Of a DNA stretch of 41,559 nucleotides, positions 1-41,559 are shown piece after piece (position 1 is the first letter of the stretch; each line of letters begins with the position of its first letter). The notes beneath the pieces are model-generated. The model was not told the DNA's origin, made no database searches, and saw only the letters and a program-made list of their open reading frames with translations. Location of the stretch: contig CALLZY010000216.1 in the NCBI GenBank assembly GCA_937858715.1, positions 1 to 41,559 on the forward strand. Reading direction: 5' to 3'. Both the position numbers and the translations under genes were made by a program. Source of the stretch: an uncultured Chitinophagaceae bacterium (GTDB taxonomy: Bacteria > Bacteroidota > Bacteroidia > Chitinophagales > Chitinophagaceae).

Positions 1-865
1 CATCAAAATAGCTTTCAGGTAAATCAACAGCAGCTTCACCCATTATTTGGGCAAGGCCGGGAGGGCTTAATCTTGCCTGCGCAAACTTCATTGCCGTATC
101 ATATACTGCCTTGTTTTTGGTAACAAGAGCACCAAGCCGGGCGCCACATGCAGAATACCGTTTTGAGATAGTGTCCATCAGTACAACATGCTCTTCCAGT
201 CCGCCAAGGTGCATGGCACTTACGTATTCGCCATCGTAACAAAATTCACGGTAGGCTTCATCACTGAAGAGATAAAGGTTATACTTAAGACATATATCTT
301 TCAATGCTTCCATTTCTGCCCGGCTGTATAAATAGCCAGTAGGATTATTAGGACTGCAAATGATGATGGCTTTCGTTTTATCAGTAATTACTTTTTCAAA
401 ATCAGCAATAGGTGGTAAGGCAAAACCTGTTTCGATATTCGATTTGATTGGAACAACTGTTACCCCGGCGGCACAGGCAAAGCCGTTGTAATTAGCATAA
501 AACGGCTCAGGTATTATTACCTCATCACCGGGATTGAGACAAGCAAAAAAGCCAAACATAATAGCTTCACTGCCGCCGGTTGTGATGAGTATTTGTTCGT
601 GGGTTACATCTATGCCCACTCCCCTGTAATACTGCACCAGTTTGCGGCGGTAGCTTTCATTTCCGGCACTATGGCTGTATTCAAGTACTTTGATATTGGC
701 ATTGCGAACAGCGTCCATTATGGCCGGAGGTGTTTCGATGTCTGGCTGACCGATATTGAGATGATAAACTTTAATTCCTTTCTTCTTAGCCGCTTCTGCG
801 TATGGTACTAATTTTCTTATTGGTGAAGGTGGCATCTGAATGCCCCTGTTTGAAATAGTAAGCAT
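1..865 (-). CDS. PLP-dependent aminotransferase, class I/II (3' part cut off by window edge)
   Basis: Fold-type I aminotransferase that would move an amino group between an amino acid and a 2-oxo acid using pyridoxal phosphate in the cytoplasm. 288 codons are visible from an ATG at 865 and the gene runs off the window. Seen: an N-terminal NIGQPDIETP segment typical of aspartate/aromatic aminotransferases, the SPNNPTGY motif, FSDEAY with the PLP-binding Asp/Tyr, and TISKRYSACGARLG with Lys235 as the expected Schiff-base lysine. The substrate (aspartate, aromatic or other) cannot be told from sequence. It lies 30 bp downstream of the lipoprotein gene on the same strand and could be co-transcribed. 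Family call is firm; specificity is open. Confidence 0.93.
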   Translation of the reverse strand, partial: MLTISNRGIQMPPSPIRKLVPYAEAAKKKGIKVYHLNIGQPDIETPPAIMDAVRNANIKVLEYSHSAGNESYRRKLVQYYRGVGIDVTHEQILITTGGSEAIMFGFFACLNPGDEVIIPEPFYANYNGFACAAGVTVVPIKSNIETGFALPPIADFEKVITDKTKAIIICSPNNPTGYLYSRAEMEALKDICLKYNLYLFSDEAYREFCYDGEYVSAMHLGGLEEHVVLMDTISKRYSACGARLGALVTKNKAVYDTAMKFAQARLSPPGLAQIMGEAAVDLPESYFD

Positions 866-895
866 AGTATTAAGATAGTTGGGGTAAATTGAATT

Positions 896-1759
896 TTATT
901 TTCCTGTTAGTTCGTAATCACCTTTCATGCTGATGGGCATTTTTTGCCCCATCACATTTACCTCACCGGTTATATTCATCGTGTAATTTCCGTTTTTAAG
1001 ATAGCCGTCAGTTAATTTAATCCGTATTCTTCCTGTTTGAGTTCCTTCCATGTTCATTCCGGCATTTATGCCTGCCTGTTTCATATTTCCATCACCGTCA
1101 AATGTTCCGTCAACACTAACTTCGGCAATTCCGTCTTTAACGCTGAGCAGTTTGTACTTTACCTTCATTCCCATGTCAATATTAGCTACGTTAAATTTTG
1201 ATTTTGATGTCCAGCTTTCGCCAACCCGAACCGGCTTAGTGGGATACATGCTGAATACCATTCCAAACATACTGTTCAATTGTTCTTTTGAAAAAGTTTT
1301 TTCAAAAAGTTGTTTGGTTACTGGATCATACATGTCACTATTCAACAGCGAGTCAAACCCTGAGACATTGGTTATTTCATTTTGTGGGGAAAGAGTGAGT
1401 GTTACAGACCTCCCAACTAATTTTTGTTGAGACTCGTTCATCATACTATCAGAGTTTACAGCCTGGTTTAAATCGCCCATATCCATCTTCATACTCATTT
1501 TTGTATAGGTTAGTTTCAGCTGTTTTCCTGCTGTATCATTTTGAAGAACATCAAAATTTGTTTCAGCGTCCATATTCATTTTCATCGAAAATCCTGCCAT
1601 GTTCATATCCATGTTGGTTTTAACTTCTTGACTGAAGTTGTCTCCGGGAGCCAACCTCATTTTTAGGGTATAAGCTTCTCCTGTCGGTCCGGATTTGCAT
1701 GACAATATAAATGAGAATGATACTAAAAGAGCAGTAAGTAAAAGGTTGTTTTTTTTCAT
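896..1759 (-). CDS. DUF6263-like lipoprotein
   Basis: Predicted lipoprotein of 287 residues with no known biochemical role. The N-terminus has a Lys/Asn start, a hydrophobic stretch and a lipobox ending at Cys21 (FILSC), so it should be lipidated and membrane anchored. The rest is soluble, rich in Met, Lys and beta-strand-like segments, with a repeated MNMDM/MKMNMD pattern in the first 100 residues and a GESW motif near residue 190 that I associate with DUF6263 proteins of Bacteroidota. That family name comes from memory of the pattern, not a search. It starts just after the terminator of the isocitrate dehydrogenase gene, so it probably has its own promoter; I could not place one. The aminotransferase gene follows after 30 bp. 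Confidence 0.8.
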   Translation of the reverse strand: MKKNNLLLTALLVSFSFILSCKSGPTGEAYTLKMRLAPGDNFSQEVKTNMDMNMAGFSMKMNMDAETNFDVLQNDTAGKQLKLTYTKMSMKMDMGDLNQAVNSDSMMNESQQKLVGRSVTLTLSPQNEITNVSGFDSLLNSDMYDPVTKQLFEKTFSKEQLNSMFGMVFSMYPTKPVRVGESWTSKSKFNVANIDMGMKVKYKLLSVKDGIAEVSVDGTFDGDGNMKQAGINAGMNMEGTQTGRIRIKLTDGYLKNGNYTMNITGEVNVMGQKMPISMKGDYELTGK

Positions 1760-1779
1760 ATTATGCTATTATTAAAAAC

Positions 1780-1806
1780 AAAAAAAGGGCAGCAATTTTG
1801 CTGCCC
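1780..1806 (-). terminator. Rho-independent terminator of icd
   Basis: A 9-bp perfect stem (GGGCAGCAA / TTGCTGCCC, 1787-1806) followed on the minus strand by a run of seven T. It lies 18 bases after the isocitrate dehydrogenase stop codon and before the start of the lipoprotein gene, so it should separate the two transcripts. Confidence 0.88.
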
Positions 1807-1823
1807 AAAGGTAGGTTTGTTTA

Positions 1824-3059
1824 TCAGAGTCCCATCTTCTTTTTAAGGTTCCCATCAATCGCATCAAGAAACTCTTCAGTATATAAGTAATGATCGCCGT
1901 GATTTACCCTGTTGCCATGTATGCACACTGCAAGGTCTTTTGTCATTTTGCCGCTTTCAACAGTTTCCACACACACATTTTCTAAAGCATGGCAAAAATC
2001 AATCAACGGCTGATTGTCATCCAGTTTTCCACGAAAAGCCAGACCTCTTGTCCATGCAAATATGCTTGCGATAGGATTTGTGCTGGTAGGCCTGCCAGCC
2101 TGGTGCTCACGGTAGTGGCGGGTAACTGTTCCGTGGGCTGCTTCTGCTTCCATTGTTTTACCATCAGGTGTTATAAGAACAGAAGTCATCAGGCCCAAAG
2201 AGCCAAACCCCTGGGCTACTGTATCGCTTTGTACATCACCATCATAATTTTTGCAGGCCCATACAAAATTGCCATTCCATTTCAGGGCACTGGCCACCAT
2301 ATCATCAATAAGGCGGTGTTCATAAGTAATACCGGCAGCATCATAGGCCGCTTTGAACTCGTTTTGATAAACTTCTTCAAAAATGTCTTTAAAACGTCCG
2401 TCGTATTTTTTTAGAATGGTATTCTTGGTTGACATATACAGCGGCCATTTTTTGCTTAAAGCCATATTGAAACAACTGCGGGCAAAACCATAAATACTTT
2501 CATCTGTGTTATACATTGTCATCGCCACGCCATCACCTTTATAGTTATACACTTCAAAAGTCTGGGCTTCGCCGCCACCTTCAGGCGTAAAGGTCATTGT
2601 GAGTTTTCCTTTTCCTTTAATAACTGTATCAGTAGCCCTGTACTGATCGCCAAAAGCATGCCGGCCAACAATAATCGGGGCTGTCCAGTTGGAAACAAGC
2701 CTGGGTATGTTGTTAATAACGATTGGCTCACGGAATACTGTTCCATCCAGAATGTTACGGATGGTGCCGTTCGGGCTTTTCCACATTTGCTTCAGGTTAA
2801 ACTCCTTAACCCTGGCTTCATCGGGGGTAATGGTCGCACATTTAATACCCACTCCATATTGTTTTATGGCATTGGCAGCATCCACTGTTACCTGGTCATC
2901 GGTTTGATCCCGGTACTCCACGCCAAGGTCATAGTATTTGATATCCACATCTATGTAAGGTAAAATCAGCTTGTCTTTAATGAATTTCCAGATAATCCGG
3001 GTCATTTCATCGCCATCCAGCTCTACCACAGGATTTACAACTTTGATTTTTGTAGCCAT
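1824..3059 (-). CDS. icd: NADP-dependent isocitrate dehydrogenase
   Basis: Oxidises isocitrate to 2-oxoglutarate and CO2 in the citric acid cycle, making NADPH. The 411-residue protein matches the homodimeric subfamily that includes the eukaryotic NADP enzymes, with an expected length near 410. Seen: the substrate-loop segment [17 protein letters not shown], the [12 protein letters not shown] segment, [18 protein letters not shown] near residue 270 with the metal-binding aspartates, and the coenzyme-site stretch [15 protein letters not shown]. The ATG at 3059 follows a clear Bacteroidota promoter (3080-3110), and the transcript ends at a strong terminator. It is divergent from the Crp-like regulator genes; whether those control it is unknown. 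Confidence 0.97.
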
Positions 3060-3079
3060 AACTGTTTTTTTAGTGCCTG

Positions 3080-3110
3080 CAAACCTACTGCAAATAACTG
3101 CTTATACAAA
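3080..3110 (-). promoter_or_regulatory. Promoter of icd (TTTG-N19-TAGGTTTG)
   Basis: On the minus strand a -33 TTTG (3107-3110) is followed after 19 bp by TAGGTTTG (3080-3087), a full match to the Bacteroidota -7 consensus TAnnTTTG. The predicted start leaves a leader of about 15 bases to the ATG at 3059. Confidence 0.75.
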
Positions 3111-3132
3111 GTGTTTTTTATGTGAGGCTTCA

Positions 3133-3140
3133 TACCTTTG
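3133..3140 (+). promoter_or_regulatory. Possible -7 element of the first Crp-like gene
   Basis: TACCTTTG matches the Bacteroidota -7 consensus TAnnTTTG and lies 30 bases before the GTG at 3171. No good -33 TTG is seen at the usual distance, so only half of the promoter is supported. Confidence 0.45.
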
Positions 3141-3170
3141 TAACAGCAAAAAACAGTTTTTTCGCAATAG

Positions 3171-3779
3171 GTGGGCCATTATCAACCATTAAAAAACTTC
3201 ATTCAGCAGATAGTTGCCATATCTGATGAAGAGTTGCAGGAACTTATGGGTATCCTGCAGGAAAAGCATTACAAAAAAAAAGCGGTACTTACAAAAGCCG
3301 GAGAAGTTGAAAGCAACCTGTATTTTCTTACAAAAGGAGTGGTGCGGATTTTTTTTCTGAAAGGGAAAAAGGATGTCACGTTTGACCTTGCGAAAGAGAA
3401 TACTATTACCAGCTCTACCAACTCCCTTTTTACAGGCAGACCATCCAGGTACACACTTGAAGCATTAGAGCCGGTAACAGCATTGGTACTGTCAAAAGAC
3501 AAACTGGATGAATTATATACACGGAGTAAAAAATGGCAACGGTTTGGCCGGCTGGTAACTACTTTCTTTTTGTTAAGGCAGGAACGTGGTATTTTGGAAA
3601 GGGCGATGTTTACTCCCAGGGAAAGGTTTGTTAGTTTTGTACAGAATAATCCGGAGTTTATCCAAAGAGTATCTCAAAAGCACCTGGCCTCTTACCTTGG
3701 TATAAAACCAGAAACATTTACACGGATGAAACGGCACCTGATGCATAAAAAAAATTCTAAGAATAACCATAATGATTAA
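3171..3779 (+). CDS. Crp/Fnr-family transcriptional regulator (copy 1 of 3)
   Basis: Predicted DNA-binding regulator of 202 residues. Residues 1-120 form a cyclic-nucleotide-binding-like beta-roll (AGEVESNLYFLTKGVVRIFF) and residues 165-195 a helix-turn-helix (SQKHLASYLGIKPETFTRM). The beta-roll lacks an obvious RxxS phosphate-binding signature, so the ligand may not be cAMP. The chosen start is GTG at 3171, because the next in-frame Met would remove part of the beta-roll. The last 8 bases overlap the second copy, implying co-transcription. It is divergent from icd. The target genes are unknown. Confidence 0.87.
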   Translation: MGHYQPLKNFIQQIVAISDEELQELMGILQEKHYKKKAVLTKAGEVESNLYFLTKGVVRIFFLKGKKDVTFDLAKENTITSSTNSLFTGRPSRYTLEALEPVTALVLSKDKLDELYTRSKKWQRFGRLVTTFFLLRQERGILERAMFTPRERFVSFVQNNPEFIQRVSQKHLASYLGIKPETFTRMKRHLMHKKNSKNNHND

Positions 3780-4386
3780 ATCGCTGTTACATATCGATGA
3801 AAAATCATTAAAGGGGATACAGCAATTCTTCCAGCCTTTTCTTTTGATGTCTTTCGATGAGATAAAGGAATTATTGAATTATTGCGAAATAAGGCATTTT
3901 TCAAAGAAGGAAATGATCGTTGAGGATGGTATGACCGATGATTATCTGAATATCGTTATCTCGGGGCTGGTGAGAAAGTTTGTACGGGTTAAAAAAGGAG
4001 AGGAAACGCTGCAGCTTGCTACAGAAGGTCATGTTTTTACGTCTGAGCTTTCTTTTTTGGAAAGAAAACCTTCAGGAGTTTTTTTTCAGGCACTGGAGCC
4101 TGCTACCGTCATTTCAATACAGTATAACAAAATGAACGAGGCTCTTGAACAATTTCCGCAGGGAGAGAAATTAGGCCGGATGATACTGACCAGGATGTAT
4201 GTTAAAAAAGGAGAGAGGATATATATTGATGCCGCACATACCGCCAGGGAAAGGTTTATTGAGTATGTTAACAGGCACCCTCATATGCTTGCAAGGGTTC
4301 CCCAAAAATACCTGGCTTCTTACCTTCAGATCAAACCAGAAACTTTCAGCCGGATGAAACTGCTGGCAAAACAGGGTAAGTTGTAA
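3772..4386 (+). CDS. Crp/Fnr-family transcriptional regulator (copy 2 of 3)
   Basis: Paralogue of the flanking genes, 204 residues, with the same layout: N-terminal beta-roll (MTDDYLNIVISGLVRKFV) and C-terminal helix-turn-helix (PQKYLASYLQIKPETFSRM). Its ATG overlaps the end of copy 1 by 8 bases, so translation is likely coupled. The helix-turn-helix is nearly the same as in copy 3, while the sensor domains differ more, which suggests related operators but perhaps different inputs (inference). No signal peptide or membrane segment. Confidence 0.9.
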   Translation: MIKSLLHIDEKSLKGIQQFFQPFLLMSFDEIKELLNYCEIRHFSKKEMIVEDGMTDDYLNIVISGLVRKFVRVKKGEETLQLATEGHVFTSELSFLERKPSGVFFQALEPATVISIQYNKMNEALEQFPQGEKLGRMILTRMYVKKGERIYIDAAHTARERFIEYVNRHPHMLARVPQKYLASYLQIKPETFSRMKLLAKQGKL

Positions 4387-4406
4387 TTTCTTTTTGCGCA
4401 GCCCAC

Positions 4407-4437
4407 TTGATTTTAATCAATTTTTTATGTAACTTTT
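4407..4437 (+). promoter_or_regulatory. Promoter of the third Crp-like gene (TTG-N20-TAACTTTT)
   Basis: TTG at 4407-4409 and TAACTTTT at 4430-4437 are separated by exactly 20 bp, the Bacteroidota -33/-7 layout, with one mismatch in the -7 box. It lies in the 68-bp gap between copies 2 and 3. It also shows that the in-frame TTG at 4407 is a promoter element and not a start codon. Confidence 0.6.
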
Positions 4438-4454
4438 CTGTATCAATTAATAAT

Positions 4455-5048
4455 ATGGACAACCTGCATATTTTTTTTGATTACCTGAATAAGTTTGTCC
4501 CGATTTCAAAGGCTGAATTCGAAAGCCACATTCTACCGATAATAAAAATCAGAAATTTTGGAAAAAAGGAGTTGCTTTTAAATGCAGGCGAAGTAGAGAA
4601 TCATTTTAATTTCATTCTGAACGGTCTGATTCGAAAATATTATCTGAAAGGAAAGGAGGAAATTAATACCCAGATATCAATAGAAGGCCATATCATCCAT
4701 AGTCAGGAATCTTTTCACAGCCGGAAACCATCCGAGTATTTCATCGAAGCGATAGAACCGAGTACAGTAGCTTCCGTAACATATAAAGAAATTGAAGCCC
4801 TTTTTGCTTCATCTCAAAAAATGGAGCATCTGGGAAGGCTGGTTGTTACCGCTACCATGGTGCTGAAAGATAAGTGGCAGATGAAACTCATAAAAATGAA
4901 TCCGAGGGAAAGATTTCTTGAATTTGTTTCTCATCATCCTGAACTGATGCAAAGGGTTCCTCAGAAATATCTTGCCTCTTATTTGCACATAAAGCCAGAA
5001 ACTTTCAGCCGGTTTAAACACCTTACGAAAGGGCCTTCTAAGAATTAG
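4455..5048 (+). CDS. Crp/Fnr-family transcriptional regulator (copy 3 of 3)
   Basis: Third tandem paralogue, 197 residues from ATG at 4455. The reading frame stays open back to a TTG at 4407, but the added residues are hydrophobic, match nothing in the paralogues, and cover the promoter, so 4455 is preferred. Beta-roll with NAGEVENHFNFILNGLIRKY, then helix-turn-helix PQKYLASYLHIKPETFSRF. Unlike copies 1 and 2, which overlap, it has its own promoter and can be expressed separately. It converges with the metal transporter gene with only 19 bases between stops and no terminator hairpin seen. Confidence 0.88.
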   Translation: MDNLHIFFDYLNKFVPISKAEFESHILPIIKIRNFGKKELLLNAGEVENHFNFILNGLIRKYYLKGKEEINTQISIEGHIIHSQESFHSRKPSEYFIEAIEPSTVASVTYKEIEALFASSQKMEHLGRLVVTATMVLKDKWQMKLIKMNPRERFLEFVSHHPELMQRVPQKYLASYLHIKPETFSRFKHLTKGPSKN

Positions 5049-5067
5049 TTTTGTTGGACAGTTATTC

Positions 5068-6948
5068 TTAAATGTTAATTACCAGTACGGGTATTTTAAC
5101 TTCATGGCGGACAGCATTGACGGTGTGACCATAAAGCATGTCTTTAAGACCTGTGTGTCCATGGGCTCCGATTACCAGCATCTCTGCTTTGTTTTCATTA
5201 ATTATTCTAACGATTTCTTTCACCCGGTCATTAAAACCCAGTATGCCTTTGGCACTGAATCCTTTCTCCTTTAACCTTGCTACATAATGTTCCAGCCTTT
5301 CCTGATCTTTTCTGCTTTCCATATCATCTGTTTCTTTTCCCAATAACCTTGAGGTTGGGCTTTCTACAACGTGAATGAGCAGATACGTTGTCTTTTGAGA
5401 GCCCTGGCCTACAGCATGATTGATAAGTTTTATATCGTTACTGCTGAAATCCAGTGCAACAGCAATTGTAGGGTATTCAGGAATAATGATCTTTTCAAGC
5501 TCAGAAGCTTCAGGATGCAATTGAATACTTTCTTCATTCCTTCTTTTTCTGAGTGGATAAATCACTGCAAAGGAGAGCAGGAATAAATAAAGAATACCTG
5601 AAATGATGATAATAAATTTCCAGGTATAATTACCAGGGTTGGAAAAAAAGCCGGCAGCCTGTTGCAGGACCATTCTGATGTTAAGGTAAACGAGGATTGC
5701 AGTAATCAACGATGCGATAAAAATGGTCAGAGGTTTAATGGCAAATATTCCCATTGTCTTTTTATTACTGGTAAACAGAATCAATGGTATTATGGCAAAG
5801 CCTAACTGCAGGCTGAGAATAACCTGGCTAAGCACCAATAGCCGGTCAATGTTATTTTCACCATTAATAAGAATTACCAGGACGGCAGGAATAACTGCAA
5901 TTAACCGGGTTAGTAATCTGCGAACCCATGGATTAATCCTCAGCTTCAGGTATCCTTCCATTACAATTTGGCCAGCCAGCGTTCCGGTGATAGTTGAACT
6001 TTGGCCAGCAGCAATCAGTGCAATTGCAAAAAGAGCCGGAGCAAGGCTTGTCCCAAGCATTGGAGACAGCATTTCATGAGCCTGTTTTATTTCTGCAACA
6101 TCTGTACGGCCTGTCTTATAAAAAACAGTTGCTGCAAGAACCAAAATGGCTGCGTTTACAAAAAAGGCCATATTAAGCGCAATGGCACTGTCAAAGAAAT
6201 TCATTTTAATGGCCTTTTTTATGCCTGCATTATCCCTCTTTATTTTCCTGGTTTGCACCAGTGCGGAATGTAAATAGAGATTATGGGGCATAACGGTGGC
6301 ACCAATTATTCCTATTGCTATATATAACGCTGTATTATTCGGTATTGAAGGAACAAAACCTGCTGCCACCTCTTTTAGATTGGGCTTTGCCAGTAGTATT
6401 TCGGCAAGAAATGAAAACCCGATAATGGCAACAAGGCTGATGATGAAGGCTTCCATTATCCTCATGCCCAATTTTTGCAGTAGCAGAAAAAGAAAGGTGT
6501 CAAGTACTGTTATCAGAACTCCCCAGATCAGGGGCAGGCCCGTTAATAACTGAATGCCAATAGCCATACCAAGTATTTCGGCAAGATCGGTGGCTGCAAT
6601 TGCTATTTCGGCAAGTCCATAAAAAGCATAGTTAATATACTTCGGATAAGTTTCTCGGTTAGCCTGGGCAAGATCTCTTCCCCGTACGATGCCAAGCCGT
6701 GCAGACAGGCCTTGCAGCAGCAGCGCCATCAGGTTGCTCATGAGTAATACCCAGATGAGCTGATACCCAAACTGGCTGCCTCCTGCTAAGTCTGTTGCCC
6801 AGTTTCCGGGATCCATGTAACCGACACTTACGAGATAAGCGGGGCCAAAAAAAGCCAGCATTCTTCTCCACCCTTTTTTAGTGCTGGTGGTGTCAATCGT
6901 TTGGTGTACTTCGCTTAACGAGGCGTCACTATTTGTTTTTTCAATCAT
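5068..6948 (-). CDS. mntH: Nramp (MntH-type) divalent metal transporter fused to a C-terminal UspA domain
   Basis: Proton-coupled importer for Mn2+ and possibly Fe2+ in the inner membrane. Residues 25-460 carry about eleven hydrophobic segments with the two metal-site motifs of the family: DPGN in TM1 (residues 46-49) and MPH in TM6 (220-222). A cytoplasmic universal stress protein domain follows from about residue 492 to 626, with the nucleotide-binding pattern Gx2Gx9G (Gly594, Gly597, Gly607). Stand-alone MntH is about 410-450 residues, so the UspA part is a true extension within one frame. The start overlaps the mntR stop by 8 bases, so the two form an operon and metal import is likely under MntR control. 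The UspA domain could gate transport by ATP or cAMP (inference). Confidence 0.95.
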   Translation of the reverse strand: MIEKTNSDASLSEVHQTIDTTSTKKGWRRMLAFFGPAYLVSVGYMDPGNWATDLAGGSQFGYQLIWVLLMSNLMALLLQGLSARLGIVRGRDLAQANRETYPKYINYAFYGLAEIAIAATDLAEILGMAIGIQLLTGLPLIWGVLITVLDTFLFLLLQKLGMRIMEAFIISLVAIIGFSFLAEILLAKPNLKEVAAGFVPSIPNNTALYIAIGIIGATVMPHNLYLHSALVQTRKIKRDNAGIKKAIKMNFFDSAIALNMAFFVNAAILVLAATVFYKTGRTDVAEIKQAHEMLSPMLGTSLAPALFAIALIAAGQSSTITGTLAGQIVMEGYLKLRINPWVRRLLTRLIAVIPAVLVILINGENNIDRLLVLSQVILSLQLGFAIIPLILFTSNKKTMGIFAIKPLTIFIASLITAILVYLNIRMVLQQAAGFFSNPGNYTWKFIIIISGILYLFLLSFAVIYPLRKRRNEESIQLHPEASELEKIIIPEYPTIAVALDFSSNDIKLINHAVGQGSQKTTYLLIHVVESPTSRLLGKETDDMESRKDQERLEHYVARLKEKGFSAKGILGFNDRVKEIVRIINENKAEMLVIGAHGHTGLKDMLYGHTVNAVRHEVKIPVLVINI

Positions 6949-7600
6949 GAGTTACAAAAATGTTTTTGGCTAATTGTTCGCTGATCGTAATAACTGGCTG
7001 CCGCCCTATTTTCACTTCAAGTGAATTGTCGAAGCCGAACCTTTTCTTCACTTCCAGGCGGGTACCAATACAGATATTCTTATGCTGCAGAACTTCGAGG
7101 ATTTCTGTTGACTGGTCTTTAATGTTTGAAACAACAGCTTTTGTATTAATTGCCATATCCTGCAAACTAATAACCCTTGTAACCGTAAAATTTCCATTTA
7201 TATCTGGTATTGGGTCACCATGCGGGTCAAACTTGGGAAATCCAAGAAATTCATCAAGCCGGTCAATCAGTTTCTTGCTGCTTACATGTTCCAGGTCTTC
7301 AGCCACTTCATGTACTTCGTCCCAGGTAAAATTTAGTTTTTCGGAAAGAAAGTATTCCCACAACCTGTGCCTGCGGATAACATCAAGTGCTACTTTGTTT
7401 CCTTCGGTGCTCAGCCGAAAGCCCTGGTATGGCTCGTAGTGAAGCAGTTTTTTGACTTTCAGCTTCTTCATCATATCTGTTACAGAAGCCGGTTTGGTGC
7501 TCAGCTCATTAGCCACTTCGTTAGTGGTGGCAAAACCGTCCTGTTGCTGAAGGTGAAAGATGGCCTTTATATAGTTCTCTTCACTTATCGAAAAGTTCAT
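6941..7600 (-). CDS. mntR: DtxR/MntR-family metal-dependent repressor
   Basis: Metal-sensing repressor of 219 residues. Seen: a winged helix at residues 10-70 (FATTNEVANELSTKPASVTDM, a typical DtxR recognition region), a dimerisation and metal-binding domain with HEVAEDLEHVSSKKLIDRL near residues 100-120, and a C-terminal SH3-like FeoA domain (about 150-215). Length fits the three-domain DtxR type rather than the short MntR of Bacillus (142 residues). It is the first gene of an operon with the Nramp transporter and is preceded by an inverted repeat sitting on its own promoter, which points to autoregulation by Mn2+ or Fe2+. Which metal it senses is not decided by sequence; the neighbour favours Mn2+. 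Confidence 0.93.
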   Translation of the reverse strand: MNFSISEENYIKAIFHLQQQDGFATTNEVANELSTKPASVTDMMKKLKVKKLLHYEPYQGFRLSTEGNKVALDVIRRHRLWEYFLSEKLNFTWDEVHEVAEDLEHVSSKKLIDRLDEFLGFPKFDPHGDPIPDINGNFTVTRVISLQDMAINTKAVVSNIKDQSTEILEVLQHKNICIGTRLEVKKRFGFDNSLEVKIGRQPVITISEQLAKNIFVTHD

Positions 7601-7616
7601 GTCGGCTAAAAATTTA

Positions 7617-7632
7617 TTTAGACAAATCTAAA
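7617..7632. promoter_or_regulatory. Likely MntR operator (TTTAGA-N4-TCTAAA)
   Basis: A perfect 6+6 inverted repeat with a 4-base spacer, 17 bases upstream of the mntR start. It covers the whole -7 element. Its form resembles the TTTAGG/CCTAAA palindromes bound by MntR/DtxR-type repressors in other phyla. Binding here would block RNA polymerase on the mntR-mntH promoter. Confidence 0.72.
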
Positions 7633-7654
7633 AATTGCTAAACAATTGGCCAAA
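7623..7654 (-). promoter_or_regulatory. Promoter of the mntR-mntH operon (TTTG-N20-TAGATTTG)
   Basis: On the minus strand TTTG (7651-7654), exactly 20 bp, then TAGATTTG (7623-7630), a full match to the Bacteroidota consensus. The -7 box lies inside the inverted repeat at 7617-7632. Confidence 0.78.
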
Positions 7655-7707
7655 TTCCGTTTATAACAGATTGTATAAAAGCTTATTTTCGGGTTATATA
7701 AGTTTTT

Positions 7708-8688
7708 ATGGCGCTGCTAAAACAAGCATTCTGGTTACTGTTGGCAATGGCCCTTATATCGGGCTGTGGTAAAAAAAAGAAACCATCACTTTCTGGTGAT
7801 GAACTGGTTGAAGTATCTGACTTCATTTCTTTTTTTGAAGAAGCAGCACCTCCTTATCAGGTAACAGATTCCATTTTTAAAAAGAAGGATAAAGACTCAT
7901 TACAGATAAGCACTAAGGTTTTTAAACAATTTGTACCAGACTCAGTATTGACCAAAATATTTGGAAAAAATGCAAAACCAAAAATCTATACAATCGCAAG
8001 GGTGAATGAACCGGGGGCAGGCTGTTACCTTTTTGTAAAATCATTTTCAGGAGAAAAGAAAGCGGTTATCATTCTTGCGTTTGATGCAGAAGATAAATTC
8101 GTTTCTGCATTCACAGCATTGCGTCCCGACAATAATTCTTTAACCAATCAGTCGGCTATACTGGATAAGCGGTTTACAATTACAAAAAATGTTCTCAGGA
8201 AAAATGCAGATGGCACTGTGAGTGATGGCAAGGATGTATATGTTTTAAATACAGGTGCAGGTACGTTTACATTGATTATGACAGATGCACTGGAAGAAAA
8301 GGTAACTGAGCTAATCAATCCTATTGATACATTGCCACGGAAACATAAATATGCAGCCGACTATGGTTTTGGCAAGATGAACCTCGTATCTGTAAGGGAT
8401 GGCAAAAAGTCCGACAGAATTACCTTTTTTGTGCATTTCGAGAAAGGAGGTGGCAACTGTAATGGTGAATTGAAAGGTGAGGCCGTGTGGAAAACGCCAA
8501 CCGTTGCTGAATATAAAGAAAGCGGAGATCCTTGTATTCTTAAATTGATATTCAGCAGTAAATCAGTTACAATTTCTGAAGAAAACTGCGGCTCCCGCCG
8601 TACCAGCCTCAACTGTTCTTTTAATGGCAGTTTTCCAAGAAAGAAATATGTGAAGCCTTCCGAAGAGAAAAAGTCTGTTAAGAAATAA
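7708..8688 (+). CDS. Lipoprotein of unknown function
   Basis: I do not recognise this 326-residue protein. Residues 1-20 form a lipoprotein signal peptide ending in a lipobox (LISGC, Cys20) followed by a Lys-rich KKKK stretch. The mature part is soluble and beta-rich, with a periplasmic-type pair of cysteines around NCNG, PCIL and ENCGS that could form disulfides. It is divergent from mntR; the shared upstream region holds the metal operator, but the operator sits nearer to mntR and there is no clear sign that this gene responds to metal. The ATG at 7708 gives a correct signal peptide. Confidence 0.8.
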   Translation: MALLKQAFWLLLAMALISGCGKKKKPSLSGDELVEVSDFISFFEEAAPPYQVTDSIFKKKDKDSLQISTKVFKQFVPDSVLTKIFGKNAKPKIYTIARVNEPGAGCYLFVKSFSGEKKAVIILAFDAEDKFVSAFTALRPDNNSLTNQSAILDKRFTITKNVLRKNADGTVSDGKDVYVLNTGAGTFTLIMTDALEEKVTELINPIDTLPRKHKYAADYGFGKMNLVSVRDGKKSDRITFFVHFEKGGGNCNGELKGEAVWKTPTVAEYKESGDPCILKLIFSSKSVTISEENCGSRRTSLNCSFNGSFPRKKYVKPSEEKKSVKK

Positions 8689-8814
8689 ATTTTATTTTCT
8701 ATTGAAATCAATATAATCTTGCCCCTTCAAAAAAGTTTCTTTATTGAGGCTCAATTGGTTAAGCGATTTGGTAAGAAAGCACTAACTTGCGCCTTCGTGT
8801 AAAAAAGACACATT

Positions 8815-10470
8815 ATGAATTTTAACGAGTTTCAAGTGCCGTATCCTGTTGAAGACCGGTACGCAAAAAAGGTGGCATATTTTTCAATGGAGTTTGCCAC
8901 GCATCAGCCTCTGAAGATTTATAGCGGAGGCTTAGGATTCTTGTCCGGCTCTCATTTGCGCAGTGCTTATGAATTAAGGCAAAATCTTATAGGGATTGGC
9001 ATACTTTGGAAATATGGTTATTACGACCAGGAAAGAAACCAGGATCAGACATTAGATGTTGCATGGAACGAAAAGCAATATAGCTTTTTGGAAGATACTG
9101 GAATTAAATTCCAGGTATCGATACATGACCACCTTGTTTGGGTAAAGGTTTGGTATCTCAACCCGGAAACATTTAAAACAGCGCCTTTATTTCTGTTGTC
9201 AACAGATGTTCCTGAAAATGATTACGTATCACAAACAATTACTCACCGCCTTTATGATGCGAATGTGGCTACCAAAGTGGCACAGTTTATCCTGTTGGGT
9301 GTAGGTGGTGCCAAATTGGTTGATCTGCTGGGCTTCAATCCCAGCCTGTATCATCTGAATGAAGCTCACGGTATTTCCGCCGCATTTTACTTGTATAAAA
9401 AGTTTGGTAATAATATTGAGGAGGTGAAGAAAAGGCTGGTGTTTACCACACATACTCCTGAAGAGGCCGGAAACGAAAAACATGATATTTATCTCTGCCA
9501 TAGTATGAGCTATTTCTGTGGTTTATCTGTTGACGAGGTTAAGGCACTTTATGGTGAATCCAGCGACCAGTTTAATCATTCACTGGCAGCTTTGCGCTTT
9601 GCCAAACTGGCAAACGGGGTGTCTCAGTTGCATGGCGTGGTATCAAGAGCCATGTGGGGCAAGTACGAGAATATCTGCCCTATAATTGCCATCACCAATT
9701 CACAAAACTGGAGGTACTGGGCCGATAAGCAGTTATACAAGTTTATGGAGGCCGGTGATGATTATGGTATTGATGACCGTAAGAAATACCTGAAGAAAAG
9801 GGCATTTGATATTGTAGCTGACCAAACAGGAAAACTCTTTAACCCCGATGTATTTACAATTGTCTGGGCAAGGCGTTTTGCCGGTTATAAAAGGGCAGGA
9901 CTTATAGCTGCTGATGAAAAACGTTTTGAAGAACTCTTGAATAATTCCAAATACCCCGTGCAGGTTATTTGGGCAGGTAAGCCTTACCCGGTTGATCATC
10001 CGGCAATAAGTGAGTTCAACCAGCTGGTACACCTTAGCAAACGGCATAAAAATGTAGCTGTGCTGATAGGGTACGAACTGACTTTATCAAAAAGGCTGAA
10101 ACAAGCCGGTGATGTATGGCTCAACAATCCCCGTGTACCAAGAGAGGCATCTGGCACCAGCGGTATGACGGCCGCCATGAACGGTACGATAAATTTCTCT
10201 ACTGATGACGGATGGATTCCGGAGTTTATTAACCATGGCCATAATGGATTTGTAGTTCCTAAAGCAGATTATGATAACATGACAGTACAGGAGCAGGATA
10301 AGTATGATTATGATAAGATTTATGAAATCCTGCAGAACGAAATCCTGCCATTGTATTACGAAAACTACAATACCTGGAGGCAGATTATGAAAAATGGCAT
10401 GAGAGATGTTCGTTTCCAGTTCGACAGCAACCGGATGGCGCATGAGTACTACGAACTGCTGTACAAGTAA
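8815..10470 (+). CDS. glgP: Alpha-glucan phosphorylase-like protein (GT35), short form, PLP lysine replaced
   Basis: Member of the glycogen/starch phosphorylase superfamily (GT-B fold), which normally releases glucose 1-phosphate from alpha-1,4-glucans using pyridoxal phosphate. 551 residues, against about 850 for related long alpha-glucan phosphorylases, because the N-terminal extension is missing. Seen: an IYSGGLGFLSGSH glycine loop near residue 38, HLNEAHG near residue 180, RRFAGYKRA near residue 357, and EASGTSGMTAAMNG at 444-457. In active family members the last motif carries the PLP lysine (GNMK or SGMK); here residue 452 is Thr (ACG). Frame and remaining motifs are intact, so this is not simple decay. 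It may have a different chemistry or need no PLP (inference). It converges with a sugar kinase across a shared terminator. Confidence 0.88.
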   Translation: MNFNEFQVPYPVEDRYAKKVAYFSMEFATHQPLKIYSGGLGFLSGSHLRSAYELRQNLIGIGILWKYGYYDQERNQDQTLDVAWNEKQYSFLEDTGIKFQVSIHDHLVWVKVWYLNPETFKTAPLFLLSTDVPENDYVSQTITHRLYDANVATKVAQFILLGVGGAKLVDLLGFNPSLYHLNEAHGISAAFYLYKKFGNNIEEVKKRLVFTTHTPEEAGNEKHDIYLCHSMSYFCGLSVDEVKALYGESSDQFNHSLAALRFAKLANGVSQLHGVVSRAMWGKYENICPIIAITNSQNWRYWADKQLYKFMEAGDDYGIDDRKKYLKKRAFDIVADQTGKLFNPDVFTIVWARRFAGYKRAGLIAADEKRFEELLNNSKYPVQVIWAGKPYPVDHPAISEFNQLVHLSKRHKNVAVLIGYELTLSKRLKQAGDVWLNNPRVPREASGTSGMTAAMNGTINFSTDDGWIPEFINHGHNGFVVPKADYDNMTVQEQDKYDYDKIYEILQNEILPLYYENYNTWRQIMKNGMRDVRFQFDSNRMAHEYYELLYK

Positions 10471-10490
10471 TAAAGCGAATTGCTGAACAT

Positions 10491-10524
10491 AAACAAACCC
10501 CGGAACTTTCCGGGGTTTGTTTTT
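10491..10524. terminator. Bidirectional rho-independent terminator
   Basis: A 14-bp perfect stem (AAACAAACCCCGGA / TCCGGGGTTTGTTT) with a 4-base loop, flanked by T runs on the plus strand and A-rich sequence that gives U on the minus strand. It lies between the convergent phosphorylase-like and kinase genes and should stop both transcripts. Confidence 0.93.
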
Positions 10525-10527
10525 ATA

Positions 10528-11412
10528 TCAGTTGCTTATCAGCCTTTCAATTTCTGAAGGCGATATCTCAGGGTTGGCTCCTTTATAGGTGGCAACAATG
10601 GCACCTGTTGCGCAGGCATAGGCTAATGCTTTTTTATAGTCTTCTTTGTTTAACAACTTATTGATCAAAGCCGCCAAAAAACTGTCGCCGGAACCAACAG
10701 TGTCTTCTACATTTACAACATATCCGCTGTGACTGTAAAGTTTTCCTTCTGCAAACAACAAGGCTCCGTCTTTTCCCCTCGTGACACAAATTGTATTTGT
10801 GCCGGTTTTCTCAGCAATAAAACGGGTGTTCTCTTCAAGGTCATCGGTTGTTGAACCCATCGCCCTGGCGATAACCGTCAGCTCTTCGTCATTCAGTTTA
10901 ATGAAATCTGCCTTATTCATTAGCTGCTCAACAAAACTTGTGTCATAAAATGGCGGCCGCAGGTTTACATCGAAAATTTTATACGATGCCACATCAAGCA
11001 ATGCAAGCAAGGTGTTTTTTGATACATCATCCCGGCAGGCCAAAGAGCCGAATACAAAGGCTTCTGCATTTCGGGCTGCTTCTGTATTCTGATTGTTCAG
11101 TTCAATCCGGTCCCAGGCCGAAGGATAAACAATGTCGTAAGTGGCTATGCCTTCATCATTCAGTTTCACTAATACCTCACCAGTTGGCAAGGTTTCATCG
11201 TGTTGTACCAATGCAGTATCGACAGCTTTGTTTTGAATGATGGAAAGCAGTTCCCTGCCGGGGTCATCTTTGCCAATTTTTGAAATAACAGCAGCCGGTA
11301 CACCCAGCGATTGCAACCGGATGGCAACATTCATCGGTGCGCCACCGGCCACTCTTTGTGAGGGGAACACATCCCACAGCACCTCGCCAAAGCAAATTAC
11401 ATTTTTATGCAT
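10528..11412 (-). CDS. PfkB-family carbohydrate kinase (fructokinase-like)
   Basis: ATP-dependent sugar kinase of the ribokinase/PfkB fold, 294 residues from the preferred ATG at 11412. Seen: the first PfkB signature region GGAPMNVAIRLQSLG, DVNLRPP in the middle, and the second signature VEDTVGSGDSFLAAL with the catalytic Asp at about residue 243 and the anion-hole GSG. The GGAPMNVA motif and the length favour fructokinase over ribokinase or adenosine kinase, but substrate is not proven. An ATG 21 bases upstream (11433) is in frame; the downstream start is favoured because the conserved N-terminus (NVICFGEVLWD) begins there. It converges with the phosphorylase-like gene, which fits a role in carbohydrate storage or sugar use. 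Confidence 0.92.
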   Translation of the reverse strand: MHKNVICFGEVLWDVFPSQRVAGGAPMNVAIRLQSLGVPAAVISKIGKDDPGRELLSIIQNKAVDTALVQHDETLPTGEVLVKLNDEGIATYDIVYPSAWDRIELNNQNTEAARNAEAFVFGSLACRDDVSKNTLLALLDVASYKIFDVNLRPPFYDTSFVEQLMNKADFIKLNDEELTVIARAMGSTTDDLEENTRFIAEKTGTNTICVTRGKDGALLFAEGKLYSHSGYVVNVEDTVGSGDSFLAALINKLLNKEDYKKALAYACATGAIVATYKGANPEISPSEIERLISN

Positions 11413-11443
11413 AACCCTGTGTTTGTATTGCATCAGAGCCGCT

Positions 11444-11451
11444 TAAAGTTA
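11444..11451 (-). promoter_or_regulatory. Possible -7 element of the sugar kinase gene
   Basis: TAACTTTA on the minus strand matches TAnnTTTG at seven of eight positions. It lies about 32 bases before the preferred ATG at 11412 and only 10 before the alternative at 11433, which supports the downstream start. No -33 element was found. Confidence 0.4.
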
Positions 11452-11518
11452 CGGAAGGCACTGTGAAAATTATCTGTAATAAGAAGAATAATACCTGCAA
11501 ACGGGCAGGCATCAGTTT

Positions 11519-12316
11519 CTACAAATCGTCATTCTTGTATTTCCTGACAGCAAAGTAAACATACAAGCCTGCCATGGCAAGAGCTGCCGGCAGCATCACT
11601 TCCACGCCGGGTAAATCCTTGTACAGTTCTTTGGCTTTTGGGAAAGGCACCAGCGAGTCGGCAACCTGTAGTGGTAAAAAGTGCTGTGCGCCGGGAACCA
11701 CCTTTCCAAACATCCACATCAGCAAGAACTCCAGTATTAAACCATAGATGAAGAACACGATTATCGCTATGCCGCTTCTCCTGAACAAAGTGGCCAGCAG
11801 CAGGGCAAACATCAGGTAGATGAACGACTGCAAAAAGCAAAGTCCCAGTATCCACGACCCTTCAAAGGAGAACGATGAGCCGGTGATGTTTGCCATAATC
11901 AGTGTGGCAATAAGATTCATCAGGGTAATCACCGCCGACATGCAAACAATTAAACCGATTTTAGTATAGATAAAGGTTTCCCTTTTCCAGCCGTCAATAA
12001 TATTCTGGCGGTGTGTTTTAAAGTTCACCTCGTTAATAAACAGGTTAATGATGATCATCCCCGGCAGGTATAGCAGGAAGCTGGTGGAGAAGCACACCGT
12101 ACGCCAGATATTCTCAGGCCCGAACAGCTGAAACAAATCACTGCCCTCGCTTTGCACACCCGTTACCGATTCCTGGATGCTGCCGATTAAGTTGATGTAT
12201 ATTTTATAGAAGATGTAAATGATCAGCAAAATACCGGCGATGTACATAAAGGAGAATACCTGGAACACCCGGTAGTTTTTGATTTTCATCCATTCAATTC
12301 TGAGATTCTTAAACAT
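11519..12316 (-). CDS. ABC-2 type transporter permease
   Basis: Integral membrane subunit of 265 residues with about six hydrophobic segments (around residues 20-40, 75-95, 120-145, 155-175, 180-200 and 240-258), the layout of ABC-2 export permeases of the NatB or lantibiotic-immunity type. A cytoplasmic N-terminus precedes TM1, and a long loop (SVTGVQSEGSDLF) follows it. It is the second gene of a two-gene operon, 28 bp after the ATPase gene, and the two should form one exporter. The substrate is unknown. Confidence 0.88.
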   Translation of the reverse strand: MFKNLRIEWMKIKNYRVFQVFSFMYIAGILLIIYIFYKIYINLIGSIQESVTGVQSEGSDLFQLFGPENIWRTVCFSTSFLLYLPGMIIINLFINEVNFKTHRQNIIDGWKRETFIYTKIGLIVCMSAVITLMNLIATLIMANITGSSFSFEGSWILGLCFLQSFIYLMFALLLATLFRRSGIAIIVFFIYGLILEFLLMWMFGKVVPGAQHFLPLQVADSLVPFPKAKELYKDLPGVEVMLPAALAMAGLYVYFAVRKYKNDDL

Positions 12317-12344
12317 ATGATTTCTTTATTGCTGTTTCAGTAAA

Positions 12345-13265
12345 TTAATGTTCGCTTTTCGCTCCTGTAATTTCAAGGAAACGTTTTTCAAGTGTTGTCT
12401 TCTTCAGGTTCAGCTGGCTCAGCACAATTCCCTTTTCAAACAGATACCTGTTAACAGCAGCAGGCGAAACGGTGTCGTTTATTTCCACTGCCAGGCTGTT
12501 TGTTTCGGCAATCACATGCTCCACACCGGGCATCTGCCTGATGGCGGCTTCCAGAGCGGCCATATCATCAGCAGCAATTTCAATCTGCACGGTGGTAACA
12601 CTGCTGCCGCTGCCCGACAGCACTTCACTTACGGTGCCGCTGGTTTTTAATACACCTTTTTGCAGGATGGCTACATGGGTACATACTTTCTCCACCTCGT
12701 CCAGTATATGACTGGCCATGATGATGGTTTTACCCTTATGGCTCAGGTCTTTTATCAGCTGGCGTATTTCGGCAATGCCCGCAGGGTCGAGGCCGTTGGT
12801 AGGTTCATCAAACACTAAAATGTCAGGGTCGCCCAGCAGGGTGGCAGCAATGGCAAGCCTTTGCTTCATACCCAGCGAGTAGGTGTTGAATTTCGAATCC
12901 TTCCGTTGGGTGAGGTTTACTATCTCCAGCACTTTGGGAATATCTTCCTTTCCTTTCTCTTTTATGGCTGCCGATATTTCAAGGTTTTTCTGTCCGCTCA
13001 GGTAGTGGTAAAAATTGGGCGTCTCCAGCAGCGTACCGATGTTTCTTCTTTGTTCTGCCGACCCCGGCTGGCCAAACCACAAAAAAGAACCCTGGTTTGC
13101 TTTCAATACATCCATGATGATGCCGAGCAAGGTGGTTTTGCCGCTGCCGTTGGGGCCCAGTATGCCAAACACACTGCCGCGGGGCACTTCAAAGCTTACA
13201 TTGTCAAGTGCCCTCACCACACCGTAGTTCTTGGAGAGATTGTTTACTGATAATACACTGTTCAT
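12345..13265 (-). CDS. ABC transporter ATP-binding protein
   Basis: ATPase subunit of an ABC-2 exporter, 306 residues. Seen: Walker A GPNGSGKTT (37-45), ABC signature YSLGMKQRL (around 129-137), Walker B ILVFDEPTNGLDP (149-161) and the H-loop in MASHILDEVE. After residue 220 there is a C-terminal domain seen in bacitracin-type and NatA-like exporters (DMAALEAAIRQMPGVE). Upstream of the permease gene with the same orientation. It probably energises export of a peptide, drug or lipid; the partner gene gives no more detail. Confidence 0.94.
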   Translation of the reverse strand: MNSVLSVNNLSKNYGVVRALDNVSFEVPRGSVFGILGPNGSGKTTLLGIIMDVLKANQGSFLWFGQPGSAEQRRNIGTLLETPNFYHYLSGQKNLEISAAIKEKGKEDIPKVLEIVNLTQRKDSKFNTYSLGMKQRLAIAATLLGDPDILVFDEPTNGLDPAGIAEIRQLIKDLSHKGKTIIMASHILDEVEKVCTHVAILQKGVLKTSGTVSEVLSGSGSSVTTVQIEIAADDMAALEAAIRQMPGVEHVIAETNSLAVEINDTVSPAAVNRYLFEKGIVLSQLNLKKTTLEKRFLEITGAKSEH

Positions 13266-13383
13266 AGTTCTGTTTACTTTTTCATGCTCAAGATAAAAGA
13301 TTATGCTGAATGAGCCGGAAATTTATGATTAGTGCACAGGATTAAACTTTAACGGTAAACAAATTGTTTTATTCCTGTAACAA

Positions 13384-13465
13384 GGCCCGCAGGGCCGGTA
13401 GTTTGGTAACCGATGCTAATACTTTAAGCCAAAGCCCTGCAGGGGCGGCACATTAGTGCAGGGGT
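13384..13465. repeat. GC-rich palindromic intergenic element
   Basis: Contains the inverted repeat GGCCC-GCA-GGGCC (13384-13396) and the perfect palindrome CCCTGCAGGG (13435-13444), followed by GGCGGCACATTAGTGCAGG. The whole is distinctly GC-richer than the AT-rich sequence on both sides and looks like a dispersed Bacteroidota intergenic repeat. No second copy is in the window. Confidence 0.5.
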
Positions 13466-13487
13466 TAAAAAAACACTGCCAACGGAT

Positions 13488-13495
13488 TAACTTTA
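13488..13495 (+). promoter_or_regulatory. -7 element of the epimerase gene
   Basis: TAACTTTA, seven of eight matches to TAnnTTTG, ends 9 bases before the ATG at 13505. The predicted transcript would start within a few bases of the start codon, so the mRNA is near leaderless. The -33 region has no TTG. Confidence 0.45.
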
Positions 13496-13504
13496 GCGAC
13501 AATT

Positions 13505-14422
13505 ATGAAAACAATACTCATCACCGGCGGCACTGGTATGGCAGGCAGGGCACTCACTAAGGCACTGCTGGCACAGGGCCATCATGTCATCATCATGAGC
13601 CGGAACAAAAAGGAAACAAACAACCCGCAGCTCTCCATGGCGGCATGGAATGTGGAGCAGCAAACCATTGATGCGGATGCCATCAGCAGGGCTGATTATA
13701 TTATACACCTTGCGGGTGCCGGTGTGGCCGATAAGCGGTGGACGGCAGCACGGAAAAAAGAGATTGCTGACAGCAGGGTGCGCAGCGGGGAACTGCTTGT
13801 TAAAGCATTGGGCGAGATACCCAACAAGGTAAAGGCCGTTGTGTCTGCCTCGGCCATTGGCTGGTACGGGCCCGACCCATCGGTGCCCAACCCGCAACCG
13901 TTTACGGAAGAGGCCCCGCCACATACTGATTTCCTGGGGCAAACCTGCCTGCAGTGGGAGCAAAGCACCGAGCCTATTGCGGCAATGGGCATACGGCTGG
14001 CAAAGCTGCGCATTGGTATTGTGCTGAGCAGCGATGGCGGGGCACTGAAGGAATTTGTAAAACCGCTGAAGTTTGGAGTGGCCTCCGTGCTGGGCAGCGG
14101 CCGGCAGGTGGTAAGCTGGATACATATTGACGACCTGGTGCAGCTCTTTATCTATGCGCTGGAAATCGACCATATAAGCGGAGTGTATAATGCGGTGGCC
14201 CCGCAGCCTGTAACCAACCGGCAACTGATACAGGCGATTGCCAAAAGCCGCAACCGTTTTTACATTACACTGCCCGTGCCGGCTTTTGTGCTGAAGGTGA
14301 TGCTGGGCGAAATGAGTATTGAGGTGCTGAAGAGTGCCACCGTAAGCGCCGGAAAAATACAGCAGGCCGGTTTTGTTTTTCGCTATGCGGAAGCGGGAGA
14401 GGCGATGAAGAGTTTTTTTTGA
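13505..14422 (+). CDS. TIGR01777-type NAD(P)-dependent epimerase (YfcH-like)
   Basis: Short-chain dehydrogenase/epimerase-like protein of 305 residues. Seen: the nucleotide-binding GGTGMAGRA loop at 8-16, ADYIIHLAGAGVADKRW (60-75), SASAIGWYG with the Tyr of the family (around 115-123), GVASVLGSGRQVVSWIHIDDL (around 196-216) and a C-terminal DUF1731-like tail. Members of this family (YfcH, SulA-like) have no settled substrate. The protein ends in MKSFF at an eight-T run. The last 77 bases are repeated at 15594-15669 downstream of dinD; there the run has seven T and the frame stays open. This gene copy has no internal defect. Confidence 0.93.
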   Translation: MKTILITGGTGMAGRALTKALLAQGHHVIIMSRNKKETNNPQLSMAAWNVEQQTIDADAISRADYIIHLAGAGVADKRWTAARKKEIADSRVRSGELLVKALGEIPNKVKAVVSASAIGWYGPDPSVPNPQPFTEEAPPHTDFLGQTCLQWEQSTEPIAAMGIRLAKLRIGIVLSSDGGALKEFVKPLKFGVASVLGSGRQVVSWIHIDDLVQLFIYALEIDHISGVYNAVAPQPVTNRQLIQAIAKSRNRFYITLPVPAFVLKVMLGEMSIEVLKSATVSAGKIQQAGFVFRYAEAGEAMKSFF

Positions 14423-14427
14423 GGGGA
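14351..14427 (+). repeat. 3' end of the epimerase gene, copy A of a 77-bp direct repeat
   Basis: Matches 15594-15669 at 72 of 77 positions. The four substitutions are all transitions and one T is missing from the poly-T run in the other copy. Copy A lies inside an intact gene. Together the copies bracket dinD. Confidence 0.9.
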
Positions 14428-14525
14428 ATAAACAACAATTTGTATCAGCCAAATATTGTACGGTAAAACCATAAAAAAAGGTGAGATATTGCTTAGTCTT
14501 TTACACAAGGTTCATGTTGTATGTG
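14428..14525. repeat. Diverged ~100-bp intergenic repeat, copy 1
   Basis: This stretch, directly after the epimerase gene, aligns with 16351-16446. Shared blocks include AAACAACARTTTGTA, AAACCATAAAAAA and TTTTACACA-GTTCATGTTRTATG. By eye about 70-75 % of positions agree, with small gaps. Each copy lies at the 3' side of a minus-strand gene. Confidence 0.7.
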
Positions 14526-14603
14526 CGTCCTTCGTCTTGATGATTTGAATTGAAAGTATGTGTCCATTGTGGAAGGGTGTGTCCCCTGAAGCGTTGGAAC
14601 AAT

Positions 14604-14674
14604 GCAGGCTTTTTTGCAAGCTTTGCTTTGTGTCAGGGAATATAGGGCTTGTCCCGCAAAAAAAGGGATGCCTG
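14604..14674. repeat. Imperfect inverted repeat downstream of dinD
   Basis: GCAGGC plus TTTTTTGC (14604-14617) pairs with GCAAAAAAA (14656-14664) and GCCTG (14670-14674), leaving a small bulge. It lies in the gap between the dinD stop and the diverged repeat. It could serve as a weak terminator for dinD on the minus strand, or be part of the element's end. Confidence 0.4.
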
Positions 14675-14687
14675 TAAATACGTTGGA

Positions 14688-15533
14688 TTATTTCTTTTTC
14701 AGATTCTTTGTTTCTTTCAGGAGTTTCTTGTCTTCCGATTTTACTTTTCTTTCAATTTTTTTGAGGTCTTCTTCTGCTGGTAAGTTTTCTGGCTTAATAC
14801 CGCTTTTCAATAATAGTCCCCTGATGTCCTGATTGTTTTTTACATGCTCATCTGTAATTGCAGATTCAGATTTCAAGTCTGCCTTCCGGATATTTACATT
14901 GGTCAGTTCATTGGCAAAATCTTTGGCTTTTATTGTTATTGTCGGTAAAAAGTCTGCAAGTGGTCTGTTGTCAGGGATACCCAATCTCGCTTTCATGTCT
15001 GATGTTGTTTTGCCACCAAACAATGCCTGGTCACCCTTGCTTCTGATTCTGGCAAAGCCAGCATTGTCAATTCCCTTTTGAAAAATAAGCCCCGATAACT
15101 CTTTTTCAGAAATAGTAAGCTTTTCTCTTGCTTGTAACCGTTCCCATTCTTTGAGTCGTCGTTCAAGTAGTTCTTGCTTTCTTGTCTGAACAGCAAAATA
15201 ACTCATAGCAAACGCAATCTCATCTTTACGTGGGTCACCATTTTGAGCAATGAGATAACAGGCATACCTTGTAAGCATGATGTCTTCAATTTCTCTCTTT
15301 GCTCCAGAACCTAGGTCAACCATTTTCCTGACGTCAAGAAAATGGTCTGATACTTCTTGCTTTGCGTTAGTGCAGGCCGTTTTTGCTTTATCAATAACTT
15401 TTATGAAATTTTCCCATTTTGAGTAGCCCAATAATTCCTGCAAGTCTCTTGCAAACCAATATTCAACACCGTCAGTTTCATTAACTGCCAATTCAAAACT
15501 GCTGTGAAGGTGTGATATAATTTCCCGTTTCAT
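14688..15533 (-). CDS. dinD: DNA damage-inducible protein D
   Basis: Homologue of E. coli DinD (274 residues there, 281 here). The N-terminal half is a Bro-N-like domain (GVEYWFARDLQELLGYSKWENF, about residues 23-44), followed by MLTRYACYLIAQNGDPRK, and the C-terminal half is charged and helical (KAKDFANELTNVNIR, then a Lys-rich tail). E. coli DinD is LexA-controlled and inhibits RecA-mediated strand exchange; in other phyla the gene is often accessory and scattered. Here it sits between two copies of the epimerase 3' end, which suggests arrival by insertion or duplication. A 12-bp perfect palindrome lies between its -7 box and start codon. Confidence 0.93.
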   Translation of the reverse strand: MKREIISHLHSSFELAVNETDGVEYWFARDLQELLGYSKWENFIKVIDKAKTACTNAKQEVSDHFLDVRKMVDLGSGAKREIEDIMLTRYACYLIAQNGDPRKDEIAFAMSYFAVQTRKQELLERRLKEWERLQAREKLTISEKELSGLIFQKGIDNAGFARIRSKGDQALFGGKTTSDMKARLGIPDNRPLADFLPTITIKAKDFANELTNVNIRKADLKSESAITDEHVKNNQDIRGLLLKSGIKPENLPAEEDLKKIERKVKSEDKKLLKETKNLKKK

Positions 15534-15539
15534 TTATCA

Positions 15540-15551
15540 GGTAATATTACC
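15540..15551. promoter_or_regulatory. Candidate operator palindrome upstream of dinD
   Basis: GGTAATATTACC is a perfect 12-bp palindrome 7 bases from the dinD ATG and next to the -7 box TAAATTTG (minus strand, 15551-15558). A repressor bound here would cover the transcription start. The sequence is not the E. coli SOS box. Confidence 0.55.
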
Positions 15552-15558
15552 AAATTTA
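15551..15558 (-). promoter_or_regulatory. -7 element of dinD
   Basis: TAAATTTG on the minus strand matches TAnnTTTG in full, about 18 bases before the ATG. A TTTG exists upstream (15572-15575) but only 13 bp away, so the -33 element is not supported. Confidence 0.5.
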
Positions 15559-15593
15559 GGTATTATCTTTTCAAATGCTTAATTACTTAGAAT

Positions 15594-15669
15594 GGAAAAA
15601 TACAACAGGCCGGTTTTGTTTTTCGCTATGTGGAAGTGGAAGAGGCGATGAAGAGTTTTTTTGAGGGGA
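15594..15669 (+). pseudogene. Orphan 3' end of the epimerase gene (copy B)
   Basis: A 76-bp fragment that repeats the last 77 bp of the epimerase gene (14351-14427). Read in the epimerase frame it still encodes IQQAGFVFRYVEVEEAMKSFFEGKK, because the T run is one base shorter and the stop is lost. All four substitutions are C to T or G to A relative to copy A. It has no start and no upstream gene body, and ends against the 3' end of the SRPBCC gene. It is either a leftover of a tandem paralogue or the original gene end displaced by an insertion. Confidence 0.8.
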
Positions 15670-15674
15670 AGAAA

Positions 15675-16121
15675 TTATATCAAGGTATTGGCAATCTCCA
15701 TTTCAAGCCTGTCGAAATTTTCTTCATTCTTTGGGCCTGCAAATGGTTTCACTTTTTCACATTCTTCTGCAGTGGCAAATATCATTCTGAAGGATATCCT
15801 GGTTTTTAAACTGCTGATTTCTTCAAAGGCCACCTCCATGTCAAATAGCGGTTGGGAGATTCTTGTCCAGCTGATTAACTTGAATGGTTCAACTGTTTTA
15901 AATACAGATGAATTTTCATAGTTCCCTTTTTCTGGCCCATGCATCGTCAGTACCCATTTCCCCTGGGGACGTAAATCAAATTCATGAAAAGTATTGGTAA
16001 AACCTTTTGGCCCCCACCATTTCTTAAGATGTGATGGATTGGCAAACAAATTGTAAACGACAGCCAGAGGAGCATTAAGCACTCTTGAACTATTAATTTC
16101 ACGATTTAAATCCACTGCCAT
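15675..16121 (-). CDS. SRPBCC / AHSA1-like domain protein
   Basis: Small cytoplasmic protein of 148 residues with a START-like fold that usually binds a hydrophobic ligand. Seen: the N-terminal signature REINSSRVLNAPLAVVYNLFANPSHLKKWWGPKGFTN (residues 7-43, with the family's typical KWWGP) and a C-terminal helix. The full domain is present and its length is normal. No signal peptide. It converges on copy B of the epimerase end. Function is unknown; relatives are often linked to stress or to ArsR regulators, none of which is here. Confidence 0.9.
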   Translation of the reverse strand: MAVDLNREINSSRVLNAPLAVVYNLFANPSHLKKWWGPKGFTNTFHEFDLRPQGKWVLTMHGPEKGNYENSSVFKTVEPFKLISWTRISQPLFDMEVAFEEISSLKTRISFRMIFATAEECEKVKPFAGPKNEENFDRLEMEIANTLI

Positions 16122-16331
16122 TTTAGATAAATTTCATGTTGTCTTGATGAGAATGTTTAAGTGGTCTCTGCGTTGTCCCTGACGGTCTGGTATTGGCGAT
16201 GGTTGGGAATTAGCATTCTGTCCGCCTACAACCGCTGCCAATTGAACTGATGTTGAAATTAAGAACTAATGGTAAAACAGGAAAACAAGCGTTGGTGGCA
16301 GTAATGAATAAACTTTCAAAACAGGTATTTG

Positions 16332-16349
16332 TCCCGATAGCTATTGGGA
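16332..16349. repeat. Near-palindrome TCCCGATAG/CTATTGGGA
   Basis: 18 bp, 16 of them self-complementary around AGCT. It looks like a dispersed Bacteroidota palindrome. It lies at the edge of the diverged ~100-bp repeat. Confidence 0.55.
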
Positions 16350-16350
16350 T

Positions 16351-16446
16351 AAAAAACAACAGTTTGTACCAACCAAATTACTGTTCAGCTAAACCATAAA
16401 AAAGTTGGCTTTTTGTTTGATTTTTTACACAGTTCATGTTATATGC
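16351..16446. repeat. Diverged ~100-bp intergenic repeat, copy 2
   Basis: Counterpart of 14428-14525, with the shared end TTTTTTACACAGTTCATG. It ends in GTTATATGC (16438-16446), only 7 bases from the stop of the orphan gene. Confidence 0.7.
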
Positions 16447-16453
16447 AGTAATA

Positions 16454-17086
16454 TTAGTCTTCCCTTGACATGCCATACAAAGAAGATGCGGAAGTTATTT
16501 TGTCAAAGAATGAGATTTGAATATTGTCAAACTTGTAGAATCCGGTTTTGTCATTAGCTTTTAAAATTATGTCACAGATTATTTTTATTTTGTCTTGTTC
16601 ACTATCGGAGCTTAGTTGCAATTTTTTGTGGTCTGCATAGATAAAATGATAACCAGGCATTATACTATACGATTGTTCTTCTGCACTATGGCAGAAAATA
16701 TATTCCGGTTTAATTTTCAATTCACGGTGGACTTTCTCAATAATTTGTTGCTTACAACGTCTTACAAGGTCGCTTAGGCAGTCAATTTTAAAAGAGTAAA
16801 TTGATGATACGGAAAAGTCACTCCAAACTTGTTTTTCAAAGTCAGCGGGATAGTTATACTTCGTCAAAAGGCTTTTAAAATGAGCTATTATTTGTCTGAA
16901 ATTTAACTTGGCAATTTCTTTTGCTCGTTTCACATCGTCAATTGATAACACCCAAATTGACATGTAATTTGTCCCTGAGTATTTTGTAAATAATGCGTCA
17001 ATGCTTAATGTTTTTAAAAAGTCATTAAACTCAATTGTCAGTGGGTCAAGTTCATCTACTTTACCGTTTTCGTAGTCTATTTTCAA
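16454..17086 (-). CDS. Orphan protein of unknown function
   Basis: I do not recognise this 210-residue protein. It has no signal peptide or membrane segment, is predicted cytoplasmic and mostly helical (RAKEIAKLNFRQIIAHFKSLLTKYNYPADF, residues about 55-85), with a Trp-containing N-terminal part and a charged middle (CLSDLVRRCKQQIIEKVHRELKIKPE). Codon use is AT-rich compared with the flanking housekeeping genes, which suits horizontal gain. The ATG at 17086 lies 41 bases after GCATATAAC (17127-17135), and the stop lies 7 bases before GTTATATGC, its complement. So the gene forms a neat unit with complementary ends, reminiscent of an integron cassette. Confidence 0.72.
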   Translation of the reverse strand: MKIDYENGKVDELDPLTIEFNDFLKTLSIDALFTKYSGTNYMSIWVLSIDDVKRAKEIAKLNFRQIIAHFKSLLTKYNYPADFEKQVWSDFSVSSIYSFKIDCLSDLVRRCKQQIIEKVHRELKIKPEYIFCHSAEEQSYSIMPGYHFIYADHKKLQLSSDSEQDKIKIICDIILKANDKTGFYKFDNIQISFFDKITSASSLYGMSRED

Positions 17087-17126
17087 ATTACAGTCTTTTG
17101 TTTAGTAGTAAGGGTTGTCAAATTAT

Positions 17127-17267
17127 TGCATATAACGATTGCATTTGTGCTATTGTACGCTATTATCCCAATTTCTTAACCCCTCAAAACCAACAAAATA
17201 GTAATATACATTTTGTACCTGCCTGCCGTCAGGTAGGTTGTCAATAGCGCCAATGCAATTTATCGCA
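17127..17267. repeat. Long imperfect palindrome with attC-like layout
   Basis: The left arm at 17138-17155 (ATTGCATTTGTGCTATTG) pairs with the right arm at 17242-17259 (CAATAGCGCCAATGCAAT) in 16 of 18 positions. The left arm is preceded by GCATATAAC and the right one followed by TTATCGC, which partly complement each other. An inner hairpin ACCTGCCTG-CCGT-CAGGTAGGT lies at 17217-17238. It is 141 bp long, in the size range of large integron attC sites. Confidence 0.6.
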
Positions 17268-17383
17268 AATCTTAATATGTGGCTACCGTAGTACTACGGT
17301 ATTTTATTTCGCAAGCCGCAAGCTGGCCCTCCTCTGTTCATATTCCCCCTTTTCCACCTCAAAACGGGCAGTTCCGGCATATA

Positions 17384-17545
17384 ACAGCCTCCGGCAAAAA
17401 AGAAAACTGCCTCTGGCAAAAAGAAAACTCCCTTCGGCAAAAAGAAAACTGCCTCCGGCAAAAGGTGTTCAGCTTACTGCAACGGGTGTTCGGGCTACTG
17501 CAACGGGTGTTCAGGCTACTGCAACGGGTGTTCAGCTTACTGCAA
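17384..17545. repeat. Two adjoining blocks of 21-bp tandem repeats
   Basis: Block 1 (about 17393-17462) repeats a unit of the form GGCAAAAAGAAAACTGCCTCC three to four times, with a small TGCC-TCC-GGCA hairpin. Block 2 (about 17466-17545) repeats GGTGTTCAGGCTACTGCAACG about four times. Both have a period of 21 bp and no unique spacers, so this is not CRISPR. Both strands stay open in one frame, as expected for a repeat period divisible by three. Confidence 0.8.
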
Positions 17546-17606
17546 AAGCAAAACGACCATCCAGCGCCTTGTTTCGCCGTACAGTAAACAGCTAAAAAAA
17601 ATAAAG

Positions 17607-18040
17607 ACTTGCAAGGCGAAACACAGCGCCTTTCGTTGCTCCGCCAAACAAGCAGCAGAGTCCCAAACAATCCCCTTACCAACACAAAGCAATCCCACAA
17701 TTACAAACTCTCCAGTGCGTTGGCCCGGAAAAAAGGCGGAGCATTCTTTTTTCCTTGACTTTTTTGTTACTTTTTTTGTCCAAGCCTGTCCGCCTCAGGC
17801 GGAAAAAAAGTAAGGAAAGAAAAAGATTCAAGGCGGGGCACAGCGCCTTTCGTTGCCCCGGATAGCAAGCAGCAGAGTCCCAAACAATTCCCTTACCAAT
17901 AAAAAAGAAACCCACAATTACAAACTCTCAAGTGCGTTGGCCGGCAAAACGGGCGGAGCATTCGTTTGTCCTTGATCTTTTGGTTCTTTTTTTGTCCAAG
18001 CCTGTCCGCCTCAGGCGGAAAAAAAGTAAATAAATAAAAA
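17607..18040. repeat. Tandem duplication of a ~217-bp non-coding unit
   Basis: Unit 1 is 17607-17824, unit 2 is 17825-18040. Both start with a CAAGGC...CACAGCGCCTTTCGTTGC block, then AAGCAGCAGAGTCCCAAACAA, CCACAATTACAAACTCTC, AGTGCGTTGGCC and GGCGGAGCATTC, and end with the hairpin TCCGCCT-C-AGGCGGA (17789-17803 and 18005-18019) followed by seven A. A third partial copy of the first bases (GATTCAAGGC) is at 18041. Confidence 0.82.
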
Positions 18041-18120
18041 GATTCAAGGCATTACATATCACTTCCCATTGCGCCCCGCCAGAAGCCACTAAATCAATCC
18101 CCCAAAAAACAAAAAGAAAA

Positions 18121-18870
18121 TTACCCTTCCAGGTGGATAGTAAACACAATCATCTTAGACTGTATTCTGTCAAATACATTTGAGTACTTGAGGTTAGCAT
18201 CACGGGCATGCATATTACTCATGCCATTGCTGATTTTAATCTCAGGAGAAAAAATAAAACTCTCGAAGAAGAAATTGAACCCGATGCCAAACTCCGGGCC
18301 GTGGTCAAACTTATTAATCTTCACCAGGTCTTCGGCCTTGCGGGCACGGGCATTGCTGGCCATGTCAATATCGGCCTTGTAGCCTGCCAGTGTATATACC
18401 CTGAAGTTGCCGATGCGGTCGCTCTGGAACTTGAGCTGCAGCGGAAAACTCATGATGATAGATTCCACCTTCTTGGTAACATCGGTACTGTTTTCCAGCG
18501 GGTCGGTGTATTTAAGTTTATAGTAGATGTTGCGTTCGATAAACATCAGCTGCGGGTTAAACCGCAACTGAAACCTGTTGCTGAGGCGGGCCGTGGCCTG
18601 CAGGCCGAGTGTAAGACCGCCGGAGTTGGTAGGCTCGGCCACCATCACACTGTCCTGGTTCAGAAAACTGTCGTGCAGCTCGGTATGAAAACGGGCCAGG
18701 TTAACCCCCACAGAAATGCCGAAGTAGTAAGGCTTGCTGTCGTGGTCTTCGTTCTTGATTTCTTTGCCCAATAACTGCGCCTGCATGGGGCTGCACAGCA
18801 GCACCATTGCCAGCGAAGCAAAGAGGAGAGAGAAGTTTATACAGGTTTTCGTCCTGAGTAGATGCAGCAT
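18121..18870 (-). CDS. porT: PorT-like outer membrane beta-barrel protein
   Basis: Outer membrane protein of 249 residues with a signal peptide (residues 1-32, SPMQAQ) and alternating beta-strands ending in an aromatic/hydrophobic strand. Seen: YYFGISVGVNLARFH near the N-terminus and FRVYTLAGYKADIDM in the middle, in line with PorT of the type IX secretion system. The location right after the menaquinone methyltransferase gene, with a 34-bp overlap, is an arrangement I recall for porT in Bacteroidota. It would help secretion of proteins such as the metalloprotease at 21601-23199. PorT rather than a generic porin-like barrel is a context-based call. Confidence 0.82.
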   Translation of the reverse strand: MLHLLRTKTCINFSLLFASLAMVLLCSPMQAQLLGKEIKNEDHDSKPYYFGISVGVNLARFHTELHDSFLNQDSVMVAEPTNSGGLTLGLQATARLSNRFQLRFNPQLMFIERNIYYKLKYTDPLENSTDVTKKVESIIMSFPLQLKFQSDRIGNFRVYTLAGYKADIDMASNARARKAEDLVKINKFDHGPEFGIGFNFFFESFIFSPEIKISNGMSNMHARDANLKYSNVFDRIQSKMIVFTIHLEG

Positions 18871-19589
18871 ATTCCTAAACTTAGCGGGGTAAAACCTGTA
18901 TCGGTGTATCCCAGTTTTGTTAAAATATCAGTCAGCCGGTGGCGGTCGGGAAAGGCATTGGTTGATTTGTTCAGGTACTCATACGCCTCAGTGTTCTGCC
19001 TGAACCATTTTGCCACCTGGGGAGCCACTATCCTCATGTAGAGGTTGTAGAGGCTTTTAACTGCCCGGCGTTTTGGCGTGGAAAACTCCAGCACCACCAG
19101 CCGGCCGCCGGGTTTTAACACCCGGAGCATTTCAGACAGTCCTTTTTCCAGGTTTTCAAAGTTGCGCACCCCGAAGGCCACCATCACGGCATCAAACGAA
19201 TAATCGGGATAGTTTATTGTTTCTGAATCGCCTTTGAAGAGCTGAATCACATTTGCAAGCCCTTCTTTTTCAACCTTTTTGCGTCCCATTTCCAGCATGC
19301 CCTCCGAAATGTCGATACCAGTGATTTGTGAGGGTTTTAGCATTTTAGCCGCCATAATGGCCATATCGCCGGTGCCGGTGGCCACATCCAGTATTTGCTG
19401 CGGATGTTCTTTGCCCAGCAGTTTGATTGCCTTTTTGCGCCAGCCCACATCAGTGCGGGCCGACAGAAAGCGGTTCATGAGGTCGTAGCGAAAAGCGATG
19501 CGGTCGAACATTTCGGCCACCTGCTCTTTCTTCCCTTTTTCAGATTCTTTGAAAGGGGTAATATGATCATGCGGTAATGGGTCAGACAT
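18837..19589 (-). CDS. menG: Demethylmenaquinone/ubiquinone methyltransferase (MenG/UbiE)
   Basis: SAM-dependent methyltransferase for the last step of menaquinone synthesis. About 250 residues from the ATG at 19589. Seen: SAM motif ILDVATGTGDMAIMAA, the family segment FDRIAFRYDLMNRFLS near the N-terminus, DAVMVAFGVRNFENLEKGL and the ending TGFTPLSLGICCIYSGRK. An ATG 9 bases upstream is inside the -7 promoter box, so the inner one is preferred. The mRNA appears leaderless. The gene overlaps porT by 34 bp. Menaquinone is the usual quinone of the phylum. Confidence 0.95.
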   Translation of the reverse strand: MSDPLPHDHITPFKESEKGKKEQVAEMFDRIAFRYDLMNRFLSARTDVGWRKKAIKLLGKEHPQQILDVATGTGDMAIMAAKMLKPSQITGIDISEGMLEMGRKKVEKEGLANVIQLFKGDSETINYPDYSFDAVMVAFGVRNFENLEKGLSEMLRVLKPGGRLVVLEFSTPKRRAVKSLYNLYMRIVAPQVAKWFRQNTEAYEYLNKSTNAFPDRHRLTDILTKLGYTDTGFTPLSLGICCIYSGRKPV

Positions 19590-19595
19590 GGGGTG

Positions 19596-19603
19596 CAAAG
19601 GTA
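19596..19603 (-). promoter_or_regulatory. -7 element of menG
   Basis: TACCTTTG on the minus strand matches TAnnTTTG in full and lies 7 bases before the ATG at 19589, so transcription should start at or near the start codon. The region where -33 should be is filled by the heptamer array and has no TTG at the right place. Confidence 0.6.
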
Positions 19604-19609
19604 AGGGTT

Positions 19610-19686
19610 CTGGTTGCTGGTTTGTTGCTGATGATTGCTTGTTGCTTCTGACATCCGACCTCCGACCTCTGACGTCCGGCCTCTTC
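19610..19686. repeat. Array of eleven degenerate 7-bp repeats
   Basis: Eleven heptamers in perfect register between the divergent menG and engB genes. It starts with CTGGTTG, CTGGTTT, GTTGCTG and drifts to CATCCGA, CCTCCGA, CCTCTGA, CGTCCGG. So two heptamer types (CTGGTTG-like and CCTCCGA-like) share one array. The same types recur near dnaX and inside the E2 gene. Confidence 0.85.
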
Positions 19687-19727
19687 CTTATTGCTCATTC
19701 AGCAATTTGCATTTACTTCGCTGCATT

Positions 19728-20375
19728 ATGGCGACAGAGATTATTTCAGCCCAGTATTTAGTAAGCAGTGCCACACACAAGCAATGCCCCAAGGCCGACA
19801 GGCCCGAGTATGCTTTTATCGGGCGGAGCAATGTGGGCAAGTCATCGCTGATAAATATGATTACCGGCCAGACAAAACTTGCCAAGACTTCGGCCACACC
19901 GGGCAAAACACAGCTCATTAATCATTTTGCAATTACGTCAAGGCATAAGAACAAACAGGGTAAAACCACTGAACAAAACTGGTACATTGTTGACCTGCCC
20001 GGCTATGGTTATGCCACCGTATCGCAAAAGGCCCGCAATAACTGGGAGAACATGATTGAGTCGTACATCCGTAAACGGGAAAACCTGGGCTGTCTTTTTG
20101 TATTGATTGACAGCCGCCACGAGCCACAGAAAGTGGATATTGATTTTATCCGACAGTTAGGGGAGTGGCAGGTGCCTTTCGTTGTTGTTTTTACCAAGTC
20201 GGATAAAAATAAACCCGGAGGTACCAAGCGCCGGGTAGAAATGTTTATCGGAAAACTGCTGGAAGAGTGGGAGGAAGCCCCGCCTTACTTCGTCACCTCT
20301 GCGGTTGAAAAGAGTGGAAGGGAAGATTTGCTGAACTATCTTTTTGACTTAAACAGTACATTTACAGTCGTTTAA
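19728..20375 (+). CDS. engB: Ribosome biogenesis GTPase EngB (YihA/YsxC)
   Basis: Essential GTPase for assembly of the large ribosomal subunit, 215 residues. Seen: G1 GRSNVGKSS (32-40), G2 TPGKT (57-61), G3 DLPGYG, G4 TKSDK and G5 TSAVEKSG. The frame is open for 31 more codons upstream to a TTG at 19635, but those residues come from the heptamer array (SDIRPPTSDVRP), so the ATG at 19728 is the start. It stands divergent from menG. Confidence 0.96.
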   Translation: MATEIISAQYLVSSATHKQCPKADRPEYAFIGRSNVGKSSLINMITGQTKLAKTSATPGKTQLINHFAITSRHKNKQGKTTEQNWYIVDLPGYGYATVSQKARNNWENMIESYIRKRENLGCLFVLIDSRHEPQKVDIDFIRQLGEWQVPFVVVFTKSDKNKPGGTKRRVEMFIGKLLEEWEEAPPYFVTSAVEKSGREDLLNYLFDLNSTFTVV

Positions 20376-20399
20376 ATTTATTAAAATAATAATATAGAC

Positions 20400-20428
20400 T
20401 TGCCATTAGTTATTAATTATTATCTTGC
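20400..20428 (+). promoter_or_regulatory. Possible promoter of the small secreted protein genes
   Basis: TTG (20400-20402), 18 bp, TATCTTGC (20421-20428). The -7 box is a variant with TTGC in place of TTTG. It lies 18 bases before the ATG at 20447. Confidence 0.4.
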
Positions 20429-20446
20429 AGCCAATACAAGCTACAT

Positions 20447-20647
20447 ATGAGGAATATCTTATCCGAAAGAAATATTGTTGTCGCACTCTTCGTAATGGTG
20501 CTGATAACTTTCTCAATGGCCCAGGAGGATGCCAAGAAAATGGAGCGGATGCAAAAAGGCATAAGTTCCGGTACAGCCGGCAGTACAATAGTTGAAAGTA
20601 CGGAGGTGCCTGGTACAGATACGCTGATCTTCACAACCGCTAAATAA
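20447..20647 (+). CDS. Small secreted protein, unknown
   Basis: 66 residues with a charged N-terminus (MRNILSERN), a hydrophobic core (IVVALFVMVLITFSMAQ) and a probable signal peptidase site after the AQ pair. The mature peptide of about 40 residues is charged (EDAKKMERMQ) and ends in a Thr/Ser-rich tail. No family recognised. It has a plausible promoter and lies 24 bp before a second small secreted protein gene, so both are probably real and co-transcribed. Confidence 0.62.
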   Translation: MRNILSERNIVVALFVMVLITFSMAQEDAKKMERMQKGISSGTAGSTIVESTEVPGTDTLIFTTAK

Positions 20648-20671
20648 ATTCATTCAGAAATAATATCGTTT

Positions 20672-20989
20672 ATGGGTTTACGTAAAGTACTCCTGCTGTT
20701 AACATTTGTTGCAGTTGTAAGCAGCAATGCGCAACAGCCTGTTGCAAAAGACACTTTAATACTGCCATCAGATACAACTTCATTGTCAAAGCCTGTTGAA
20801 AGTTCTTACAAAGACACTTACGTTTTTAAGTCCAACATAGATGCCCTGATTGCTCTGCAGAAAGAAAATAACCGGAAACAAAAAAGAGCGGCCATTACCC
20901 GAATAGCATTGGGGCTGGGATTTCTCGGAGTGTTGATTGCCGGCTTGCTTCGCAGAAGAAAGAAAACCGGCACTTCAGGCAGTAAGTAA
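20672..20989 (+). CDS. Small membrane protein with signal peptide, unknown
   Basis: 105 residues. A signal peptide (residues 1-21, VSSNAQQ) is followed by a Thr/Ser-rich region, a heptad-like charged stretch (LIALQKENNRKQKRAAITRIA) and a C-terminal membrane segment (LGLGFLGVLIAGLLRRRKK) with positive charges after it. It should be anchored by the C-terminus with most of the chain in the periplasm. No family recognised. Second gene of a small operon with the preceding secreted peptide. Confidence 0.68.
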   Translation: MGLRKVLLLLTFVAVVSSNAQQPVAKDTLILPSDTTSLSKPVESSYKDTYVFKSNIDALIALQKENNRKQKRAAITRIALGLGFLGVLIAGLLRRRKKTGTSGSK

Positions 20990-20997
20990 CCCCGGAA

Positions 20998-21471
20998 TCA
21001 GTTCACTACTTTATTAGCGCAGCTGCTGCTGGCAAAAGCTTCGGGTTTGGCTTTAAAGGCAAACCCCATACCCAAAATATAGCCCATAGCTTCTTTAAGT
21101 GCATCATTACTCTTGAAGTTGGGATTAGTATTAATGTCTGCATGTACTTCCATATCTACATTGTAGATGGTAAACAGGTTGCAGAGTTCGTAAGCAATCT
21201 CAATACTTTTTGCCACTTCCATCAGCATTCTTTCTTTTATAGTAAAAGGCTGGGTTGTCCGGTCATTATGAATAAACATAAAACCTCCTTGTCCTTCCCG
21301 TAAGAAAACAATTACTGTTGCAAACTCTGTTTCTCTTGCTTTAACCTGGCTGTCGGTACCGATGCAGACTTTAAGCCGGTGTCCGGCTTCGGTTTCCCTG
21401 CGGATGGCATTTTCTACTGCAGAATAGATAGGTAATTCAATAGGGTCACCGTTAAATTTCCTCCATCGCAT
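20998..21471 (-). CDS. RNase H-like YkuK-family protein (DUF458)
   Basis: Protein of 157 residues from ATG 21471 with the RNase H-like fold of B. subtilis YkuK. Seen: VCIGTDSQVK (a GTDS motif with a probable catalytic Asp), FMFIHNDRTTQ, and VDMEVHADINTNPNFKS with a second acidic cluster. The biochemical role is not established. A longer frame to 21516 exists, but its extra residues are encoded by the upstream terminator hairpin, so 21471 is preferred. The ending AFASSSCANKVVN is usual for the family. Confidence 0.82.
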   Translation of the reverse strand: MRWRKFNGDPIELPIYSAVENAIRRETEAGHRLKVCIGTDSQVKARETEFATVIVFLREGQGGFMFIHNDRTTQPFTIKERMLMEVAKSIEIAYELCNLFTIYNVDMEVHADINTNPNFKSNDALKEAMGYILGMGFAFKAKPEAFASSSCANKVVN

Positions 21472-21505
21472 AAAAAAAGGTTTTCCCAAGTTAAAGGAAA
21501 ACCTT
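21472..21505 (-). terminator. Terminator of the secreted metalloprotease, touching the next ATG
   Basis: On the minus strand AAGGTTTTCC (21496-21505) pairs with GGAAAACCTT (21477-21486) over a 9-base loop and is followed by a T run that ends at 21472, one base before the ATG of the YkuK-like gene. It fits a rho-independent terminator for the metalloprotease transcript. Confidence 0.75.
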
Positions 21506-21520
21506 CTGAAAAACAAAAAA

Positions 21521-21547
21521 GAGTACGGATTAAGAGAGTACGGATTA
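21521..21547. repeat. Short direct repeat GAGTACGGATTA x2
   Basis: GAGTACGGATTA occurs at 21521-21532 and 21536-21547, a 15-bp period, between the metalloprotease stop and its terminator. Confidence 0.6.
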
Positions 21548-21600
21548 TCACACTGTTACCTGTATCATAATCAAATCAGGTTAACAGCATAGGTAAAAGT

Positions 21601-23199
21601 TTAATGGCGGATTAGTTTGTCGGTCCATTGTTCACCGGCGTTTGAATATCTTATTATATACATGCCAACTGAAAGTGCAGCACCGCTGATATTGTTGATG
21701 CCGCTGGTTAACCGGCCTTTTGCAACAGGGCGGCCATTCAGATCAAACACAGCGTAATCAAAGTTACCCGGGCTTGACACCCTGATATTTTCGGTGCCGA
21801 TAACATTCGTCACCAGTTTGGGAATATCATTGGTTCCGGTATTGCGAAGGGTAACCATATTTGAGTAGTAGTGCTTGCCATTATCGAATGTTACACTCAG
21901 TCTGTAAATAGCAGTAGTGGAAACAAATGGTTTGTAAGTATAGGTGCGGGAGGCAGCATCGGCAGTTACCACCGGAGTGAAACTGATACCGTCTGCAGAT
22001 ACTTCCAGCACTTGAGAGGTTACTTGCTCATCGGCATCAATAACCCAGCTAAGTTTGTGTTTGTCACCGCTTATTTCGCCTTGCAGTTTCAGCAGGCGAA
22101 GTGGCAAAGTGCCGTTAAGGATTTTTCCTGTTAAAGAATATGAACCCAGGCTTGCATAGTTAGGTGCGTAGATGTTTCCTTTTCCTTCAATACGCAGGTA
22201 ATATGTGCCGGCGTTAAGGGTTGTGTCAATAACAGAGTTCAGAAGTGTTCCGGGATTGTAAATATTAAGCTGCGATTGAGAACTGTTGAACAAAGTAACC
22301 TGCAGATCAAGATTGGAGCCGGCATTACTTGTTCCTACATTATAAGGAATTGCATCTAATTGAAATCTCCCGTTAGATGGTTGTGTAAACTTGATCATAT
22401 CCTGATCGGTACTTTGGGTAATGATTCCGCTTACTGTAAACTGGTTAGAAACAAAGGGAATATTGGTGGCCCCGGCAAATGTGGCAGCATACTCATCGGT
22501 GCGGTAGCTGATGCCGTTATTATTTGTAATTACAGTGAGATCGTTTTGTACTGTGGCACATCCGTAAGGATTTGGGCCACTGTTCCAAAGGGTCAGGTTT
22601 CTGCTGTATCCCACACCCATAATAGGCGCCCAGCTGATTTCTCCGGTGCCAGTTCCATTGTTATAGTCTGAGGTTTTTACACAGTTGGCATCATATAATG
22701 CCTGGTGATACAAGCCCAGAGTATGGCCTGCTTCATGAGAGGCAGCTTCAGAGATATTCTTTACACTATTGTTGTGCAGAGAAGTGAATACAAAGCAAGG
22801 AGTGTCATCACCCCAGGTAAACGAGCCAACAAAGGCTACTCCTCCTGCTGATCCGTACCATTCCCAACTGGTGGTAAGGATTACCCTGGTCCGGCTGGTT
22901 ATTGGGGCGGCAAAATACCTGGTAGAATCAGTCGTTACGTTAACCTGGAACGGACGATAGTCTTCAGCTACCCTGTTAAATACTTCGGTAATACCCGCAG
23001 CACTCAATGTAGTTGCACCGCAATAGATAGGACCAGCATAGTTCCAGCTGGTATTATCTACAGTATGGCCATCAAAATCCAGGAAGATAACCGCCGAAGC
23101 CGAGGGATTGCTGCTCAGCACGGGGAACTGGGCTTTACCGGATTGAGCAATATTGATGAAGGATAGCAACAATACTGCAGTTTTCAAATAGGTTTTCAT
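21601..23199 (-). CDS. Secreted zinc metalloprotease with type IX secretion sorting domain
   Basis: Extracellular protease of 532 residues. Signal peptide 1-24; zincin motif HEAGHTLGLYH (His155, Glu156, His159, His165), with a Met-turn at Met194 (APIMGVGY), so a metzincin-type protease with all catalytic residues. Residues about 255-360 look like a bacterial pre-peptidase (PPC-like) beta domain (STDQDMIKFTQPSNGRFQ). The last 80 residues are a type A T9SS C-terminal sorting domain (ALSVGMYIIRYSNAGEQWTDKLIRH). It is to be exported by the type IX system, of which porT lies nearby. Target proteins are unknown. Confidence 0.93.
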   Translation of the reverse strand: MKTYLKTAVLLLSFINIAQSGKAQFPVLSSNPSASAVIFLDFDGHTVDNTSWNYAGPIYCGATTLSAAGITEVFNRVAEDYRPFQVNVTTDSTRYFAAPITSRTRVILTTSWEWYGSAGGVAFVGSFTWGDDTPCFVFTSLHNNSVKNISEAASHEAGHTLGLYHQALYDANCVKTSDYNNGTGTGEISWAPIMGVGYSRNLTLWNSGPNPYGCATVQNDLTVITNNNGISYRTDEYAATFAGATNIPFVSNQFTVSGIITQSTDQDMIKFTQPSNGRFQLDAIPYNVGTSNAGSNLDLQVTLFNSSQSQLNIYNPGTLLNSVIDTTLNAGTYYLRIEGKGNIYAPNYASLGSYSLTGKILNGTLPLRLLKLQGEISGDKHKLSWVIDADEQVTSQVLEVSADGISFTPVVTADAASRTYTYKPFVSTTAIYRLSVTFDNGKHYYSNMVTLRNTGTNDIPKLVTNVIGTENIRVSSPGNFDYAVFDLNGRPVAKGRLTSGINNISGAALSVGMYIIRYSNAGEQWTDKLIRH

Positions 23200-23286
23200 A
23201 CAGATGGATTTTTTTGTTTTTCAATAGGTACGTATCAGATAGGGTATGGATTAAAAAACGGGCCAATGCTTTGATAACATTTTGCG

Positions 23287-23760
23287 TTATTCATTAATCA
23301 GGTCATAAAAATTCTTTTTTAACAAAACCAGGCTCCCGTCAATTTCTTTTAACTCGAACAGGTCGCCGTTTTTCAGGCTTATCAGCCGGCCAGTATAGCT
23401 AAACCCGCCCTCTTCTTTAGCAATGCGGGTAATTGACAATGTGGCACCGGGATAATTAGTGGAACGAAGCACAATCGTATTTACTGTGTTATTATACTTG
23501 CTGGCAGATGAGGCGACTGATCCTTCAAAGCGGATGCTGTTGTCTGCACTGAACTTTATATCGGCAGGCTGTCCCGGTTGTTTGGTCAGTACATCATTAA
23601 TGACGACTTTTTCCAGAATTATTTTGTTCGGGAGGTTGCTAAAGAGTTTCGGCTTATTATTATCCGGCTCATTAACAGGCGAATCGCCATGTTGTGCTGA
23701 GGCGGCGACGCCAATAAAAACTGTGCATAAGCACATAAGTGCGGTACGAAGGTTTTTCAT
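23287..23760 (-). CDS. Secreted protein of unknown function
   Basis: 157 residues from the ATG at 23760, which gives a clean signal peptide (MKNLRTALMCLCTVFIGVAASAQ). A 13-residue longer start is possible but would put a charged segment in front of the signal peptide. The mature part is beta-rich (IILEKVVINDVLTKQPGQ, then LSITRIAKEEGGFSYTGRLISLKNGDLFELKEIDG). No domain recognised. It is upstream of the metalloprotease on the same strand but 87 bp apart. Confidence 0.72.
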   Translation of the reverse strand: MKNLRTALMCLCTVFIGVAASAQHGDSPVNEPDNNKPKLFSNLPNKIILEKVVINDVLTKQPGQPADIKFSADNSIRFEGSVASSASKYNNTVNTIVLRSTNYPGATLSITRIAKEEGGFSYTGRLISLKNGDLFELKEIDGSLVLLKKNFYDLINE

Positions 23761-23954
23761 CTTAACAGTTTTAAATAAAAGGATTTTAACTCGCAACATT
23801 TTCAGGTGTTGCAGTCTTCAGAGCAGGTACGGATGAACAAAGGTTTGCTAATTATTTTTTAGGCGCAAAGTGTTTTTAAGAGATTCTTCAGGAAAAAAGT
23901 GATAATACTCGATAGCAAATCGTAAAACTCCGTCTGGTTAAGTATAAGGCTGTA

Positions 23955-24317
23955 TTAATATTGACTTGTTCCCAGCATTACCAGGGTGCAGGCCTCGAGA
24001 GTTTCAATTCCTTTTTCGGCAGCAAGTCTTTCCAGCTCTTCATTCTCTGTCCCGGGATTGAAAATGATACGCTTTGGGAGTAAAGAAAGAATGTAATTGT
24101 AGAACTCCTTCTGATGAGTGGGATTCATATATAATGTTACAGTATGAATCCCGGTAACAGGAATGAGTGTCTTTGTTACAGGCACATCGGCTACAATTGT
24201 TTCTTTTCTGCCAACTGCCACTACCGGATGCCCATACTGGCGAAGTTTATTGATAGCAAGATAACTGTATCTGGAAGGGTTGTCAGAAGCGCCGAGTACA
24301 AGAGTTTTCTTTTGCAT
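23955..24317 (-). CDS. CoA-binding protein (YccU family)
   Basis: Small Rossmann-fold protein of 120 residues with the CoA-binding domain signature KKTLVLGASDNPSRYSYLAINKL (residues 3-25), PVTKTLIPVTGIHTVTLYMNP in the middle and PKRIIFNPGTENEELERLAAEKGIETLEACTLVML near the end. Length and motifs fit the single-domain YccU-like group. Members bind CoA in vitro; the physiological role is unclear. It stands alone, with no linked genes. Confidence 0.92.
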   Translation of the reverse strand: MQKKTLVLGASDNPSRYSYLAINKLRQYGHPVVAVGRKETIVADVPVTKTLIPVTGIHTVTLYMNPTHQKEFYNYILSLLPKRIIFNPGTENEELERLAAEKGIETLEACTLVMLGTSQY

Positions 24318-24516
24318 GAAGTTGTGAATTGGAGTCAGTATGTTTACAGTGTAATTTAATCATCTGCCGGGTGAATGCAAAAAGTCCGCTTCCTTATAAT
24401 CTGTGTTGCTATCTGATTCATTATGCCTGTCTGAGGTAGCCGGCGTTGCAATCCAAATGAAAGTTGGGTATTGAAATATTCATTATTTTTCATTTTTATC
24501 ACCAAAACCAAAAAAC

Positions 24517-24930
24517 ATGAAAAGAATTTTTCTGTACGTTTTCGCTCTGACGATTGCAGTATCCTGTAAGGACAAAAAAACTGATGAAGGCAAAACCGAA
24601 ACACCTGCTGCTCCAGCCACAACTGAAACACCTGCACAGCCTGCTGCAACCGGCGCTGATGCCGAGCTGATCCAGTGGCTCTCAGGCAAAATGCTGGTAT
24701 CCACCAAAGAGGATCCGAAGATGGATATGTGGAATGATCTTAAGTTGAACGCCGATGGCAGTTGCACAGATAAAGACAATGCTTCAGCAAAGTGGTCGGT
24801 AAAAGAAGGCAAGTTTAATTTTGAAGGCCCCATGACACTTGTGAAAGAAATGGAGAAGAAAGACGATACTACATTAGTGTTTAAAGGTGCTATTGGCAAT
24901 GATGTATATATTCTGAAGGCGATTAAATAG
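24517..24930 (+). CDS. Small lipoprotein, unknown
   Basis: 137 residues. Lipobox ends at Cys17 (IAVSC), followed by a long Pro/Ala/Thr-rich linker (residues about 20-50) and a compact beta-rich domain (WLSGKMLVSTKEDPKMDMWNDLKLNADGSCTDKDNASAKWSVKEGKFNFEG). The layout suggests a tethered periplasmic lipocalin-like domain of the kind often annotated as lipocalin-like (weak inference). A strong terminator follows. Confidence 0.78.
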   Translation: MKRIFLYVFALTIAVSCKDKKTDEGKTETPAAPATTETPAQPAATGADAELIQWLSGKMLVSTKEDPKMDMWNDLKLNADGSCTDKDNASAKWSVKEGKFNFEGPMTLVKEMEKKDDTTLVFKGAIGNDVYILKAIK

Positions 24931-24947
24931 AGATAAAAAGAATCAAT

Positions 24948-24979
24948 AAAAAAGCTGACCGTTTGAGTCAGCTTTTTTT
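24948..24979. terminator. Rho-independent terminator after the lipoprotein gene
   Basis: GCTGAC-N7-GTCAGC (24954-24972) with A6 before and T7 after, so it works in both directions. It serves the lipoprotein gene and the convergent flotillin gene. Confidence 0.92.
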
Positions 24980-24995
24980 GGTTTAGTAGTTTTTC

Positions 24996-26555
24996 TTATT
25001 CAGCATCCTTTTTTGAATCCTTCTTAGGCTCAACCACTTCTGCTTTTACTTCCACTGCAGCATCAGCTTTTTTCTTGCCGAGGTATCCCGGCAAATCCAT
25101 CCCTGCCATATCAAAAATATCTTTCAATGGTGGAACAGCTTTGTACAATCCGCTTACAAAATTTGCAGTGGAGCCTTTGCCGTCTGCACCTTGGGTGCCA
25201 CCATCCCAAACCGTAACCTTATCAATCTTAATATTCTTAATCGCTTCAGACTGCATTTTAACCAGTTCAGGCAGTTTGTCGGCAATAAGCAGCAATACGG
25301 CATCTTTTGGATCGTTACCTGCAGATTTAACTATCCTTTCCAGACCTTCGGCTTGCTTAGTGAGCATTTCATATACACCTCTTGCTTCGGCTTCCAGTTT
25401 GGCAAAAATGGCATCGGCCTCGCCTTTTGCTTTTTCCCTTAATTGTTCGGCAGCAGCCTGTGCTTCAATAATGAGTTTTTGTTTTTGAATGTCCGCTGCC
25501 ACAACAATTGTGGCATTTTGCGTGGCCCTGTCTCTTTCAGCACGGGCTTCTTCAGCCTTTTGCTCGGCCAGGTAAGCTTCCTCAAGAGCTTTTGCAGATT
25601 GTACTTTTTCAGCCGCTATCGCCTTTTTAAGTGCTTCGGCTTCCCGTTCTCTTCTTGCTGCATCAGAGTTGGCAATTTCAATTTTGGAAAGGTTTTCTCC
25701 CTGTACGGCAATGGCATTTGCCTCTGCCATTTTCACACGGGTATCCCTTTCGGCTTCGGCTTTACCAATGTTTTCATCACGGTTGGCACCTGCTATCTGA
25801 ATTTCCTTGTCTTTCATTGCAAAGGCCACCTGGGTGTCTCTGTCCCGCTGCGTTTCTGCCACTTTAATATCTCTTTCTTTGTTGGCTGTGGCTTTACCTA
25901 TTTCACCGGTACGTTCCTGTTCAGCCACACGGATTTTTGCTTCGTTGATGGCTTTGGCTGCAGCTTCTTTACCCAGCGCATCAATGTAACCGCTTTCATC
26001 CTTTATGTCGGTTACGTTTACGTTGATCATTTTCAGACCAATCTTATTCAGTTCTGCTTCAACGTTAGATGCAATATTGGCAAGAAATTTATCCCTGTTG
26101 CTGTTAATCTCTTCAATATCCATCATGGCAACCACAAGGCGCATTTGCCCAAGGATAATGTCTTTTGCCAGGTCGTGAACGGCAGGACGCTGCATACCCA
26201 GCAACCTTTCTGCCGCATTCTGCATTACGTTGGGTTCTGTTGAAACACCAACTGTAAAACGGGAGGGAACGTCAACCCGGATATTTTGTTTGCTCAGGGC
26301 ACTGGTGAGGTTTACTTCGATGGAGATAGGCGTAAGATCGAGGAAAGAATAATCCTGGATAATGGGCCAGATAAAAGCCGCACCACCATGAATACATTTT
26401 GCCGTGTGTGTGCCTTCGGCACCTTTACCTACTTTGCCATATACAACCAGTATCCTGTCGGAAGGGCACCGCTTGTACCTGCGGAACATGGAATAGACTA
26501 AAATAAAAAAGAAAAAAACCGCCGCCGCAATGACGAATAAAAGATTTTCAGCCAT
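24996..26555 (-). CDS. Flotillin-like SPFH protein (YqiK/FloT type)
   Basis: Membrane-anchored scaffold of 519 residues. An N-terminal transmembrane helix (LLFVIAAAVFFFFILVYSMF, 4-23) is followed by an SPFH/band 7 domain (about 30-200; DLTPISIEVNLTSALSKQNIRVDVPSRFTVGV), then a long Ala/Glu-rich coiled coil with AEAE-type repeats (about 200-400) and a C-terminal region with GLYKAVPPLKDIFDMAGMDLPGYLG. Bacterial flotillins organise membrane microdomains. The NfeD-like gene upstream is its classical partner; the pair is one operon. The coil also leaves a long frame open on the other strand, which is not a gene. Confidence 0.95.
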   Translation of the reverse strand: MAENLLFVIAAAVFFFFILVYSMFRRYKRCPSDRILVVYGKVGKGAEGTHTAKCIHGGAAFIWPIIQDYSFLDLTPISIEVNLTSALSKQNIRVDVPSRFTVGVSTEPNVMQNAAERLLGMQRPAVHDLAKDIILGQMRLVVAMMDIEEINSNRDKFLANIASNVEAELNKIGLKMINVNVTDIKDESGYIDALGKEAAAKAINEAKIRVAEQERTGEIGKATANKERDIKVAETQRDRDTQVAFAMKDKEIQIAGANRDENIGKAEAERDTRVKMAEANAIAVQGENLSKIEIANSDAARREREAEALKKAIAAEKVQSAKALEEAYLAEQKAEEARAERDRATQNATIVVAADIQKQKLIIEAQAAAEQLREKAKGEADAIFAKLEAEARGVYEMLTKQAEGLERIVKSAGNDPKDAVLLLIADKLPELVKMQSEAIKNIKIDKVTVWDGGTQGADGKGSTANFVSGLYKAVPPLKDIFDMAGMDLPGYLGKKKADAAVEVKAEVVEPKKDSKKDAE

Positions 26556-26576
26556 GATGTGAAGATTAAAATATGA

Positions 26577-27182
26577 TTAGGAAAGATTTGCAGTTACCAG
26601 CAGAACGTTATCGTTTACCACATCCACCACTTTTACCAGTTTACCTGTGGCGATTTTCTCAGTATCATCGGTTATTGCCTGCAGTTCATGCAGCGATCCC
26701 TGTACTTTCAAATGCACTTTTCCAAATCCTTCCCGTGCAGGAGGAATGAAAAGATAGGTTTCGCCAATGATTCCAACAGCATTTTTCATTTGCAAAGTGC
26801 CACTTTGTTTGAGTTTGTTCATACTGCGAAAGAGTATCATCATCATTACGACCATTAGAGAACCGGCCAGCACTGCCATACCGATAGTTACTCCCTTGCT
26901 CATACCACCTTGTATCGCTGCCACGCCTGTCCAGCCGAAAATGGTGAAGAAAGCGACGAGGTTCTTAATAGTGAAGAACTGGTGACCAGTGCCGTCGTCA
27001 TCTCCAACATAATGGTCGGCATCGCCACCAGAAACATCGCTGTCGCCGCCGATAAAAGACATTACTAACTGTAACAGAAAAAACAGGGAAAACAACAGAG
27101 CAAAAGCCCAGAATATTTGTTCAAAGGCTGGTTTGGTCTGCCACCAGGTGGAAAAGTCTGACAAAATCATAGCAAAAGGCAA
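26577..27182 (-). CDS. NfeD/YqiJ-like membrane protein with OB-fold
   Basis: 201 residues, three membrane segments (about residues 18-42, 75-98, 103-125) and a C-terminal OB-fold-like domain (VGIIGETYLFIPPAREGFGKVHLKVQGSLHELQAITDDTEKIATGKLVKVVDV). This matches YuaF/YqiJ-type NfeD proteins encoded upstream of flotillins. The first gene of the operon; the flotillin gene follows after 21 bp. A Met five codons in is an alternative start. Expected role: partner of the flotillin scaffold in the membrane. Confidence 0.9.
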   Translation of the reverse strand: MPFAMILSDFSTWWQTKPAFEQIFWAFALLFSLFFLLQLVMSFIGGDSDVSGGDADHYVGDDDGTGHQFFTIKNLVAFFTIFGWTGVAAIQGGMSKGVTIGMAVLAGSLMVVMMMILFRSMNKLKQSGTLQMKNAVGIIGETYLFIPPAREGFGKVHLKVQGSLHELQAITDDTEKIATGKLVKVVDVVNDNVLLVTANLS

Positions 27183-27293
27183 TGTTTAGATACCGAAAAT
27201 AAGCATTGCTGATAATATGTACGCTGATTTCTGTCAGTTCAAAATAATTTGGCTCAACTGTTTTTTGGGTGATGTCTTGCTGTAAATTGCTGT

Positions 27294-29153
27294 ATGAAGA
27301 AAGTCTTACTGTTCCTGCTGCTTTGCATATCACACGCTGGATATAGCCAGTTTATGCCCTTTCGCTTTGCGTTTATTACAGATACACATATCGGAAGCCC
27401 TGGCGGTAATGCCGAAGAGGATTTACGCCGTACGGTAAGGGATATTAATGCCATGAAGGATATTGCTTTCGTTGTTGTTACTGGTGATGTAACTGAATTG
27501 GGCACAGATGAAGAAATAAAACTTGCCAAACAGATATTAGACAGTCTGAATGTAAAGTGGTACATCTTCCCCGGCAAACATGATACAGGCTGGAGTGAAA
27601 GCGGCGGCGTAACCTTCACTGCTGTTTTTGGAATGGATAAGTTCAGTTTTGAGTATAATGGCATCCGGTTTCTGGGTTGTGCTTCGGGTCCTTATGTGCG
27701 GATGAGTGACGGACATGTGCCCCGTGATGCTGTTAACTGGCTGGATAAAGAATTAAAAAAGCTGAAACCCGGTCAGCCACTTATTTTTCTCAATCACTAT
27801 CCCATTGACAACAGTTTGGATAACTGGTATGAAGTAACCGACAGGCTTCGCCAGCACAATACATGGATGGCATTGTGCGGGCATGGTCATGCAAATCAGT
27901 TGATGAATTTTGAAGATATACCTGGCATTATGGGGCGTTCTAACCTGCGGGCCAAAGCCAATGAGGGCGGATATAACCTTGTGGCTGTCAGACAAGATTC
28001 GATACTGTTTACAGAGAGAAAACCAGTAAGCGGTAAAGAGAAAACATGGGCCGCTGTAAAAACAACTGTAAACCCGTATGATTTAACAAAGAAATTTCCC
28101 CGGCCAGATTACAGTGTTAATTCAATTTTTAACAATGTAAAGGAAACATGGGCTAATTCTTCTGATGCAAATATTATTTCCACACCGGCAGTTGGTGAAG
28201 AAAAAGTATTTGCAGGAAATCAAAACGGTGTGATGACAGGATTTTCCCTGGAAAATGGAAAACCATTATGGAAATATAGAACGGGTGGAGCAATTTTCTC
28301 ATCACCGGCAGTTTCGGATAAGAAACTTGTTTTTGGTTCGGGCGATGGGAATGTCTATTGCCTGAGTACGGAAAAAGGTAAGTTGTTGTGGAAATATAAA
28401 GCCGCAGCATCAGTACTGGGCTCACCGCTGATTAATGGTGACACTGTTTTTATCGGGGGCAGCGACCGTTCTTTTGCAGCACTACACCTTACTACTGGCA
28501 AACTAATCTGGAAGTTTACCGGTTTGCAAGGTCCGGTGGTAAGTACCCCGTTATTATACAACAATCAAATCATTTTTGGTGCATGGGACAGGCATCTGTA
28601 TGCACTCAGCAGCAGCACCGGTGAACTTGCCTGGAAATGGAATAATGGCTCATCTGTAAGAAACTATTCACCTGCTGCCTGCACTCCGGTTGCGGCTGAT
28701 GGGGTTATTTATGTAGTGGCACCAGACCGGTATATTTCAGCAATTGATGCAGCATCAGGAAAAACACTCTGGAGAAATAATGATGCCACTGTCCGTGAAT
28801 CAATAGGTTTATCTGAGGATGGAAAATGGGTATATGGAAAAACGATGCAGGATACTATTGTGGCTTATGCTGCTTCAAAAGATAAACAATCAGCCACTTG
28901 GAAACTGCATTGCGGTTTTGGATATGAGCATGTGCCTTCCATGCTGATTGAAAAAGAAGGATTAGTGTATTTTGGCACAAAAAGCGGGGTGGTGTATTGC
29001 ATCAGCCCGGCAGAGCAAAAAGTCGTATGGTCGCATAAGATTGATAACTCTATGGTGAATACCGTCAAACTTATAAGTAAGGACAAGCTGGTGGTTTCCA
29101 CCATGGATGGCAAGATTGTATTGCTCTATAAAGAACAGAATAATACCGATTAA
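27294..29153 (+). CDS. Metallophosphoesterase fused to a PQQ-type beta-propeller
   Basis: Secreted two-domain protein of 619 residues. A signal peptide (1-19) precedes a calcineurin-like phosphoesterase (about 25-245): TDTH (Asp30, His32), TGDV (Asp65), GKHD (94-97), LNHY and CGHGH. The fourth motif is normally GNH(D/E); here Asn is replaced by Lys95 (AAA), which should disturb the second metal. The C-terminal half (about 290-615) has repeats of the GKLLWKYK and GxVYCLS type, a PQQ-like beta-propeller without clear quinoprotein residues. So it probably binds or senses rather than oxidises. Substrate is unknown. Confidence 0.92.
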   Translation: MKKVLLFLLLCISHAGYSQFMPFRFAFITDTHIGSPGGNAEEDLRRTVRDINAMKDIAFVVVTGDVTELGTDEEIKLAKQILDSLNVKWYIFPGKHDTGWSESGGVTFTAVFGMDKFSFEYNGIRFLGCASGPYVRMSDGHVPRDAVNWLDKELKKLKPGQPLIFLNHYPIDNSLDNWYEVTDRLRQHNTWMALCGHGHANQLMNFEDIPGIMGRSNLRAKANEGGYNLVAVRQDSILFTERKPVSGKEKTWAAVKTTVNPYDLTKKFPRPDYSVNSIFNNVKETWANSSDANIISTPAVGEEKVFAGNQNGVMTGFSLENGKPLWKYRTGGAIFSSPAVSDKKLVFGSGDGNVYCLSTEKGKLLWKYKAAASVLGSPLINGDTVFIGGSDRSFAALHLTTGKLIWKFTGLQGPVVSTPLLYNNQIIFGAWDRHLYALSSSTGELAWKWNNGSSVRNYSPAACTPVAADGVIYVVAPDRYISAIDAASGKTLWRNNDATVRESIGLSEDGKWVYGKTMQDTIVAYAASKDKQSATWKLHCGFGYEHVPSMLIEKEGLVYFGTKSGVVYCISPAEQKVVWSHKIDNSMVNTVKLISKDKLVVSTMDGKIVLLYKEQNNTD

Positions 29154-29377
29154 GCAGTACGTTTTGGCGGCGAACTCTTTATTCTGGGGAGAAAATTACT
29201 TACTACGAAAAGTAAAATACCAACGGATATGGTAATGACACCAATCCAGGTAAAAAGCGGAGAGAAGCTTCCGTCCAGAATATAAATAATACCATCAAAA
29301 AGAAAAGCCGACAATCCTGTAATAAAAAAAAGAAGAGGCATGGAATCGTCCTTTTCTGGTTTTTCAGTGTTTCTCAT
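29150..29377 (-). CDS. Small membrane protein
   Basis: 75 residues with a charged N-terminus and two transmembrane segments (PLLFFITGLSAFLFDGIIYIL, about 14-34, and WIGVITISVGILLFVVSNFL, about 44-63), followed by a basic tail. The 3' end overlaps the phosphoesterase stop on the other strand by 4 bases. No family recognised. The two well-formed helices and the positive-inside tail make it likely to be real. Confidence 0.58.
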   Translation of the reverse strand: MRNTEKPEKDDSMPLLFFITGLSAFLFDGIIYILDGSFSPLFTWIGVITISVGILLFVVSNFLPRIKSSPPKRTA

Positions 29378-29472
29378 AGTTTATTGCAACGGGTTAATAT
29401 CTCTTTTTTGTATCAAATTTTTTGCCACGGCAAGATGGTGTGAAAAAAAATAGCTGATTATAGAAGCTGATA

Positions 29473-29628
29473 CTAATATGGAATAGAAGTTTTACTAAGT
29501 ATAAGAACTGAGTATCGGGTTTTAAACTGCTCTGGTTTTACTTTTCGAGTCATTTGAAAAATGGCATCTGCTTTAACTGTCTTTAAAACAGTATAAAAGG
29601 AAGAATCCTGACTCCTCTGCGAAGGCAT
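29473..29628 (-). CDS. Possible 51-residue basic miniprotein in an intergenic gap
   Basis: ATG at 29628, stop at 29473. It encodes a basic peptide with a Ser/Tyr/Lys-rich core (DSSFYTVLKTVKADAIFQ, MTRKVKPEQFKTRYSV). The frame is the same as that of the upstream DUF6794-like gene, whose TAA ends at 29653, and stays open without a stop from there. It could be a dispersed miniprotein or repeat-derived ORF, the remnant of a longer protein, or chance. No ribosome-binding signal was seen. Confidence 0.3.
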   Translation of the reverse strand: MPSQRSQDSSFYTVLKTVKADAIFQMTRKVKPEQFKTRYSVLILSKTSIPY

Positions 29629-29652
29629 AAAAACGACCTGTTTGTTGTAATG

Positions 29653-30378
29653 TTATTTAATCGTAAGTCCAGATAATGAAAAATCTTTTTCATCGCCTGT
29701 TTTTACTTCTGTCATTAGAATAGGTGTGTCCTTACGATTGATGTAAGTAATGTGAACTGTAAAAAATGCGTTCGCAGTGTCATTGATGAAATACTTTTTT
29801 GTTATTGTACCTTTTACAAGTAAATCTTTGGCGGCGTCAAAATTCCATTCTGTTGACGGACAGTCATATAATACGGCATTATGACTACCATCAGAAGTGT
29901 CGACAGGCATGTATATGGATATGCTGTCACCTATTCTGAATTTATTATAGTTCAAGAGAGCGTCAGCTTTTTGTTTTTCCTCACAATCACTGATTGCCTT
30001 CCAGTAATCCTGATAATGTTCAACTTGCTTGTTGAGTTCAATATCTTTTTTGTTAAGAGTCCGGTGCAACGATGTCAGGATAATTGAAGAAATGTCGTCA
30101 GGGTGAAATACTCCTAAAGAACGGAAATAATTTGTTAAATCTGTGTCTCTGTTATCGTAAACCCAACTGTTTCTAATCCACTGACCAGTTCCCAAATGAA
30201 GTTCAGTTACCGCCTCTTTTTCGGATTTGTTTTTGAATTTGTCAAGTTCTTCCTTTGTCCATTTTTGTTGGAAATACAAAACTGCTTCGTCTAGATTCTT
30301 TGGCAAAGTGATTTGTGATTTGCAACTCGTCAGAAAAAACAAGCAGGCGAAAACAAATGTCAGTCTTGATAAAGTCAT
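29653..30378 (-). CDS. DUF6794-like lipoprotein
   Basis: 241 residues. Lipobox at Cys19 (FFLTSC). The mature N-terminus TLPKNLDEAVLYFQQKWTKEELDKFKNKSE and ELHLGTGQWIRNSWVYD are the pattern I associate with DUF6794 (from memory, not searched), a domain of Bacteroidota with unknown function; the C-terminal half is beta-rich (GDSISIYMPVDTSDGSHNAVLY). AT-rich compared with neighbours. It lies alone between the small membrane protein and the E2 gene. Confidence 0.82.
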   Translation of the reverse strand: MTLSRLTFVFACLFFLTSCKSQITLPKNLDEAVLYFQQKWTKEELDKFKNKSEKEAVTELHLGTGQWIRNSWVYDNRDTDLTNYFRSLGVFHPDDISSIILTSLHRTLNKKDIELNKQVEHYQDYWKAISDCEEKQKADALLNYNKFRIGDSISIYMPVDTSDGSHNAVLYDCPSTEWNFDAAKDLLVKGTITKKYFINDTANAFFTVHITYINRKDTPILMTEVKTGDEKDFSLSGLTIK

Positions 30379-30457
30379 TTTGAAAAATAAGGTCTGTCAA
30401 ATATTACAGCCAAGTACAGATTTGGCAGTTCTTCAAAATTTAAAAGACAGAAATTTT

Positions 30458-32134
30458 TTATAACAACATTGTTACTGGATTTTCCAGAAACTGTTTAAAC
30501 GTTTGCAAGAAGGCAGCACCTGTGGCTCCATCAACGCTGCGATGGTCGCAACTAAGGGTAACCTTCATCACATTGCTAACTGCAAAGCCGTCGCCTTTGC
30601 GCACTACCACCTCTTTAATGCGGCCAACAGCCATTATACAACTGTCGGGTGGGTTAATGATGGCTGTAAATTCATCAATATCCATCATGCCCAGGTTGGA
30701 AATGGTAAAAGTGTTGCCGGTAAATTCATTGGGCTGCAACTTCTTGTTTTTGGCTTTGGTCGCCAGGTCTTTTGTCTCGGCTGAAATTGCAGGCAGGGTT
30801 TTTTGGTCAGCAAAACGTATAACAGGTACAATCAGGCCATCTTCAATGGCTACTGCCACACCCACATGTACATGGCTGTATCTTCTTATTTTATCGCCCA
30901 TCCATGAGGCATTTACCGCAGGGTGGCGGCGAAGGGCCATAGCGGCAGCTTTCACCACCATATCGTTAAAGCTGATTTTTACAGGGCTTAACTCATTCAG
31001 TTTTGTACGGGCTTCTATTGCACCATCCATGTTAATTTCCATTTTAAGATAGAAATGCGGTGCTGAGAATTTACTTTCTGCAAGGCGTTTTGCTATAACT
31101 CCACGCATTTGTGAGTTAGGTATGTCAGTATAGCCTTCTTCGCCGCTAACAGGTACAGGCTGGTAAGTGGCAACTGGTTGTTGTCCCGCCCCAAGCGGGA
31201 TGGTTGCTGGTCGTTGGTCGTTGGTAGCTTGTCGCTGTTGGGTAGCTGTGGTCTGTTGACTATCGGCTGTTGGCTTTGTTTTGTAATTATCAATGTCGGC
31301 CTTTGTAATTCTTCCACCGTCGCCTGTACCATTTATTGTACTGAGGTCAATATCTTTTTCTGCTGCCAGCTTTTTAGCAAGAGGCGATGCTTTTATACGG
31401 CTGTTGCCGCTGGTTGCTGGTTGCTGGTTGCTGGTTGCTGGTTGTTCCAAAGTGGCCGCTGAGGACTGGTTAGCCCCTGACGATTGCTGGGCAGCGCCAG
31501 ATTTTACTGCTGCTACAACTGCTTCAACATTCACTTTGGCTGCGTCTCCAATTATGCATAGTAAGTCGTTAACCAGTATCTTCTCACCTTTTTGTGCGCC
31601 GACATAGAGCAGGGTACCGTTTTTGTAGCTTTCCAATTCCATTGTTGCCTTGTCGGTTTCAATCTCGGCAAGAATTTCCCCTTTCTTTACAGTGTCGCCA
31701 ACTTTTTTATTCCAGTTTGCAATCACACCGGCTTCCATCGTATCACTAAGACGGGGCATTAGCACCACTTCGTCCATTTTTGACAGTTCAGCTACAGGAG
31801 TTTGGGTGATTTTTTCTGGTTGCGGGTTGTCCCCAAGGGGTCCATTAGTACTTGCAGCAGGTTGTGCTCCTCCAAGCAGGCCTGAAATATCTTCACCAGC
31901 ATTTCCAACTATTGCTAACAACTGGTCCACCTGTATTTTGGAGCCTTTATCGCCACCAATATGGAGCAGTGTGCCATCTTTATAGCTTTCGAGTTCCATG
32001 GTGGCTTTATCTGTTTCAATTTCAGCCAGCAGATCACCTTTTTTAACTGTATCGCCCACTTTTTTGTGCCAGGCAGCAATTACACCTTCTGTCATTGTGT
32101 CGCTGAGGCGGGGCATCAATATCACTTCGGCCAT
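30458..32134 (-). CDS. pdhC: Pyruvate dehydrogenase E2, dihydrolipoyllysine acetyltransferase
   Basis: Core of the pyruvate dehydrogenase complex; transfers acetyl groups from lipoyl arms to CoA. 558 residues. Two lipoyl domains (about 1-80 and 120-200) with lipoylated lysines at Lys43 and Lys162 (both ETDKATMELES), a peripheral-subunit-binding domain (about 248-286, ASPLAKKLAAEKDIDL) and a catalytic domain (about 335-558) with DHRSVDG, His531 and Asp535. Linker 2 holds EQPATSN/QQPATSG heptapeptides encoded by five copies of a 7-bp repeat, and linker 3 a degenerate heptamer array plus a palindrome. All domain motifs are intact. It is last in a run of minus-strand genes after the restriction enzyme gene. 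Confidence 0.96.
   Translation of the reverse strand: MAEVILMPRLSDTMTEGVIAAWHKKVGDTVKKGDLLAEIETDKATMELESYKDGTLLHIGGDKGSKIQVDQLLAIVGNAGEDISGLLGGAQPAASTNGPLGDNPQPEKITQTPVAELSKMDEVVLMPRLSDTMEAGVIANWNKKVGDTVKKGEILAEIETDKATMELESYKNGTLLYVGAQKGEKILVNDLLCIIGDAAKVNVEAVVAAVKSGAAQQSSGANQSSAATLEQPATSNQQPATSGNSRIKASPLAKKLAAEKDIDLSTINGTGDGGRITKADIDNYKTKPTADSQQTTATQQRQATNDQRPATIPLGAGQQPVATYQPVPVSGEEGYTDIPNSQMRGVIAKRLAESKFSAPHFYLKMEINMDGAIEARTKLNELSPVKISFNDMVVKAAAMALRRHPAVNASWMGDKIRRYSHVHVGVAVAIEDGLIVPVIRFADQKTLPAISAETKDLATKAKNKKLQPNEFTGNTFTISNLGMMDIDEFTAIINPPDSCIMAVGRIKEVVVRKGDGFAVSNVMKVTLSCDHRSVDGATGAAFLQTFKQFLENPVTMLL
31184..31200. repeat. Palindrome TCCCGC-N5-GCGGGA inside pdhC linker 3
   Basis: Six-base perfect arms with CCCAA between. 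In the gene it encodes the IPLGAG segment of the third linker. It abuts the heptamer array. A second, shorter palindrome CCCCAAGGGG lies in linker 1 at 31831-31840 (PLGD). Confidence 0.7.
31200..31276. repeat. Degenerate heptamer array inside pdhC linker 3
   Basis: Eleven 7-bp units in register on the plus strand, for example ATGGTTG, CTGGTCG, TTGGTCG, TTGGTAG, CTTGTCG. On the coding strand it gives the Gln/Thr/Ala-rich linker (TATQQRQATNDQRPAT). Confidence 0.75.
31410..31444. repeat. Five perfect CTGGTTG heptamers inside pdhC linker 2
   Basis: CTGGTTG repeated five times without a mismatch; on the coding strand CAACCAG. Because 7 does not divide by 3, the peptide repeats every 7 residues (EQPATSN, QQPATSG). 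The same heptamer opens the intergenic array at 19610. Confidence 0.95.
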
Positions 32135-32201
32135 TGCCTTTAAATTTTGGCCGAAAATACGGTAAAATGAGCAATGAAACGATGGTAATGGTGGGGAGAT
32201 G

Positions 32202-35200
32202 TCAGCTTATGGCCAGAACTTTTTTCTCCGCTTTTTTAAAAAGGGCATCCGCCTGCTTTTGCAGTTCAATGGTTTTACTGATAGCGGTTGCCATTTTGCA
32301 ATAGTGTGCAGGGTCATCCATCTGGCGGCTTTTGCGGTCTTTTAAATATTTTTCCATGGGCTGGTAGCCGCCTACCTGGTATTCCCATACATTTTTGGAG
32401 ATATTATCAAAATACCGGGCTTCGTTAATGTAAACCCTTTCTTCCCCTTCGTTATAAACAGGCTTTTCAATGCCATCGCTGCCGCCTTTGCCAAAATACT
32501 TTGTGGTGGAATGGCTGAGCGATTTATGTTTTAATAAATGCAGCGAGGCCAGTTCCTCGCCCAGCTTTGCCATTTCGGCAAATACATCTTTATCTGCCGT
32601 AAAAGGCATGCGGGGAAAATCTATTTTCAGAAATTCGGCATACTTCTCCCGGTAAATATTGCTGTACAATACGGCATAACAGTAATACAGCACCTGCTCC
32701 GGTGTTGGCCGCTTTTTATATGCTTTTTCTAATTGTTCAAAAACTTTGGGGGCAATGTTGGCCACTTTGCCCTGCTTGCCATAAGCCTGTTCAGGCTCAA
32801 ACAACATCATGGCCTGTAAGCCTTTCTTCTTTTTTTCTTCGGCGGGAGGGTAGAGGTAGAGGGGAGCTTGTTGAATAATTCCTTTGCTGCTAAAAAATGT
32901 TCTGTTGTCAACCATGTATTCAGAAACTAATGCATGAGAATATTTTTCGTTACCAGAATACTGACGAATGAAGCAGATTGAGATGTTTGGCTTTAACAAA
33001 TGTTGAACATTATCAAAAATTGGTCTTTCTATAACCAACTTAGAATAGTAAATATTTCTTACATCAAATGGCCTATATGTAATCAGATTGAAATGTTCAT
33101 CCCAATCTTTTACTTTAGAAAATTCTTCTCTAAATTTTTTTAGTTTAAATGTTGATGTATCTTTTAAGCCATAAGCTTCTTTTATAAAAGCGTCTTCAAA
33201 TTTTATATTTCTGAATTGTCGGATTCTTGCCTCTAAAGAATCCTTATTAATATCTATTGCGAATGCATCACGGGCTGTTACAATCCCAACATTATTTACT
33301 GGAAAAACTTCTGTAAGCTTTATCCATCTATTGTAATGCTCAATGCCTTCTGTATTTCTTTTCACCAAAAAATACCAGGGTGTTTTCGGTTCCAGGGGTT
33401 CAAAATCCTTTTTCTTAAAAGGCTTCTTGTCTAACCAGTCATATTTTTCTTCCCGCCTGCCATACATGTCCCGGTGATAGACCTTACAGCTACCTCCCCT
33501 AACCCCTCCGGCGGGGAATTTTACAAACAGGGCAATGGCTGTTCCCTGCTGTATGTCAAACACATTTTCATCTTTTTCCCCATCCGGCGTTGTTTCTTTT
33601 TTTAAGCTGTTACCATGCAGGTCAATAATATAAATTTCATTAAAGGTTTTCATCAGGCTCTGCCTCATGCCACGGAAAGTAGGGTTGTCCAAATAACTGT
33701 GATTGGTAATCATGCCCACAATGCCTTCGCCTGCTTTTTGTATTTTCCATTGGGCAAACCGCAAAAACTTTACATAATCATCCTGCAGCCATAACTTCTT
33801 TTCGCCAAGTGGTTTTCCATCCACTTCATAATATGTTTGGGCACCGTCAATATTTGTCTTCAACAGTTTCTCAGTCCATTCATTAATATTCGCTGAAATG
33901 CCACTGTAAGGCGGGTTGCCCAATATCACCAGTATTGGTTCTTTTTGTTTTACTTTCCCTGCAAGATGGCTTTCTTCGCTCAGCGAACCGAGGCCGGGAA
34001 TCTGCGTTTGCTGCAGGTCTTCCATGTCCAATGTGTTGGTAAGGTACAGTTTAAACCGGTCATCATCTTTCATTTTATACCCAAGCTCTTCCAGCAGAAA
34101 ACTAATTTTAATATGGCCGATGGCATAGGGTGCCATCATCAGTTCAAAGGCATAAAAATTTTTAAGTACCTGTTGCCTTATAAAGCGTTGCTTGCCGCCA
34201 TCGCCGTATTTGGTGGTAAACTCCTGCACGGCCAGTTTAATGGCTTCGGCAGGAAAGGTAAGTGTGCCGCCTGCGGGGTCGAGCAGGGTTACTTCTTTAC
34301 TGGCTAATCCATCTTGTAAATCAAAATGAGTTTTCAGCAGTTCATGTATGCTGCGTACGATATACTTTACCACCGGTTCGGGGGTGTAATACACGCCACG
34401 TTTTTCCCTTGTGCCGGGGTCGTATATGTTCAGGAAGGTTTCATAAAAGTGAACGATGGGGTCTTCGCCTTTTCCCTTGCGGTAGTATTCGTCCAATATT
34501 TTATTTACATCGGCGGCCTGCAATACTTCGGCAATATCATCAACAATAACCTCCATTTGCAGGGGCAGTTTGCCGAGGGAGATAAAGCGGAACACATCCC
34601 GCAGTATGCCGATGGTTTGCGGTATCAGTTCATAAGCGGCTTTCCGGGTAAAACTTCCGTTGGCACGGGTACGGGCGGCAAACAGGCCGTAGGTAATCGT
34701 TTGCGAATAAATGTCGGCGAAGTCTGTTTGGGTAAGGTTGGCAACGAGGTAGTTTTTAAAAGCTGTGTAGAATCCATAAATATCGCCCTTGCCTTCTTTT
34801 TCTTCCAGCAGTTCTTCGGCAATCACTTCATCCCGCAGAAAGCCGGTACGTTTGGCTAATTCTGTAGCAAGGCTTTCGGCAGAAAACACTTTGGGAAAGG
34901 TGAAGGCAAAGAATTTTTGTAACAGCGAATTGAATGCGGCTTCGTTTTCAAGCGGTGGGGTTTCTTTTAATTTACTGGCCACAAATGGCCTGCCGATGGA
35001 AACCTTGTCAATCAGTTGACCGTTGCGGTACAGCCGGAATTCATAAAAATCAGTAAGTACCAGGTTGGGGAAAGTATTGCGGTATCTTTTAAGCTGGTTG
35101 GTTGTTTCAATTACATCTAAGTTTTCGCCGGGTTTCTTCGCTTCTATGTAACCAACGATATGCTGCTTACCATCCCACACCCTGAAGTCGGGGTTGCCAG

Positions 35201-35360
35201 CTTCGGTTTTTTTGGGCAGTGTGGTTATTTGTGTTTTGGTTTTATCAATGCTTACAGCAAATTTTTCGAGGAATCCCGACAAATGCGGATAGAAACTTTC
35301 TTCACGGGCATCGCCCTGCGCCGTGGTTTTGGCAATCGCTTTCAGATAGGCTGTGGTCAT
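32202..35360 (-). CDS. Single-chain restriction-modification enzyme (type IIG / type ISP-like)
   Basis: Large protein of 1052 residues combining nuclease and DNA adenine methyltransferase. The N-terminus (about 50-110) has a PD-(D/E)XK-like motif, NPDFRVW then GYIEAKKPGEN (E..K). The methyltransferase has GVYYTPEPVVKYIV, motif I LLDPAGGTLTF near residue 360 and motif IV NPPYSG near residue 480; a long C-terminal target-recognition region follows. No Walker A/B helicase block is present, in contrast to the ~1600-residue LlaBIII/LlaGI type ISP enzymes, so the layout resembles type IIG. Motif I has Leu where the usual GTG third Gly is. It sits 38 bp downstream of dnaX with no specificity or restriction partner nearby. 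It may defend against phage. Confidence 0.9.
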   Translation of the reverse strand: MTTAYLKAIAKTTAQGDAREESFYPHLSGFLEKFAVSIDKTKTQITTLPKKTEAGNPDFRVWDGKQHIVGYIEAKKPGENLDVIETTNQLKRYRNTFPNLVLTDFYEFRLYRNGQLIDKVSIGRPFVASKLKETPPLENEAAFNSLLQKFFAFTFPKVFSAESLATELAKRTGFLRDEVIAEELLEEKEGKGDIYGFYTAFKNYLVANLTQTDFADIYSQTITYGLFAARTRANGSFTRKAAYELIPQTIGILRDVFRFISLGKLPLQMEVIVDDIAEVLQAADVNKILDEYYRKGKGEDPIVHFYETFLNIYDPGTREKRGVYYTPEPVVKYIVRSIHELLKTHFDLQDGLASKEVTLLDPAGGTLTFPAEAIKLAVQEFTTKYGDGGKQRFIRQQVLKNFYAFELMMAPYAIGHIKISFLLEELGYKMKDDDRFKLYLTNTLDMEDLQQTQIPGLGSLSEESHLAGKVKQKEPILVILGNPPYSGISANINEWTEKLLKTNIDGAQTYYEVDGKPLGEKKLWLQDDYVKFLRFAQWKIQKAGEGIVGMITNHSYLDNPTFRGMRQSLMKTFNEIYIIDLHGNSLKKETTPDGEKDENVFDIQQGTAIALFVKFPAGGVRGGSCKVYHRDMYGRREEKYDWLDKKPFKKKDFEPLEPKTPWYFLVKRNTEGIEHYNRWIKLTEVFPVNNVGIVTARDAFAIDINKDSLEARIRQFRNIKFEDAFIKEAYGLKDTSTFKLKKFREEFSKVKDWDEHFNLITYRPFDVRNIYYSKLVIERPIFDNVQHLLKPNISICFIRQYSGNEKYSHALVSEYMVDNRTFFSSKGIIQQAPLYLYPPAEEKKKKGLQAMMLFEPEQAYGKQGKVANIAPKVFEQLEKAYKKRPTPEQVLYYCYAVLYSNIYREKYAEFLKIDFPRMPFTADKDVFAEMAKLGEELASLHLLKHKSLSHSTTKYFGKGGSDGIEKPVYNEGEERVYINEARYFDNISKNVWEYQVGGYQPMEKYLKDRKSRQMDDPAHYCKMATAISKTIELQKQADALFKKAEKKVLAIS

Positions 35361-35398
35361 AAGATAAAATTAATGGTTTCTGTGCTGTGGGCTGCCCG

Positions 35399-37177
35399 TT
35401 AATAATCCAGCTCCAGCCGCAGACGGTCTTTCAATTCTATTATTAACGGAAACTCCACGGCCATTTTCTGAAACTGTTCTTTTGAAGTTAAGGTAACTTC
35501 AAGAACAGGCCGGTCAGAGGCTTTTTCCTCCACAATTACATTAAACTGAAGCAGCCGGTTGTGCAGTTTATCCTGCAGGAAATGAAACAGATGATTTCTT
35601 TCCTGTTCAATGAATTTTTGTTCGATATTGTTGGCTGTTACAGCTTCAAACGAGTTTTCATCTTTAATGCGCAGCAGTGCCAGCTCAAAAGGCTGTGCAG
35701 CCGGGTTTCTTTTTTCTTTCAGCAGGAAAATGTAATCGTTCCAGGCTTTTTGCAGTTCTTCCTGGGCTAATGGCCTGTTAGCGGCATCTCCGTTGCCATT
35801 ACCATTTCCTTTATACTGTTTCCGGATTTTATCAAGAGCCGAAAGACCTGAGGAAACAGGTTTCCTGTTCGATGCCTGAGGCTGCGGCGTATCCTCCTCA
35901 ACTATTGAAGGTTTTGACGCAGGTGTTTCTATAATCAGTTTTGCTTCTGTTGTTGATTTTTGCGGTACGTTGACATGCACCTGCGGACTGCTATACAACT
36001 TTATCGGCGATATCCTGAATGCCTGTGCACCTTCAATCAGTTTTTTTTTACTTACTGCATTTCCTTCGGCAGTAATTTGCAGGGCTTGCTGCAGGTAGCA
36101 GAGCTTGATAAGGGCCAGTTCAACATGCAGCCGTTTATTACGGGCTGCTTTATAATTAATTTCTGCTTCATTAAGAATGTTAAGAGTACTTATCAGGAAC
36201 GGGAAGGAAACTCCTTTGGCAGTAGCTACATATTTGTCTTTAAAACTTTCCACGACTTCGAGCAGGCTGGCTGCTTTTTCATCTTTGCATACCAGCAAGT
36301 TGCGGATAAACTCGGCAAAGCCATTAATGACAAGATCGCCTTCAAAACCTTTGCGGTTAATATCATCATAGAGCAGCATTGCGCCGGCCAAATCCTGCTG
36401 CTGCATATAGTCAAGCAGTTTAAAATACAGGTCAGCATCGAGTATGTTCAGGTGCTCCAGTGTATTAGAGTAATTGAGTTCGCCGCTGGTAAAACTTACA
36501 ATTTTGTCCAGGATACTCAGTGCATCCCGCATACAGCCTTCGCTTTTCTGTGCGATGATTTGCAGGGCAGCTTTTTCAGCTTTTATTTCTTCTTTTTCAC
36601 AAATTTCTTCCAGGTGTTGTACTGTATCGTTGGTGGTAATTCGTTTAAAGTCAAAAATCTGGCAGCGGCTTAATATTGTAGGAAGGATTTTGTGTTTTTC
36701 TGTAGTGGCCAGAATAAAAATGGCATAGGAGGGAGGCTCTTCCAGGGTTTTCAAAAAAGCGTTGAAGGCGGCAGCACTTAACATGTGCACCTCATCAATC
36801 ACATATACTTTGTACCTGCCTGTTTGCGGCACAAAGCGAACCTGGTCAACCAAATCTCTGATATTGTCCACTGAATTGTTAGAGGCCGCATCCAGTTCGA
36901 AATAATTCATTGAGGCACCATCGTTGAATGACTGGCAACTCTGGCATTTGTCACAGGCTTCGCCTTCTTTGGTGGGGTTTTCGCAGTTGATGGTTTTGGC
37001 CAGGATACGGGCACAGGTGGTTTTACCCACACCTCTTGGTCCGCAAAAAAGAAATGCATGTGCCAGTTGTTGCTGCTTGATGGCATTCTTTAAAGTAGTG
37101 GTAATGTGTGACTGACCTACGACAGTGTCGAAGGTTTGTGGTCTGTATTTCCGTGCCGATACGATGAATTTATCCAT
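35399..37177 (-). CDS. dnaX: DNA polymerase III subunit gamma/tau
   Basis: Clamp-loader ATPase of replication, 592 residues. Seen: Walker A GPRGVGKT (46-53), four zinc-binding cysteines (65, 75, 78, 81), Walker B VYVIDEVHML and sensor/arginine-finger region ILATTEKHKILPTILSRCQIFDFKRI. The C-terminal tau part (about 380-592) is Pro/Ser-rich and then helical. No programmed frameshift signal was sought in detail. The start lies 5 bases from a heptamer array. It opens a run of same-strand genes with the restriction enzyme and E2 genes behind. Confidence 0.97.
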   Translation of the reverse strand: MDKFIVSARKYRPQTFDTVVGQSHITTTLKNAIKQQQLAHAFLFCGPRGVGKTTCARILAKTINCENPTKEGEACDKCQSCQSFNDGASMNYFELDAASNNSVDNIRDLVDQVRFVPQTGRYKVYVIDEVHMLSAAAFNAFLKTLEEPPSYAIFILATTEKHKILPTILSRCQIFDFKRITTNDTVQHLEEICEKEEIKAEKAALQIIAQKSEGCMRDALSILDKIVSFTSGELNYSNTLEHLNILDADLYFKLLDYMQQQDLAGAMLLYDDINRKGFEGDLVINGFAEFIRNLLVCKDEKAASLLEVVESFKDKYVATAKGVSFPFLISTLNILNEAEINYKAARNKRLHVELALIKLCYLQQALQITAEGNAVSKKKLIEGAQAFRISPIKLYSSPQVHVNVPQKSTTEAKLIIETPASKPSIVEEDTPQPQASNRKPVSSGLSALDKIRKQYKGNGNGNGDAANRPLAQEELQKAWNDYIFLLKEKRNPAAQPFELALLRIKDENSFEAVTANNIEQKFIEQERNHLFHFLQDKLHNRLLQFNVIVEEKASDRPVLEVTLTSKEQFQKMAVEFPLIIELKDRLRLELDY

Positions 37178-37182
37178 AGTGC

Positions 37183-37217
37183 GAAGTCAGAAGTCAGAGG
37201 TCGGAAGTCAGAAAAAC
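37183..37217. repeat. Heptamer array upstream of dnaX
   Basis: GAAGTCA, GAAGTCA, GAGGTCG, GAAGTCA, then a decayed unit. It is the reverse complement type of the TCTGAC/TCCGACC units in the 19610 array. The first base lies 5 bases from the dnaX ATG, so it is in the leader. Confidence 0.85.
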
Positions 37218-37284
37218 CTCAAACCAATAACACTCATCTTTTGTGCAATAATAAAGAAAGTTTTGGCAGCAGTTTTTTCTCTTT

Positions 37285-38484
37285 TTACACAAGCACCGGA
37301 TGTGGTTTGAATTCTTTCATTCTGTCAAAATTGTACCGATAAGTGGTGAGCATTCGGCTGCGGTAGGTGCCCAGAGCTTCAGCTACGTTAATCATTTTTG
37401 GGTTGAATTCGCCAATCCATTGCATTTCATAATCTTCATAAATAGGTCTTCCCAGTTTGTATTCGCCATTTTCGATATAAACTCCCTGTATAATCTTGCA
37501 GGCTTCAACAATCATATATCCGTCCACACCTTTTCCCTGCCATTCAGGGATTACCCCAAATACCAACCCGGTGAACTTATTGTTCCTTTTGGTGGCTTTA
37601 AGCCATAAAAACTTCAACTTTTGCCAGAAACCAAATTTCCCTTTCAGATACTTAAACCATTGGTTCAGGTCGGGCAGGTTGATGAATATGCCAACAGGTT
37701 CATTTTTGTAATACACAAACCAGTTTATGCGTTCATCCATTACAGGTCTCATAGCCCTGAACATCTTCAGCACCAGCTTTTCTTCTATCTGCTTCATGCC
37801 ACCGTGGCCTGCCCAGGCTTTATTATATACAATTGTAAAATCGCTGGCAAATTTTGACAACCGGTTTTTTTTAATGTGGGCCGAACTGAAACCCGGATCT
37901 GCCGCACATTCGGCATGGCGATCATAAAATTTCTGCTGCAACCTTTCTTTTACTTTCAGCGAAAAACAAACCTGGTTAAAAAAGTTTTTGAAACCATACG
38001 TTTCAAACAACTGCTGATAATAAGGCGGGTTGAAATTCATGCAGTACAAGGGCGGTATTTCGTTGCCCTGCACCACCAATCCCCACCATTTATCCCTTTC
38101 CCCAAAATTGATGGGGCCATCCATAGCTTCCATGCCTCGTTGAAGCAACCAGTGTTTGGCAACATCAAACAGTATGTCAGCCGCCTCCTGGTCATTGATA
38201 CATTCAAAAAAGCCTATGCCGCCAACAGGCACATCGTCATCTTTTGTTCTGTATTTGTTGTTAACAAAAGCTGCTATGCGGCCAATCAGTTTGCCCTCCC
38301 GGTCTTTTAATACCCAACGGGCAGCCTCGCCATGACGAAAGGTTTTGTTTTTGGAAGGGTTAAAAGTGTCGTTAATATCCTTGTCAAGCGGACGAATCCA
38401 GGCCGGATTGCCCTTATTCAGCAAGACAGCAACTTCAATAAACTCTTTTGCCTGTTGTGGTGTGGCTACTTCAGTTAACCTCAT
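37285..38484 (-). CDS. GNAT-like protein of the YghO type
   Basis: 399 residues, cytoplasmic. Seen: an N-terminal region with NPAWIRPLDKDINDTFNPSKNKTFRHGEAARWVLKDREGKLIGRIAAFVN, which has the acyl-CoA N-acyltransferase look, GGIGFFECINDQEAADILFDVAKHWLLQRGMEAMDGPINFGERDKWWGLV, and a second GNAT-like half ending in VFGVIPEWQGKGVDGYMIVEACK. So it seems to be a double GNAT-fold protein like YghO of E. coli, whose reaction is unknown. It starts after a TATTTTTG -7 box and is divergent from atpD. Orthology to YghO is by pattern only. Confidence 0.82.
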   Translation of the reverse strand: MRLTEVATPQQAKEFIEVAVLLNKGNPAWIRPLDKDINDTFNPSKNKTFRHGEAARWVLKDREGKLIGRIAAFVNNKYRTKDDDVPVGGIGFFECINDQEAADILFDVAKHWLLQRGMEAMDGPINFGERDKWWGLVVQGNEIPPLYCMNFNPPYYQQLFETYGFKNFFNQVCFSLKVKERLQQKFYDRHAECAADPGFSSAHIKKNRLSKFASDFTIVYNKAWAGHGGMKQIEEKLVLKMFRAMRPVMDERINWFVYYKNEPVGIFINLPDLNQWFKYLKGKFGFWQKLKFLWLKATKRNNKFTGLVFGVIPEWQGKGVDGYMIVEACKIIQGVYIENGEYKLGRPIYEDYEMQWIGEFNPKMINVAEALGTYRSRMLTTYRYNFDRMKEFKPHPVLV

Positions 38485-38501
38485 ATTTTTCAGCAGATTG
38501 A

Positions 38502-38509
38502 CAAAAATA
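38502..38509 (-). promoter_or_regulatory. -7 element of the GNAT-like gene
   Basis: TATTTTTG on the minus strand matches TAnnTTTG and lies 17 bases before the ATG at 38484. No TTG at the -33 distance. Confidence 0.5.
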
Positions 38510-38584
38510 GGGATTAATGTTCAGGGCAGGTTTTTAACCCATTTTCCACAGGCCGGATAAATCGTCTTTTTTCTACTTAACTAA

Positions 38585-38615
38585 TTGGCAAATTAGCCCT
38601 CCGCCCTTACCTTTG
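38585..38615 (+). promoter_or_regulatory. Promoter of atpD (TTG-N20-TACCTTTG)
   Basis: TTG (38585-38587), 20 bp, TACCTTTG (38608-38615), a full match. It lies about 105 bases before the ATG, so the mRNA has a leader of about 100 bases, long for this window. Confidence 0.78.
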
Positions 38616-38644
38616 CGGCCTGAAAAAGGAGCAGGATGCCAGGG

Positions 38645-38658
38645 GTCAGATATCTGAC
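38645..38658. promoter_or_regulatory. Palindrome in the atpD leader
   Basis: GTCAGATATCTGAC, a perfect 14-bp palindrome in the predicted 5' leader of atpD between the promoter and the heptamer array. It may be an operator or part of the repeat system. Confidence 0.5.
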
Positions 38659-38675
38659 AAAGCAAACTGAATTAA

Positions 38676-40220
<1,545 letters not shown>

Positions 40221-40233
40221 TGATGGTTTGAAA

Positions 40234-40288
40234 GGTTTAACGTTTAAGAAGATTAACGTTAACCTTAAACCTTTAAACGATTTAAACG
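40234..40288. repeat. Inverted/heptamer-like repeats before atpC
   Basis: GGTTTAA, CGTTTAA, then TTAACGTTAACC, TTAAACC, TTTAAACG, TTTAAACG fill the whole gap between atpD and atpC. GGTTTAACGTTTAA and TTAACGTTAACC can pair as a hairpin with GAAGA in the loop. It may belong to the same heptamer family or be a separate one. Confidence 0.6.
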
Positions 40289-40546
40289 ATGAATTTAGAG
40301 ATATTAACTCCTGAAAAGAAACTTTACAGCGGCGAGGTATTCGGTGTGCAAATGCCGGGTGTAAGCGGTTCGTTTGAAGTGCTTGATAAACATGCTCCGC
40401 TGGTAAGCGCCTTAAAGGCGGGCCGTATAAAAGTGCTGAAAGACTTGCAAAACCATATTGCCAACTTTGATATTCAGGGTGGCTTTGTGGAAGTGCTTAA
40501 TAATAAAGTTACTGTTTTGGTTGAAGGTGCAGAGCCAGTGGAATAG
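40289..40546 (+). CDS. atpC: ATP synthase F1 subunit epsilon, short form
   Basis: 85 residues, with only the N-terminal beta-sandwich (EILTPEKKLYSGEVFGVQMPGVSGSFEVLDKHAPLVSALKAGRIKV and GGFVEVLNNKVTVLVEGAEPVE). The C-terminal helical hairpin that inhibits ATP hydrolysis in E. coli and Bacillus (about 45-50 further residues) is missing, as I recall for other Bacteroidota. So inhibition by the epsilon helix is not expected. It follows atpD with a 68-bp gap, and a terminator ends the operon. Confidence 0.95.
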   Translation: MNLEILTPEKKLYSGEVFGVQMPGVSGSFEVLDKHAPLVSALKAGRIKVLKDLQNHIANFDIQGGFVEVLNNKVTVLVEGAEPVE

Positions 40547-40586
40547 TACCAGGGAAACCAGTATTGGGTATTATGAAGACTATTTG

Positions 40587-40611
40587 AACCCTCTCGTTTA
40601 TCGGGAGGGTT
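40587..40611 (+). terminator. Terminator of the atpDC operon
   Basis: AACCCTCTCG-TTTAT-CGGGAGGGTT with one mismatch in ten, followed by TGTTTTGTTTG. It lies 40 bases after the atpC stop. Confidence 0.85.
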
Positions 40612-40623
40612 TGTTTTGTTTGT

Positions 40624-41346
40624 TTAGTCATCATAATAGTGCCATTCAGAAATATATTCAAACCATCTGGTTCTTGATTTGTCAAAGTAAACTAATAGTC
40701 TTTTTAATAAGCCGTTATTGTAGTACTCGTAAACATCATACGATCCGCCTCTTGAAAGTTTATTATCGATATGCAGTCGGCCATTTCTGTCAAGAGTCTG
40801 ATTTTCTTTGAAAATAAAACTCTTTCCGTTTGGTTGATAAATGGTAGTTCTTATTTTTCGGCACAGGCTGTCATAATCACTTTGAGAGGAAATATGGCCA
40901 GATAGAAAAGCTGTTTTGTATAAGAGGCCTTTTTTGTTATAGTATTCTATGAAGGGTTTATAAGTAGTGTCAAAATAGAAAATGTACTTCTCGTAGCTGC
41001 CGTCAGTATGATAGGAATAAACAGAAGAATCTCTTTTCTCCTTCCGGTCAAATACAGTAATTCTTTTAACTAGTCTTTCCAAAGTGTCGTAGTAGTTTAG
41101 ATATGATGTTTGACCAAGTCGTGTTACCGAGAGAGTATCATTACCATATATATCAAAATAGATACTGATAGTGTCAGTATTTGATAGTTTCTTGTTTCTG
41201 TATGACTTCCAATAAAGTCTTTCACAACTTACTTTATTTATTTTTATTGGATCATTACACTGTTGGCTGTGAAGCATAGCGGAATTGAAACCAAGCAGGT
41301 AAATCGAACAAATACTTTTCAGAAGATTCTTAATTGAATAAGGCAT
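40624..41346 (-). CDS. Secreted Tyr-rich repeat protein, unknown
   Basis: 240 residues with a signal peptide (MPYSIKNLLKSICSIYLLGFNSAMLHSQQ). The mature part has many Tyr/Asp-rich strands of the type YDTLERLVKRITVFDRKEKRDSSVYSYHTDGSYEKYIFYFD and ENQTLDRNGRLHIDNKLSRGGSYDVYEYYNNGLLKRLLVYFD, which look like YD-type or MORN-like beta repeats. This suggests an extracellular beta-rich protein, but no family is recognised. AT-rich. It converges with atpC across its terminator. Confidence 0.72.
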   Translation of the reverse strand: MPYSIKNLLKSICSIYLLGFNSAMLHSQQCNDPIKINKVSCERLYWKSYRNKKLSNTDTISIYFDIYGNDTLSVTRLGQTSYLNYYDTLERLVKRITVFDRKEKRDSSVYSYHTDGSYEKYIFYFDTTYKPFIEYYNKKGLLYKTAFLSGHISSQSDYDSLCRKIRTTIYQPNGKSFIFKENQTLDRNGRLHIDNKLSRGGSYDVYEYYNNGLLKRLLVYFDKSRTRWFEYISEWHYYDD

Positions 41347-41358
41347 GGCACATCTTAA

Positions 41359-41559
41359 TTATCGCTTTTGTAGTTTTTTTTGAAATTCCTTCTCTGCCCA
41401 GGTAAACACCTTTTTCATCATATCTGTTTTTCTCAGTTCGTATTTGGTTCTTATCTGTTCTTCTTCGTTGGCAATCATCAGGAACATTACATCAACGGCA
41501 CGGGCCGAGATAAAATCGGTTAGATTATTTTCAAGCGGTTTGCTGCTCAGAAAAGGGAT
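41359..41559 (-). CDS. 3' end of a gene cut off by the window
   Basis: 67 codons up to a TAA at 41359-41361, on the minus strand. The fragment (NLTDFISARAVDVMFLMIANEEEQIRTKYELRK, then KKVFTWAEKEFQKKLQKR) is helical, charged and ends in a basic tail. No family recognised. Confidence 0.6.
   Translation of the reverse strand: MPFLSSKPLENNLTDFISARAVDVMFLMIANEEEQIRTKYELRKTDMMKKVFTWAEKEFQKKLQKR

Follow-up and report, generated by a model that had tools for sequence, protein, structure and literature searches.

The window, by which we mean the whole stretch of 41,559 nucleotides analysed here, is one contig (C216) of a genome of 4.42 Mb in 282 contigs. At 30458..32134 on its minus strand lies a pdhC-type gene, recognised from its open reading frame, its translation and Pfam matches, which encodes a dihydrolipoamide acetyltransferase (E2) of 558 amino acids. 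The product has the domain order of 2-oxoacid dehydrogenase E2 proteins and, within these, of the pyruvate dehydrogenase type: two lipoyl domains (PF00364 in two stretches), a peripheral-subunit-binding domain (PF02817, residues 247-281) and a catalytic domain (PF00198), all above the cut-off. Most of the public records that match it best are MAGs labelled Chitinophagaceae or Bacteroidetes. The nearest full-length E2 proteins available for comparison are 77-78% identical. An AlphaFold model built on 25 sequences is of modest quality, with a mean pLDDT of 63.8, and falls below pLDDT 50 in segments 1-11, 89-121, 124-129, 214-245, 287-332 and 474-488.

Heptamer arrays and palindromes in the E2 linkers

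Linker 2, which precedes the subunit-binding domain, contains five perfect CTGGTTG units (CAACCAG on the coding strand) at 31409..31444, which are read as QPATSNQQPATS at residues 230-242. The array was detected by TRF (period 7, 5.1 copies, 100% matches), by pattern search and by lag-7 comparison. Within the window, CTGGTTGCTGGTTG occurs seven times at up to two mismatches, as compared to a mean of 0.40 and a maximum of 2 in 100 shuffled sequences. Linker 3, which precedes the catalytic domain, holds a degenerate array of about 11 units at 31201..31276 (residues 287-312). Here, 43 of 69 positions match at lag 7 (44 of 71 when padded to codons), which was reached by none of 5,000 codon shuffles; its ragged distal part alone, 31226-31276, has 23 of 44 matches, which 5 of 5,000 shuffles reach. 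Both arrays are located within segments of pLDDT below 50 (214-245 and 287-332). Two further units, with one mismatch in 14 positions, were found in linker 1 by pattern search (31816..31829). The initial annotation had proposed the perfect and the degenerate array from the letters alone, and both hold up.

It had also placed palindromes in the linkers. The longer one, TCCCGC-CCCAA-GCGGGA (TCCCGCCCCAAGCGGGA, 31184..31200), adjoins the array of linker 3 and is equalled in 40 of 1,000 codon shuffles of the linker. The short palindrome CCCCAAGGGG of linker 1 (31831..31840) is by itself not beyond chance (328 of 1,000 shuffles). Both are preceded by TTGTC. At up to three mismatches the longer palindrome has a single copy in its own genome, and its membership of a dispersed palindrome family is therefore unsupported there; we rejected it as such a family. 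The palindromes of this E2 are thus present but weak, and that part of the earlier proposal rests on the relatives described below.

The period of seven arises at the level of DNA

Because seven is not a multiple of three, neither codons nor selection at the level of residues can account for the period, which implies that the repeats arose as DNA. The homologue set comprised 110 E2 loci (30 plus 80), five of which gave no frame by motifs and one of which (L032) had no recognised start. Removal of 10 duplicates from the remaining 104 left 94 non-identical sequences, whose linkers could be delimited by motifs in 74 cases and not in 20. Two lag-7 matches in the catalytic domain (L029, L108), both in its KNKKL stretch, were set aside because the sequence there is conserved and rich in A. 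A lag-7 linker array was found in 7 of the 74 genes, whereas codon-shuffled linkers gave a mean of 0.01 and at most one in 200 rounds. None of the 74 genes had linker arrays at lags 4, 5, 8, 10, 11, 13 or 16. The units differ by species and are of CAACCAG, AACCTCA, AGTCAGG, CAGTCAA, CAACCGT and CAGTCGG types; apart from the E2 studied here, all array-bearing E2 genes are from MAGs.

Conservation of the linkers in sequence and length across distant relatives had been named in the initial annotation as grounds for reading the repeats as ordinary protein sequence. Instead, the E2 linkers are variable and of low complexity, with neither sequence nor length conserved among the relatives seen; linker 1 alone ranges from 28 to 133 amino acids across the 74 genes with delimited linkers. 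We then placed the arrays on a quick tree of E2 proteins with 88 rows, 6 of the 94 sequences being left out. The 11 array-bearing rows, which include L064 and L110 with a score of 9, under the cut of 11 used elsewhere, require 10 changes, at least five of them forced by starred branches, and shuffled labels require a mean of 10.6. Array-bearing rows are therefore no more clustered than shuffled labels, which implies frequent gain and/or loss.

The same heptamers recur between and within other genes

A search for (CTGGTTG)x3 at up to three mismatches returned 29 sites in the genome as compared to 3 for the reversed control. The sites form 11 arrays, seven in genes, three just upstream of start codons and one intergenic. 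The coding arrays lie in the pyruvate dehydrogenase E2, in a linker of a SucB-type E2, between the two domains of Fmt, between the PUA and methyltransferase domains of RsmE (an array too ragged for the lag-7 cut and detected by pattern), in AnmK, and in a HipA-like and a HipB-like protein, where they occupy the C-terminal tail. The three upstream arrays share their orientation relative to the start codons, and one of the genes is proS. A second unit, GAGGTCA, has 24 sites (none in the reversed control) at 12 loci. Two of these are coding: one between the 5'-nuclease and 3'-5' exonuclease domains of PolA, the other in a pseudouridine synthase, at its N-terminal tail. A further GAGGTCA locus (C273) lies near a contig end and is not counted among the coding ones. 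The presence of one unit at many loci, as in a heptanucleotide satellite, was thus found for both heptamers. Gene assignments combine an open frame with family matches or homologues, and some of the names were given by eye; many of the sequences are MAGs.

Two arrays lie between genes of the window itself. At 19610..19683, between divergent ubiE-like and engB-like genes (named by eye), a mixed array of CTGGTTG units followed by GACCTCC units was detected by TRF and pattern search (44 of 67 lag-7 matches), and its first unit is identical to the heptamer in the E2 gene, as had been noticed earlier. A GAAGTCA-type array (TRF, pattern search) is located at 37183..37213 just upstream of a dnaX-like gene, also named by eye. 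Contig C141 of the same genome terminates in an array, which means that short-read assemblies may undercount intergenic arrays.

Of nine coding arrays tested, located in eight proteins, eight lie outside Pfam domains, a result matched by random placement in none of 200,000 trials; for this count the HipB-like protein was left out and the second lipoyl span was set by homology. Coding arrays of this genome mainly occupy linkers and tails. The exception is AnmK, whose array aligns as a 6-residue insertion relative to structure 3cqy. The frames of E2, Fmt, RsmE, SucB, AnmK and PolA are open across the array, and homologues match on either side, as they do for the genes of the relative G038 (below). 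These findings bear out the view that one repeat family is present between genes and, in-frame, as heptapeptide repeats in flexible spacers, in the E2 and in other genes of this genome as well as in relatives. The suggested survey of other multidomain proteins gave the same heptamer in linkers of Fmt, the SucB-type E2 and RsmE, and another heptamer in PolA. The statement that no repeat lies in a folded domain stands for the E2, on the basis of Pfam and the model with its mean pLDDT of 63.8, but not in general, since AnmK here, ArgS and a P-type ATPase of G038 and others carry arrays inside Pfam domains.

Since 7 and 3 are coprime, a heptamer array is read as one and the same heptapeptide in all three frames. 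Loss of a single 7-nt unit inside a gene would shift the frame. Among 12 units computed, 10 lack a stop on the strand taken as coding, and the other strand has a stop in seven and is open in five. CAACCAG gives the hydrophilic QPATSNQ (GRAVY -1.69) on the coding strand and the hydrophobic LVAGCWL (+2.11) on the other; every coding array of this genome is read in the hydrophilic sense. CAGTCGG and GGGAGTC differ little between strands, and GGGAGTC is more hydrophilic on the other strand. The argument from orientation, according to which a hydrophilic open strand is favoured, is therefore uneven.

Relatives carry different heptamers in the same linkers

The linker between the domains of Fmt carries heptamers in 4 of 27 orthologues (frames were obtained from 27 of 30 loci), and the unit is different in each: CAACCAG in the present genome, AAACCTC in G001, ATCTGAA in G021 and CACCATT in G008. 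SucB linkers contain arrays in 4 of 20 genomes, the places having been picked among those listed in the E2 homologue search. The SucB of G021 additionally contains a palindrome read as LPTGQAG, and in both G001 and G021 the native sequence at which the SucB array begins is itself similar to the unit. In RsmE (28 aligned, with frames from 28 of 30 loci), the array site is common to the present genome and G021. The RsmE linker with the array is as long as linkers of the same genus without it; simple insertion is thus not the whole story, and overwriting, or insertion with compensating loss, has to be allowed for. At the position of the heptamers in AnmK, G021 has short heptamers and a palindrome, CCTGCC-TGACC-GGCAGG.

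Across genomes, (CAACCAG)x3 is present in 12 of 38, including the present one, and 31 of the 38 have no or one CAACCAG-type site. Further coding cases include a stretch preceding a biotinyl domain in G009 and a frame of 1007 amino acids in G021. G001 uses AAACCTC and AAACTTC types in E2, Fmt and SucB, with similar units between genes. We also considered an RRYC core shared by the heptamers, which the A/T-rich units of G001 do not fit.

A relative rich in both repeats, G038 (locus L104 of the E2 set), has 366 sites of (CAGTCGG)x3 and 32 copies of the palindrome TTGTCAYCCCGAGCGTAGCCGAGG, as compared to 2 and 0, respectively, in the controls. Of 30 palindrome loci, two close to contig ends were passed over. 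The other 28 copies have full flanks; open frames of seven genes hold 17 of them, and 11 fall outside such frames. These genes encode E2 (8 copies), LpxB (2), DnaX (2), a pseudouridine synthase (2, at its N-terminal tail), an ABC-F ATPase, a DEXH helicase and MetG. The MetG copy is located between the core and the tRNA-binding domain. The palindrome starts with TTGTC, and in 21 of the 28 cases at least 14 of 21 lag-7 matches occur within a 60-base flank (a raw count without a control).

For the heptamer of G038, the best 30 loci of the 366 sites were inspected. Eleven of them were close to contig ends and four were duplicates or misses, which left 15 arrays that could be assigned. Nine of these are in-frame, in eight genes. 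E2 has two, and there is one each in a P-type ATPase, ArgS, a biotin ligase, MazG, GcpE, a reductase, where it separates the NAD from the 2Fe-2S domain, and methylmalonyl-CoA mutase, where it is read in the reverse sense. Some of these lie inside Pfam domains: that of ArgS about 15 residues into the DALR domain, that of the P-type ATPase within the hydrolase domain, and others. In MazG, about 40 residues are located between two parts that match structure 3cra. The ArgS site (30 aligned) carries heptamers in G038, a third heptamer in G042 and a different, degenerate one in G050; the latter, in an orthologue of 81% identity, is accompanied by the palindrome TCCCGATAGCTATCGGGA.

Period seven prevails in blind samples

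To offset the choice of matches, we analysed blind samples, that is, stretches taken regardless of repeats. The sample of the present genome together with the window (323,699 bp) contained five arrays at lag 7, none at lags 4-6 and 9-11, one each at lags 8, 12, 15 and 16, and 2, 6 and 1 at lags 14, 21 and 28, respectively; shuffled sequence gave none throughout. Tandem 7-nt units beyond chance, the mark of a heptanucleotide satellite, are thus found in these 323,699 bp as well as in the E2 linkers. G038 (216 kb) had 16 arrays at lag 7, seven at lag 8, three at lag 11 and none at lags 4-6, 9, 10, 12 and 13. After merging, 3 of 14 were clearly coding (UbiD-like twice, an ABC ATPase, both named by eye) and one more was doubtful. 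In G001 (315 kb), there were 12 arrays at lag 7 and a single one at lag 8 as well as at lag 9. Merging left 11 arrays, of which none was clearly coding and one was doubtful. G021 (400 kb) had six arrays at lag 7, and at a lower cut two of eight were well inside long frames. Taken together, period 7 is prominent in every blind sample, and the majority of arrays lie outside genes.

Origin and retention of the arrays

We consider it probable that the arrays belong to a heptamer satellite that is locally expanded, copied between loci and retained in those genes that can accommodate a disordered insert without losing their open frame. Such a satellite would consist of tandem 7-bp repeats of a few units per genome, situated between and inside genes of Chitinophagaceae-type Bacteroidota. 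The units would multiply locally, probably via replication slippage, while template switching or ectopic gene conversion would probably carry copies of arrays to other loci, with palindromes accompanying them in some genomes. We infer copying between loci because one unit occurs at many loci and palindromes accompany arrays. The heptamers would have entered coding DNA from intergenic DNA, in that direction. An array would be retained in a gene only if its net length keeps the frame, the strand is read open and the peptide is a tolerated spacer, conditions that would be satisfied in interdomain linkers, tails and some loops. In the present E2, the arrays would yield QPATSNQ-type spacers within linkers that are variable in any case; they would be translated, and the inserts tolerated or neutral in proteins that presumably still work. 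Several observations weigh against this explanation: most arrays in the blind samples are outside genes, some arrays are inside domains, RsmE linkers are equally long with and without the array, the orientation argument is uneven, with one G038 array read in reverse, most of the 38 genomes have at most one CAACCAG-type site, and the other array-bearing E2 genes are from MAGs. A bolder version, which we put forward tentatively and rate at somewhat less than an even chance, is that the satellite is mobile in Chitinophagaceae-type bacteria, copied from locus to locus including housekeeping genes, and supplies disordered linker peptides in a portable form that is neutral to the reading frame. Linkers or loops of E2, Fmt, RsmE, SucB, PolA, ArgS, MazG, DnaX and MetG would then have been repeatedly overwritten by the current heptamer and palindrome of each genome.

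It is conceivable that slippage in situ accounts for everything, with each linker growing heptamers from its local sequence, seven nucleotides being favoured and nothing moving between loci. In one survey, heptanucleotides exceeded every other type of long simple repeat in most genomes, and polymerase slippage was proposed (PMC4679880); the SucB arrays of G001 and G021 begin on unit-like native sequence, and RsmE lengths are equal with and without the array. However, one heptamer at 11 loci of the present genome and a second at 12, the related units that G001 has in E2, Fmt, SucB and intergenic DNA, and the near-identical palindromes adjoining arrays at many G038 loci, which cannot arise by slippage, make slippage alone unlikely. 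The palindromes could instead point to a composite REP-like element of palindrome and heptamers, transposed by a RAYT-type Y1 transposase: in G038 the palindrome starting with TTGTC accompanies heptamers at many loci (the uncontrolled 21 of 28), ArgS has a palindrome alongside heptamers in both G038 and G050, and RAYT-linked REPs within ORFs are known (PMC3733652). We regard this as distinctly improbable, since the palindrome of the present genome is single-copy and the one Y1_Tnp match in a search of this genome has neither these palindromes nor these arrays at its flanks. A RAYT link in this genome was dropped as a candidate; its single Y1_Tnp gene is adjoined by other inverted repeats.

The three of 11 CAACCAG arrays that precede start codons in a shared orientation, together with the regulatory role proposed for TAACTGA repeats in Beggiatoaceae (PMC4679880), would fit functional binding or regulatory sites in DNA or RNA that happen to fall in genes and near starts. 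Units that differ at the same site between relatives, that are degenerate and that most relatives lack render this very doubtful. We give hardly any credence to ordinary low-complexity linkers shaped at the protein level, where selection for Ala/Pro/Gln/Thr-rich spacers would produce repeats by chance or by duplication of codon units. The E2 linkers are indeed variable and of low complexity in the relatives seen, but a period that is no multiple of three is not obtained from codon shuffles that keep composition, the same heptamers occur in untranslated DNA, and the lag spectrum already contradicts this reading.

One would not expect bacterial genes to contain a tandem repeat whose unit length is indivisible by three, yet such a repeat is present in open frames of many housekeeping enzymes, with units distinguishable by genome. 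Because the same linkers are occupied by different heptamers in separate relatives, the birth of linkers from repeat DNA, the spread of a satellite and the tolerance of protein folds become directly addressable. For annotation, a caution follows: heptapeptides like QPATSNQ or QSAVGSR in Bacteroidota proteins can flag repeat DNA and not conserved function.

Comparison with known repeat systems

In-frame coding palindromes, REPs in ORFs and heptamer arrays are already known; new here, as far as the open-licence literature shows, is a heptamer satellite in housekeeping linkers of Bacteroidota. We found no description of heptamer satellites recurring in housekeeping-protein linkers of Bacteroidota in the open-licence PMC literature, and subscription papers may hold one. 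Rickettsia palindromic elements (RPE) are repeat DNA lying in-frame in ORFs that likely encode functional proteins (PMC3733652). The present genome resembles them in that its repeats lie in-frame within conserved, otherwise open genes. It differs in that RPE are palindromes, whereas here the unit is a tandem, frame-neutral heptamer with palindromes as companions in some genomes. The longer palindrome of the present E2, single-copy in its genome, is not a multicopy insert of the kind that defines RPE and other coding palindromes; a multicopy palindrome was seen in G038. Some short palindromes of the GTAG/CGTC-tagged REPs are located within ORFs, including those of tRNA synthetases and uvrA, in several species (PMC3733652). 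Short palindromes, some within ORFs, are a likeness to the REP/RAYT system; a GTAG or CGTC tag with a linked Y1 transposase was not found for the palindromes of the present genome, which are preceded by TTGTC and do not flank its Y1_Tnp gene.

The TAACTGA direct repeats of Beggiatoaceae, some Cyanobacteria and Bacteroidetes are 7-nt, tandem and multicopy, and many lie near start codons (PMC4679880). Tandem multicopy 7-nt units are common to both systems. Read forward, TAACTGA produces stops, which keeps it from extending far into a gene in this orientation; the units described here, in contrast, are mostly open on the coding strand, with several units per genome. A minisatellite inside a MITE of Porphyromonas gingivalis has reportedly been found as well. 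The G-rich heptamers of Xanthomonas (GGGAATC) and Nostoc (GGGGAYT) form dispersed, heterogeneous arrays that are mainly intergenic and in part intragenic, and they have been discussed as G-quadruplexes near ORF ends (PMC4692102). Dispersed, heterogeneous heptamer arrays are found here too. In contrast to the former, our units mostly lack a GGG run, the GGGAGTC of the G021 SucB being one that has it, and they repeatedly occupy the linkers of named enzymes.

Heptamer arrays and insertions within coding regions

In the related genome G021, an array of TCTGACC-type heptamers (locus L289, 4040-4070) lies within a frame of 693 aa resembling an aldehyde dehydrogenase fusion, and the native sequence at this site may have been similar to the repeat beforehand. 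In both the heptamer-rich relative G038 (L152) and the genome of the window (L337), a pseudouridine synthase has repeats in its N-terminal tail; the heptamers differ between the two tails, and that of G038 also contains palindromes.

In G003 (L020), an E2 is 466 aa long and its second lipoyl domain is mostly absent, while the frame is still open. The catalytic domain of the G021 E2 (L046/L015) contains the insertion MPARTGSYGN after NASW, which is possibly a small, putatively repeat-derived insert, and the E2 at locus L027 has MPATANEDG at the same position.

Repeat periods and assembly effects

We observed two 21-bp tandem arrays side by side in the window (17383-17545). Repeats resembling these arrays adjoin heptamer arrays on two further contigs of the same genome, C260 (L347) and C196 (L339), where their translations read GVQLTAKGV / TPVRSVGTP. 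Other periods were found in G038, in which a 216-kb sample (L407-L426) contained period-8 arrays (seven) and period-11 arrays (three) alongside those of period 7.

In the genome of the window, the end of contig C141 (L126, 6755-6809) consists of at least seven copies of the heptamer GTTCATG, located immediately 5' of a purE-like gene (named by eye), and is an apparent assembly break at the array. Contigs C51 (L338) and C247 (L346) of this genome seemingly represent one locus twice, with an identical array, which is probably due to assembly redundancy.
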